Positions 1-44,780 of a stretch of 44,780 nucleotides of DNA are shown here, piece by piece. The notes under the pieces were generated by a model. The model saw nothing but the letters and a program-made list of their open reading frames with translations. It had not been told where the DNA came from and searched no databases. Origin of the DNA: a virus; IMG/VR virus record IMGVR_UViG_3300009168_000060, positions 1 to 44,780 of that record; one strand, given 5' to 3'. The position numbers and the translations under genes were made by a program. How positions within the stretch are numbered: position 1 is the first letter of the stretch; each line of letters opens with the position of its first letter.

Positions 1-79
1 CCAGATTACCAGTCCGGCCCATATTCGATTGTGTACATGCAATCTGCCGTTATGTTCCTAGCAGTATACCACGGTCTAG

Positions 80-108
80 AGTATACGCACTGATACAGGT
101 CTGGTAAA
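80..108 (-). promoter_or_regulatory. Candidate sigma70 promoter pointing out of the left edge
   Basis: Read on the minus strand this is TTTACC, a 17-base spacer, then TATACT. The -10 is near consensus and the -35 matches four of six positions. A second TATACT lies 17 bases further on (63-68) but has no good -35. No gene lies between here and the window edge on this strand, so the promoter makes sense only if the sequence continues into the right-hand end of the window, where the leftward gene ending at 44410 begins. This is inferred from sequence and not measured. Confidence 0.5.
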
Positions 109-154
109 ACCTATACGCGGAACCATGTTGTAACCGTTTAACAGTTACGATGAG

Positions 155-185
155 AGGCCGGAATACCTCATAAATACTCCGGCCT
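155..185 (-). terminator. Hairpin after the first minus-strand gene
   Basis: AGGCCGGA (155-162) pairs perfectly with TCCGGCCT (178-185) around a 15-base loop. It begins 14 bases past the stop of the leftward gene at 199-615, as expected for a transcription terminator. No clear U-tract follows on either strand, so it may be a weak, Rho-assisted or bidirectional terminator, or an operator. Confidence 0.5.
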
Positions 186-198
186 AACATTCTAACTA

Positions 199-615
199 TT
201 ACGCGGGCGTCGATTCAGTCGATGTCGCAGCATCCAATTCGGCCTTCCGTTTAGCCTCGATGTCTGCAATCTGTTGTTTGAGGACTGCAACCATCATTTG
301 CTTCTGCTGTGGTTGCATGTTCTCCATTTTCTCAATGTTCCGAATCATCGTCTGAGCAGCGACAATCGGATCATTCGGGTCCGGCTTGGTATATCCGTTT
401 TCCGTTAATACCGCCGTCATAGCCTTTGCACGTTCGTTGTTTTTCTTTGTGACGTTCACAAAATCAACGATTTCGGTATTGCTCGGAACTTCCTTTGCTG
501 CTTCGAGTTCGTCAAACTTTTCAAACTGCTCAACCGTATACTCAAACTTCAACGGAGGATTAATCTTCTCACCAAGAAATGAACCAACAGAGCCGGTAAA
601 CTTTTCGGTTTTCAT
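199..615 (-). CDS. Hypothetical protein, 138 aa, charged and helical
   Basis: I do not recognise this protein. It has no signal peptide or membrane segment. The C-terminal third (from about residue 80) is rich in Gln, Met, Glu and Lys and looks helical (MENMQPQQKQMMVAVLKQQ), ending in a short Thr/Ser/Ala tail. I chose the ATG at 615 because GGAG lies ten bases upstream; the longer reading frame would need a TTG at 630. A near-consensus promoter (694-722) lies upstream and a hairpin (155-185) downstream, so it may be its own transcription unit. Its position next to the control region suggests an early gene. Confidence 0.8.
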   Translation of the reverse strand: MKTEKFTGSVGSFLGEKINPPLKFEYTVEQFEKFDELEAAKEVPSNTEIVDFVNVTKKNNERAKAMTAVLTENGYTKPDPNDPIVAAQTMIRNIEKMENMQPQQKQMMVAVLKQQIADIEAKRKAELDAATSTESTPA

Positions 616-693
616 GTGTGTAAACTCCAACTAACGCTTTTACGATTGGTCCGGGGCGGAATTGCTCAGGACCGTCTTACCCAACTAAAGAGA

Positions 694-722
694 AGTATAG
701 CCTCTAGCCCGGAACGTGTCAA
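694..722 (-). promoter_or_regulatory. Near-consensus sigma70 promoter
   Basis: On the minus strand this reads TTGACA, exactly 17 bases, then TATACT: a perfect -35 and a -10 one base from consensus. It begins at the last base before the stop codon of the 723-947 gene and points at the 199-615 gene, giving a leader of roughly 70 bases. It is the best promoter I found in the window and implies use of the host housekeeping polymerase. Confidence 0.8.
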
Positions 723-947
723 CTACCGAATGGGCCGACCAGACATTAATTCGTCAGCAATCCGCAGAGCGTGGGCCATGAAACGATAACGCGACAGGCC
801 CGACGCCATAACCACGCCGGTCAATGCATTTAGATGTATAGCCCCGTTACCTACAACGATTCTAGATGCTGCACAATGCGGGCAGTGGTTACGCATACCG
901 CCATACCATGCAGAACAGATGAAACACCTAACCAACTTCACTCGCAT
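723..947 (-). CDS. Small zinc-ribbon protein, 74 aa
   Basis: Two Cys pairs near the N-terminus (C8-x2-C11 and C19-x2-C22 within RCFICSAWYGGMRNHCPHC) form a typical zinc ribbon. The rest is a short Ala/Met/Arg-rich helical tail ending GRPIR. The ATG at 947 has AAGGGGA five bases upstream. The gene is first on the leftward side of the divergent control region, which suits an early regulatory or host-takeover factor. That role is inferred from position only; the family is not known to me. Confidence 0.75.
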   Translation of the reverse strand: MRVKLVRCFICSAWYGGMRNHCPHCAASRIVVGNGAIHLNALTGVVMASGLSRYRFMAHALRIADELMSGRPIR

Positions 948-1023
948 ATCAATCCCCTTCCAAGTCGATTATCAAACAGATAATCACGAATGACCAGAAC
1001 AAGCAAACAATCAACATAAGACA

Positions 1024-1052
1024 ATGATACGCCTATCAAATAAACATAGCAA
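1024..1052 (-). promoter_or_regulatory. Candidate leftward promoter
   Basis: On the minus strand: TTGCTA, 17 bases, TATCAT. Both hexamers are moderate matches and the spacing is ideal. It would drive the zinc-ribbon gene at 723-947, with a leader of about 75 bases. Confidence 0.5.
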
Positions 1053-1133
1053 TACATATATTGTATTAAATTGTATCAATCATTAATTTTTGATTAAGAT
1101 GCATACTTATACATCGCGTGCATAACTATACAT

Positions 1134-1184
1134 ACCCCCCATATGTAGTATATGAATGGGTCCCATACACCATATGCGGGGGGT
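1134..1184. repeat. Imperfect inverted repeat with C6/G6 arms
   Basis: ACCCCCCATATG (1134-1145) is complementary to CATAT-GC-GGGGGGT (1171-1184) with a two-base bulge, leaving a 25-base loop that contains a GGGTCCC palindrome. Homopolymer C/G arms stand out in this AT-rich region. It could be a protein-binding site or a transcript hairpin. Confidence 0.55.
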
Positions 1185-1232
1185 GGTACTCCAATACGTA
1201 TACCATTATAATTATACAGAAATTGGGTCCCA
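1156..1232. promoter_or_regulatory. Pair of GGGTCCC palindromes (operator-like)
   Basis: ATGGGTCCCAT (1156-1166) is a perfect odd-centred palindrome. A second copy, TGGGTCCCA, lies at 1224-1232, so the two centres are 67 bases apart. Both share the longer word TGGGTCCCATA. Paired palindromes between divergent promoters fit dimeric repressor sites with possible looping; the binder is unknown. Confidence 0.5.
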
Positions 1233-1268
1233 TATATTTATTGGTGGTCTTATTTACATATAATTCGA

Positions 1269-1306
1269 AAGCGCAAAGTTCAGATTTGCGAAGCGCAAAG
1301 TTCAGA
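1269..1306. repeat. Two 16-bp direct repeats just upstream of the late promoter
   Basis: AAGCGCAAAGTTCAGA occurs at 1269-1284 and 1291-1306, identical, 22 bases start to start (about two helical turns). The second copy ends five bases before the -35 of the rightward promoter. The first copy also starts an inverted repeat, CGCAAA-7-TTTGCG (1272-1290). This arrangement is typical of tandem activator sites on one DNA face. An inverted copy of the core AGTTCAGA lies downstream at 1366-1373. Confidence 0.7.
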
Positions 1307-1311
1307 GGGTA

Positions 1312-1340
1312 TTGACTTGTTTAACGAATCGGAGTAGACT
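1312..1340 (+). promoter_or_regulatory. Rightward (late) sigma70-like promoter
   Basis: TTGACT (1312-1317), exactly 17 bases, TAGACT (1335-1340). The start of transcription would be near 1347, giving a leader of about 100 bases before the gene at 1452. It is the only strong rightward promoter I could see ahead of the structural block. The flanking repeats suggest it is controlled. Confidence 0.65.
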
Positions 1341-1362
1341 CGCACTGAAAAACGTGTAGGGA

Positions 1363-1373
1363 AGTTCTGAACT
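1363..1373. promoter_or_regulatory. Palindrome downstream of the late promoter
   Basis: AGTTCTGAACT is a perfect odd-centred palindrome centred about 20 bases after the predicted transcription start. It contains TCTGAACT, the reverse complement of the AGTTCAGA core of the upstream direct repeats, so the same protein may bind on both sides of the promoter. Confidence 0.5.
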
Positions 1374-1451
1374 CTGACTTCTGTAAATCTGACATAAATT
1401 ATATGTATATTAACGTGAATAGTCCGTTAAAAACAAAGGGTGGTAATCAAG

Positions 1452-2231
1452 ATGGTACAAGCAAACGAGCAAGTAAATTATCAAGGTCGGCGAGCGTGGG
1501 TTGTATCTACACAGGGTAATGAGCCGAATCAAGTAGTCAATATTCGATTCGAGGACGGCACGGAACGTATCATTATGTCTGGTGAACTTGGCGAAGCTAA
1601 AGGTACTGGTTTGTCTGGTACAAAGTTAAACGAAGCACAAATCGCAGGACATGCTGGCGCAGATAGGCAATATGCAGGTGGAGCAGGAGAATATAGAAAA
1701 GAACAAGATAAGAATGCAAAGGTAGATGATTACGGTCAGATTACTCCACAACTAGATGAACCTGTAATTGATTTAGGTCCGGGAACTGGTGATACAGGCG
1801 CGGGCTTAAAAGCAGATGGAAAAGATGTTGATTCGAATAACCGTAGATTGTTAGGAACAGAAGAAATCATCACAAGGATAGAACCTGTCACGCGTAAAGT
1901 AGTTGATAAGAATGGACGTAAACTAGAAGTCGGTACCACTATATCAATTAAGGCTAGATTGATAAAGTTTCATGGTGCCGATAAAGTCGAAGTTCTATAC
2001 CCACCATACGTAAGACAATCCGGTATACCTATTTGGGTTGAGGAAAGAAAGCGTCTTGAACTTCCAAATCAAGATGATCCTACGCAGGGAAGTGGTGCGG
2101 AATATCTCGATGCAATATATCATTATGAGAATGGTCAGGTTGTTGATGCTAACGGAAAAGAAGCACCGAAATTTGAACCTGAAAAACAGGAACGTCTGAC
2201 GGTACCTGTTAAATATGTTGAGAAGTTCTAA
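1452..2231 (+). CDS. Hypothetical protein, 259 aa, first gene of the late block
   Basis: Not recognised. The N-terminal 50 residues look like a small beta domain (RRAWVVSTQG..VVNIRFEDGTERIIMSGEL). A Gly/Asp-rich linker follows at about 55-120, then a beta-rich C-terminal half (about 140-259). There is no signal peptide or membrane segment. I prefer the ATG at 1452 because AAAGGGTGG lies eight bases upstream; a GTG at 1440 is possible. It is the first gene after the rightward promoter. A minor virion or regulatory role is possible but not supported by any motif. Confidence 0.75.
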   Translation: MVQANEQVNYQGRRAWVVSTQGNEPNQVVNIRFEDGTERIIMSGELGEAKGTGLSGTKLNEAQIAGHAGADRQYAGGAGEYRKEQDKNAKVDDYGQITPQLDEPVIDLGPGTGDTGAGLKADGKDVDSNNRRLLGTEEIITRIEPVTRKVVDKNGRKLEVGTTISIKARLIKFHGADKVEVLYPPYVRQSGIPIWVEERKRLELPNQDDPTQGSGAEYLDAIYHYENGQVVDANGKEAPKFEPEKQERLTVPVKYVEKF

Positions 2232-2330
2232 GTTAATTTATTGGGAGTTCTCGCAGAGAAACGAGCAATCTGACGACATAATGACATGCTGACGCAGTAA
2301 AAAGAATAACAATAAGATAGAGGAGAAAAA

Positions 2331-2720
2331 ATGAAATCAGGACTTGCAATGATTACGTTTCTAGGTGGTCGTGGTGATGGTGCAGTAGATCCAGATTATG
2401 GTGTATCTGGTGGTGGAAATAGACCAGATAATACATTGCCCGGTGGTATTCAATTACCTCCCGGCGCGGCAACCCTACCTGTTTTTCCATTCGACCCAAC
2501 GATTGATAATAGTTTGCCCGGTGGTAGACCTGATAGACCAGATAATTCTCTGCCCGGTGGTATGCCGCCACGTGTAGATAATACATTGCCATCAGGCGGT
2601 AATAGACCATCACATCAACCAATACATCCTGGTGCAAAGTTTGTTGTAAAATGGTTGGCATGTGTTGGTCTGATTCTTGTACCTGACAATACGTTGCCAT
2701 CTACACCACAACCGAAGTAA
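2331..2720 (+). CDS. Proline/glycine-rich repeat protein with DN[TS]LP motifs, 129 aa
   Basis: Five copies of the motif DN[TS]LP occur near residues 33, 59, 71, 83 and 119, mostly within [RTV][PIV]DN[TS]LPGG. They are set in a Gly/Pro-rich, probably disordered chain. Before the last copy is a hydrophobic stretch (KFVVKWLACVGLILVPDN, about 103-120) that could cross or dock on a membrane. The start has a strong GAGGAG six bases upstream. I recall similar DN[TS]LP-rich small proteins in other phage genomes without a known role. The repeats are in the protein; their DNA copies are degenerate, so they are kept by selection on the peptide. Confidence 0.8.
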   Translation: MKSGLAMITFLGGRGDGAVDPDYGVSGGGNRPDNTLPGGIQLPPGAATLPVFPFDPTIDNSLPGGRPDRPDNSLPGGMPPRVDNTLPSGGNRPSHQPIHPGAKFVVKWLACVGLILVPDNTLPSTPQPK

Positions 2721-2788
2721 TTACTCGTCTGGTACAGACACGGGCATACTGATAGGTTGAATGTAAATATAAATGGAGCGATAGCGAC

Positions 2789-3328
2789 ATGAAGATGTTA
2801 GTGGTAGATGATGAATCGTTTGAGCTTGAATTGAATCGTTCTATGCGTGTAGCCGATGTTGTTACCTTACCTGCTAAAGGACGTAACGGCGCGAAAGCTA
2901 CACCAGATTCATTACGCAAGTTGATAGCACATGACGCATTAAATGGTACACCTGCCAGCGAATTAGCTGAAGCATATGGAGTATCAGAGTCATCTGTCAG
3001 TGCGTATAAGAACGGTGCGTCATCTACCACTACATACCACGAAGGTAAAGGCGAACTAAAAGATTTTACGGACATGACGCGAGATAAGATTAAGAATCGT
3101 GCTCAGAATAAACTTCTACTCGCATTAAAGCACATGACTGAAGACAAGATTAAGGAAGTGAAGCCTATTGAGCTTAGTACAATAGCAGCGAATATGTCAC
3201 GTGTTGTAGAGAAAATGTCACCGAAAGAACAGACTACGGTTAATAATAATATCGTGTTCTATTCACCTAAACAAATATCAAAAGAAAACTACGAGACGAT
3301 TGATGTTATGCCTGATAATATGAGGTAA
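2789..3328 (+). CDS. terS: Terminase small subunit (TerS-like), 179 aa
   Basis: Residues about 50-76 form a helix-turn-helix (TPASELAEAYGVSESSVSAY), the DNA-recognition element of small terminases. A helical, Lys/Glu-rich C-terminal half (about 90-150) would serve oligomerisation, and the tail is polar. The gene lies about 0.9 kb upstream of the large subunit with only small genes between. Known role of the family: recognise the packaging site and regulate TerL. An alternative is a transcriptional regulator, but length, domain order and neighbourhood favour TerS. Confidence 0.75.
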   Translation: MKMLVVDDESFELELNRSMRVADVVTLPAKGRNGAKATPDSLRKLIAHDALNGTPASELAEAYGVSESSVSAYKNGASSTTTYHEGKGELKDFTDMTRDKIKNRAQNKLLLALKHMTEDKIKEVKPIELSTIAANMSRVVEKMSPKEQTTVNNNIVFYSPKQISKENYETIDVMPDNMR

Positions 3329-3362
3329 CGGCCTAATAAACAGGCAAATAAAAGGAGATAAA

Positions 3363-3557
3363 ATGACTGAACAGAATAAACCATCATCTAACGAACCAGA
3401 AAGAAAAGGTGGTGGTGAAAGCCCGGCGACGCAGCCATCACGCGGAGATAAAGATTCTCATATGACTGAATCACCAAAAGAATCTAATAGACCTTCAGGT
3501 GGAAATAATCCTGGTGGTGTTGCTCCGTCTCAGAATCCGGGTAGTAAAAATTCGTAA
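3363..3557 (+). CDS. Small disordered protein, 64 aa
   Basis: Almost entirely Ser, Pro, Gly, Asn, Lys and Glu (for example ERKGGGESPATQPSRGDKD), so it is predicted to be disordered. AAAGGAG six bases before the ATG is a strong ribosome binding site, which supports a real gene. It sits between TerS and the cold-shock gene. No function can be assigned. Confidence 0.7.
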   Translation: MTEQNKPSSNEPERKGGGESPATQPSRGDKDSHMTESPKESNRPSGGNNPGGVAPSQNPGSKNS

Positions 3558-3565
3558 TTAAACAC

Positions 3566-3598
3566 GAGCTGGTATCAATGATTTGGGGATACCAGCTC
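3566..3598 (+). terminator. Perfect 11-bp stem-loop before the cold-shock gene
   Basis: GAGCTGGTATC (3566-3576) pairs perfectly with GATACCAGCTC (3588-3598) around an 11-base loop. It starts nine bases after the stop of the 64-aa gene and ends 35 bases before the ATG at 3634. It lacks a U-tract, so it may be an attenuator, a processing site or a structured 5' leader for the cold-shock gene and not a simple terminator. Confidence 0.6.
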
Positions 3599-3633
3599 AA
3601 TCTTCATGGTACACTGTATATAAGGATACGAAC

Positions 3634-3852
3634 ATGGAAACAAACGGTACCATACGTGGTCGCATAAAGAGTATTAAGAAAAATTTCGGATTTATTGGTG
3701 GTATAGACAGTAAAGATTACTTTTTTCACTGGACTTATTTAGCACCAACCACGAAAACATTTAATCAGCTTGCAATTGGTACGACGGTAGAATTTATTCC
3801 AGAGAATTCTGATGGTAAGGACCGAGCTAGAAACATTATAGCAATAGATTAA
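3634..3852 (+). CDS. Cold-shock-domain protein, 72 aa
   Basis: The whole protein is one OB-fold cold-shock domain. GTIRGRIKSIKKNFGFI carries the RNP1-like KNFGFI, and DYFFHWTYL carries the RNP2-like [DY]FFH. The final strands end DRARNI. Length matches the family (65-75 aa). The family binds single-stranded RNA/DNA and melts structure. I chose the ATG at 3634, with AAGGA seven bases upstream; an upstream ATG in frame lies inside the preceding stem-loop. A second cold-shock-like gene lies in the early block (34000-34233). Confidence 0.85.
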   Translation: METNGTIRGRIKSIKKNFGFIGGIDSKDYFFHWTYLAPTTKTFNQLAIGTTVEFIPENSDGKDRARNIIAID

Positions 3853-3871
3853 GCTGTGAGGTCAGCCGAAC

Positions 3872-4108
3872 ATGCCAACACCAATTATGTTAGCACCCGG
3901 AGTTACGCATACAGCACTACAAAATCAAGTAATTGCGTTACCGGGCCGAACTGGTACGTTTATTAGTGGTGCTGTGTGTGAATTTTCATTACGTCAGACC
4001 GGCCCGTGGGTAGCTATAACTCCAGTAACAGGAACAATAGGTATAACTGCTGCTGGTGGTGGATTTGTTCGTTGTCCTGGTGGTATTTGTGATATGTTAT
4101 TTAGTTGA
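3872..4108 (+). CDS. Small hypothetical protein, 78 aa, possibly structural
   Basis: Beta-rich and Gly/Ala/Thr-rich (for example GTFISGAVCEFSLRQTGPW). The final third holds GGGFVRCPGGICDMLF with two Cys. It begins 20 bases after the cold-shock gene with GTGAGG upstream of the ATG. The composition resembles small capsid-decoration or fibre-tip proteins, but no family was recognised. Confidence 0.65.
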   Translation: MPTPIMLAPGVTHTALQNQVIALPGRTGTFISGAVCEFSLRQTGPWVAITPVTGTIGITAAGGGFVRCPGGICDMLFS

Positions 4109-4132
4109 TTAATGAGTTAGTAAAGGAAGCAA

Positions 4133-4267
4133 ATGAGCATCAACATAATTCTACTCATGGTCGCACTCGTATTGTTCCTAGTAGCGGCTATAGGTGTTCC
4201 ATCAAGAATTAATTTGGTTGCGGCCGGGCTTGCTTTCTGGGTATTGTCATTACTTGTCGGTAAGTAA
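4133..4267 (+). CDS. Two-helix membrane microprotein, 44 aa
   Basis: The protein starts MSINIILLMVALVLFLVAAI, a first membrane helix. A short polar turn (GVPSRIN) follows, then a second helix (LVAAGLAFWVLSLLVG) and a final Lys. AAAGGAAG precedes the ATG, and its stop codon abuts the TerL start, so the two are probably translationally coupled. I recall similar 40-50 aa two-helix proteins next to packaging genes in other phages. A holin-like role is possible because of size and topology, but unproven. It is too short for common ORF cut-offs. Confidence 0.8.
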   Translation: MSINIILLMVALVLFLVAAIGVPSRINLVAAGLAFWVLSLLVGK

Positions 4268-5926
4268 ATGAACGTACAAGTAACGTCGCCCGTAGAGGAC
4301 GAATTAAAGAAATGGATGCCTAACGCTAAACAAGAGAAGTTTATTAGGTTACCATTCGACATATTCGAAGCATTTTACGGCGGTCAAAAGGGTCCAGGTA
4401 AGAGTGAAATATTAGTATTACTGCCTATACTCTATGGATTTCATAACAATCCGAATTACCGTGGTCTATTCATGCGTAGAACATACGCAGACATCGAGAG
4501 AGAAATTTTAGATAGGCAACGGAAATATTATCCATCGACCGGCGCGGTACTCAACGAACAAAAGAAAAGATGGAAATGGTCTAATGGAGCCATAGATAGA
4601 TTAGGACATGCGGAAACTGAACAAGGCGTTAGAGAATACGACACTGACGAATATCATTTACTTAGATGGGATGAGCTTACGCATTTCCTACCATTTCAGT
4701 ATCAGTACTTATCCTTTACACGAGTCAGAAGCTCAGACCCATTCTTACCCGCAATCGTTAGAAGTGCAGGAAACCCAGGAAACATTGGCAATACGTGGGT
4801 ACATAAACGCTTTATTAAACCAGCTCCATTCGGGTTTAAACGCCTTCGAGAAAGAGTATGGAACCCGGCTAAAAATGTCTATGAATACTTAGAACGTATA
4901 TTTGTTCCCGCAGAATTAACGGATAATCCGAAGATAGACCCGAGCTATATATTAAAATTACAATTATTACCTGAAGCAGAAAGACGAGCTGCGTTTGGTG
5001 ACTGGAATGCATTTCTTGGGCAGGTATTTACTGAATGGCGATTATTCCCGTTTCATGATGAGCCTGACAATGCAAGACACGTTATACCATCATTCGAAAT
5101 ACCTAGCTGGTGGCCCCGTGTTATATCAATTGACTGGGGTTGGGATGCTGCTACAGCTATATTATGGGGTGCAATTTCACCGGACGGGCAAGTATTCGTC
5201 TATCGTGTGTACAATGAGAAGCATAAATATATTAAGGACTGGACACGTGATCTGGCCAATCTGTCTCGTAATGAATTAGCATCTATTAGACGAATAGTAA
5301 TTTGTCATTCAGCAGGGCAACAGCGCGGCGAGCCAAAAACGATACAAGAACAGACTAATGAGTCACTATTAAATAATGGTTTCCCCGTACAATGTAATTT
5401 AGGTAAGCGTGACCGTGTTGGTGGAAAGATGCTCATACACGAGTATCTTCGTTGGAAAACTATTGATGCGAAAATACTCGAGAAGACATACAACGAACAA
5501 CTCGCAAATGCAATTTTACGTAATTACGGACAAGAAAGATTTGAAGCCTATAATGCAATGTTCGTACCGGAAATTGAAGACAATCTTCCCAAACTTCAAT
5601 TATTCGAGGGATGTACCGAAGAATTGCAAGAGGTCATTCCTAGTTGTCAGTACGAACAAAAAGAACATAAGAATTCGGAAGATGTTGCTGAATTTAAGGG
5701 TGACGACTTATACGACGCATTAAGAGGTTTACTTGAAGTTGTTGATGAATATGTACGTGAGGCTAAGGACGAATTCACTACTAGACAAGTAATTGATAAA
5801 GTTGTAAGGAATTTACATGAATCAGGTGATACTACACAATTTTACAGACAAATGGAAATCGTGGAAGCAGTCAACGCTAAGAAAGGTTTCGGCGTTCGTC
5901 GCTTTCATAGGAAAAGGTTTCATTAA
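4268..5926 (+). CDS. terL: Terminase large subunit, 552 aa
   Basis: The packaging motor has an N-terminal ATPase with Walker A GGQKGPGKS at residues 38-46 and Walker B LLRWDEL with D135/E136. The C-terminal RNase-H-fold nuclease starts at VISIDWGWD (D289), with a late acidic helix DDLYDALRGLL (about 480-490). Known role: ATP-driven DNA translocation into the procapsid and cleavage of concatemers. Length is normal for the family. The start directly follows the stop of the microprotein gene (TAA then ATG), so it relies on coupling. The last 110 bases overlap the next gene in another frame. Confidence 0.95.
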   Translation: MNVQVTSPVEDELKKWMPNAKQEKFIRLPFDIFEAFYGGQKGPGKSEILVLLPILYGFHNNPNYRGLFMRRTYADIEREILDRQRKYYPSTGAVLNEQKKRWKWSNGAIDRLGHAETEQGVREYDTDEYHLLRWDELTHFLPFQYQYLSFTRVRSSDPFLPAIVRSAGNPGNIGNTWVHKRFIKPAPFGFKRLRERVWNPAKNVYEYLERIFVPAELTDNPKIDPSYILKLQLLPEAERRAAFGDWNAFLGQVFTEWRLFPFHDEPDNARHVIPSFEIPSWWPRVISIDWGWDAATAILWGAISPDGQVFVYRVYNEKHKYIKDWTRDLANLSRNELASIRRIVICHSAGQQRGEPKTIQEQTNESLLNNGFPVQCNLGKRDRVGGKMLIHEYLRWKTIDAKILEKTYNEQLANAILRNYGQERFEAYNAMFVPEIEDNLPKLQLFEGCTEELQEVIPSCQYEQKEHKNSEDVAEFKGDDLYDALRGLLEVVDEYVREAKDEFTTRQVIDKVVRNLHESGDTTQFYRQMEIVEAVNAKKGFGVRRFHRKRFH

Positions 5927-6179
5927 TCAACGAGATGTAAAGCATTATGAAGTTGTTAATCTTTATAAATGGCAAATACTCAAGTTAGAACTCGAATTAG
6001 ATGAGATTAAGCACGAAAGAGACGAATTCAAGAAGTTATTTTTCGACCAGTTAGGTATCAATCAAGATCGTACAGCGGTAAACGAAGATAAACAGGTAAT
6101 TCATAGGCCAATGGGTCCATTACGTATGCGTCAATCGTTACAGAATTTATCACGTGCTGCCGTAAAAGATAAAAAGTGA
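5817..6179 (+). CDS. Hypothetical coiled-coil protein, 120 aa
   Basis: Residues about 48-75 (LKLELELDEIKHERDEFKKL) form a clear charged coiled coil. The N-terminal 35 residues are basic and the C-terminus is polar. It begins inside the end of TerL with a 110-base overlap, and AAGGA six bases before the ATG supports this start. It lies between TerL and the polyvalent protein. A small packaging or head accessory role is a guess from position. Confidence 0.7.
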   Translation: MNQVILHNFTDKWKSWKQSTLRKVSAFVAFIGKGFINQRDVKHYEVVNLYKWQILKLELELDEIKHERDEFKKLFFDQLGINQDRTAVNEDKQVIHRPMGPLRMRQSLQNLSRAAVKDKK

Positions 6180-6180
6180 T

Positions 6181-8217
6181 ATGCCATTCGATTACGGTTC
6201 ATTCTTTACGCCTAGATTTCCTGTGCTATCGCAGATTAAACGTGATAGAAGTAATGAACCGCTCGGCCCGGAACTTCCACCAGAATTAATTAATAAATAT
6301 GCAATGGAAGAACAGGAACAGTTACCTGAGTGGAAAAAGAAAGTACGTGGATTATTTGAAAGTGGAGTAGACGCAACAGCAGGAATGTTAGGCTTACCTG
6401 CTTATCCTGAAACTAAATCATACGGAATGGGTGAGTTAACTAATGCAGGTATTCCGTTTCTTGCATTAGGTAAGAAATTAGGATTACCTGAAATAAGTGG
6501 TAAACCTGTTGTATGGCGGGGCGACCCAGGAATTAGTGAGGCAAGTAAGACATATAAAGATATTAACCAACAGTACTTTAACTTACAAGATACACTAGGT
6601 TATATGGGGCACGCGGCGGAAAATCCTAACTACGCTATTAAAAATTACATGTATAGAAAGGGAAGTCCTTACAGACCTACTCAAGTTGAAAGTTATGGAT
6701 ACAATCCAGCAGCAAGACCAAACTTAACAGCAGTAACCGCACCATCATCAAGAAATGCTGTAGACGTAACCAGATTACCTGAAGATCTTGAAGATGTTGA
6801 GAAACTTGTAAATGGACTTAAAATGTGGGACCCAAGAAGAAGTCCATTTGGTTCAGGAGAAAGATTAGATAAGCAAAAAGCACAGGAATTAGCTGAAGAA
6901 ATTCCAAGTTTATGGAGATTACAGCAACCAATTGATAAAAAGTTAAGGGAAGGTGTTCCTTTAACTATGAGAGAGCAGCGAGATTTAGATCATATAGGTG
7001 ATATGATGGATAATATCCGCGTACCACTTAATGATCCTGAAATTACTGATAAATTAGGATTTGATGCGATACGATATACCGATGTAGGCAATACCTCATG
7101 GGCATTTCCAGACGTAAGTAAAATGGAAACACCGTGGGGCACGAAACTTGGTCAGAAATCAATGGGTGATTATCGTTATCGCGTTACTACAGCAGACAAT
7201 GTAAATGCGGGTACGTGGCAGGAAAGAATAAGAAAAGAAGATTTAGGATACTTTAAGACCCAAGAAGAAGCAATGAGAGCTGCTGCAGAATACGGTCCGG
7301 GACATAGAGTATATAGAGGTAGTAGAAGTGATGCTAGTCCATTAGTAACTGTTCCTGGTGAAAAGAATATTGACGTTAAGCGTAATAGGATACCGGGTCT
7401 TGAAGATTACTTGAGTAGGGATAAAGGAATACAGCAACAAATTAGTAATACTGCTGTAAAGAAATATCCTATTGCTGGTGAAAAATCACTTCAAGACGGA
7501 TACGCAAAGAAAATGTATAAAGATAGCTATGAAAATTTGAATGACTGGCAAAAATGGGATATTGATTCAAAAATAAAGAATGACCAGAGTTCTATTTATA
7601 AGGATGATACTGAACTAGAGGACATATTTGATCAGCTTGGTAAGAATCTTGAGAAGGAAACTGGTGTTGGTCTTGATGATTTTGAAGCTGATGATTATTT
7701 AAAGGAACCCGGAGCTAATCAAGACCTAATTGATAAGCTTTATGTTAATCCCTTAAAACTAGACACAACACCGGGGCAAATTCAGAAATTTAAGAATGAA
7801 GGCGTGTCTTACAATAGTGTAGCCGACCATTTTTATGATACTGAATATAAATATCTTGATGAATATGAACAAAAGCACGTAAAAGATTTCACTGATTGGA
7901 TTGAAAAAGGTGCTCCGGTTAAAGAATTAAGTGGTACTGGATGGAAACATTATAGTGGTCCAGGTAGTGAAGTAAAGTCGTCAATGGGCACTAAAGAATT
8001 TTCAGTCGAATTACCTGAATATGAAGATGTGATGGGCACGGCGCAGAAGTCAAAGACATATAAAGTTACTGATGAGGATATACAGAAGTTTGCTAAGAAG
8101 GACTATCTTCTCGATGAAATAGCTGAACATTATTACGGTAGAAGTTTTAAAGACTTAGATAAAGATGAAGCAGAGTTTATAGCGGACGTGCATTATAGAG
8201 CACAAATAATAAAATGA
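6181..8217 (+). CDS. Large polyvalent protein with an ADP-ribosyltransferase-like region, 678 aa
   Basis: Two segments resemble the toxin-like ART domains found in phage polyvalent proteins: VVWRGDPG followed by GYMGHAAENPNYAIKNY (about 108-155), and later LGFDAIRYTDVGNTSWAFPD (about 287-306). In the family as I recall it, these correspond to the first-strand Arg, a G-x-H-F/G block and the LGYDGI.Y...SY/W.FDP block. The C-terminal 250 residues are charged and unassigned. Arg is often AGA and Gly often GGA, unlike the CGT/GGT preference of the portal gene, which hints at separate origin. Its place between TerL and portal suggests a virion-associated protein, perhaps injected. Catalytic residues are not certain, so the enzyme call is tentative. 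Confidence 0.5.
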   Translation: MPFDYGSFFTPRFPVLSQIKRDRSNEPLGPELPPELINKYAMEEQEQLPEWKKKVRGLFESGVDATAGMLGLPAYPETKSYGMGELTNAGIPFLALGKKLGLPEISGKPVVWRGDPGISEASKTYKDINQQYFNLQDTLGYMGHAAENPNYAIKNYMYRKGSPYRPTQVESYGYNPAARPNLTAVTAPSSRNAVDVTRLPEDLEDVEKLVNGLKMWDPRRSPFGSGERLDKQKAQELAEEIPSLWRLQQPIDKKLREGVPLTMREQRDLDHIGDMMDNIRVPLNDPEITDKLGFDAIRYTDVGNTSWAFPDVSKMETPWGTKLGQKSMGDYRYRVTTADNVNAGTWQERIRKEDLGYFKTQEEAMRAAAEYGPGHRVYRGSRSDASPLVTVPGEKNIDVKRNRIPGLEDYLSRDKGIQQQISNTAVKKYPIAGEKSLQDGYAKKMYKDSYENLNDWQKWDIDSKIKNDQSSIYKDDTELEDIFDQLGKNLEKETGVGLDDFEADDYLKEPGANQDLIDKLYVNPLKLDTTPGQIQKFKNEGVSYNSVADHFYDTEYKYLDEYEQKHVKDFTDWIEKGAPVKELSGTGWKHYSGPGSEVKSSMGTKEFSVELPEYEDVMGTAQKSKTYKVTDEDIQKFAKKDYLLDEIAEHYYGRSFKDLDKDEAEFIADVHYRAQIIK

Positions 8218-10400
8218 TAAAGAAAGTCGATAAAGAAGTTCAGGACGAACTCAAAACAATCCTGAAAAATCTACAGACACGTGACCAAGCTGTACGTGAT
8301 AGACAATTGCGTACATTGAAGTTACTCGACTTGTATTGGAAGAACATACAAAACGTATTTTGGGATGAACGTGCTAAGGACTGGCGTTCTGTTAATGACC
8401 AAGACCTTAACGCGGAACTTGATACTTATTATGCTGATAAAGTCATTAATATTTACCGAGCACATGGTGAGAGCATAATTGCTGCTCTGTCACAGGACTT
8501 ACCATCGACTATATTTGTACCTGACGATGGCGAGAATATAAACGATTGTAGGACTGCTGAAGCATGGTCACAAATATCGGCATTAATCGCAAGACAACAG
8601 AAGTCTATACTACTACTGATTCGTGCATTATACTTGATGTACAACCAGGGAACTGTAGCAGCATACGTATATTCGAAAACAAGTCCGGAAAATGGTCAAT
8701 ACGACGTCCCAACATATGGAAAGAGGACTCAGTACAACGATTTTCATATATGTCCTACTTGTGGTCATGACTTATCAGCTTCTATACGTGATGAGGACGA
8801 AGCTACAACTGATATAGGGCCAACACAATGCGAATACTGTGGTCAGACTGTAATACCAATCATAGACACTGTTGAGGAAGAAGTACCAGCCATAATAGGT
8901 TATGAACAGAAAGATAAACCGCGGCCATGTATTGAAGTTTACGGTAGTTTGAACGTAAGAATTCCACATTTCAATCGTAATCAAAAAGAGTGTGGATACC
9001 TTATATTAGAGACAGAATCTGATAAAGAATACGCACAAGAGATAGCTGGTGACGACATAGCAATAGGAAACAGTGGTAATGAATACGAAACTGGTAGATG
9101 GGCACGTATTGAATCAGAGTTTGATTGGGAAGAAACTGCTGAAATAGTTACATGGCGCCGAGCTTGGTTAAGACCGTGGCAATTTAATAAATCTTCATCG
9201 CCGGAAATGACTAAAAAGCTTAAAAAGTTGTTTCCACATGGCGTTTACATGCTCTTAATGAATGACCAATTTGTGGAATGTGGTGATGAGTCGTTAGATG
9301 ATCATTGGATTCTTACGCAGTCGCCACTTTCTAATTTCGTTCATTCGGAGCCACTTGGTCTTCCTGTAAAACCCGTACAGGATATGAGAAGTGAAGTTGT
9401 GATTTTGCAACTACAGTCAATGGAGTATGGTATACCTGAAACGTGGGCGGACCCTGCTGTAGTAGATTTTGAGAATTATAACAAAACTGAAGCCGCGCCG
9501 GGCCAAGTTTATCCTGTAAAGAGTATGCCGCCTGGTAGAGCATTAGGTGACGCATTTACAACACTAAAAACAGCAGTTTATCCGAAAGAAGCAGAGGAAT
9601 TCAAGAAAACACTGGATGCGGATGGACAATTTGTATTAGGAGATTTTCCATCAATATATGGCGGTGTTCAATCTGGTGGAAGTAAGACCTACGCAGAATA
9701 TAGTGCATCTCAAGCACGGGCCTTACAAAGATTATCAATCAGTTGGAAAGTACTATCTGTATGGTGGGCACAAGTTACAGAGAAAGCTACCCGTATATTC
9801 ATTAACGAAATGCGTGAAGACGAGAAAATGGTCAAGAAGTCTGGTTCTAATTGGGTGAATGTTTGGATTAGAAGGGCGGACCTTCATGGTAAGATAGGTA
9901 GTGTTGAACCTGAGACTAATAGTGCGTTTCCAATGAGTTTTACACAAAAGAAAGACGCTCTCGTAAAACTAATGGAATACAAAGATCCTGCCGTAGTAAG
10001 TGTAATTACGCATCCTGAAAATGCTGGTGTAGTTGCTAAGTATCTCGGCTTTCCTGAGCTGTATATTCCTGGTGATGATAGTCGTAATAAACAGCTTAAC
10101 GAAATTCAGGATATGCTTGAGGGTATTCAAGTTCAAGTAGACCCAGACCTAGATGACCATAATATTGAATACATGGCATGTACTGCATGGATGAACAGTC
10201 CATATGGTCAAGATGCAAAACTAACCAATCTTGAAGGTTTCAATATGGTTAGGGAACATGCACGAGCACATAAAGAGGTAATGGCTGCTTTAGAACAACA
10301 ACAGGCTGAAATGGGTGTTGTTGATGATGCTGAGGGCAAGGAAATAGATCCTTTAGCCCAAACTGAACAAATGGCACAAGGAGATACTAATGTTGCTTAA
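8214..10400 (+). CDS. Portal protein, 728 aa, with zinc-ribbon insertion
   Basis: This is the dodecameric channel at the capsid vertex through which DNA enters and leaves. The call rests on size, position after TerL and before the scaffold, and a typical portal pattern: a helical N-terminal wing, a central region with long helices (DMRSEVVILQLQSMEYGIPE), and a Gln/Glu-rich C-terminal tail. An unusual insertion at about 178-212 holds CPTC and CEYC pairs (C180, C183, C206, C209), a zinc ribbon. The ATG overlaps the previous stop by four bases (ATGA), with no strong ribosome binding site, so coupling is likely. Confidence 0.85.
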   Translation: MIKKVDKEVQDELKTILKNLQTRDQAVRDRQLRTLKLLDLYWKNIQNVFWDERAKDWRSVNDQDLNAELDTYYADKVINIYRAHGESIIAALSQDLPSTIFVPDDGENINDCRTAEAWSQISALIARQQKSILLLIRALYLMYNQGTVAAYVYSKTSPENGQYDVPTYGKRTQYNDFHICPTCGHDLSASIRDEDEATTDIGPTQCEYCGQTVIPIIDTVEEEVPAIIGYEQKDKPRPCIEVYGSLNVRIPHFNRNQKECGYLILETESDKEYAQEIAGDDIAIGNSGNEYETGRWARIESEFDWEETAEIVTWRRAWLRPWQFNKSSSPEMTKKLKKLFPHGVYMLLMNDQFVECGDESLDDHWILTQSPLSNFVHSEPLGLPVKPVQDMRSEVVILQLQSMEYGIPETWADPAVVDFENYNKTEAAPGQVYPVKSMPPGRALGDAFTTLKTAVYPKEAEEFKKTLDADGQFVLGDFPSIYGGVQSGGSKTYAEYSASQARALQRLSISWKVLSVWWAQVTEKATRIFINEMREDEKMVKKSGSNWVNVWIRRADLHGKIGSVEPETNSAFPMSFTQKKDALVKLMEYKDPAVVSVITHPENAGVVAKYLGFPELYIPGDDSRNKQLNEIQDMLEGIQVQVDPDLDDHNIEYMACTAWMNSPYGQDAKLTNLEGFNMVREHARAHKEVMAALEQQQAEMGVVDDAEGKEIDPLAQTEQMAQGDTNVA

Positions 10401-11703
10401 TTTTATTCGTTTACTTCCTTTTTATTCACCGGATGAATCAGGTGGCGGTACAGATTTTATGTCCGGTGCGCTTGGCGATTTAGGTGAATTTGATTCAGGC
10501 GAAGCGCCTGATAAAAATAATGACGGTATAGAAGACGTTGATGATTCTGACGAATTAGATGAAGATACGAAAGACGAAGACGTAGATGAAGATAAACCTA
10601 TACGTGATATTAAGTCCGGCGATGTAGATAGTAATGAAGACGAGAAGAAAGACGAAAAAACAGATGATGAGAAAAAAGAGGATGAAAAGAAAACTGACGA
10701 TAAAAGAGTTGAGATTGAAGCAAAAGACCTTACACCCCGTGCTCTCAAAGAGTCGTATCCTAAGATTTTTAAAGAATTCCCAGAGCTAAAGGATGTAATT
10801 TTCCAGAATCGTGAGTATAACAAAATATTTGGTTCTGTAGAGGATGCAACTGAAGCAAGGGAAAAAGCAGCAATTTTAGACGATATTTCAGCCACAACAT
10901 TACGTGGAGACCCTACAGAATTAATCGCCGCGCTCGAAAAGACTGAAAGAGGTAAGACTGAAGAATTTACTACAAATTTGCTTACTGATATTAGACGTAA
11001 TAACAGTGATATGTATTACCGTATTACTGATCCCGTTATTGCATCAGCGTTGAAAGCTGCGGAAAGTCATGCTAGTAGAAGTGGTGATAAGAATCTACTT
11101 CTCGCTACTAAATATTTATCGAATTTCGTGTTCGGCGCGCAAGAGATACCAGCTTTTAACGGCACAAAACGTAAGGAAATGGACCCTGAACGTATTAAAT
11201 TTGAAAGAGAACGTGAGGCCGAGCAAAATGCGAGGTATCAAGAACATCAAAAGACAATATACGATTATACTGAGAAAAAGCTAGACGAAATGATTCGAGA
11301 AGGACTTGATCCTGATAACGTGTACAACAATTTTGTTAAAGAAGCACTTGCTGATAAAGTAATGTCACGTATTGGTCAGACATTGAAAGCCGATAAAGCT
11401 TTTCAGGGTCAAATGTCAGCATTGTGGAAAAAAGCACATAAAGAAGGCTTTACTCGTGAATCTAAGCAGCGAATTGCACAGACGTATTTGAGTAAGGCTA
11501 AGAGAATTATGCCTGCAATTCGTAGCAAGATTCGTGGTGAGGCTAAAACTGATGGTCAACGTAACGGTGAAAGAAAAGATGAGAAGAAAGTAATTACGTC
11601 AGGCGGTGGTGGTGGCGGAAATAATCAAAAAAGAATTCCAAACGATCCTAAGAAGATAGATTGGAAGAATACTACTGATGAAGATATTTTAGGTTCTCCC
11701 TAA
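10390..11703 (+). CDS. Scaffolding-type protein, 437 aa
   Basis: Lies between portal and major capsid protein, the usual scaffold position. After a short hydrophobic start it has an extremely acidic, disordered region (about 35-100, Asp/Glu/Lys runs), then long charged helices (about 100-370) and a Lys/Gly-rich C-terminus with a GGGGGGNN spacer. Scaffolds direct procapsid assembly and exit or are cleaved. AAGGAGA five bases before the ATG supports the start, which overlaps the portal end by 11 bases. No protease motif was seen, so a fused protease is unlikely. Confidence 0.8.
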   Translation: MLLNFIRLLPFYSPDESGGGTDFMSGALGDLGEFDSGEAPDKNNDGIEDVDDSDELDEDTKDEDVDEDKPIRDIKSGDVDSNEDEKKDEKTDDEKKEDEKKTDDKRVEIEAKDLTPRALKESYPKIFKEFPELKDVIFQNREYNKIFGSVEDATEAREKAAILDDISATTLRGDPTELIAALEKTERGKTEEFTTNLLTDIRRNNSDMYYRITDPVIASALKAAESHASRSGDKNLLLATKYLSNFVFGAQEIPAFNGTKRKEMDPERIKFEREREAEQNARYQEHQKTIYDYTEKKLDEMIREGLDPDNVYNNFVKEALADKVMSRIGQTLKADKAFQGQMSALWKKAHKEGFTRESKQRIAQTYLSKAKRIMPAIRSKIRGEAKTDGQRNGERKDEKKVITSGGGGGGNNQKRIPNDPKKIDWKNTTDEDILGSP

Positions 11704-11821
11704 ATAGCGAATCGCACTTAAAATCCGTGTGGTGCTACGGGCTTGATGGGTATTAACCTAATAAACATGAATATGAAACATAACATGCGAGGTGCTAAGA
11801 TAGTGAACTGGAGATAAGAAA

Positions 11822-13114
11822 ATGCCAACAGACGAATCAGATGTGCTTGCAAATGAATTGGAACGCACACATCCAAAAGTAGGTCTAGTTTTTGAGCGTG
11901 AAGGTACGTTTATCCAGACAATACTTAAACGACCTGCAACTGAAACGTCAGCTAGAGATATGAGAGTACCACTTGAATTACGTCCAGGTGGTAAATTCGG
12001 ACATTTCAATCCTGATGGTGGTGGTCTTGGTAGAGGTACTGGTCCAAAGTTTGATAAGGGTCTTATTCCTGTAGCCTATAATAAAATGGGTGTGGAATGG
12101 ACTCGTAAATCAGATTGGGCTACGGACTCAGCACGAAAAGCAGTTCTCAGTACATTTCGTCATCTCGTAGCTACATCAATGGCAGAATATCGCAAACATA
12201 TGGATAATTTGGCTATGGGTGATGGCACGGGTACGGTCGGTACTATTACTGCTGTAGCTACTGCCGGTGGTAAAGACACATATACGTTTGATGATATTAC
12301 TGGTGATGGATTTGACATAAGATTATTGAGAGACGCATCTTTCTATAGCGTATACAATGCTGCACTAACTGTTAGGAAACCTTTCAGCACTCTCGGCGCG
12401 GTAGCTGGTGAGGGTCCAATTGAATTTTATGACATTGGTAATAAACAGGTCAGATTCAATGCGACAGTAGCAGCACCAGCAATACCGACTGATAAAGTTG
12501 TTGTCAGCGGATTGACTGCAACTCCACCTGTATCATTGCTTGGTGTTATGTATCATCATTCGGATGCATCTACCGGCACATGGCTCGGCCTCGACAGAGG
12601 TACATTGCCACAAGTACGTGCTAATAGAGTTAATGCGGCCGGTGCTGCATTTGCTCTACCATTTGCTCGGCAAGCGATAAACAAATCAGGTAATAGAGTT
12701 GGAAAAGATGCGCTATCCACAATGAAAGCATGGATGCATCCTGTTCAGCAAGACGCATACGAACGTACTGGTCAACTTGTGAGCGTAATCAATATGACTA
12801 CGAAATCACAAGGTCTCAATATGTATTTTGACCAGAACAATATGCAACTTGCGGGAGCACCAGTACGTACTCACTTTAGCTGGAATAAGAGGCGTATTGA
12901 CTTCATTGTTGAATCCAATTGGGGTCGCAGTGAAGTTCAGCCTGTAGGTTACTATACAGATAAACAGGGCCGTAAGTTTTTCGAGATTCGTGACACAGAT
13001 GGCGGTGTTGCGGCTGCTGATATTTTCTATATTGCATCTGGAATGAATATTTTCGTAATGAATCCTGCTGGTGAGACCTATATCGACGGTCTTGCTATTC
13101 CGTCTGGTTATTAA
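11822..13114 (+). CDS. Major capsid protein (HK97-fold type), 430 aa
   Basis: Position after the scaffold, length and composition fit a major capsid protein. An N-terminal helical arm is followed by an extended Gly-rich E-loop-like stretch (VPLELRPGGKFGHFNPDGGG, about 40-62). Then come a spine helix (DSARKAVLSTFRHLVATSMAEYR), beta-rich P/A-domain segments and a hydrophobic C-terminal tail. It has its own 118-base upstream spacer, a good GGAG ribosome binding site and a hairpin terminator downstream (13171-13201), consistent with high expression. I saw no obvious N-terminal cleavage motif. Confidence 0.9.
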   Translation: MPTDESDVLANELERTHPKVGLVFEREGTFIQTILKRPATETSARDMRVPLELRPGGKFGHFNPDGGGLGRGTGPKFDKGLIPVAYNKMGVEWTRKSDWATDSARKAVLSTFRHLVATSMAEYRKHMDNLAMGDGTGTVGTITAVATAGGKDTYTFDDITGDGFDIRLLRDASFYSVYNAALTVRKPFSTLGAVAGEGPIEFYDIGNKQVRFNATVAAPAIPTDKVVVSGLTATPPVSLLGVMYHHSDASTGTWLGLDRGTLPQVRANRVNAAGAAFALPFARQAINKSGNRVGKDALSTMKAWMHPVQQDAYERTGQLVSVINMTTKSQGLNMYFDQNNMQLAGAPVRTHFSWNKRRIDFIVESNWGRSEVQPVGYYTDKQGRKFFEIRDTDGGVAAADIFYIASGMNIFVMNPAGETYIDGLAIPSGY

Positions 13115-13170
13115 GGAAATTTACTGATTGTTTCTAGCGAAAAGCTGGAGGGTACAATTAGTAAATCGGG

Positions 13171-13201
13171 TAGGGTAGTGTACCAGTCATGCGCTACCCT
13201 A
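13171..13201 (+). terminator. Hairpin terminator after the major capsid gene
   Basis: TAGGGTAG (13171-13178) pairs perfectly with CTACCCTA (13194-13201) around a 15-base loop and is followed by a T-rich stretch (TTCGTTATTCTTT). It lies about 55 bases after the capsid stop codon and fits a partial terminator that raises capsid mRNA over downstream genes. Confidence 0.7.
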
Positions 13202-13252
13202 TTCGTTATTCTTTATACGGATATACATTAATCAGTACGAAAGTGAGGAAAA

Positions 13253-13540
13253 ATGTTCCCAGGAATGGTCTCGAAAAGAAGTTACATGCAACGTACCGCG
13301 GCAGCTACAATTGGTGTTGATACTGATGTTGTAGGTCTTAAAGGCACTACACAAGTGAACACTATTACTGGTGCGTTATCAGAGTACTCAAGTAAGGTAA
13401 CGATTATTCCGTTAGACGGTGCGGTAATATTCGGTACTACGGGAAATATACTGGTCGGCGCTACTGTAGCACAAAATCGTCCATGCGACTTTACATGGAT
13501 TCCGTCTCTCAAAAAGTGGGTAATTGGTCCGATTTCGTAA
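13253..13540 (+). CDS. Small beta-rich protein, 95 aa, possible head decoration
   Basis: Almost all beta strands and turns: TGALSEYSSKVTIIPLDGAV, then GTTGNILVGATVAQNRPCDFTWIPSLKKWVIG. This pattern (a non-polar strand, a 'GNI' turn, then a final 'W' strand) resembles the closing domain of trimeric beta-structured phage proteins. AGTGAGG precedes the ATG. Its place after the capsid gene suggests a decoration or head-fibre protein. No family could be named with confidence. Confidence 0.7.
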   Translation: MFPGMVSKRSYMQRTAAATIGVDTDVVGLKGTTQVNTITGALSEYSSKVTIIPLDGAVIFGTTGNILVGATVAQNRPCDFTWIPSLKKWVIGPIS

Positions 13541-13561
13541 TGGGTCATAAAGAGGCCGTCA

Positions 13562-14110
13562 ATGGAATCCATATCGGTAATTAATAAACGGTTAATTGAA
13601 CGATTCGGCAAATCCATTGACGGCCGAGCTAATTTCAGAGTTGTATTCAGTGACACGCAATTCGAGAAAAGGTATGGCACATTTGAAGTTTTTTGTGGAC
13701 CAATTTGGTTGAGAGAAGAAACGTGTCTTAAGGAAGTTCCCAAGTACGATTATATAGACGGAAAGCATGTTTTAGAAGAATTAAAGTATGGGGATTTTCC
13801 AGATCAACCATTCGTTACGTCATCATATGAGCCTCTATGGACATTTATGGATGCTCAACGAAACGCATTATACCCAATATGGGAAGCCGTTGAGATAGTT
13901 GTAGTTAGTAGGTTAGAAGGTGTTCGTAAGGCTTTACATGGTGTTCGACGTGACTTTAAGAAAGAACAACAAGAAGAAAAAGAACGAGATATAGCTGAGA
14001 CAGAAGCATTACTATTTGGTGGCTCGGACGGCGTGCATGACATGAAGAATCAAAAGGTAAATTTCGTACCACCAGTATTTCTCAACAATAATAGTGGAGA
14101 TAAGCGATGA
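13562..14110 (+). CDS. Hypothetical protein, 182 aa
   Basis: Not recognised. The N-terminal 110 residues are mixed alpha/beta and rich in aromatics (GTFEVFCGPIWLREETCLK). A charged helix follows at about 115-150 (RRDFKKEQQEEKERDIAETE), then a polar tail. The ATG has GAGG about nine bases upstream. It overlaps the next gene by four bases (ATGA). Its place between capsid and adaptor suggests a head-completion or minor structural protein, by position only. Confidence 0.75.
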   Translation: MESISVINKRLIERFGKSIDGRANFRVVFSDTQFEKRYGTFEVFCGPIWLREETCLKEVPKYDYIDGKHVLEELKYGDFPDQPFVTSSYEPLWTFMDAQRNALYPIWEAVEIVVVSRLEGVRKALHGVRRDFKKEQQEEKERDIAETEALLFGGSDGVHDMKNQKVNFVPPVFLNNNSGDKR

Positions 14111-14778
14111 ACGAGAATGAATATGATATTTGCACGGTTGTTTCATGTATGCCGTTTCCGATTCACAAACTAATACCACACGTGAATCCGTCCTTCTATT
14201 ATGTTCCAGAAGTTAAGGACGGCTTTAATGACTGTGTAGTATCTCATATCGGACCTGCTGTATGTTGGTGGTATGCAGGAAATGATTTAGGTCCAGGTGG
14301 TGATGGATGGATTTCTAGGCCGATGCTTTCACGTGAGATTGCTGAAGCCATAGTACGTGACGAGGTTAATTCCTGTATCAATATAAACGTAGGGTACTCA
14401 CAACCTGCTCTAATGTTTTTAGTAGGTAGACTTGATAAGGTAGAAGTAATAGCTAAACACTTCAAGCAGCTCACTGAAATACGTGATATGCAAAGACGTT
14501 GGTTCATGGAATTAGTTAGGCAGGCGGACATTGATTACGCGCAAATCAAATCGCCGGGTGTTGTTAGTGAACTACAGAGAAAAGCAGCGAAAGCACTCAA
14601 TTTACGTAACAAGCCGTGGGACATTAATTCGGAAGTTGAAAATGTTATGGCTTGTCCTATGTGTCAGACTATTGTCAATCCTAAGGCGATAATTTGTTCG
14701 AATTGTAATTACGTATTGAATCAAGACTTGTGGGAGAAAAATAAGGATAGATTTGTTAATGTCAATGCTAAGGGGTAA
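14107..14778 (+). CDS. Hypothetical protein with C-terminal zinc ribbon, 223 aa
   Basis: The N-terminal 170 residues are unassigned mixed alpha/beta sequence with several aromatics (CWWYAGNDLGPGGDGWI). Near residues 191-209 two Cys pairs (ACPMCQTIVNPKAIICSNC) make a clear zinc ribbon. It starts with an ATGA overlap with the preceding gene, so the two are co-translated and probably act together. Its position in the head-tail connector block suggests a structural or assembly role. Confidence 0.75.
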   Translation: MNENEYDICTVVSCMPFPIHKLIPHVNPSFYYVPEVKDGFNDCVVSHIGPAVCWWYAGNDLGPGGDGWISRPMLSREIAEAIVRDEVNSCININVGYSQPALMFLVGRLDKVEVIAKHFKQLTEIRDMQRRWFMELVRQADIDYAQIKSPGVVSELQRKAAKALNLRNKPWDINSEVENVMACPMCQTIVNPKAIICSNCNYVLNQDLWEKNKDRFVNVNAKG

Positions 14779-14783
14779 TTAAA

Positions 14784-15422
14784 ATGGAAGTAGAAGATGT
14801 TTGTAAGTTAGCTAGAGTACTTCTGAATGATGTCGGTATTCAGCTATATACCAATGACGTCATGCTTCCATTCGTTCAACTTGCTTATGGTGAGGCGGAG
14901 AAACATCTTACGGTTAATGGCATAGGTGCTGTTAAAGAATTGTCTCAAGTTGTTCCTATATTGACGGGAACGAAAGCCATAACGATTAACGAAATTAACG
15001 ACATGGTTATTCCTATTCATTTATCCGAACGCGGTCAAGGTGATACAGATTTTTCACCAATGACTATGGGTAAATGGGAAAGTAATACGCCCGGCCCTAT
15101 ATTAGGTAGATGGGTATGGAGAGAAAACGAAATTAAACTTAACGGTGCTACTGGCAACAGAGAAGTACTCGTAAAGTACATGAAAGGTTTTCCATTACTC
15201 AATAACGAAAATTCGCCTATCCTTATTAACAGTAGTTTGGAATTCCTATCATATCGTTCGGCGTCATTAGCATCTAGATACATTGGTAGCAATATCAGTA
15301 GGGCAGATGCATTAGACATTGATGCTGGTCGTCTGTTACCAGTAATGATTGCTACTGAAATAAAGAATACACAATCATTACCTGTGCGCAGACGCCCATT
15401 TAGAACTATTCTAAGCAGGTAA
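14784..15422 (+). CDS. Head-tail adaptor candidate, 212 aa
   Basis: The N-terminus (DVCKLARVLLNDVGIQLYTN, then LPFVQLAYGEAEKHLTVNG) matches the helical opening I associate with podovirus adaptor proteins that bind below the portal. A beta-rich middle and a helical C-terminus (SYRSASLASRYIGSN) follow. Size and its place directly before the nozzle-like gene agree. The identification is by pattern and order, not by a diagnostic motif. Confidence 0.65.
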   Translation: MEVEDVCKLARVLLNDVGIQLYTNDVMLPFVQLAYGEAEKHLTVNGIGAVKELSQVVPILTGTKAITINEINDMVIPIHLSERGQGDTDFSPMTMGKWESNTPGPILGRWVWRENEIKLNGATGNREVLVKYMKGFPLLNNENSPILINSSLEFLSYRSASLASRYIGSNISRADALDIDAGRLLPVMIATEIKNTQSLPVRRRPFRTILSR

Positions 15423-15427
15423 CGACG

Positions 15428-17269
15428 ATGCATGAAGAATACACGCCGTTTCCTATAAGAGATTTCAAAGGTCTCTACGTAAGAGGTAAAGGTGATAGCA
15501 CGCCACCTGACCACTTCCAAGACTGTGATAATATCGTATTTACTGAACAGGGTGTAACTACACGAGATGGCACTGATTTGTTTCTACCGACGGGTGAGGT
15601 AAAGAGAATTCATCTATACAAGAGAATTAATGAAGCTACTCGTATGTTAATTCTCAAACCGGGCGGCATACTAGTAGATAGCGTTAATATAAACGTACCA
15701 ATATTAACCATACCAGCGATGATTGATTTCAGCGCATTAAACATGTTCAATAGAGTTTATATCAGTCCGCATAATGGAATCAAAGGACTACCTAATGAGA
15801 AAGTCTATGTATGGGATGGTACTACTATGCGTCCGGCAGGTGGTACACAACCAGTAGGCACATTAGTAGCTGTAAATAGTTCTCAATCAGGTAACGTGGA
15901 AGCAGGTACACATTTATTTGCTGTAGTATTCGAGACAGTTAGTGGATTTTACTCGAAGCCCGGTCCTGCTGTATTTGCACAATTAGTAGTACCAGCAGCA
16001 GGAGATAAGAAAGTTGATCTAAGTGGTATACCTGTTGGACCTATAGGCACAATAAGACGACACATTATTGCTACTAGAAGTATATTAGATTATGACGGCA
16101 ACCAATACGGTCAGGAATTCTTTTTCGTTTTTGATGGCGTAATTAACGATAACGTAGGCACCACAATCACCGTCAATTTTTACGACTCACAGTTAGTTGA
16201 GGACGCACTTTACTTATTTGATGTTCTTAATGAAATTCCAGCAGGTTTGGTGTTAGGTGCCTACAAAGGTCGAATGGTTGTTGGTAATTTTGATAACAAT
16301 CAGTTCTTATTACGTGTCTCTCCCAAAAATGAACCGGAAATCTTTAATGATACTGATAGTGCTATTATTGTGGACCCAGAAGAAGCTTCAGGCGTAACTA
16401 ATATAGTCGAACATCGTGATTTGATGGGTATTACCAAAAGTTTGAAGTCGTATATTACGTCTGATAATGGTGGCGAACCTAATACATGGGACGTCATTAT
16501 GTTGGATAAAGGTGTCGGAACAGAAGTACACGGTATTAGTGCGATTCTTGATAGTAGTGGAGCGTCGTCAGATAGATTTTTTGTAGCGGCTCGTGGTGGC
16601 TTGATAATGTATGATGGTTCATTCCACGTACCAGAACTGTCATGGAAAATTGAAGACTTGTGGCGTAACATTAATCAGCCTAATTTTCACAAGATTGAAG
16701 TAGAGTTCGACCCAATTAATAAGCTCGTCTATGTTTTAGTTCCGTATGGTGCAGCAACAGAACCTAACGTAATATTCGTCGGTGATGCTAATGAAGGACT
16801 TGATTACAAGAAAATTAGATGGTCAAAGTGGTCATTCGGTCAATGGAATCCAACTACAATGGTCGTCGATGTAGAAGATAAGAATCCAGTCCTTAAGATT
16901 GGTGGTAATAACATTTATAAGCAAACGAATGCACTGAATGACAATGGTTTTGCTATTAATAATTTCATCAAGTTCGGATTTGCACCACCCAAATCAAATG
17001 GAGTTATTAACCATTTTAATTACCTCTCAATGCGTATTTCTGGTAATGGCACTATGGGTGTAGAGTTAAGTAGTGAAGATAATGCTAGACCAATGATACC
17101 ACCAGCATTTGATTTAGCAGCAACTCCAGGCATAGAAATACCACGAAAAATCAATTACGTGTCTGAAAAGATGGCTATTAAGTTTGCAATGGGTAATATA
17201 AATAATAATTTCGAACTTAACAATTTGGTTTTATATTACAATCCACTTTGGTCACAGCGACCGGCGTAG
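15428..17269 (+). CDS. Tail nozzle / tubular-B-like protein, 613 aa
   Basis: A long beta-rich protein with repeated short strands and Gly/Asp turns, of the size and composition of beta-propeller nozzle proteins (P22 gp10, T7 gp12 type). The N-terminal region resembles those proteins: DFKGLYVRGKGDSTPPDHFQ followed by a 'DCDNIVFTEQGVTTRDGTDL' start of the propeller. It directly follows the adaptor candidate. Known role: the hexameric tail nozzle that contacts the cell and carries fibres. No transmembrane part or enzyme motif was seen. Confidence 0.75.
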   Translation: MHEEYTPFPIRDFKGLYVRGKGDSTPPDHFQDCDNIVFTEQGVTTRDGTDLFLPTGEVKRIHLYKRINEATRMLILKPGGILVDSVNINVPILTIPAMIDFSALNMFNRVYISPHNGIKGLPNEKVYVWDGTTMRPAGGTQPVGTLVAVNSSQSGNVEAGTHLFAVVFETVSGFYSKPGPAVFAQLVVPAAGDKKVDLSGIPVGPIGTIRRHIIATRSILDYDGNQYGQEFFFVFDGVINDNVGTTITVNFYDSQLVEDALYLFDVLNEIPAGLVLGAYKGRMVVGNFDNNQFLLRVSPKNEPEIFNDTDSAIIVDPEEASGVTNIVEHRDLMGITKSLKSYITSDNGGEPNTWDVIMLDKGVGTEVHGISAILDSSGASSDRFFVAARGGLIMYDGSFHVPELSWKIEDLWRNINQPNFHKIEVEFDPINKLVYVLVPYGAATEPNVIFVGDANEGLDYKKIRWSKWSFGQWNPTTMVVDVEDKNPVLKIGGNNIYKQTNALNDNGFAINNFIKFGFAPPKSNGVINHFNYLSMRISGNGTMGVELSSEDNARPMIPPAFDLAATPGIEIPRKINYVSEKMAIKFAMGNINNNFELNNLVLYYNPLWSQRPA

Positions 17270-17275
17270 GTCTAA

Positions 17276-18679
17276 ATGAATGAGATTGACCGTATTAAGT
17301 CACTCATTACAGGTCTACAAAGGACTCAGCCACGAATATATGAAGCTTTCAGTGCAATTACGAAGGCTTTAGATAAACTTGACATAAATATTGATGCTAT
17401 AAGGAGTGAATTAGAATCAATACCTGAGGGCGGACTACCTATTGCGCCTAACGTATTAATATTCAATTATACCCTAACGAGAAGGAATGTAGTTTTACGG
17501 TGGGAACAACCTGATACGAGTATTTTTCATTATGAGGTTCGGCGCGGTGGTACTAGTTGGGAAACATCGTCACATTTACTTACTACAGCAACATTAAGTG
17601 CAGTATTCGACCCACTACCAATAGGCACTACACGATACTGGATTAAAGGTATAGATTTTGATGGTAACGTAAGCGAGCTGGCGCTTCCATTAGACGTAAA
17701 TATTCCGGCGATTAGCACGTTTAGTTTGTCAGCAGTCGTAATTGATAATAACGTACTACTTAATTGGACTATTCCAACTAGTACGTGGGACATAGCATAC
17801 TATACGGTATATCGAGAAAGTACAGCAGTTGGTAGACAGGACGGAACATTTGCTATTGTATTTGAAACGGCGGGCGGAACTTACACATATCGAGTTATAC
17901 CTACTGACTTAGCTGGTAATATCGGCCCGGAAGCTACAATTAGTGCAGTAGTTAGACAGCCACCTGATTTCGATTTAATTGCACAGGGATTAGATGATTT
18001 AAGCGGAACTAAAGTCAACACAATGATCTATCAAAATAGGTTATTGTGCAATGTTAATTTAGTTGAGAATTGGTTACAGCATTTTGAGACGAACTTTTGG
18101 ACTACAATTCAGCAACAAATTGATGCCGGATTTCCAATTTACATTCAACCTACACCATTAACCGGAAGCTATACTAGAATATTCGATTTTGGTGGAGTAT
18201 TTGATGACGTAATATTGAATGTGAGCTGGTCACAGAATCCTATTGCTGGTACGATGAACGTAGCTAGTAAAATATCGACCAGCATAGACGGAATAAGTTA
18301 TACGACACCAGTTACGGCTCGTTCAATATTCGTGGAGTCGATGCGATATGCTAAGATAGAAATGACGTTTACCGGCACGGACGCAACAGCACTACTTGAA
18401 TTCTATGACTTAAAGATTGACTTGAACGTAAAGAGTGAGATAGACAGTGGACAGGCTAATGCGGATAAAGATGATATAGGTGGGACGTTAGTTTTATTTA
18501 ACAAGGCGTTTAAGGATGTTAACTCAATTACTGTTACGGCAGATAGTATTGAACCCCTTTATATTATTTACGATTTCCTAGACATACCGAATCCAGTATC
18601 GTTTAAAGTGTTAGTTTACGATTCGTCAGGTAAGAGAGTTGATTATTTTGTAAGTTGGAAGTGTAGAGGTATTACATAA
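17276..18679 (+). CDS. Tail protein with two fibronectin-III domains, 467 aa
   Basis: A short helical start (about 1-50) is followed by FN3 domain one (about 60-145, NVVLRWEQPDTSIFHYEVRR) and FN3 domain two (about 150-228, NVLLNWTIPTSTWDIAYYTV). Then come a jelly-roll-like beta region and a C-terminal beta domain (about 390-467). FN3 domains are common on phage tails and bind surface carbohydrates or act as spacers. It lies between nozzle and fibre genes, which suits a tail hub or fibre-attachment protein. The last base of its stop is the first base of the next gene. Confidence 0.8.
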   Translation: MNEIDRIKSLITGLQRTQPRIYEAFSAITKALDKLDINIDAIRSELESIPEGGLPIAPNVLIFNYTLTRRNVVLRWEQPDTSIFHYEVRRGGTSWETSSHLLTTATLSAVFDPLPIGTTRYWIKGIDFDGNVSELALPLDVNIPAISTFSLSAVVIDNNVLLNWTIPTSTWDIAYYTVYRESTAVGRQDGTFAIVFETAGGTYTYRVIPTDLAGNIGPEATISAVVRQPPDFDLIAQGLDDLSGTKVNTMIYQNRLLCNVNLVENWLQHFETNFWTTIQQQIDAGFPIYIQPTPLTGSYTRIFDFGGVFDDVILNVSWSQNPIAGTMNVASKISTSIDGISYTTPVTARSIFVESMRYAKIEMTFTGTDATALLEFYDLKIDLNVKSEIDSGQANADKDDIGGTLVLFNKAFKDVNSITVTADSIEPLYIIYDFLDIPNPVSFKVLVYDSSGKRVDYFVSWKCRGIT

Positions 18680-19509
18680 TGGCTGGAATGCATATACGGT
18701 ATAACACGACGCTGAAGCAATACGAGTACAGTTTACTTGGTACTGATACAGGTCCGTGGACTAAGCTTGATATTAGTGGTAATTTGACTGGTAGTTTGCC
18801 AGCTAATATTGCTTATAAAGATATAGATAATAGTTTTGTGGCTCAAACTCTAGCTGCTAATAGTCAGATAAAAGGATTTTACTCTATACTGGAATTATAT
18901 GCTACCAATTTTCCTGGTGCTGGTAGATATAGATGGATAAATTATGGCGATTCCGGCCTTTCGCTTGAGACACAAAATGATGCTGGAGCGTATTTAAGTA
19001 GTATTTTTACTGTAAACAGATTAGGAGTTATAAATACTACAGCTGGGATTAGATTTCCTGCTAGTCAAGTTGCGTCAACAGAGCCAAATCTCTTAGACGA
19101 TTATGAAGAAGGTAGTTGGACTCCTACTTTTAATGGCGATTCTGGTAACTCTACGGGACAAGTTTATGCAGTTCAAACTGGACGTTATGTAAAAATTGGA
19201 TTACAGGTTTATCTAGCCTTTGACCTACAAATAAGTTCATGGGCAGTAGGAGCAGGGGGAAGTTTAATTATTATGGCCCTTCCTTTTTATAGTGACACTG
19301 CTATATCCGCATCTGGAGAAGTCTCCTATTTTATTAACTGCGGTCGTAATGTTTATACTATTTATCCACATATAAGTCCTAATGGTTATTTAATATATCT
19401 TTACTGCAAAAGCACTCTTAGTGGAAATGCGGATGGAGTTCTTGCATTTAGTGAATTGCGAGCAAATATGAGAATAATTGGTTCTGTTACTTATAGAGCA
19501 CAAGCATGA
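18679..19509 (+). CDS. Tail fibre / receptor-binding protein, 276 aa
   Basis: The middle carries GIRFPASQVASTEPNLLDDYEEGSWTP, a fibre motif family I know from many phages ([GI].FPA[ST]Q..S...N.LDDYEEGTWTP), which introduces a C-terminal beta tip. The rest is beta-rich with Gly turns. Codon use is more irregular than in neighbours, in keeping with exchange of receptor-binding genes. It starts directly at the end of the FN3 gene (TAATG) and is followed at once by a small gene, a usual fibre-accessory order. Confidence 0.85.
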   Translation: MAGMHIRYNTTLKQYEYSLLGTDTGPWTKLDISGNLTGSLPANIAYKDIDNSFVAQTLAANSQIKGFYSILELYATNFPGAGRYRWINYGDSGLSLETQNDAGAYLSSIFTVNRLGVINTTAGIRFPASQVASTEPNLLDDYEEGSWTPTFNGDSGNSTGQVYAVQTGRYVKIGLQVYLAFDLQISSWAVGAGGSLIIMALPFYSDTAISASGEVSYFINCGRNVYTIYPHISPNGYLIYLYCKSTLSGNADGVLAFSELRANMRIIGSVTYRAQA

Positions 19510-19778
19510 TAGAAAAAGTAATCGTTACTGGATTAATAAGCATACTCGAAAATGGTGTACTCCAAATTAGAGAGGATACCGTTATTCTTGAGGATGGTAT
19601 TGAATTATCTCGAACTTATCATAGGAAAATATTAACGCCGGGTAGTGATGTATCCGATGAAAGTGAACGTGTACAACAAGTAGCAGCTATCGTATGGACT
19701 CCGGAAGTTATTGCTGCGTGGGAAATTGAAAAAGCTAAGTTACCTACTATTCCTAATTCTACTGAAATGAAAAAATGA
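19506..19778 (+). CDS. Fibre-adjacent small protein, 90 aa
   Basis: Begins MIEKVIVTGLISILENGVLQ and continues with REDTVILEDGIELSRTYHRK. I recall this pattern ('..V.ENG.I.VR..T.I.EDG.ELSRT.HR....P') from small proteins next to phage fibre genes with no proven role. The ATG overlaps the fibre stop by four bases, and the C-terminus overlaps the next gene by four bases, so all three are coupled. A fibre-assembly or base-attachment role is inferred. Confidence 0.75.
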   Translation: MIEKVIVTGLISILENGVLQIREDTVILEDGIELSRTYHRKILTPGSDVSDESERVQQVAAIVWTPEVIAAWEIEKAKLPTIPNSTEMKK

Positions 19779-20011
19779 TCACACTTACACCCCTCTCAAA
19801 CAAATTCATATTAAGTTGCAATGAAGACGAACGTGCGACTATAGAGAAATTACTGTCTAAACAAAATCGTAAGTTAGAACGTCATATTGAGGAATATTTA
19901 GCTAGTCGAAAACTGAACATACGTGAGCAAGAAAATATGTTAATTATGAAGTACATGTCTGAGGAAGAACGCAAGAAACGGTTAGATGAGATAGGCGAAG
20001 AAAATGCCTGA
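19775..20011 (+). CDS. Small helical protein, 78 aa
   Basis: Not recognised. After a short beta start (LTPLSNKFILSCNEDERATI) it is highly charged and helical (for example EKLLSKQNRKLERHIEEYL). ATGA overlap with the preceding gene and overlap with the next fibre gene (start at 20004) indicate tight co-translation. It could be a fibre chaperone; no motif supports this. Confidence 0.7.
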   Translation: MITLTPLSNKFILSCNEDERATIEKLLSKQNRKLERHIEEYLASRKLNIREQENMLIMKYMSEEERKKRLDEIGEENA

Positions 20012-21092
20012 AAATTGGTTACTACCAACAGTTACAAGTAATTACGCGGCTGGTGTAATTCAGGCAATCAATAACAAGTTTATTGATACCATTACACTAT
20101 TCCGCGGTGGTGTGGGTAGTAATTTACCTATTAATGCAATTCGATATAATGGTGACTTAGCCGGTACGTTTCAGAGGTGGAGTGGCTCTATATGGAATAA
20201 CATGATATTGGATTTAGCAGGTGGAGGGACCGGCGCGGATAATCCTACACTTGCACGTACCAATTTAGGTCTAGGTACAATGGCAGTTCAGAATAGTAAT
20301 GCTGTATCTATTACTGGTGGTACGGCCGTGCTATCAACACTTCAGGTAACAGGTTTAGGTTCATTTGGTCAGTTATCTACACCGGATGGTTCTCAAATAG
20401 CTGGTATTAATGCGGTCAATATAGCATCAGGTCTTATAAATCCGGCAAGATTAGCAAATGGTGCTGCAAATAGTGGTGTATTTTTACGTGGAGATCAAAC
20501 ATGGGCATCTCCATCAGGAACATTACCATCAGGCATGATAGCTATGTTTGATGTATCATGTCCTGCTGGTTGGACTAGAGTAGCTGCATTAGATGGTAGA
20601 TTTCCTCGTGGTTCTACAGTATTCGGTGGCGCTGGTGGTTCATCAACACATGGTCATTCAGATACGTTTGCCGTTGCAGCACATACACATGCGTCAGGAA
20701 CTTTATCAATACCAAGTCATAATCATGGTGGTTCTACAGGTTCGGTATCAGTAACAATTAGTGGTACGACAGGTGGTGGTGGTTCACATAATCATGACGT
20801 TTCTGCTACAACTGGTGGTGAATCTGCTGGACAAATGAATTGTGACGCGGGTTCATCTGGTAGTATGTCACGTGCTGGTCATACTCATAGCTTTAGTGCA
20901 ACTACTGATACTGAAGCAAACCACACACATTCATTTAGTGGTAGTGGTTCTGGTACAGGTTCTATACCAACGCAAGCATCAGTTGGAGTAGCGGGTTCTA
21001 CAGCTTCAGCAACACCGGGATTAACAGGTTCGGTAAGTGCGGCAGACCATACACCTTTATTCTTAGACGTTGTTTGGTGTAAGAAGGATTAA
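20004..21092 (+). CDS. Second tail fibre with collar domain, 362 aa
   Basis: The N-terminal part (about 1-165) is a beta-rich fibre shaft containing GGTGADNPTLARTNLGLGTM, a widespread fibre-repeat motif. From about residue 173, PSGMIAMFDVSCPAGWTRVA and DGRFPRGS make a typical phage tail-collar domain. The His/Gly/Ser-rich region after it (about 215-345, many H-x-H pairs such as THGHS and NHNH-like words) resembles trimeric fibre tips that bind metal ions. It probably forms an alternative receptor-binding fibre. Final residues VVWCKKD fit collar-type ends. Confidence 0.85.
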   Translation: MPENWLLPTVTSNYAAGVIQAINNKFIDTITLFRGGVGSNLPINAIRYNGDLAGTFQRWSGSIWNNMILDLAGGGTGADNPTLARTNLGLGTMAVQNSNAVSITGGTAVLSTLQVTGLGSFGQLSTPDGSQIAGINAVNIASGLINPARLANGAANSGVFLRGDQTWASPSGTLPSGMIAMFDVSCPAGWTRVAALDGRFPRGSTVFGGAGGSSTHGHSDTFAVAAHTHASGTLSIPSHNHGGSTGSVSVTISGTTGGGGSHNHDVSATTGGESAGQMNCDAGSSGSMSRAGHTHSFSATTDTEANHTHSFSGSGSGTGSIPTQASVGVAGSTASATPGLTGSVSAADHTPLFLDVVWCKKD

Positions 21093-21117
21093 TTTTTATA
21101 TGGCGAGGTAACGAGAT

Positions 21118-21486
21118 ATGATATTAGACTTCGGTAATAGCAATGGTAAGGGTGATATGTTATTCGAATTTACTTATGAGGGTTTTATTATAGGTGGCTC
21201 GCTGGCCCAAAAGAAAAGTTTATCCATAATGCGGCGGGAAATGAGTTTGATGGGTAAGTTTGAATCAATTAGTCATGAATATCCTTGTGGTAAGAAAATA
21301 GTAGCGGACGAGCCGAAAAGAAAATTGAATGGTGACGGTAATAGAATTATTCATATCGACATACCTGAATTCGACATACTCTACCAGTATATCACTAACG
21401 TACCTTGGTCTACCGGATTACCAGTTAAAAGAGCACTAGAAACTATTGATTGGCTCGAAAGTGCGCAACGGTCTACTGTTTCTTAA
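21118..21486 (+). CDS. Hypothetical protein, 122 aa
   Basis: Not recognised. Mixed alpha/beta, soluble, with no signal peptide. The C-terminal segment LYQYITNVPWSTGLPVKRAL looks folded. GAGG nine bases upstream of the ATG supports the start. It separates the fibre gene from the exported-protein cassette (21500-23561); whether it belongs to either is unknown. Confidence 0.7.
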   Translation: MILDFGNSNGKGDMLFEFTYEGFIIGGSLAQKKSLSIMRREMSLMGKFESISHEYPCGKKIVADEPKRKLNGDGNRIIHIDIPEFDILYQYITNVPWSTGLPVKRALETIDWLESAQRSTVS

Positions 21487-21499
21487 TAAAGGATAGAAC

Positions 21500-22051
21500 A
21501 TGAATAGACTATTACTATTAGCCGTAATTGGTTGTGTAGGTTGTGAACAGACATTCAACTTAACTCCTACATCACCTACTGCACCAAACGATACACCATC
21601 TATTAATATAAACAATACTAATATTAATGTTAACGGTGGTGATAGAAGTGATACTGATAACGACGATACCACACCACCAAACGACTCAAATATCGTTTTA
21701 CCGTTACCTGCATACGGCGAAACTGTGACTCGTAATGTAGCGACCCATAATCCTACGTTACTAGCCAATAGTTGTCAGGATAAATTTGGTGAGCAGGCAT
21801 GGCAATTTCTTGATAGGGTCGTGGCCGAGCTAAAGTCGCATAGTGGTGATACGAGATGGGGTTACTTGTGTAAAGACACAACCTGTACTAAAACGTCACG
21901 AGATGTAGTAGCTTATCGTGCGAGTAATACCGGCATCTGGATAGTCGATGTAATTGGTAATCACTGTCCATTATCAGGTGAAATTACTGAAGTTAGATGG
22001 GGTGTATTACCATTTGAGACGGTAAGAGGTTGGTCAGCGATTCATAAATAG
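21500..22051 (+). CDS. Exported lipoprotein, 183 aa
   Basis: MNRLLLLAVIGCVGC is a signal peptide ending in a lipobox: VIGC (Cys12) is a good match and a second Cys lies at 15, so either could be lipidated. A disordered Thr/Pro/Asn/Asp linker (about 16-70) would hold a globular C-terminal domain (about 85-183) off the membrane; the domain includes RWGYLCKDTTC and IVDVIGNHC with four Cys. I recall a similar RWGY..K....D...IDVIG.H domain in phage proteins of unknown role. An outer-membrane spanin is an alternative but the domain is large for that. Directly upstream of two PEP-CTERM genes. Confidence 0.8.
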   Translation: MNRLLLLAVIGCVGCEQTFNLTPTSPTAPNDTPSININNTNINVNGGDRSDTDNDDTTPPNDSNIVLPLPAYGETVTRNVATHNPTLLANSCQDKFGEQAWQFLDRVVAELKSHSGDTRWGYLCKDTTCTKTSRDVVAYRASNTGIWIVDVIGNHCPLSGEITEVRWGVLPFETVRGWSAIHK

Positions 22052-22123
22052 AAAGGAGGTACACGACGCGTAATTAGGTAAAAGTTCCCTCAGTAAACTC
22101 GGTAAAGACAGGAGCGATGACAA

Positions 22124-22777
22124 ATGAAAAAATTGGTTATGTGTATTTGCTTTACGCTATTCGCATCATCAGCATATTCATTACCCGTCTACGTGATTGG
22201 TAACGAATGTCCGTCTGATGCACAAATGACAGCTACACCAACCTACACTCGTCAGTATTATCTTACACAGGCTATTGCTTGCGTATATGATCCCGGCGAT
22301 AAAAATATACAGGGCACAGATGCTGAGGCGCTTTTCTATTTAGATGGTGGTCCTCAACTTGTATGGGGAGATGGATGGGAAGGCGCTGGACAAAATCCAA
22401 CAGCAAATGGCTTCTCATATACAGCAGATGCCGGTAATGATGATGGTACGTTTATGATTAGTGGCGCATTAGCCGCTGCATACGACCAATTCGCTATTGG
22501 TATTAAAGATGGTCAGAATCCGTATTGGTCTATATTCCTATTACCCGAATTAGTTTTTTCTGGTGATTGGGGATTTGGTACTCAGGAAGGTTCTCTGTCT
22601 CATTTTGCTGTGTTTGGTAGAGTTACTGGTGTGATTAATCCTAATTGCACAGTAGAACCATGTAATCCTCCACCACCTCCGCCGCCTATTAATGAAGTAC
22701 CTGAACCGGCATCGTTGTTTTTAATGGGTACAGGTATCATGTTGTTCGTGCGTAATAAGGTCAAAAATCGTAAATAA
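22124..22777 (+). CDS. PEP-CTERM sorted surface protein, 217 aa
   Basis: An N-terminal signal peptide (MKKLVMCICFTLFASSAYS, cleavage after about residue 19) leads to a beta-rich domain of about 150 residues. A Pro-rich linker (CNPPPPPPPINE) follows. The C-terminal PEP-CTERM signal is VPEPASLFLMGTGIMLFV then RNKVKNRK: PEP motif at about 193-195, membrane helix, basic tail. In the known system an exosortase recognises this signal at the inner membrane and processes the protein for the surface of polysaccharide-producing diderms. The gene has GGAG about ten bases before the ATG. No host chromosomal gene flanks it; neighbours are phage tail and ejection genes. Confidence 0.85.
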   Translation: MKKLVMCICFTLFASSAYSLPVYVIGNECPSDAQMTATPTYTRQYYLTQAIACVYDPGDKNIQGTDAEALFYLDGGPQLVWGDGWEGAGQNPTANGFSYTADAGNDDGTFMISGALAAAYDQFAIGIKDGQNPYWSIFLLPELVFSGDWGFGTQEGSLSHFAVFGRVTGVINPNCTVEPCNPPPPPPPINEVPEPASLFLMGTGIMLFVRNKVKNRK

Positions 22778-22805
22778 CGTCAGTGAAAAGGATTAGGTGA
22801 CAAAA

Positions 22806-23561
22806 ATGAAAAAGTTTATCGTTGTTGCTCTAGTAATGATGCTATCGCTAATCGCCGCACCGGCTAAAGCAGATTTGATTCTTGCCGGTGATGCAGGTGG
22901 CGTATTGTTTTGCGCTACTGACAATAATTCTGTGTGCAATTACGGCACGCAGCTAACTGATACGAATCCTCTTTTGGGGATTTTGTCATTGGCACCTAGT
23001 ACTATTGGTGGTTTGTCAGTAGATGGCTCTTTGCATACTGATACCAACAATGGTATTACCAATATTTTGTCAAGCTCGTCGCTGTCCATTCTAAATCTGA
23101 CTGGAGCAGCTATTGATTTGATGGCATCTATTGGTGCTACTGATTTTACTGGACCTGCTACTACTGGTTTTACTACAGGTTCAGGTACATGGGTCAGTTC
23201 ACAGGGTTCTTCTACCACATACACTTGGTGGAATGATCCGGCTAATAATCAGGGCGGTGAATTTGCTACCGATAGAGAAGGAACACTAATTGATTCATTT
23301 AGTGATGTAGCTGGAGCACAGACTCTAGATTCATTTTCACATAACGGCGGACCATTTGCACTAGCTGATTTTGGTGCATTGTTTTCGATGACATTAGGAT
23401 TCGATATGACTTTGCTAGGTGGTGATTCACTTATTAGCAGAGGTCAGAGTGAAATTGCTGATGTTACTGCTGTTCCTGAGCCTACTTCTATGCTTTTGCT
23501 TGGTAGTGGTTTGGCATATCTCGTTCGTCGTAAGGTAAAGAAGCCTGTCGTAATTGCTTAA
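22806..23561 (+). CDS. Second PEP-CTERM sorted surface protein, 251 aa
   Basis: Signal peptide MKKFIVVALVMMLSLIAAPA-KA (cleavage after about residue 22), then a Ser/Thr/Gly-rich, beta-type extracellular domain of about 200 residues. The C-terminal sorting signal is VPEPTSMLLLGSGLAYLV (PEP about 224-226) followed by the basic RRKVKK and a short tail. The ATG at 22806 has AGGTGA five bases upstream; an in-frame GTG at 22797 would add three residues. It differs from the first PEP-CTERM protein over the whole mature domain, so it is no recent duplicate. A hairpin terminator follows at 23567. Confidence 0.85.
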   Translation: MKKFIVVALVMMLSLIAAPAKADLILAGDAGGVLFCATDNNSVCNYGTQLTDTNPLLGILSLAPSTIGGLSVDGSLHTDTNNGITNILSSSSLSILNLTGAAIDLMASIGATDFTGPATTGFTTGSGTWVSSQGSSTTYTWWNDPANNQGGEFATDREGTLIDSFSDVAGAQTLDSFSHNGGPFALADFGALFSMTLGFDMTLLGGDSLISRGQSEIADVTAVPEPTSMLLLGSGLAYLVRRKVKKPVVIA

Positions 23562-23566
23562 GGATA

Positions 23567-23601
23567 ATGGGGCTGTACTATATTGTGTAGTATGGCCCCA
23601 T
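23567..23601 (+). terminator. Hairpin terminator after the PEP-CTERM genes
   Basis: ATGGGGC (23567-23573) pairs with GCCCCAT (23595-23601), with an inner TACTA/TAGTA helix, six bases after the stop codon. It is followed by AAATAAT, so the U-tract is weak. It separates the exported-protein cassette from the GNAT/ejection genes. Confidence 0.7.
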
Positions 23602-23608
23602 AAATAAT

Positions 23609-24013
23609 ATGATTATTAGAAAATATACAAAAGACGATGCCTCCGCGGTAGATGAGATATTCGATAAGCATCATCGTGGTACGTTTAATAGACCTAATCT
23701 TAGTCATGTTGTAAGTGCTGCTGTAATGGAAGCAAATGATGGTAGAATAGTAGGTTTTGGTTGTCTTGAAGCAATTCTTGAGGCCGTTATGATTATTGAC
23801 ATGGATTTGTCAGTAGCAGAACGGATTGAAGTATTGCGTCAATTACTTAATGCAGCCGAGTTTATTTGTAGAGATAAAGGCTTTGAACGATTCTATATGT
23901 TTCCATCTGACGAAATATTTGCTGATGTTTTAGTAAACCGATTTGGCATGAGCAAATGTTCACAAATATTGAATCGCGAACTTGACGAAGACGTTTCAGA
24001 CAAGAAGGGTTAA
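23609..24013 (+). CDS. GNAT-like acyltransferase fold protein, 134 aa
   Basis: The start IIRKYTKDDASAVDEIF is the first strand and helix of a GNAT fold. ANDGRIVGFGCLEAILEAVM is a plausible central beta hairpin, and ICRDKGFERFYMFPSDEIFADVLVNRFGM fits the last helix-strand. The acetyl-CoA pyrophosphate loop (Q/RxxGxG/A) is not clear, so catalysis is uncertain. I recall GNAT-like genes beside internal virion genes in other phages. It overlaps the next gene by 32 bases. Confidence 0.6.
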   Translation: MIIRKYTKDDASAVDEIFDKHHRGTFNRPNLSHVVSAAVMEANDGRIVGFGCLEAILEAVMIIDMDLSVAERIEVLRQLLNAAEFICRDKGFERFYMFPSDEIFADVLVNRFGMSKCSQILNRELDEDVSDKKG

Positions 24014-25163
24014 GGGTAGCTATATCGGGAATAAAGAAGGTAAGAAAACAAATACTCTCATAGACCAGGAACGTAATAGGCAGTTACGTGAATCAGAAGA
24101 AACTAAAGCACGTATAGAACCTAATCGTGACACCGAATACGGATGGTCACAGGGTCTTAGAGATTATAACGTCGAAGGATATAAATCGTTAATTGATGGT
24201 ACTGGATTAGCTGGTGGTATGGGTGATGGTACTGGTGGTGGTGGGGGTGTATCTGCACCTAAACTTTCATTAGATCCACGTTTTGCAGCACTGGAAAAAG
24301 GATATAAACCTCTCTCACAGGGCATTAATCAAGCATTACCGGGCTATCAAGAATTTAGTCGTACTGGTGGACTTACTCCTGAAATGGTGGAACGTATTCG
24401 TGGCAAGGGTGTATTTGATGATTTTGCTAAGACGGGTGGTTACAGCGATAGAGATATAGCACAAACACGAGCTAGAGGTATTGCGCCAGTAAGTGCTTTT
24501 TATGGTAATCTTAAGAACGAAATCAATAGAAGACAAGGCGCATCAGGTGGTTATGGTGTAGGATTAGATACAGCTACAGCTAGACTTGCACGCGAAAATT
24601 CAATTGGTGCTGCTAGTGCTGCCAGAGATACAGAACTAGGATTACAAGGACAGATTAGAAGTAATAAAATGAGTGGTGCTAGTGCATTATCTGGTGCTGA
24701 AGTACAACATGCTAAATTACTTCAGGAAGGTCGTCTAGCTGGTTTAGGCGGAATGACAGATATAGGTAAGTTTGGATATGGTGGATTAGAAGGTATTGCA
24801 GCTAGATCACAGGCAATTAATGATGCTAATAAACGTGCAGCGGCTAGTGCGTCTAATGCTAATCGCGGTAATGCATTAGAAGAACAGAAGTATCGTGATA
24901 AAATGAAACTTGCTGGTTTAGAGGGATTGGAAAGTGTGTATGGTTCGTCACCAGCAGAACTAGCTAGATATGATGATGAACTTTATCGTAATCGTGCTCT
25001 TACTCAGCAGGGTCAAGGTACCAATCTAAATCAACGTGCTCAGTACAATCCTAATATATCTGGATGGGATAGAGCATTACAAATCGGTGGTATTGCGGCT
25101 GGTGCAGTAACACCTTGGTTGCCTAATAAAAGAAGCACAAGTATTAAAGGTCAACGTGTTTGA
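23982..25163 (+). CDS. Internal virion (ejection) protein A, up to 393 aa
   Basis: Polar, Gly/Ala/Arg-rich, helical protein (for example ANKRAAASASNANRGNALEE) followed by two longer proteins of similar style: the triad of DNA-ejection proteins typical of short-tailed phages. The C-terminus has a short non-polar stretch (QIGGIAAGAVTPWL). The start is unclear: the frame is open only from a TGA at 23970, and the first standard start is TTG at 23982 with no good ribosome binding site. No ATG appears for about 70 codons. Coupling to the GNAT gene, or a frameshift from it (+1), is possible. Confidence 0.7.
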   Translation: MTKTFQTRRVKGSYIGNKEGKKTNTLIDQERNRQLRESEETKARIEPNRDTEYGWSQGLRDYNVEGYKSLIDGTGLAGGMGDGTGGGGGVSAPKLSLDPRFAALEKGYKPLSQGINQALPGYQEFSRTGGLTPEMVERIRGKGVFDDFAKTGGYSDRDIAQTRARGIAPVSAFYGNLKNEINRRQGASGGYGVGLDTATARLARENSIGAASAARDTELGLQGQIRSNKMSGASALSGAEVQHAKLLQEGRLAGLGGMTDIGKFGYGGLEGIAARSQAINDANKRAAASASNANRGNALEEQKYRDKMKLAGLEGLESVYGSSPAELARYDDELYRNRALTQQGQGTNLNQRAQYNPNISGWDRALQIGGIAAGAVTPWLPNKRSTSIKGQRV

Positions 25164-25180
25164 TAGTAATGAGGTGAATT

Positions 25181-26308
25181 ATGGGATGGCGTGATCTTGT
25201 ATTAGACCGCATTACTACTGATACGTCTGGTGGTGGTTATACTTCTAATGATTTTCTCGGTAGAAGTAATGCTAGACGTAAACGGTATCCTGGCGTAAGT
25301 GATCCTATAGCTGATTTAGGTCCGCTAGGTGATGCTAATGCTTTTGAGGGACGTTTACAGGAAGAACCTATAGCTAGTCAAACACAGCCGTGGCGTCCTT
25401 CTAGTAATAGACGTACTATGTCTGGATTTGATATACCTGAACAAGGACCGGCGCTGACAGATTATCTTCAACATATTTCTAAGGTACCTACTCATGAAGA
25501 ATACTCTCCATCTGTGTGGCACAAACTAGCAGGTTCTTTATCAGGTGCAGTTGCAGGTGGTACTCAAGGTGTTGGTGCTGGAATGAAAGCTGCTCAAAGT
25601 GTAGTAGATTTACCATATCAACGTGCTAGAGAAGACTACGAATTAAAGGGTCAATCACTTGAAGCCGCAGCTAAAATAGAGGAAGCATCACAACGCAATA
25701 GAACGGCATATCAAAAAGGCATATGGGACCAGGAAGAAGCAGATAAAGATAGAGAAGTTAAGTGGGCTAATAGCGAAATAAATCGACTTAAAGCTGAACA
25801 GGCTGCTAAACGTATTGCACTAGAAGCAGAAGCAAAAAGAGCAACTAATCAAACTGCTGTTGATAGACTAAATGCTCAAATAGTTGATAATGATCGTAAG
25901 TACGATACTGAACTTGCCAAACTTGAATTAATGAAACAAAATGTAGGCATAAATCAACAGCGAGCTAATACAGGTCAATATGCTGCTGAATCAGGACGTA
26001 TTAGTGCTAATGCTGCGGCTCAAAATGCTACTACTAATGCTGGTAGAGGCACAGCATATGAAGGTTATATGAAGCGTTTAGGACAGCCTAAAGCTATGTC
26101 ACCTGCATCAGTTGGTATTACTCGTAGGATTGTGGAAGAAGAACTAAAGAATGAACATCCGGAATGGTTTAATCCTAAGACCGGCGCTGTAATAGATTCA
26201 CGTAAATATGAGGATGAGATTCAACGCAGATTACTGATGCGTATTCCTGGCTTTACTAGAGATAGGCAGTTAGAACCTGATGACGATCCTTATGAGGTTA
26301 TACAGTAA
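25181..26308 (+). CDS. Internal virion (ejection) protein B, 375 aa
   Basis: N-terminal 110 residues are disordered and Pro/Arg-rich. A small Ala/Gly helix (LAGSLSGAVAGGTQGVGAGM) could insert in membrane. A long Lys/Glu/Ala/Gln coiled coil (about 145-265) and a charged C-terminus follow. GAGGTG before the ATG supports the start. The stop shares its last base with the start of the 999-aa gene (TAATG), so the two are coupled and likely packaged together. Confidence 0.75.
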   Translation: MGWRDLVLDRITTDTSGGGYTSNDFLGRSNARRKRYPGVSDPIADLGPLGDANAFEGRLQEEPIASQTQPWRPSSNRRTMSGFDIPEQGPALTDYLQHISKVPTHEEYSPSVWHKLAGSLSGAVAGGTQGVGAGMKAAQSVVDLPYQRAREDYELKGQSLEAAAKIEEASQRNRTAYQKGIWDQEEADKDREVKWANSEINRLKAEQAAKRIALEAEAKRATNQTAVDRLNAQIVDNDRKYDTELAKLELMKQNVGINQQRANTGQYAAESGRISANAAAQNATTNAGRGTAYEGYMKRLGQPKAMSPASVGITRRIVEEELKNEHPEWFNPKTGAVIDSRKYEDEIQRRLLMRIPGFTRDRQLEPDDDPYEVIQ

Positions 26309-29307
26309 TGGCACGCCCATATAAAGTTCGAGATAAACGTACCAACGAGATAATCGAATTTGAATGGGATGACCCTACCCCACCGACGAGAGATGATATT
26401 GACCGTATTGTGTCTGAACGTAAATCTAAGCCATTTGAACCTGAGCCGAGCGGACCAGTAGACTCATTAATTAATACACCACGATTTCCTGTACAACCGT
26501 CTAGTCAAGTTAGGGATGAAATTACTAGAGAACCTGACTTTAGAAGTGAAGTCATAGGTAATTTTCTACCACAGCCTGAACCTATGTCTATGCAAGAATA
26601 CAATGAGAAATTACCTACATTTGGGAAAGAGGCAACTAAAGCATATAACTGGGCAACTACTCCTATTATGGGTGATGCCGAAGAAAGTTTCTTTAAAGGT
26701 ATAGGAAAGGTACCAGTTTTAGGTGAATTTGCTGAACCTATTGCTAGATTTGCAATGGAAGGTACCACATCTCCATTAGGTTTAGCAACATTAGGATTAG
26801 GTAGTTTCGCTGCATTAAAAGGTGTTAAGGCTGCTAATGCGTTGAGAAAAGGTGCAACTGAAGTAGATGATGTTGCTGCCGCTGCAAGAACTAACGCGGG
26901 TAAAAAGATTAAAGAATTTCTAGGTGGCTCTGAAGAAGTATTACCACCAATCAGCGGCGAGCCAACAGTAACAGCACCAACACGTAAACCACGATATAGG
27001 TTAAGTATTGATGATGAAGGTAAACGTACTTATGTGCCTATTCCTGAAGAAAGTGGAGTAACCAATATTAATTTACCACCGGGTTATGAATTTGAACGAG
27101 TAACTCCTAGGCCAGTATATCCAGATGAATTAGCTACCGAATTACCACAAAAGCTCGGCGCGGTACCACCTCAACGTAATTTAACAGCACAATTACCACA
27201 CGATTTAAGAGGTGCCAAACCACGATACAATATAGGCACGACCAGTTACGAACCTCAATTTGAGAATGATATTGATAAGGCATTATTCATCGTAAGTCAG
27301 GATAAGCCCAGTAAACGAAATGCTGATTATATGAAATTCGTCATGGAAAATACGGGTATGACTGAACAAGAAGCTATGGCAGCGGGTAAGGCAGTTAGAA
27401 GTAATTTAGGTGGTGTACTAAAAGGACAGAAATTAGGTGCGAATAATAAAATACCACGTCTGTATAATCCTATTGATGAATTAAGTCCATTGCCAGGTGG
27501 TGTGCAAGCAGAACCATTACCACCTATGTCCACTGCTAATCCTAAAAATGTTAATCCGGCAACAGGTAGACTTGATCCACTTGACGATATTAGTAGTAAC
27601 GTAAACCCACCAGAAATGAATCCGGTAATGACCACACCGGAAGGCAAAGTTATTGCTGACGATTTACAACGGTCAATGGCTAGTAAAACGGGTAAAACTT
27701 CAGCTATGGTAACTGGTGATGAAGTTACACCACCACCTCCACAAGCTATAAAAGCTGCTAAGGAACAAACTAGTGCGGTACCACCATCAGCACAAGCAGA
27801 ACAATCTATTAATGATTTCGTGCCTAAAGATATAAATGAAGCACTTACGATGATTGATGCTGCTGAAAAAAGATTAAAGGCAGCGGGTAAGAGTGAGACA
27901 TTCATTAATCATGTAACTACTCAGATGTGGAATTTCCCTAAAGCATCATGGGCCACATTAGACTTATCAGCTCCTTTAAGACAGGGTAAAGGACTAATAT
28001 ATACAGGTGAGTATTGGCGAGCCTTTGATGATATGTATACCTCATGGCGATCTGAGCAGGGTTATGCCGAAACTATGGCTAAAATCAAGCTCAAGAAAAC
28101 CTATCCAATAATGAAGAAATATGACCCTGGTTTGATTGAACTGGAAAAAGGTGGTAAAGGACTACTCAAACAAGAAGAAAATCGTATGTCGGATTGGATG
28201 GAAAATATACCATCATTAGGTTCTCTTGGCAAAGCTTTAAAGGAAGGGGATCTTAAATACGCACGTACTTACGTATTTGATCCTGCTAATAACCCGGCAA
28301 AAGAAGCATTGGGTAAAACAAATCTTATTAGTAGAGGTTCTAGAGCATCGAATAGAGCATATAGTGGATTCCTAAATACGTTACGAGCAGATAGATTTGA
28401 GAACATGATTTTGAATTTTGAGAAGATGGGGCTTGATCCGTATAATGACCCGAAGTTATTGAAGTATACGGCTGATTATATTTCCACGGCAACAGGTAGG
28501 GCAAGTCTAGGTAATTTTGAAGCTGCGGCCGAGACACTTAATAAATATTCATTTTCAGTACGGTTTGCTAAATCACGGTTAGATATGGGTGTATTGGCAC
28601 CTGTTAAATGGGCTAAGGCACCTGACGTAATTAAGAAAGAGGTGGCTAAATCATTAGTTAGTCAGGCTCTATATACAAGTGGGTTCTTAACATTAGCTCA
28701 TGCTGCCGGTGCTGAAGTTACATTAGACCCAACGTCAAGTGATTTCGGTAAGGCTAAAATAGGTAATACACGTATTGATACTATGGCCGGTATGCAACAG
28801 CCTATGATAGCTACAATACGAATCTTATCACGTCTTTCTACCTCACCAACTACGGGTAAAACTACGGAATTAGGTGAAGGATACAGACCTGAAACTGGTG
28901 TAGATGTTGCTGCTAATTTTACTCGTTCTAAACTATCTCCCTGGACTGGATTAGGTTACGATGCAGTTCTTAAGGGTAAAACTATATCAGGTAAAGATAC
29001 TATGGAAGAAATGCAGCGAGTAGATTTAGACAACTATTTCTTTAAGATGCTCGCGCCGAACTTAGTCTCTACCCTATCTGATTTAGCACAAGAAGATCCT
29101 GCGTATTTGGCTCAGTTAGGTATTCCCCTGTCCAGATTCATTACGTCAGATGGTAAACCTATACCAATTCCAGTCATATTGACTAGTTTAGGTATAGTTG
29201 GAGCCGCTGCATTAGGCGAATCTATACAAGTTTTCGATGAACCACCCCCACAAAAAGAACGTAAGAAGGGATTAGGTTCGTTTAGTTATGAGCCGCGTAA
29301 AAAGTGA
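26308..29307 (+). CDS. Large internal virion protein with LPD38-like C-terminus, 999 aa
   Basis: N-terminal 120 residues are polar and Pro-rich; a hydrophobic Gly/Ala stretch at about 150-175 (TSPLGLATLGLGSFAALKGV) follows. From about 540 the chain matches the pattern I associate with 'large polyvalent protein' domain LPD38: ISTATGRASLGNFEAAAETL, SFSVRFAKSRLDM, then DPTSSDFGKAKIGNTRIDTM. A last hydrophobic segment (ILTSLGIVGAAALGES) precedes the basic end. Such proteins are carried in the virion and released into the cell with the DNA. The stop abuts the stop of the converging gene at 29308. Confidence 0.75.
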   Translation: MARPYKVRDKRTNEIIEFEWDDPTPPTRDDIDRIVSERKSKPFEPEPSGPVDSLINTPRFPVQPSSQVRDEITREPDFRSEVIGNFLPQPEPMSMQEYNEKLPTFGKEATKAYNWATTPIMGDAEESFFKGIGKVPVLGEFAEPIARFAMEGTTSPLGLATLGLGSFAALKGVKAANALRKGATEVDDVAAAARTNAGKKIKEFLGGSEEVLPPISGEPTVTAPTRKPRYRLSIDDEGKRTYVPIPEESGVTNINLPPGYEFERVTPRPVYPDELATELPQKLGAVPPQRNLTAQLPHDLRGAKPRYNIGTTSYEPQFENDIDKALFIVSQDKPSKRNADYMKFVMENTGMTEQEAMAAGKAVRSNLGGVLKGQKLGANNKIPRLYNPIDELSPLPGGVQAEPLPPMSTANPKNVNPATGRLDPLDDISSNVNPPEMNPVMTTPEGKVIADDLQRSMASKTGKTSAMVTGDEVTPPPPQAIKAAKEQTSAVPPSAQAEQSINDFVPKDINEALTMIDAAEKRLKAAGKSETFINHVTTQMWNFPKASWATLDLSAPLRQGKGLIYTGEYWRAFDDMYTSWRSEQGYAETMAKIKLKKTYPIMKKYDPGLIELEKGGKGLLKQEENRMSDWMENIPSLGSLGKALKEGDLKYARTYVFDPANNPAKEALGKTNLISRGSRASNRAYSGFLNTLRADRFENMILNFEKMGLDPYNDPKLLKYTADYISTATGRASLGNFEAAAETLNKYSFSVRFAKSRLDMGVLAPVKWAKAPDVIKKEVAKSLVSQALYTSGFLTLAHAAGAEVTLDPTSSDFGKAKIGNTRIDTMAGMQQPMIATIRILSRLSTSPTTGKTTELGEGYRPETGVDVAANFTRSKLSPWTGLGYDAVLKGKTISGKDTMEEMQRVDLDNYFFKMLAPNLVSTLSDLAQEDPAYLAQLGIPLSRFITSDGKPIPIPVILTSLGIVGAAALGESIQVFDEPPPQKERKKGLGSFSYEPRKK

Positions 29308-29544
29308 TTAATGCGGCTTATCAACTAACGCAATCCATTCCTTCATTGCGTTAACTATATCCTGTCGTTCGGCCGAGCTTATATACGTCATAGTACCGTC
29401 CGGGCCGTACTGCATTAAAAACAGTGCGAATCCCCATCCTTTAGGCAATTGACCGCCTATTATGTGAGCAATCTCATTCATTAGTTGTTTCATTTCCGGG
29501 TCAATAGGTACTCGGTAATCTTCATCTCTTTTTTCATTAGGCAT
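29308..29544 (-). CDS. Small conserved phage protein, 78 aa
   Basis: The middle reads LPKGWGFALFLMQYGPDGTM then TYISSAERQDIVNAMKEWI. I recall this 'LP.GWGF.L..F..G..G...YISN..R.D....M.E' pattern in many phage genomes, without known function. It is the last gene of the leftward block and its stop touches the stop of the rightward ejection gene, with no spacer. AGGAGATATAA before the ATG is a good ribosome binding site. Confidence 0.85.
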   Translation of the reverse strand: MPNEKRDEDYRVPIDPEMKQLMNEIAHIIGGQLPKGWGFALFLMQYGPDGTMTYISSAERQDIVNAMKEWIALVDKPH

Positions 29545-29547
29545 TAT

Positions 29548-29889
29548 TTATATCTCCTTATTGTTTCGTTTGGATGAGTCTAATTCGCCATGAAACTTAC
29601 GGCCCGGGGAATCTTTAGAATCTGTAGCTGCATAATGAGCTTCTTTATGTGCGGGTAAAGTATACTCAATCATAGCCATATTAGCTACGTCAACTAGCCA
29701 TTCAAGATTACCAGTTTCTTCATAGAGTTCTAATCTTTTCTTTAATGTAGCAATAGCATCAACCTTATGTGGATATGCATCACCTATTCTACCGTACTTG
29801 AATAGGCTCATACACATGGCGTTACACATACGCTGAAGAAATGTCAAGTTGATTTCTGGCCTGCATTTAGGTTCAACTACCAGATTCAT
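29548..29889 (-). CDS. Conserved phage protein of unknown function, 113 aa
   Basis: A helical protein with the block AIATLKKRLELYEETGNLEW followed by LVDVANMAMIEY and a polar tail (ATDSKDSPGRKFHGEL). I recall the 'L..RL.LY..TGN.EWLVD.AN..MIE' pattern from phage proteins near replication genes. Some resemblance to all-alpha nucleotide pyrophosphohydrolases is possible, but the E-x-x-E and D motifs are not convincing. The ATG at 29889 shares a base with the stop of the upstream gene (TGATG), so it is coupled. Confidence 0.75.
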   Translation of the reverse strand: MNLVVEPKCRPEINLTFLQRMCNAMCMSLFKYGRIGDAYPHKVDAIATLKKRLELYEETGNLEWLVDVANMAMIEYTLPAHKEAHYAATDSKDSPGRKFHGELDSSKRNNKEI

Positions 29890-31142
29890 CACTCACCACC
29901 CATAGTTTTTTTACCAGCTATGTGGTCATTTAGTAACTTCACTTGTTTGTCCGGCATAATGTAAACGACTTGCACGCCACGAGTTTCGACTTCAAGCATA
30001 CCAACTTCAGTGAACACACCAATGACTTCATTAAATTCATCCACATTACTATAATGCATGAACGTCTTCTTCATTAAGTTTTCACGCGTTATTATATGTG
30101 GTTCTCGTGTAAGCAACTCCTGCATAATCAACGTCTTTAGATAGAGGTTCTCGGCCTTACCTTTCTTACCTAATGTAGTTTTGCGGACATTACCTATCAA
30201 CTTCTCACTAACTGCAATAGCTTCTATCATTGTGGTCATGTCTATCTCTTTTTCAGTGCTTCTCGATAGACTAATGCACATAGCTATTTTTAGTACTGAG
30301 TCACCAAACCTACCAAGAGTACCCGTTTCGTCCTTTACTTTTTGACTTCTAATGTTTTGATAGAAGTCCATATACCACTCATGATAGTACTTTCCTTGTG
30401 GTGTATCTGCTAGTGATTTGAACGGACCCTTGAGTGTAGTTAATGTTTTTAAATAAGCTACAAGTTTCTCCTTATCTGGAACTCGTTTTAGTTTGTCGAT
30501 TAGTGGATTGAATGTTGCTGTTTGTGTTTCAGCTATTACGAACATCCTACCCATAAACCCGCCGTGAACATCCTTTGTTCCTATGAAGTCATCGAAATGT
30601 GCTTCATTAATAGCTGCTAATAACGTGAGTACTGGGTCCTTGAGAGTGAATTGTTCCATCTTAAGTAAAGATTTCCAGTCACCCTCATTCCAATTCCTAT
30701 CATACAAGTCTGTAAGGATAGTCATTGCAGCCCGGTCCTCAACTATGCTACTGGTAAATTCACTACTAGCAATGAATCCAGCAGACTTATTCAGGATTTT
30801 ACCACCAGGCAAAGATTGAGCTGTACCTAATTCCTTTAACATTCCTTGTATACTTGATCGACCACTTATAATTTTCGGTAGGCCATTAGTAGCTTTCTTT
30901 ACTAAATCTTTTATTAAGTTGACGGGCGGGCCTTTCTTCATAGCACTATCAGCGTGTAGCATTACATAGATATTCGGGTATAGGTTGTAGAAGCTGTTAC
31001 AATTTCCTTCCTGCTCGCCCCTAGCTAACCATACATTATCCATTACTACTGCTGATACTGCTGTTAAACCTGCCCACCAGAAGAAACTTTTAGGCGACTC
31101 TAATTCTACCGTAGAGTCCATAAGTTCTTTTAGAAAGTCCAT
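29889..31142 (-). CDS. DUF3987-like replication ATPase, 417 aa
   Basis: N-terminal block (FFWWAGLTAVSAVVMDNVWL, then NLYPNIYVMLHADSAMKKGP) resembles the opening of DUF3987 primase-helicase-type proteins, where the P-loop follows '[NP].Y..L...'. Here the P-loop region is HADSAMKKGPP: K-K-G is present but the usual G-x-x-x-x-G-K-S/T is missing. A Ser/Glu region around 95-140 and a C-terminal winged-helix-like part (about 330-400) follow. It lies beside the polymerase, so a replicative helicase or loader role is plausible. Whether it hydrolyses ATP is uncertain. Confidence 0.6.
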   Translation of the reverse strand: MDFLKELMDSTVELESPKSFFWWAGLTAVSAVVMDNVWLARGEQEGNCNSFYNLYPNIYVMLHADSAMKKGPPVNLIKDLVKKATNGLPKIISGRSSIQGMLKELGTAQSLPGGKILNKSAGFIASSEFTSSIVEDRAAMTILTDLYDRNWNEGDWKSLLKMEQFTLKDPVLTLLAAINEAHFDDFIGTKDVHGGFMGRMFVIAETQTATFNPLIDKLKRVPDKEKLVAYLKTLTTLKGPFKSLADTPQGKYYHEWYMDFYQNIRSQKVKDETGTLGRFGDSVLKIAMCISLSRSTEKEIDMTTMIEAIAVSEKLIGNVRKTTLGKKGKAENLYLKTLIMQELLTREPHIITRENLMKKTFMHYSNVDEFNEVIGVFTEVGMLEVETRGVQVVYIMPDKQVKLLNDHIAGKKTMGGE

Positions 31143-31157
31143 TTCACCGCCTATAAA

Positions 31158-31343
31158 CTAAAATGGTATGTCATCATCCCTTAACCGTAGTTCTTCGGCT
31201 TCTTTCTTAACTTGTCTAGCTATGTGCAATGGTAATTTCGATAGGATTTCAATCCAACTTTTACCTTCAATCTTAATGTAAGTTGGTATACCTATATCAT
31301 CTCGGTCTTCTTTCGTTACCGTGATTTCAAGTAAGTATAACAT
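31158..31343 (-). CDS. Small hypothetical protein, 61 aa
   Basis: Beta-alpha protein (LYLLEITVTKEDRDDIGIPT then SWIEILSKLPLHIARQVKKE) with an acidic end RLRDDDIPF, similar to the acidic tails of single-strand-binding proteins. The ATG shares a base with the upstream stop (TGATG). Its place between polymerase and helicase-like genes suggests a replication accessory role, by position only. Confidence 0.75.
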   Translation of the reverse strand: MLYLLEITVTKEDRDDIGIPTYIKIEGKSWIEILSKLPLHIARQVKKEAEELRLRDDDIPF

Positions 31344-31537
31344 CACGAAATCCTATCATAAATCTTTTCAAGAATTTCGCACTGTCTATCTGTTAATGTT
31401 CCCTTATCATGAAACTGATTATCAACTGAATGAGTGAAGTCCAATTCCCAACTACTTAATTTTTCTTCATTATCTGCGCAAACATTTAGCATGCGATTAA
31501 TCATTTTTTCTCTTTCGGGCTGGTCATGTGGAATCAT
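31343..31537 (-). CDS. Small conserved phage protein, 64 aa
   Basis: Helical; contains KLSSWELDFTHSVDNQFHDK and a C-terminal LTDRQCEILEKIYDRIS. I recall the pattern 'L..WE..F..S.......LT..Q...LEKIY.R' from phage proteins near replication genes, function unknown. It shares a base with the polymerase stop and is coupled to it. Confidence 0.8.
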   Translation of the reverse strand: MIPHDQPEREKMINRMLNVCADNEEKLSSWELDFTHSVDNQFHDKGTLTDRQCEILEKIYDRIS

Positions 31538-33990
31538 TAGTCACCTCGATACTTAGAAAACTCCTGGTAATTATCACCTATCTCAACTTCTGCGGGTATA
31601 CTTAATTTATCTCGTGGTATGCTACATTTCGAGAAATCAATAGGCCGTTCCATTTCAGTCGTGATAATCGGAACATAATACTTTACATCATTTACCGGCA
31701 CAAGAAATGTAAGACTGTCATGTGACTCAACAAGAATACGTACATCGGGAATAAGTCGTCGTATTCTGAGAGCAGCCGCTTTCGTGTTATCTGTAATACT
31801 TCTTTGTGGTATATAGCTAAATGCTTGACGATACAATTCATCACCATGTCGCTCGAAAAATGTTCTAACTGGTGCATCATCTGAATCAACACCGAATGGT
31901 ATTGCAGCACGTAATTGTCGAGTTGCGTCAATTGCATCTTTCACACCGTTTTGAAACACACCGCGAATCTTAGGTTGTTTTAGATGGAATACGGTCAACG
32001 CATATTCGGCTTTCATTTCGTTTATTTGTATATCTATTCTATACTTTCTTGCTTGCGTGTTAACTTCATTGGCAGCCCGACGAGCACGAGCACCAAGATG
32101 ACCAGCATGTCGTAATGTTTTGCCTAAGAATCTATTAGGATGTTCATAACCTAATATTTTCTTACTCCAGTCACTTTCTTCACCACCTACGAACCATGAT
32201 GCTGTTAATGCGTGTAAATCGTGTCTGTCGAATAGTGTTAAGTCTTCACCTGCTAACAGAAATATTACACGTGCCTCAGCTTGTGACGAGTCAACTTGTA
32301 TGAAACAATGTCCTGGGTCAGCTACATACATAGAACGAACATCTTGTCCTATGTCGCCGTGCTTTGTTAGGGTCTGAAATGCTGTGCCTATACATTTCTT
32401 CCTTAGCTTACCTGTATCTACGTCTTTATAACGATGTTCTGGACGTATTGGAGGTTCGAGTAATCCTGTAGATGTACGACCTGTTTCGAGACATAAGTAA
32501 TACGTAGACTTCATTCGACCATCATAGTCGGGTAAAGCCATGAGATAATTGCCTATCGTTTTTTCGACTCGTCTGGCGTCCAGTATATTAACAATTCCTT
32601 GCTTTTGAATATCCTTTTTAACTTGATTAAACAAGCTGGTAAGGACTTCTTCTCCAGTCCCTTCACGTGTAGGACAATTAAGATGCTCGTATAAGAACCA
32701 CCTGACTTGTTGCCACGATTGCGGGTTGACGATTTTACCGGCAAGTTTAAATCTTTCATAGGCGAGCTTTTCACTCCATTCAATATATTTCTGTAGTAAT
32801 TCCACCCGTTTATCTTCATTGACTAGAAATCCGTCAGTTTCTATGGACAAATATAATTCATGTAAAGGCATGATGAAGTTTTCATAATATCCACGCATCT
32901 TCATCTTGTCTAAATCCTTGTCCATAGCAAGGTCTATTTCTTTTGTAACGCACGCATCCCTGGCGCATCCCAATAAAAGGTCAGCCACAGTCCCGTCGTA
33001 CATGCCCTCATTTTTATAGAATGGTTCTTCGGTATAAATCGACGTGTTAAATGCAAGATTTTTGGGGAGTTCAGGATTAATGGCAAAGGCTTTAAGCATG
33101 GTATCTGATATAAGCCTGGATATGCAAAAACCAATTCGCTTAATTTTATCTTGGTCATATTTGAAGTTTTGTCCTACTATATCATTGTTTGCGAGTAACT
33201 GTGAAAGGTGATGCCATATTAACGTAAGTTCTTGAGACGGAATATTACTAATACCGTCAGTATTCCAAAGAGGTATTGTTAATCCTTCTTGTGGTGTAAA
33301 AGCTATACCAATACAAATAGGAAGGCCACTACCATTAGGATGTGCCTCAATATCTACTGCTGGTCTTGTGAAATCTTTATACTTCTCGATGAACTCTAAT
33401 AACTGTTGTAGTGATTTGCATATGTTCAGCTCGCGCCGGGGTAAACGAATCTCAGGAAAAAACTGCTGCTCACTACATCTTTTCAAGTCGTGTAATGCAA
33501 CTTGTTTTTGCCAGAATCCAGCAACTTCCGCGTCTTGTCTAAGTATATGGGCCGGATGAAAGGTACATATGACCTTCTTACCCATGCCTTTTAGAATTGA
33601 ACCTCTATAGTCAGTTATGCCAACACGATTAGTAAGAGCCTCTAATGCAGTCGCGCCGAGACCAATGATTAAATTAAGTTCAGGTAAATTGTGTATTTCA
33701 GTATACAACTCCTCGATAGATTGTTGTTTATTTACATTGACAGTTTCGGCTCGCTTCCAAAATGGTATAGGCTTACCTGTTTTATTAGCGGGCGGAACCA
33801 TATACTTACATACGTTAGTTACCCAACACTCATGTCTGAAAATACCTACATCTTTTAACCACCTATCCATTTCTCTACCGGAATTACCTACGAATGGTTT
33901 AACGGCTTGTTCTTCCTCATAGCTCGGCGCTTCACCTACAATAGCTATACGCGCATACGGATTGCCCATACCCGGAACATACACATGCAT
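31537..33990 (-). CDS. Uracil-DNA-glycosylase / exonuclease / family-A DNA polymerase fusion, 817 aa
   Basis: Three enzymes in one chain. (1) Residues about 1-170: family-4-type UDG, with IVGEAPSYEEEQ..KPFVGNSG (19-38), IGLGATAL (109-116) and TFHPAHIL (143-150). (2) About 208-360: DnaQ-type 3'-5' proofreading exonuclease, with VDIEAH (D213, E215), NFKYDQ (D279) and ARDACVTKEID (D345). (3) About 380-817: PolA, with motif A QVDSSQAEARV (D567), motif B RFLGKTLRHAGHLG (R620, K624, H628) and motif C ESHDSL (H757-D758-S759). Motif C ends in Ser where Glu is classical. It is the replicative polymerase. UDG at the front could remove uracil during synthesis. Confidence 0.92.
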   Translation of the reverse strand: MHVYVPGMGNPYARIAIVGEAPSYEEEQAVKPFVGNSGREMDRWLKDVGIFRHECWVTNVCKYMVPPANKTGKPIPFWKRAETVNVNKQQSIEELYTEIHNLPELNLIIGLGATALEALTNRVGITDYRGSILKGMGKKVICTFHPAHILRQDAEVAGFWQKQVALHDLKRCSEQQFFPEIRLPRRELNICKSLQQLLEFIEKYKDFTRPAVDIEAHPNGSGLPICIGIAFTPQEGLTIPLWNTDGISNIPSQELTLIWHHLSQLLANNDIVGQNFKYDQDKIKRIGFCISRLISDTMLKAFAINPELPKNLAFNTSIYTEEPFYKNEGMYDGTVADLLLGCARDACVTKEIDLAMDKDLDKMKMRGYYENFIMPLHELYLSIETDGFLVNEDKRVELLQKYIEWSEKLAYERFKLAGKIVNPQSWQQVRWFLYEHLNCPTREGTGEEVLTSLFNQVKKDIQKQGIVNILDARRVEKTIGNYLMALPDYDGRMKSTYYLCLETGRTSTGLLEPPIRPEHRYKDVDTGKLRKKCIGTAFQTLTKHGDIGQDVRSMYVADPGHCFIQVDSSQAEARVIFLLAGEDLTLFDRHDLHALTASWFVGGEESDWSKKILGYEHPNRFLGKTLRHAGHLGARARRAANEVNTQARKYRIDIQINEMKAEYALTVFHLKQPKIRGVFQNGVKDAIDATRQLRAAIPFGVDSDDAPVRTFFERHGDELYRQAFSYIPQRSITDNTKAAALRIRRLIPDVRILVESHDSLTFLVPVNDVKYYVPIITTEMERPIDFSKCSIPRDKLSIPAEVEIGDNYQEFSKYRGD

Positions 33991-33999
33991 GTTATTAAC

Positions 34000-34233
34000 C
34001 TAATTACGAACAATCTTAGCACCAGTAGCTCTAAAACCTTTTTCAGCTTTAACACCTTCAAATTCAATAGTAACTTCACCTTTACTAGCAATCATTCGTT
34101 TCAAGTCATCCCAATCATCAAACAGTTCTGACTTGTGTAAAAAGTATTCCTTATTGTCTTCAGCACGAATAAATGCAAATGGCTGTTCACGATTATCTTT
34201 CATAGGAATCCGCGACAATTTACCGATAATCAT
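34000..34233 (-). CDS. Cold-shock-like (OB-fold) protein, 77 aa
   Basis: QPFAFIRAEDNKEYFLHKSE matches the RNP1/RNP2 part of a cold-shock domain (FAFI and YFLHKSE in place of FGFI and VFFH). The final strands read VTIEFEGVKAEKGFRATGAKI, also typical. This is the early-block counterpart of the late-block cold-shock gene at 3634-3852, with low similarity to it. It probably binds single-stranded RNA or DNA during early infection. It overlaps the upstream HTH gene by four bases. Confidence 0.8.
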   Translation of the reverse strand: MIIGKLSRIPMKDNREQPFAFIRAEDNKEYFLHKSELFDDWDDLKRMIASKGEVTIEFEGVKAEKGFRATGAKIVRN

Positions 34234-34502
34234 TTTTGTTTGCCTCTCAGTTTTTTAATTGCTTGGTTGCGTGATTTTATGGTAGGGTCGATTACTTCAC
34301 TAGTTAAAGCACGAGCTAACTGTAAATCTTCACTGACTAAACCTACTGACAGCTTTAATAATTTCGCTGTATCTTTTACACGCCATTGTCTCATTCCTTG
34401 CCCGCGCCGGACCTGTTTCATCTTTATGTGGATTAACTCTAGTAACAAACACTTATCCTTCCACTCAGTTTCGTCATAGAATTTTTGAATAAGTGGATGC
34501 AT
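34230..34502 (-). CDS. Helix-turn-helix protein, 90 aa
   Basis: Residues about 42-66 (RVKDTAKLLKLSVGLVSEDL) form a clear HTH. The protein is basic at the C-terminus (NQAIKKLRGKQK). I recall 'W....TA..L..S.G.VS.DL.LA.AL' from phage DNA-binding proteins. It begins 27 bases after a strong leftward terminator, so it heads a new transcription unit or is reached by read-through. A regulator of the polymerase genes downstream is plausible. Confidence 0.8.
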   Translation of the reverse strand: MHPLIQKFYDETEWKDKCLLLELIHIKMKQVRRGQGMRQWRVKDTAKLLKLSVGLVSEDLQLARALTSEVIDPTIKSRNQAIKKLRGKQK

Positions 34503-34528
34503 TTGGCTAACGCCCCATAGATAAAAAC

Positions 34529-34560
34529 GCAGTCAGTACCTATATTAGCATACTGACTGC
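34529..34560 (-). terminator. Rho-independent terminator
   Basis: GCAGTCAGTA (34529-34538) pairs perfectly with TACTGACTGC (34551-34560), loop 12 bases. On the minus strand the stem is followed directly by GTTTTTATC, a proper U-tract. It lies just after the acidic 53-aa gene and is the most convincing intrinsic terminator in the window. Confidence 0.85.
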
Positions 34561-34572
34561 TGTGGTGTCTGA

Positions 34573-34734
34573 TTACTCGCTAACTTCTTCTTCTTCCTCT
34601 ACGTCTATCTCATCCTCATCTACTTCTTCATCAAACCCAATGTCATCGTCCTCGTCTTCTTCAGTTGTATCATCGAGAGGCTTAACTACTTCTTCTTTTT
34701 CCTGCTGTGTAGGTTCCTGCTTTTTCGCGGTCAT
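34573..34734 (-). CDS. Very acidic small protein, 53 aa
   Basis: Starts MTAKKQEPTQQEKEEVVKPL and ends in a run of Asp/Glu with ten acidic residues in the last fifteen. It is entirely disordered. AGGAG five bases before the second ATG (34734) makes that start likely; the first ATG (34737) is equally possible. It lies between a hairpin cluster and a strong terminator. Such acidic phage peptides often mimic DNA or bind basic host proteins; here this is only a possibility. The opposite-strand Ser-rich frame is a shadow of the Asp/Glu codons. Confidence 0.75.
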   Translation of the reverse strand: MTAKKQEPTQQEKEEVVKPLDDTTEEDEDDDIGFDEEVDEDEIDVEEEEEVSE

Positions 34735-34817
34735 CATATCTCCTTTACCGATAATTAACGTATAACGAATAAACGAAAAATCTCGATGGAGTTTAGGAGC
34801 TGTATCCTAATCTTGTG

Positions 34818-34927
34818 TATTGTTTACGCATCGGAATAAACAATAAAGAGCGGTTGGCGATTCCGAGCGTATTGCCAACCATCCATTCATACGTAATAGG
34901 CGAAAATGGCCTAACTCCTATTACGTA
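34818..34927. repeat. Three consecutive perfect inverted repeats
   Basis: TATTGTTT/AAACAATA (34818-34825 / 34838-34845), GGTTGGC/GCCAACC (34852-34858 / 34874-34880) and TACGTAATAGG/CCTATTACGTA (34890-34900 / 34917-34927), loops 12, 15 and 16 bases. They fill the spacer between the SSB-like gene and the acidic gene. None has a strong U-tract. They may form a structured leader, a small RNA or stacked terminators. Confidence 0.65.
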
Positions 34928-34933
34928 CTAACT

Positions 34934-35332
34934 TTAGACCGCAGCAACATCAGCACCAACCGGACGATACTGATGTTTGCACTTGTTAATCATGCGCCCA
35001 TCGTATTCCTCGTTGGTGATATACAGCTCGATATCTTTACCCACCGCGTTATCTTCATTGAAACGCGCACCGGCTGTAATTTCCGCACCCATTGCAGCAA
35101 AGAATCCAATCATGAATCCTTTTGCTTTGGTATTGAAGTTTACGGTAACAGGAACACCAGCAAACTTCTCATCACCATTGTCCGCGTTCTTCAGCAATGT
35201 GATTTCGTAGTTATAGTTGGTGGAATCACCCTTAGCCGCGAGCTTCTTTTCGAGTGATTCGATATGACCTTTGTACCATGCAGGCTCAACAAGTTTTCCA
35301 CGGAGAATGTCGCGCTGTGTAAATTCAATCAT
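34934..35332 (-). CDS. Single-strand-binding-like (DUF669/SSB-type) protein, 132 aa
   Basis: Pattern of small phage SSB/DUF669 proteins: a helical start, TNYNYEITLLKN, GVPVTVNFNTKAKGFMIGFF, AMGAEITAGARFNEDNAVGK, then ELYITNEEYDGRMINK and a final 'QYRPVG'. It lies directly downstream of the Sak4-like ATPase, the usual partner in phage single-strand annealing/recombination modules. Probably coats single-stranded DNA in replication. Function is inferred from pattern and order. Confidence 0.7.
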   Translation of the reverse strand: MIEFTQRDILRGKLVEPAWYKGHIESLEKKLAAKGDSTNYNYEITLLKNADNGDEKFAGVPVTVNFNTKAKGFMIGFFAAMGAEITAGARFNEDNAVGKDIELYITNEEYDGRMINKCKHQYRPVGADVAAV

Positions 35333-35415
35333 TGTTGTTTTCTCTTTTTCTGGTTAGTTGTTATTTGTCCCCGACTACGGGATCGTCATTTTCATTACTT
35401 ATCGCTGCGCTAGCA

Positions 35416-36228
35416 TTAGAACTTCTGCACCGGCTTTTCGTTATCTAATTGAATAATAGCCGGCTTAACCCACCTTTCATATAACTGATTATCACCAAAT
35501 TCAATCTTCTGTGGTAGAGGTAATCCCGTTCTCGCGTAATCACTACCATTGTTACGCGTAATCAGAGCATATGCACCCTCCTTTTTAGTGTCTACGTTCG
35601 GTTCTACGTAAAAGTGATAAATTTCCTCACAATACGCAGGTATCTTGGCCGAAATAACTTTACCACCAGTTACTAGTATACGGGTAAAGTACGAACTATT
35701 AGCAGCTTCATTAGGTCTAGTACCGACCACATGAGCTATAAGGATTACGTTAACTTTATGGAACTCTGAAATGTCTTTTAGGTAGGCTACTGAATCACGA
35801 AATGCTGCGGCTTCTGCTTTATAATCTTCTAATGAATTAACTTCAATTCCACCAATCTTACGTGCTGCCGCTTCTCCACCCTCAGCAGTTTTTTGTGAGC
35901 CTTTAAGTTGTGTTGTTTGGTCATTGATACTATCGCCCTGTGAAGTAATAGAATCAACTACAATAGTTTTATATGGGCATCTTTCCTGAAACTGTTTGAG
36001 CTTAACTTCCATCGCCGCCCAGTCAGTATAGTTATCGAAATGAACTTGTTTAGCATCAATGCCCCACTTCTTCATAGGTAATACAAGTGAGTGCATATGC
36101 TTATCGTGACTAAACCAATATTGTGGCGTAGGGAATGATAAGGCTTGTGTACTCTTTCTAGTGCCGGGTTCGCCCTTAAACATAAAAAACAGTGCATCAC
36201 CTTTTACTTCGGCTAATGTTGATGGCAT
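35416..36228 (-). CDS. Sak4-like RecA-type ATPase, 270 aa
   Basis: Walker A GEPGTRKST at residues 19-27, Walker B TIVVDSIT at about 90-97, and NVILIAHVVGTRP at about 160-172, where a sensor-like His follows a hydrophobic strand. This is the RecA/Rad51-like core of phage recombinases of the Sak4 type, short with no N-terminal DNA-binding domain. Known role of the family: single-strand annealing or strand exchange in phage recombination-dependent replication. The SSB-like gene follows, and a Cas4-type nuclease lies upstream in the same operon. Confidence 0.8.
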   Translation of the reverse strand: MPSTLAEVKGDALFFMFKGEPGTRKSTQALSFPTPQYWFSHDKHMHSLVLPMKKWGIDAKQVHFDNYTDWAAMEVKLKQFQERCPYKTIVVDSITSQGDSINDQTTQLKGSQKTAEGGEAAARKIGGIEVNSLEDYKAEAAAFRDSVAYLKDISEFHKVNVILIAHVVGTRPNEAANSSYFTRILVTGGKVISAKIPAYCEEIYHFYVEPNVDTKKEGAYALITRNNGSDYARTGLPLPQKIEFGDNQLYERWVKPAIIQLDNEKPVQKF

Positions 36229-36453
36229 TTAATTAAATCCGTTGATAAAGTTAATTGCTTCTTGACGAGTCATTCTAGGATTTGATAGTAGTTGCATCGT
36301 ACAGAGAGTTTGTAGTGTTTCGCTGTTATTCTCAGGATGCTTTCTTAAGTCAGACATCATTGAGATAATAGCTGATGTTGGCTGACCAGTAAAATCCATT
36401 TCTTGAATAGCTCGCGTCTTACACCACTTAAGATGTTCTTCTCTGGTCATCAT
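36229..36453 (-). CDS. Small conserved phage protein, 74 aa
   Basis: Starts MMTREEHLKWCKTRAIQEMD and continues with ISMMSDLRKHPEN; the C-terminus RQEAINFINGFN is helical. I recall 'MTREEHL.WCK.RA......G....A..SM..D......' from numerous phage genomes with no known function. The start overlaps the stop of the 39-aa gene (ATGA-type). Confidence 0.85.
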   Translation of the reverse strand: MMTREEHLKWCKTRAIQEMDFTGQPTSAIISMMSDLRKHPENNSETLQTLCTMQLLSNPRMTRQEAINFINGFN

Positions 36454-36569
36454 TGTTTTCCCTTATCTCTTAGTATTTCGTCTAGGTGTCTTTCACTTAC
36501 ATACATATCGTTCCGCGCCGACCAGAAATCCTCTAATCGACAGCATAACTTATATAGCCATGTAAACAT
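36450..36569 (-). CDS. Microprotein, 39 aa
   Basis: Begins MFTWLYKLCCRLEDFWSARN and ends DMYVSERHLDEILRDKGKQ. Its start shares a base with the upstream stop (TAATG) and its stop overlaps the downstream start, so it fits exactly into a chain of overlapped genes. AAAGG about nine bases upstream serves as ribosome binding site. I recall similar '..RLE....RND..VSERHL.E.L' microproteins in phages. Function unknown; too short for usual ORF calling. Confidence 0.8.
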   Translation of the reverse strand: MFTWLYKLCCRLEDFWSARNDMYVSERHLDEILRDKGKQ

Positions 36570-36709
36570 TAGTCATCTACCTTTACTTTAATGTCAACAC
36601 GAATTATTTCACCTACCTTATATGCAGACCAACCATTACCATCTACTCTTTTAATACCTGGGCTCATTTGTAAACTAATTACGGCTGCTTTAATGGCCTC
36701 GAAATTCAT
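36569..36709 (-). CDS. Microprotein, 46 aa
   Basis: Begins MNFEAIKAAVISLQMSPGIK, then GNGWSAYKVGEIIRVDIKVK and an acidic end. A compact alpha-beta peptide. Start overlaps the stop of the upstream zinc gene by three bases and its stop overlaps the next start (TAATG), which is strong evidence that it is translated. Not recognised. Confidence 0.75.
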   Translation of the reverse strand: MNFEAIKAAVISLQMSPGIKRVDGNGWSAYKVGEIIRVDIKVKVDD

Positions 36710-37020
36710 TTAAGACCATCCGTTCCTGTACCAATACGTGCCGCAAGGTCCGCGAGAGCATCATGAAGTTCTTTACGCTGCTTGTATTTAGTCTGAACTG
36801 GTTTAGTGCATGTATGGCAATGTGGAAAACGTAACTTCATTGATTTCGAGTCCAAGTGCATTTCATTTCCACAACGATTACAAACACATGCCTTACCTGG
36901 AGCTAGTGCTTCTCGAATATAGTGAGTGCAGTATGGTAGTATGCATCGGAATACGACATAGTTATTCTTTCCTAGTATTACTCGTTCGTATTTGTGTAAG
37001 TGCTGGGGTTTCTTACTCAT
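36706..37020 (-). CDS. Zinc-binding protein, 104 aa
   Basis: The Cys/His residues are FRCILPYCTHY, ACVCNRCGNE and PHCHTC: three Cys pairs or more, enough for two zinc sites. I recall 'H.YE.V.LG...Y.V..C.LP.C.HY.......G....C.RC' from phage proteins of unknown role. AGGA six bases before the ATG supports the start. It lies between the nuclease cluster and the Sak4 genes, so a DNA-associated role is plausible. Confidence 0.8.
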   Translation of the reverse strand: MSKKPQHLHKYERVILGKNNYVVFRCILPYCTHYIREALAPGKACVCNRCGNEMHLDSKSMKLRFPHCHTCTKPVQTKYKQRKELHDALADLAARIGTGTDGLK

Positions 37021-37028
37021 ATTTTATC

Positions 37029-37262
37029 CTAACTGTCAAACTTAGTCACTCCATTCGTGTCAAGATCAGGTGGTAGTTCGTTGTGATAGCCCATTAAGAT
37101 TGTGCTTACTAACCAATTGATATCAATGTTATACTTCACCGCAACACGACACATTAGGATTATTACGATTGGTATAATGTCCTGACCTAAATCAGCTTCC
37201 ATTAACGTCATGTACTTATCTATATGTTTGTCGATTTCAGCATCGGTCGGTAAATCAGTCAT
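37029..37262 (-). CDS. Hypothetical helical protein, 77 aa
   Basis: Starts MTDLPTDAEIDKHIDKYMTL and contains IIPIVIILMCRVAVKYNIDI, a non-polar helix that may be buried or membrane-associated. I chose the ATG at 37262 because AGGA lies nine bases upstream and the overlap with the nuclease gene is then only eight bases; a longer frame from 37304 would overlap by 50. Not recognised. Confidence 0.7.
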   Translation of the reverse strand: MTDLPTDAEIDKHIDKYMTLMEADLGQDIIPIVIILMCRVAVKYNIDINWLVSTILMGYHNELPPDLDTNGVTKFDS

Positions 37263-38154
37263 CACTAATATCCTCACCAGCAGCAGGGTCCCATTCATCA
37301 CCAACTACAAAATGAAGCTTTAACATTCTTTCTCTATCACTCGGCACTGACTCACATACATGACGAAAGATGCACCCGCCATACTTATCGCAATAAACGT
37401 ACCGTGGTGGATAGTATCCATGTTTGTTAAGGTCTACGAGATACTTAGCATAATACGCAATCGTCTGGATTTGTTCGGCTAACTGTGCGCGATTGTAGTT
37501 CATTATTTCTCTAACGAATTTCTTATCTGGCTTTAAACTTGTCTGAAACCCAATCTTATCGACGCACATACGAACCGATTGAGCTGATATACACTGACCC
37601 ATAAACTGATTATTGAGCAGAATTGGACTTCTATTCTGCTTCATCGTTTTATGGTCCATTGGCATTGTACCTTGATTAAACGTGTCTACCATTCTGTCTA
37701 ACTTACTTACCCACAGCACCCTTATATCATCATCCTCATACACCATTGTCCGTTTAACTTGTTCGGCGCTGATTGGTGTCCAGCTATCATTCTTATAATG
37801 CTCAAAATACTGATGCATTGTTTCCATTAACCAGCCAAACCCAACTTGCTTTAACTTACCACTATCATCCTTTACATTCTCTTGTGGTATGTTTGGACAC
37901 TGACTAGCTAATTCCGTACCACTACCTAATCCGAGTTGAATAGCGTCTTGCCTACTCATTCCATTCATGATACCTTTTGCGTAATCTTCTAGTATTCTAT
38001 GAACTACTAGTCCTGCTTCAATTGGATTTCCGCTACCGCTCGCTGGAATTAGATTCTTATTAAATCGAAAGTCAATGTATCTCTCGCAGGCCATTAGACT
38101 TGATAAAACCGTGGCATCGAGTATTACGTTGTCTTTCTTAATCATTACTTCCAT
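37255..38154 (-). CDS. PD-(D/E)XK nuclease of Cas4/RecB type with Fe-S cysteines, 299 aa
   Basis: Motifs in order: an N-terminal Cys (LMACERY, C23), GLVVHRILEDY (the G-x-x-x-H-x-x-L-E of RecB-type nucleases, H52), VSKLDRMVD (D153), PMDHKTMK (D167-x-K169, the catalytic D-[H]-K variant), and Q187 in NNQFMGQCI. The C-terminal block YCDKYGGCIFRHVC gives C255, C261 and C267. With C23 these make the four-Cys set that holds a 4Fe-4S cluster in Cas4/AddB relatives. Known role: 5'-3' or 3'-5' resection. With Sak4 and the SSB-like protein it forms a recombination module. No cas1/cas2 is present, so this is not a CRISPR gene. Confidence 0.85.
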   Translation of the reverse strand: MEVMIKKDNVILDATVLSSLMACERYIDFRFNKNLIPASGSGNPIEAGLVVHRILEDYAKGIMNGMSRQDAIQLGLGSGTELASQCPNIPQENVKDDSGKLKQVGFGWLMETMHQYFEHYKNDSWTPISAEQVKRTMVYEDDDIRVLWVSKLDRMVDTFNQGTMPMDHKTMKQNRSPILLNNQFMGQCISAQSVRMCVDKIGFQTSLKPDKKFVREIMNYNRAQLAEQIQTIAYYAKYLVDLNKHGYYPPRYVYCDKYGGCIFRHVCESVPSDRERMLKLHFVVGDEWDPAAGEDISDD

Positions 38155-38399
38155 TATCTATTCCTACTAAGAAACTCAAATGAAGTCTCAGGCGGAAAGA
38201 ATAACGAACCTTTTTCATGCAACATCTGGTACTTTAACTCAATTACTATCTTCTTTTCAACCATAAGAGAGATAGCCGCATGAATATCTTCACCAGTCAA
38301 ATGTACAAAATCAACTGCCAACTGAGCGTAGAGTAACTTCGCATTAACAGGTGGATGGCCCATAATTATTTCGTATGCTCGCTTCATTACGTCTTTCAT
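38154..38399 (-). CDS. Small winged-helix-like protein, 81 aa
   Basis: Helix-helix-helix-strand order (KDVMKRAYEIIMGHPPVNAK, then LTGEDIHAAISLMVEKKIVI, ELKYQMLHEKGSLFF) suggests a winged-helix fold. It shares its last base with the start of the nuclease gene (TAATG), so it is coupled to it. It could be a DNA-binding partner, but no family was recognised. Confidence 0.7.
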   Translation of the reverse strand: MKDVMKRAYEIIMGHPPVNAKLLYAQLAVDFVHLTGEDIHAAISLMVEKKIVIELKYQMLHEKGSLFFPPETSFEFLSRNR

Positions 38400-38668
38400 T
38401 TCTTTTTACCTTTCCACCCATTCGCATACTTAGCTAACATTATCTGACTCATTTTCTTCTTACCTTCAGGCGTCTGAGTCCAGTGTAATTTCTTACCCTT
38501 TTTATGACTCTTTACATGCTTAATAATTTCTTTAGCCTTTACTTCCCGACTTTCTTCCTGTCCTAGAAGTTTTAGTAATACTTCTCGTTCTTTGTTCAAA
38601 TCGGATAACCTTTGAACCGCGCCGAGCTTTATTAGTTCTTCCCTTAATTGCGTCACGTTTAATGTCAT
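38396..38668 (-). CDS. Basic small protein, 90 aa
   Basis: A coiled N-terminal half (TQLREELIKLGAVQRLSDLN) and a Lys-rich C-terminal half with HWTQTPEGKKKMSQIMLAKY. The last part resembles the short DNA-contacting motif of NUMOD-type and related phage proteins ('[HW].T.TPEG..[KR]....'), recalled and not checked. It overlaps the RHH-like gene by 137 bases in another frame; I cannot tell which of the two is reduced. No strong ribosome binding site was seen. Confidence 0.6.
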   Translation of the reverse strand: MTLNVTQLREELIKLGAVQRLSDLNKEREVLLKLLGQEESREVKAKEIIKHVKSHKKGKKLHWTQTPEGKKKMSQIMLAKYANGWKGKKK

Positions 38669-38837
38669 AATATTTAGCCTGTTCCTCTATACCAAATGCG
38701 TCTGAGAGTATGGTGGCAATGACGTATGACTTACTACAATTGTACATTGCGGCTGCTCTTTCTACCTGTACACGTATTTCGTGCATCAGTCCGCTGTGTA
38801 CACCTTTTCTTCCTTTACATGGAGGCTGTATGATCAT
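38532..38837 (-). CDS. Ribbon-helix-helix-like DNA-binding protein, 101 aa
   Basis: Residues about 17-50 (LMHEIRVQVERAAAMYNCSK then YVIATILSDAFGI) match a ribbon-helix-helix with a strand and two helices. The C-terminal 50 residues are strongly basic (NKARRGSKVIRFEQRTRSIT) and lie largely in the overlap with the 90-aa gene. It starts at an ATGA overlap with the membrane microprotein. A transcriptional repressor or nucleoid-type protein is likely. The long overlap is unusual. Confidence 0.65.
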   Translation of the reverse strand: MIIQPPCKGRKGVHSGLMHEIRVQVERAAAMYNCSKSYVIATILSDAFGIEEQAKYYDIKRDAIKGRTNKARRGSKVIRFEQRTRSITKTSRTGRKSGSKG

Positions 38838-38962
38838 TGTTTATCCCTATGTCGCCTGCCTGTCCTAAAAGAATTGACCAAATCTATAACTGCTACTATG
38901 ATAGGCGTACCTAACGCAACTACCACAATTAGAAGTACGATAATGTCTTCGCGGTCAGGCAT
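38834..38962 (-). CDS. Single-pass membrane microprotein, 42 aa
   Basis: Starts MPDRED, then a membrane helix IIVLLIVVVALGTPIIVAVI, then a basic cytoplasmic tail NSFRTGRRHRDKQ. The stop overlaps the start of the RHH-like gene (ATGA-type), which supports translation. Topology N-out/C-in is expected from charge. Such early membrane microproteins may exclude other phages or act in lysis; no evidence distinguishes these. Confidence 0.75.
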   Translation of the reverse strand: MPDREDIIVLLIVVVALGTPIIVAVIDLVNSFRTGRRHRDKQ

Positions 38963-39002
38963 AGCTTAAATCGTATATGTATGTGAGTTCGAGATGACTC
39001 TT

Positions 39003-39206
39003 CTAAAATGTTTTACGGATTTCCTCGCTTACTATTTTCTTAGCAAATTCTGTAGTAACATCTCCTATCTCTCTCATGAACTTCTTAATCGTATCAATGT
39101 CAACGCCGGTCTTAACGTGAAAATCTAGTGCCAACTTTACCATTTTTTCTACGTGTTCTTCGTAATTCATTTTTGGTTTGCACCTTTCACAGTCACAGTT
39201 ACTCAT
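39003..39206 (-). CDS. Small helical protein, 67 aa
   Basis: N-terminus MSNCDCERCKPKMN holds three Cys in a short stretch that could bind metal with a partner. The rest is amphipathic helix (EEHVEKMVKLALDFHVKTGV and so on). Not recognised. Upstream AGGAC nine bases before the ATG could serve as ribosome binding site. Confidence 0.7.
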   Translation of the reverse strand: MSNCDCERCKPKMNYEEHVEKMVKLALDFHVKTGVDIDTIKKFMREIGDVTTEFAKKIVSEEIRKTF

Positions 39207-39214
39207 TATGTCCT

Positions 39215-39421
39215 TTACAGTTTACCCGTTGCAATCATATCAATTTCGTCTGCAATCCTGCCTAGTTCGTTGTATTTCTCATATGCTTCCCTTGCTTCTT
39301 TAATACTACGACTACCTAATCCATTACTAGCACGTCGATAAACGTCATAATAACCTCTAGCTTCAATCCTTATTAGTGTCGAGGCTGCTATCAGTGTTTC
39401 TTTGTCCTTTTCGGTCAGCAT
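39215..39421 (-). CDS. Small helical protein, 68 aa
   Basis: Charged helical protein (LTEKDKETLIAASTLIRIEA, then SRSIKEAREAYEKYNELGRI). I chose the ATG at 39421, with AAAGG seven bases upstream; the frame is open to 39454. It overlaps the zinc-ribbon gene by 59 bases. Not recognised. Confidence 0.65.
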   Translation of the reverse strand: MLTEKDKETLIAASTLIRIEARGYYDVYRRASNGLGSRSIKEAREAYEKYNELGRIADEIDMIATGKL

Positions 39422-39581
39422 CACGTAACCTTTCTTGATCACGTTTCCAGGCACAAGGAGAACATATTGAATATCTAAAGTCGCCGATAGTCATGTAGTG
39501 CGGGCCGAGCTTACTTACTAATCTCTTACACATTGGACATCTAGCTGTATTTCTGTCTAGCTTAACTGTGCCTTGTGCCAT
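39363..39581 (-). CDS. Zinc-ribbon protein, 72 aa
   Basis: Two Cys pairs (RCPMCKR near residue 15 and CSPCAWKR near residue 40) form a zinc ribbon; the C-terminus is polar and basic. AGGAGATAAG before the ATG is a strong ribosome binding site. One of several small zinc proteins in the early block. Function unknown. Confidence 0.75.
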   Translation of the reverse strand: MAQGTVKLDRNTARCPMCKRLVSKLGPHYMTIGDFRYSICSPCAWKRDQERLRDADRKGQRNTDSSLDTNKD

Positions 39582-39603
39582 CTTATCTCCTATTGCTTAC
39601 TAA

Positions 39604-39819
39604 CTATTGAACAATGCAACAACGAACATGCACGTCAGCAATTTCACCATGCACAATACCGAGCCGCCATTCAGTAAAACCATCATCATCTACGTCTTTA
39701 ATCCAGCCCAATCTACCGATGATTGTTTGTTTAACTTCCTCATTCATTCTGAACTTCTGACCACATACACCACAATGAATGTTTACGATTGATTCCACGA
39801 CTTCCTTAGTGGATTCCAT
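39604..39819 (-). CDS. Small Cys-containing protein, 71 aa
   Basis: HCGVCGQKFRMNEE near residue 17 is a zinc-knuckle-like pair. The C-terminus ADVHVRCCIVQ gives two further Cys, so one zinc site is possible. The ATG at 39819 has AGGTG six bases upstream; a GTG at 39828 is the alternative. A central WRLGIVHGEI strand region is beta-type. Not recognised. Confidence 0.7.
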   Translation of the reverse strand: MESTKEVVESIVNIHCGVCGQKFRMNEEVKQTIIGRLGWIKDVDDDGFTEWRLGIVHGEIADVHVRCCIVQ

Positions 39820-39832
39820 TGTTATCACCTAC

Positions 39833-40087
39833 TTACTCCTCACTAATGGTTAATGACGGATGACTAAAATTATTCACGTCATGGTCCATCCATGCTCGAA
39901 CTACTTTCATCGTCTCAATTGATGTTAGTTCACCGTCATCTATCAACATGCTATATACTGACTTAAATCTATGACTATCTAACTGATTGAAATCGACTAA
40001 CAATGTACCATCACTAACCGCTGTAATCTTAATCTGTCGTTGTACGGTGACGCCTTTCCGATATGTCAACATTTCGTCTATATTCAT
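39833..40087 (-). CDS. Hypothetical protein, 84 aa
   Basis: Beta-rich first half (VTVQRQIKITAVSDGTLLVD) and helical second half (SIETMKVVRAWMDHDVNNFS). Start overlaps the stop of the next gene by four bases (ATGA). Not recognised. Confidence 0.7.
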   Translation of the reverse strand: MNIDEMLTYRKGVTVQRQIKITAVSDGTLLVDFNQLDSHRFKSVYSMLIDDGELTSIETMKVVRAWMDHDVNNFSHPSLTISEE

Positions 40088-40371
40088 TTCGTATCCTTAT
40101 CCTTAATTATTTCTTTCAATTCAGCCGGTGTAATACCACTGATTAAGAATTCTCTCTCAGCATGATTCAAAAAGGGAAATGCTTCTTGCGCTAACTTACC
40201 ACCGTGCATCCAATGATACCAACCACGTCTAATATCACCTTCACTTACTTCTCTCACAACTATCGACTTGTTTAGTGTCTCGCAAATGATTTTAGTATCT
40301 CGTTCGCCGTATTCTTGCACTATCTTATACGACATGCCCATCCGATTTCTGTGTAGACTTTCTATGCTCAT
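40084..40371 (-). CDS. Small phage protein with EREFLISGIT motif, 95 aa
   Basis: The C-terminal half reads GWYHWMHGGKLAQEAFPFLN then HAEREFLISGITPAELKEI. I recall 'G..IQ.AFP.L...EREFL..GITP.EW' from small proteins of diverse phages, of unknown function; this copy keeps the core. It overlaps its neighbours on both sides by four bases. Early gene by position. Confidence 0.8.
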   Translation of the reverse strand: MSIESLHRNRMGMSYKIVQEYGERDTKIICETLNKSIVVREVSEGDIRRGWYHWMHGGKLAQEAFPFLNHAEREFLISGITPAELKEIIKDKDTK

Positions 40372-40544
40372 TGCTTATCCTTTATATACTTATAAACTTC
40401 AATCCAAAATCTACGCTTCTTTTTATCTTCCATATCAATAGCCCATAACAAAGCTCGTCTTGCTGCTATTGCTGGTTCATAATCTCTTAACATTCTTTCT
40501 GCTGCTTGCTCTATTCTTACCTCTGCCCAATGGTCTCGAAGCAT
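40368..40544 (-). CDS. Small basic helical protein, 58 aa
   Basis: Begins MLRDHWAEVRIEQAAERMLR and continues as one long charged helix to RRFWIEVYKYIKDKQ. It starts four bases after the SNF2 stop and ends with an ATGA overlap on the next gene, so it fills the gap exactly. Not recognised. Confidence 0.75.
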   Translation of the reverse strand: MLRDHWAEVRIEQAAERMLRDYEPAIAARRALLWAIDMEDKKKRRFWIEVYKYIKDKQ

Positions 40545-40547
40545 TAG

Positions 40548-42773
40548 TTAAGCCGCCTTATGTTTATGGTAACTTGCAACAATACTCTTAACCAGCTCGC
40601 TAATAATATTACCTTCATTCCAAGTAATATGACCGGCGTTCGGATTTGATGACATTACTTTATGGAACTCTATCCTTTTACGACTTACTATTCCGTCAAG
40701 GTGTGAATCAACAGTATCCTCAGCTTCAACATATACTGCGTTCACTTTATCGCTTAACTGACCAATCCTAATGAAACGTCCTTCAGCTTGCTCCTCATTA
40801 GCTGGATTCCATTGTCTTTCATGCATTACGCAATCACTACATGTCTGAAGATTTAATCCTTCTCCTGATGCTAATGTCGATGCAACCATGAACGCACGCT
40901 TACTACTGTTGAATTTATCCTGCGTTCTCATTCTTTCTTCAGGTGATAGGTCAGCACTAAGCTGTAATAGCTCAGGTGTATCTCCGTTTAGTTCTTCTGA
41001 CTTATTATTAAACAGCGTCCTAAGACCTTCAAAAATCATAGCCGCACATGATTTATGATGCACAAAGATTACTAACTTTCTATCACATTCTTCTAAGAAC
41101 TGTTCACAGTACTCTAACGTCGATGGAACCTTAGCCATTCCAACGATTTGTCTCATGGCTATCAAACTTTGCATAATAGCTGCATTGTTCTTAAATGAAC
41201 CTTCCGTCCCATCAATAGCAGCATCTTTAGCTAAATCAACTAGCTTCTTTACAGCTTGCGCATAAGCATTTCTAGCGTGCTCAGGAACCTCACAGTAAAA
41301 CTTAGTTCGATTAACTCGTGGTAACTCCGGCATTACTATCTCACGTTCGCGTCGAATAGCTATATGCTTAATGTATTCCTTAAACGCTTCAGGATTACGA
41401 ATACCACCCATTTTCTTTTTACCGCGTTCATCCTCGTAAACTGAAACCCATCGACGTTTGAAATCTTCGTATGAATGAAACTTCTTTGCATCGAGTATGT
41501 TCAATACAACGAAATATTCATTACCTCGATTCTTCCACGGTGTTCCGCTAGTAGGAATAACGGTTTCCATTTTCTTAGCTAGTGCTCTTACTTCACTAGT
41601 TCTAGTTGCGTCAGGATTCTTAATAGCCTGACATTCATCTAGAATCATTGTCTTAACGCCGGCTTTCTCAAACTTACTCATATCGAATCTACGCAATAAA
41701 TCATAACTAATTATGTAACCCGACATACCCGGCAACAATGCATCACGGCTACTAGTAATAACTTGTGGAAAACCGTGCTTCATTCCGTGCCATTTGAGTA
41801 TCTCTTTTAAGTATTGATACTTCAGTCCGCTTTTACCAATCCAGACGAACGGTAACTTTTCAGGGTGATAATGTAAGTAGGCTAACGGTTGTATTGTTTT
41901 GCCTAAACCCATGTCATCAAAAACGCCGAATCCGTGGTTCAGCGCCGTGCCTTGTTCGATTGCAATTGCACCATCACATTGAAACTTATATAACTTTAAT
42001 GCACTACAAGTTGTACATTCGGTCGGCTTCTCAGGATTATCCCAAGTATGCTTACAATTTGGATCACCTAAACCTTGCGTAACAAACAAATGAAAAGGTG
42101 TTGCACGTGGAATTACTTTCTTAATGATATGTCCGCACGTGAGAAGTGTTAATCTTATGTCGCTTTCCTTAATCTCGTATCCACCACTTCTATACGCGAA
42201 CATTTTACATGACGGACACTTTACGTTATCTTTCTCACTTGATGTAAACTTGTGTCCTTCGTTGCCGCTGATACAAAGATAATCGTAAATCTCTGTAGTC
42301 TCGATACTATCTACCGTCGTAAGTTCTTTAGCAATCTTACCACATTCCGGGCATAAATCCTGTAACTTGTGGATAGTATGCTTAGGCGTTCTAGTTACGT
42401 GTGTTTCTTCGACTATCTCAATCTCTACTATATTGCCTGACCTGATAGCATCTAAAGCAAGAGGATTAATGCCGTATGCCGCACACGGTCCTAAATCTAC
42501 TGAACCTAATTCTTTTGCTTTAGCTTTCCAAACATCATCATGGCCGTGCCCGATTGTTAATGCATGAGCAACTTCATGTTTAATAACACTAATCGTCATT
42601 AATTCATGCGCTTGGTCGATGGCTAATGCATTGAGATAGATACACTTTTGAGCTGGTACGCATAAGCCGAGATATGGTGCTCTCTCACTACTTTCTAAAC
42701 GTATTTTCCAGTCTGTTAGGCCATTAGCTATTAATTCTTTCTTAGCTAATGCACTTGCATCATTTCTGTTCAT
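40548..42773 (-). CDS. SprT-like metalloprotease fused to SNF2 helicase, 741 aa
   Basis: N-terminal domain (about 1-115) has the zinc-protease motif KHEVAH (H66-E67-x-x-H70) followed by GHGHDDVW (H76/H78 as third ligand), the pattern of SprT/Wss1/SPRTN-type enzymes that cut proteins crosslinked to DNA. Zinc ribbons follow: CPEC (141-144), CPSC (186-189) and CTTC (253-256). The SNF2 part (about 262-741) has motif I DDMGLGKT (286-293), motif II LDECQ (378-382), PTSGTPWKN (motif III) and EEQAEGRFIRIGQ (motif VI). Probably a DNA translocase that brings the protease to blocks on phage DNA. GAGGA four bases before the ATG. No catalytic residue appears to be missing. Confidence 0.88.
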   Translation of the reverse strand: MNRNDASALAKKELIANGLTDWKIRLESSERAPYLGLCVPAQKCIYLNALAIDQAHELMTISVIKHEVAHALTIGHGHDDVWKAKAKELGSVDLGPCAAYGINPLALDAIRSGNIVEIEIVEETHVTRTPKHTIHKLQDLCPECGKIAKELTTVDSIETTEIYDYLCISGNEGHKFTSSEKDNVKCPSCKMFAYRSGGYEIKESDIRLTLLTCGHIIKKVIPRATPFHLFVTQGLGDPNCKHTWDNPEKPTECTTCSALKLYKFQCDGAIAIEQGTALNHGFGVFDDMGLGKTIQPLAYLHYHPEKLPFVWIGKSGLKYQYLKEILKWHGMKHGFPQVITSSRDALLPGMSGYIISYDLLRRFDMSKFEKAGVKTMILDECQAIKNPDATRTSEVRALAKKMETVIPTSGTPWKNRGNEYFVVLNILDAKKFHSYEDFKRRWVSVYEDERGKKKMGGIRNPEAFKEYIKHIAIRREREIVMPELPRVNRTKFYCEVPEHARNAYAQAVKKLVDLAKDAAIDGTEGSFKNNAAIMQSLIAMRQIVGMAKVPSTLEYCEQFLEECDRKLVIFVHHKSCAAMIFEGLRTLFNNKSEELNGDTPELLQLSADLSPEERMRTQDKFNSSKRAFMVASTLASGEGLNLQTCSDCVMHERQWNPANEEQAEGRFIRIGQLSDKVNAVYVEAEDTVDSHLDGIVSRKRIEFHKVMSSNPNAGHITWNEGNIISELVKSIVASYHKHKAA

Positions 42774-42876
42774 TTGTCCTCACTTGTTACGGTCTAGACC
42801 AACCATTAGGCAGGTCATTCTATCTATTACTTATTGCTATGTGACTTTCGTACCGCGGTGACTAACTAACACAAGA

Positions 42877-42902
42877 TAATGCTCACTTTGACATGAGCAT
42901 TA
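42877..42902 (-). terminator. Hairpin terminator candidate upstream of SNF2 gene
   Basis: TAATGCTC (42877-42884) pairs perfectly with GAGCATTA (42895-42902), loop ten bases, 12 bases past the leftward gene that ends at 42914. The following minus-strand bases (TCTTGTG) are a weak U-tract. Within the rest of the 42774-42913 spacer there is a GGTCTAGACC palindrome (42791-42800) and no clear promoter. Confidence 0.55.
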
Positions 42903-42913
42903 CGTTCTATCAG

Positions 42914-43147
42914 TTAATAACCTCTAAATTCTTCCGGCAACACTCTATCAACTACGAACGCTCTATCACCTACACTAAAGAACTGTATTGCTTCCCAGTT
43001 CTCCATGATAATATCTAGATACTCATGTGCGCTTTTAAGATATTCCTGCGCCCGTGCCTCATCGCCGCGCTCTCTACAATATGTAATCGAGTCACAACTA
43101 TCATAGAACCATCTGAGGTAGTATGGAGCTAGTGATTTACGAAACAT
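42914..43147 (-). CDS. Hypothetical protein, 77 aa
   Basis: Helical and aromatic-rich (KSLAPYYLRWFYDSCDSITY) with a C-terminal strand region (FFSVGDRAFVVDRVLPEEFR). Start shares a base with the upstream stop (TAATG). Not recognised; early gene by position. Confidence 0.75.
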   Translation of the reverse strand: MFRKSLAPYYLRWFYDSCDSITYCRERGDEARAQEYLKSAHEYLDIIMENWEAIQFFSVGDRAFVVDRVLPEEFRGY

Positions 43148-43371
43148 TAATTAACCTTCCCATCATATGACGCAAGGAAACAATCTGAGCTGAGTTCAAA
43201 ACCAGCCGCTTCGACTTCACAAACTGCACTAAATATATCTTTGTCGCTCAGGGCCGGGCCTTCGATAGTGCAACCAACTAAATCGTTACTTTCAGCATAC
43301 TTAATAGCGTCTAACATCGACTTGAATCTTAATTCGTGCCTATCATTAATCTTCAGTATCCAGTTAAACAT
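43147..43371 (-). CDS. Hypothetical protein, 74 aa
   Basis: Mixed alpha/beta (FNWILKINDRHELRFKSMLD, then DLVGCTIEGPALSDKDIFSA) with an overall acidic charge and three Cys in the C-terminal half. It is coupled on both sides by TAATG overlaps. Not recognised. Confidence 0.75.
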   Translation of the reverse strand: MFNWILKINDRHELRFKSMLDAIKYAESNDLVGCTIEGPALSDKDIFSAVCEVEAAGFELSSDCFLASYDGKVN

Positions 43372-44186
43372 TATTTAGCATCCCCTTTATCCATAGCCTT
43401 CGTCGCGGTATTAATCGCTGACATATTGTTCGCAAATATCTGTCGTGCCTTAACTAAACATTCCTCGCGTTGTTCATCGGAAAGTTCATTCCAGATAAAG
43501 TTTCCTTTGGCATCGCGTGGCGCACAGAAAACCTGAGCAATACTGATTACGACTTTATTCTTTTCTGTTGTTCTAGCAGCAACTTTCTTAGGTGCCGCAG
43601 CAGGAACATACGATATATCTTGTATCTTTAACTTGGCTTTCTCGTCAGCGCGTAACTTACTTGTAACTAGATTTAAATCTCTATCCGCCGATGATAACCT
43701 ACTTCTCGTTTCAGTTAAAATGTCGATTGCTTCCTTCATTACTAACTGTAAATGACTTCTACGCTTTTGTAACTGTTCTACGTAGAATACCCACTTATCT
43801 TCATTCTTAATGGTATCATCCGCCATTATCTTTTTGTGTAGTGCAACGTGCGATATCGTCTCAGCATTAAAGAATTCTGTGCCGTTCGTCGGTAGGTCTT
43901 CTAACGACATATCGCGTTGTCCGTTAGCTTTATTCTGTGTAAATTCCTGCTGTAATCTTGCGATAGGTTCAGGCACGGGCTTTACTATCGTCTTATTTTG
44001 TGCGGCAGCTTCTATCTCGTCCGACTTACATGCTGCACACATTACGTAATCGCCAACTAAATCTACGGTGCATGGAAACTTCTTACATACCTCGCATGTA
44101 GCAAACTCACTATGCGCTGTTACATCTTTATTGCACTTCAAACATATCGCCGGACTACCTGCTAAACCTACAAACTTATGGTCCAT
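43371..44186 (-). CDS. Protein with N-terminal zinc ribbons and coiled coil, 271 aa
   Basis: Residues 1-60 hold CLKC (15-18), CEVC (31-34), C39 and CAAC (50-53), enough for two zinc ribbons. A long charged helix or coiled coil follows (about 85-190, including HKKIMADDTIKNEDKWVFYV). The basic C-terminal third begins AAAPKKVAARTTEKNKVVIS and ends KAMDKGDAK. A nucleic-acid-binding or transcription-modifying role is suggested by the zinc ribbons, but no family was recognised. It is the largest gene near the start of the early operon (if the ends join). Confidence 0.8.
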   Translation of the reverse strand: MDHKFVGLAGSPAICLKCNKDVTAHSEFATCEVCKKFPCTVDLVGDYVMCAACKSDEIEAAAQNKTIVKPVPEPIARLQQEFTQNKANGQRDMSLEDLPTNGTEFFNAETISHVALHKKIMADDTIKNEDKWVFYVEQLQKRRSHLQLVMKEAIDILTETRSRLSSADRDLNLVTSKLRADEKAKLKIQDISYVPAAAPKKVAARTTEKNKVVISIAQVFCAPRDAKGNFIWNELSDEQREECLVKARQIFANNMSAINTATKAMDKGDAK

Positions 44187-44413
44187 TATGGATACTCTCT
44201 TTCGTGCTTCTGTACCATTTTCTCTATATATATCTCAGCTCGTTTTAGTGTTTGTAATACCGCATCTGCCTGACCATTACGCCAACCAGATTGTATTAGC
44301 CCTTCATTACTTAGCCTAGATAAATACTTCATATACTCGTAAGTGTCTATCTTTTTCTTCTGTATTGCCACTACTAACAATGCACTTGCTTCAGACTCGT
44401 TCATATTTGTCAT
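44186..44413 (-). CDS. Hypothetical helical protein, 75 aa
   Basis: Charged helical protein (NESEASALLVVAIQKKKIDT, then DAVLQTLKRAEIYIEKMVQK). Start overlaps the stop of the next gene (ATGA) and its stop overlaps the following start. Not recognised. Confidence 0.75.
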   Translation of the reverse strand: MTNMNESEASALLVVAIQKKKIDTYEYMKYLSRLSNEGLIQSGWRNGQADAVLQTLKRAEIYIEKMVQKHEREYP

Positions 44414-44658
44414 TTAAGCTGTTCAATCCTTCCTATTCTGTCTAATCTGTAAATCCTATCTTGTTCCGTGTCTTCTATCCTTTCTAGAACGTCCTTCAGA
44501 TATTTAGCGTCATTAACCATTGAAGGGTCCGCGCCGTGCTTCTGTTTAGCCAACGCAATTTTATCTAGTTCTTTCTGTATTTCCATTAATCTACGTGATT
44601 CTTGTAACGCAGCAATCTTATCCAGCTCTTGTTTTACGTACTTTTTCATAAATGCCAT
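44410..44658 (-). CDS. Hypothetical coiled-coil protein, 82 aa, right-most gene
   Basis: One continuous charged helix (KYVKQELDKIAALQESRRLM, then EIQKELDKIALAKQKHGADP). The ribosome binding site is weak (GGAA eight bases upstream). If the ends of the window join, it is the first gene downstream of the promoter candidate at 80-108, with a leader of a little over 200 bases. Not recognised. Confidence 0.75.
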   Translation of the reverse strand: MAFMKKYVKQELDKIAALQESRRLMEIQKELDKIALAKQKHGADPSMVNDAKYLKDVLERIEDTEQDRIYRLDRIGRIEQLK

Positions 44659-44709
44659 ATATTGTTTCCATTCCCTTCTTGCGGAAATCGGTACTTTCCC
44701 GCTATGACT

Positions 44710-44744
44710 CCGGTATCACTTCGCTATCATCCCGGTATCATCCC
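44710..44744. repeat. Short tandem-like repeats near the right edge
   Basis: CCGGTATCA occurs at 44710-44718 and 44732-44740, and TATCATCCC at 44725-44733 and 44736-44744, an 11-base step. They lie in the non-coding right edge (44659-44780), which otherwise holds nothing I can name. Short repeats like these may be protein-binding sites or part of an origin; too few for a firm iteron call. Confidence 0.4.
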
Positions 44745-44780
44745 TATATCGGTAGTTTGGGCTAAGTCGTTCCCGGTCAG

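Follow-up and report, generated by a model that had tools for sequence, protein, structure and literature searches.

Two neighbouring genes of an uncultivated phage encode proteins whose C-termini resemble the sorting signal of bacterial exosortase substrates. This raises the question of whether the phage supplies proteins to a sorting enzyme of its host, and of what such proteins would do on an infected cell. What is known of exosortase-dependent C-terminal sorting comes from bacteria, where it goes together with exopolysaccharide, and recurrent late substrates borne by phages would make it a pathway that phages exploit.

The PEP-CTERM locus

The window (the whole stretch of DNA analysed, 44,780 bases) contains a terminase, tail genes, a DNA polymerase, a primase, a Sak4-like protein, an exonuclease and a helicase. 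Since it holds terminase, tail and replication genes, its source is an uncultivated tailed phage and not a chromosome fragment. Contamination by a host contig was rejected on the presence of the terminase, tail, DNA polymerase, primase and helicase genes. No tRNA or Rfam family was found in the window, and no lysis gene was recognised among those of its proteins that were scanned. Positions 21500-23561 hold three consecutive genes, LP, PEP1 and PEP2 (Table 1), and the late expression of PEP1 and PEP2 is read from gene order.

Table 1. Features of the locus, with one further gene of the window linked to it by context.
Feature	Position	Strand	Evidence and remarks
LP, predicted lipoprotein, 183 aa	21500-22051	+	Lipobox-like N-terminus MNRLLLLAVIGCVGCEQ; low-complexity Asn/Thr linker, then globular domain
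PEP1, PEP-CTERM protein with predicted export signal, 217 aa	22124-22777	+	PF07589 and TIGR02595 above cut-off
PEP1 C-terminal sorting signal VPEPASLFLMGTGIMLFVRNKVKNRK	22697-22774	+	PF07589 match 22697-22750
PEP2, PEP-CTERM protein with predicted export signal, 254 aa from GTG 22797, or 251 aa if read from ATG 22806, which is better placed	22797-23561	+	PF07589 and TIGR02595 above cut-off
PEP2 C-terminal sorting signal VPEPTSMLLLGSGLAYLVRRKVKKPVVIA	23469-23558	+	PF07589 match 23469-23534
Hairpin, 16 bp, just 3' of PEP2, without T-run	23567-23601	+	Fold energy and relative
DNxLP-repeat protein, 129 aa	2331-2720	+	Homologues adjoin PEP-CTERM genes in several other phages

The initial annotation had read the locus as two adjacent genes with export and PEP-CTERM signals, and had taken scores of both proteins below the threshold of the PEP-CTERM HMM as grounds for rejecting that reading. 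When the models were run, both proteins were above the Pfam and NCBIfam cut-offs, so the reading was not refuted. PF07589 gave 21.4 bits for PEP1 and 26.2 bits for PEP2 (cut-off 20.7), and TIGR02595 from NCBIfam gave 22.9 and 22.5 (cut-off 16). A six-frame PF07589 search of the genome returned exactly two matches, at the PEP1 and PEP2 sites (E 1.2e-6 and 1.6e-7), and none in 14 control genomes. The strict PEP-CTERM motif is found twice in the window and in none of 200 mononucleotide shuffles. N-terminal signal peptides are predicted in PEP1 and PEP2 by pattern and inspection, and the AF2 model of PEP2 has an N-terminal helix at residues 3-14. That the pair is preceded by a lipobox protein was also borne out, by pattern only: in LP a lipobox follows the signal peptide.

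No Pfam family besides PEP-CTERM was found in PEP1 or PEP2, and NCBIfam matches were below cut-off and mostly confined to the signal region. In a profile-profile comparison only 29 C-terminal columns of the two proteins align. The mature domains are thus, by this comparison, unrelated, as had been claimed, and simple duplication of one gene is ruled out. The base composition of both genes equals that of the phage, so they do not look like very recent acquisitions from a host.

PEP2 is followed by a strong hairpin (-23.6 kcal/mol, z -3.9), whose counterpart in a close relative (-28 kcal/mol, z -5.2) differs by paired base changes. The PEP2 hairpin had been described as a terminator. The hairpin itself stands, but its assignment as a terminator is only partly borne out: there is no T-run after it, and it is missing from the output of the terminator scan.

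Conservation, recurrence and placement in other phages

Only one close relative was found, IMGVR_UViG_3300011403_000006 (L004, 46.5 kb). There, too, PEP1 precedes PEP2, and the small gene that comes next is shared with the window; it is GNAT-like only below the Pfam cut-off. The PEP-CTERM signals of L004 exceed the PF07589 cut-off. PEP1 (87% identity, dN/dS 0.11) and PEP2 (82% identity, dN/dS 0.24) are evidently under purifying selection, C-terminal signal included. LP was not found in L004. In its place is a 467-aa protein (8523-9926, plus strand) which is glycosidase-like by eye and has no Pfam family above cut-off.

IMG/VR was then scanned with a degenerate DNA pattern for the PEP-CTERM motif, which returned 94 stretches; many of the records are short, so this is no count of phages. 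The scan gives a lower bound for the signal, yet takes in some possible host flanks. In L096, for example, the PEP-CTERM gene adjoins an integrase and may belong to a bacterial flank. The motif forms the C-terminus of a reading frame in all 80 of the loci listed first, and 91 of the 92 other motif-found records pass the PF07589 cut-off. A terminase model matches 24 of 80 records, and an exosortase model matches none of the 80, the window phage among them. Similar tags occur in dozens of other virus records, which suggests that phages often borrow the surface-sorting enzyme of their host. The initial annotation's description of PEP-CTERM signals as normally chromosomal therefore needs a qualifier: the signal recurs in many viral records and is not the curiosity of one phage.

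With the signal removed, 97 proteins (the two of the window included) fall into 54 groups, the largest with 16, 7 and 7 members; the PEP2 group has 7 and the PEP1 group 3. The PEP motif is kept in all aligned relatives, most of which had been found by that motif. A pattern scan of GTDB species genomes with both alignments found no relative of PEP1 or PEP2, which is not proof of absence, and PEP2 has no match in PLSDB. Neither PEP1 nor PEP2 had a match among the isolate phages of INPHARED, and the same held for the capsid protein and for two further PEP-CTERM proteins from phages. A 30-aa motif query also gave no match among isolate phages, probably due to its shortness and the low-complexity filter.

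Judged by gene order, relatives of PEP1 and PEP2 sit in the head and packaging modules of unrelated HK97-type phages. In L033 the terminase, protease-capsid (MCP) and portal genes are followed by a PEP2 relative with a 4-bp overlap with the portal gene. The order in L053 is PEP2 relative, terminase, portal, and in L107 the PEP2 relative lies a few genes away from the terminase. A PEP1 relative (51% identity) is found 6 bp from the head protease-MCP gene of L059. The G+C content of these contigs is 59-68%, versus 40% in the window phage, and on that account PEP-CTERM modules seem to have passed from one phage to another over large distances of relationship. The L059 gene (3747-4361) has a near-identical PEP1-type counterpart in L071 (7353-7772), in which about 65 internal residues are missing.

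Just upstream of its terminase, the window's own lineage (terminase 39-45%, capsid 44-53% identity) has an islet of variable content. PEP-CTERM genes occupy it in L103, L104, L029, L108, L116 and L263, together with a lipoprotein in L103, L104, L029 and L263. In several cases the islet also holds a homologue of the DNxLP-repeat protein of the window or a laminin-G-type lectin gene. LP homologues directly adjoin PEP-CTERM genes in L103/G071 (43% identity) and L104/G043 (36%). Elsewhere, a PEP-CTERM gene comes right after the capsid gene in L163, and in L034 it is followed by a short protein and then a Phage_lysozyme gene. When the lineage was drawn by capsid and terminase, which avoids motif-selected counts, it comprised 50 records. 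As only 5 of the 50 have a PEP-CTERM match, the trait is accessory in the lineage by this count, as expected for genes facing particular hosts or competitors.

Several other features of these records were observed. The DNxLP-repeat protein (PDNTLPGGRPDRPDNSLPGG...) matches no PHROG family, and in several related phages its homologues are neighbours of the terminase or of PEP-CTERM genes. The laminin-G/ConA-like lectin proteins of the terminase-side islet (L108 10314-11243, minus strand, with a Pfam match; L254 8150-8986, plus strand) share a recurring ILQNxxYALPxxPC-like N-terminus. Short proteins in which only this N-terminus is similar are found in the same islet of L244, L149 and L263. In G008 (L014) and G045 (L051, L113) the terminase match spans two TAG codons in both records, possibly through stop-codon reassignment or because the genes are disrupted.

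Probable sorting and possible function

Taken together, the signals point to PEP1 and PEP2 being late phage proteins which a host exosortase sorts to the surface or exopolysaccharide, with processing and final location deduced from the signals. The probability of this is put at roughly 0.75, a figure for the sorting and not for the role. Both proteins would be made late by the phage and exported via the host Sec pathway, and the C-terminal PEP-CTERM signal would then hand them to the exosortase. The enzyme would be that of the host, since the phage encodes none. Through its cleavage or transfer of the proteins, their mature parts would come to lie outside the infected cell, either at its outer surface or within its exopolysaccharide. 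The type of signal thus lends support to what had been proposed from the locus, namely phage-encoded exosortase substrates with a surface destination.

PEP1, PEP2 and LP may alter the outer surface or matrix late in infection. The first choice among possible roles, held tentatively, is that they coat or change surface glycans, so that superinfecting phages or freed progeny would fail to adsorb to the dying cell, debris and matrix. Structure prediction offers a lead here. The PEP2 model, built from seven relatives (pLDDT 77.6, pTM 0.70), is a beta-sandwich with a C-terminal helix. Its residues 22-220 resemble carbohydrate-binding modules (CBM61, CBM6, CBM4) and the Bacteroides surface glycan-binding protein B. 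With VIA-align the best Z was 9.6 (surface glycan-binding protein B), followed by 9.0, 8.6 and 8.4 (CBM61); Foldseek TM-scores were mostly 0.25-0.32 by query. Folds of the CBM type are widespread, however, and at 6-9% identity a Z of 8-10 can reflect a shared arrangement and does not show sugar binding. The Pfam scan of PEP2 found no CBM family in the sequence. Sugar binding by PEP2 is accordingly a lead and not a result. The PEP1 model was unusable (pLDDT 30.8).

A second choice, considered unlikely, is that PEP1 and PEP2 serve egress rather than block adsorption: as partners of lysis they would loosen the matrix and help progeny leave cells embedded in exopolysaccharide. The late placement of the PEP genes and the CBM-like fold of the PEP2 model are compatible with it, as are the PEP-CTERM gene shortly before Phage_lysozyme in L034 and the protein in place of LP in L004, glycosidase-like only by eye. 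However, neither Pfam nor NCBIfam revealed a catalytic domain in the two proteins, and the PEP-CTERM protein that has been studied, PepA, promotes aggregation and not loosening (PMC9850573).

The patchy presence in the lineage (5/50), together with the integrase neighbour of the L096 gene, which may be bacterial flank, could also mean that host matrix genes were acquired by chance and kept as passive cargo without benefit to the phage. This is improbable given that dN/dS is low in both genes (0.11 and 0.24) and that the signal has stayed intact. Members of these families are also found repeatedly in head operons of unrelated phages, in one case with an overlap into the portal gene, and the searches of GTDB species genomes (by pattern) and INPHARED for both proteins, and of PLSDB for PEP2, found no relatives.

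An equally doubtful reading concerns the sorting itself. Since any protein that combines a signal peptide with a basic-tailed C-terminal helix would be held in the membrane, PEP1 and PEP2 might stay and act in the inner membrane with no exosortase involved. Against this, the specific PEP motif and its flanking pattern pass two curated models, and PEP is conserved throughout the aligned relatives, albeit a set found mostly by that motif.

Saturation of the exosortase, by which a late flood of substrates would jam surface sorting in the host, is the least likely of the roles listed in the initial annotation and very improbable in itself: two substrates in tandem and a phage that brings no exosortase would suit it, but a decoy would need only the tag, whereas the mature domains differ from each other and are conserved by purifying selection, and the model of PEP2 is a folded beta-sandwich of CBM-like form.

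Adsorption blocking remains the preferred role for PEP1 and PEP2. Extended to the other records, it gives a wider reading that we would put at somewhat under even odds: many unrelated tailed phages of exopolysaccharide-forming bacteria would carry dedicated, mutually exchanged families of late PEP-CTERM proteins, with which they remodel the surface or matrix of the infected cell by way of the host exosortase, most simply stopping superinfection or loss of progeny. If true, these proteins would form a class of phage surface effectors that has not been described before. Uncultivated phages could then be connected more easily with PEP-CTERM hosts, e.g. floc or biofilm formers, and the substrates would be an experimental handle on how PEP-CTERM proteins act at the surface.

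Relation to known systems

The sorting signal is already known, but phages that use it recurrently have, to judge from the literature found, apparently not been described. No description of phage-borne PEP-CTERM proteins was found in the open full-text literature, a scope that most subscription papers and bioRxiv preprints lie outside. One survey of viruses names TIGR03118 proteins, which bear a putative exosortase signal, among cellular genes that had been transferred (PMC11003980). According to Haft et al. 2006, export of a PEP-CTERM protein leaves it held by the C-terminal helix, and EpsH/exosortase is proposed to recognise it (PMC1569441). The substrates of that system (EpsH, XrtA) are like PEP1 and PEP2: they have a signal peptide, a diverse mature domain with little homology, the PEP motif, a hydrophobic helix and a basic tail. 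However, it was described from bacterial genomes and the word 'phage' is absent from the text (PMC1569441), whereas here the substrates are phage-encoded and the enzyme is absent from the phages.

The flocculation protein PepA (NF033554; Zoogloea, Aquincola) has the sorting signal in common with the phage proteins, and in Aquincola it turns soluble exopolysaccharide into the bound form (PMC9850573). Part of its model is matched, below cut-off (E 9e-10), by the mature domain of the L103 PEP-CTERM protein. PEP1 resembles that model in the signal only, far below cut-off, and PEP2 is below listing.

A different comparison is offered by Llp of phage T5, a phage lipoprotein that blocks the receptor. 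Both Llp and LP (as predicted) are phage-encoded lipoproteins, and a surface role is proposed for LP; the two are likened by type and not by sequence. PEP1 and PEP2 differ from Llp in that they bear a PEP-CTERM signal in place of the lipobox.
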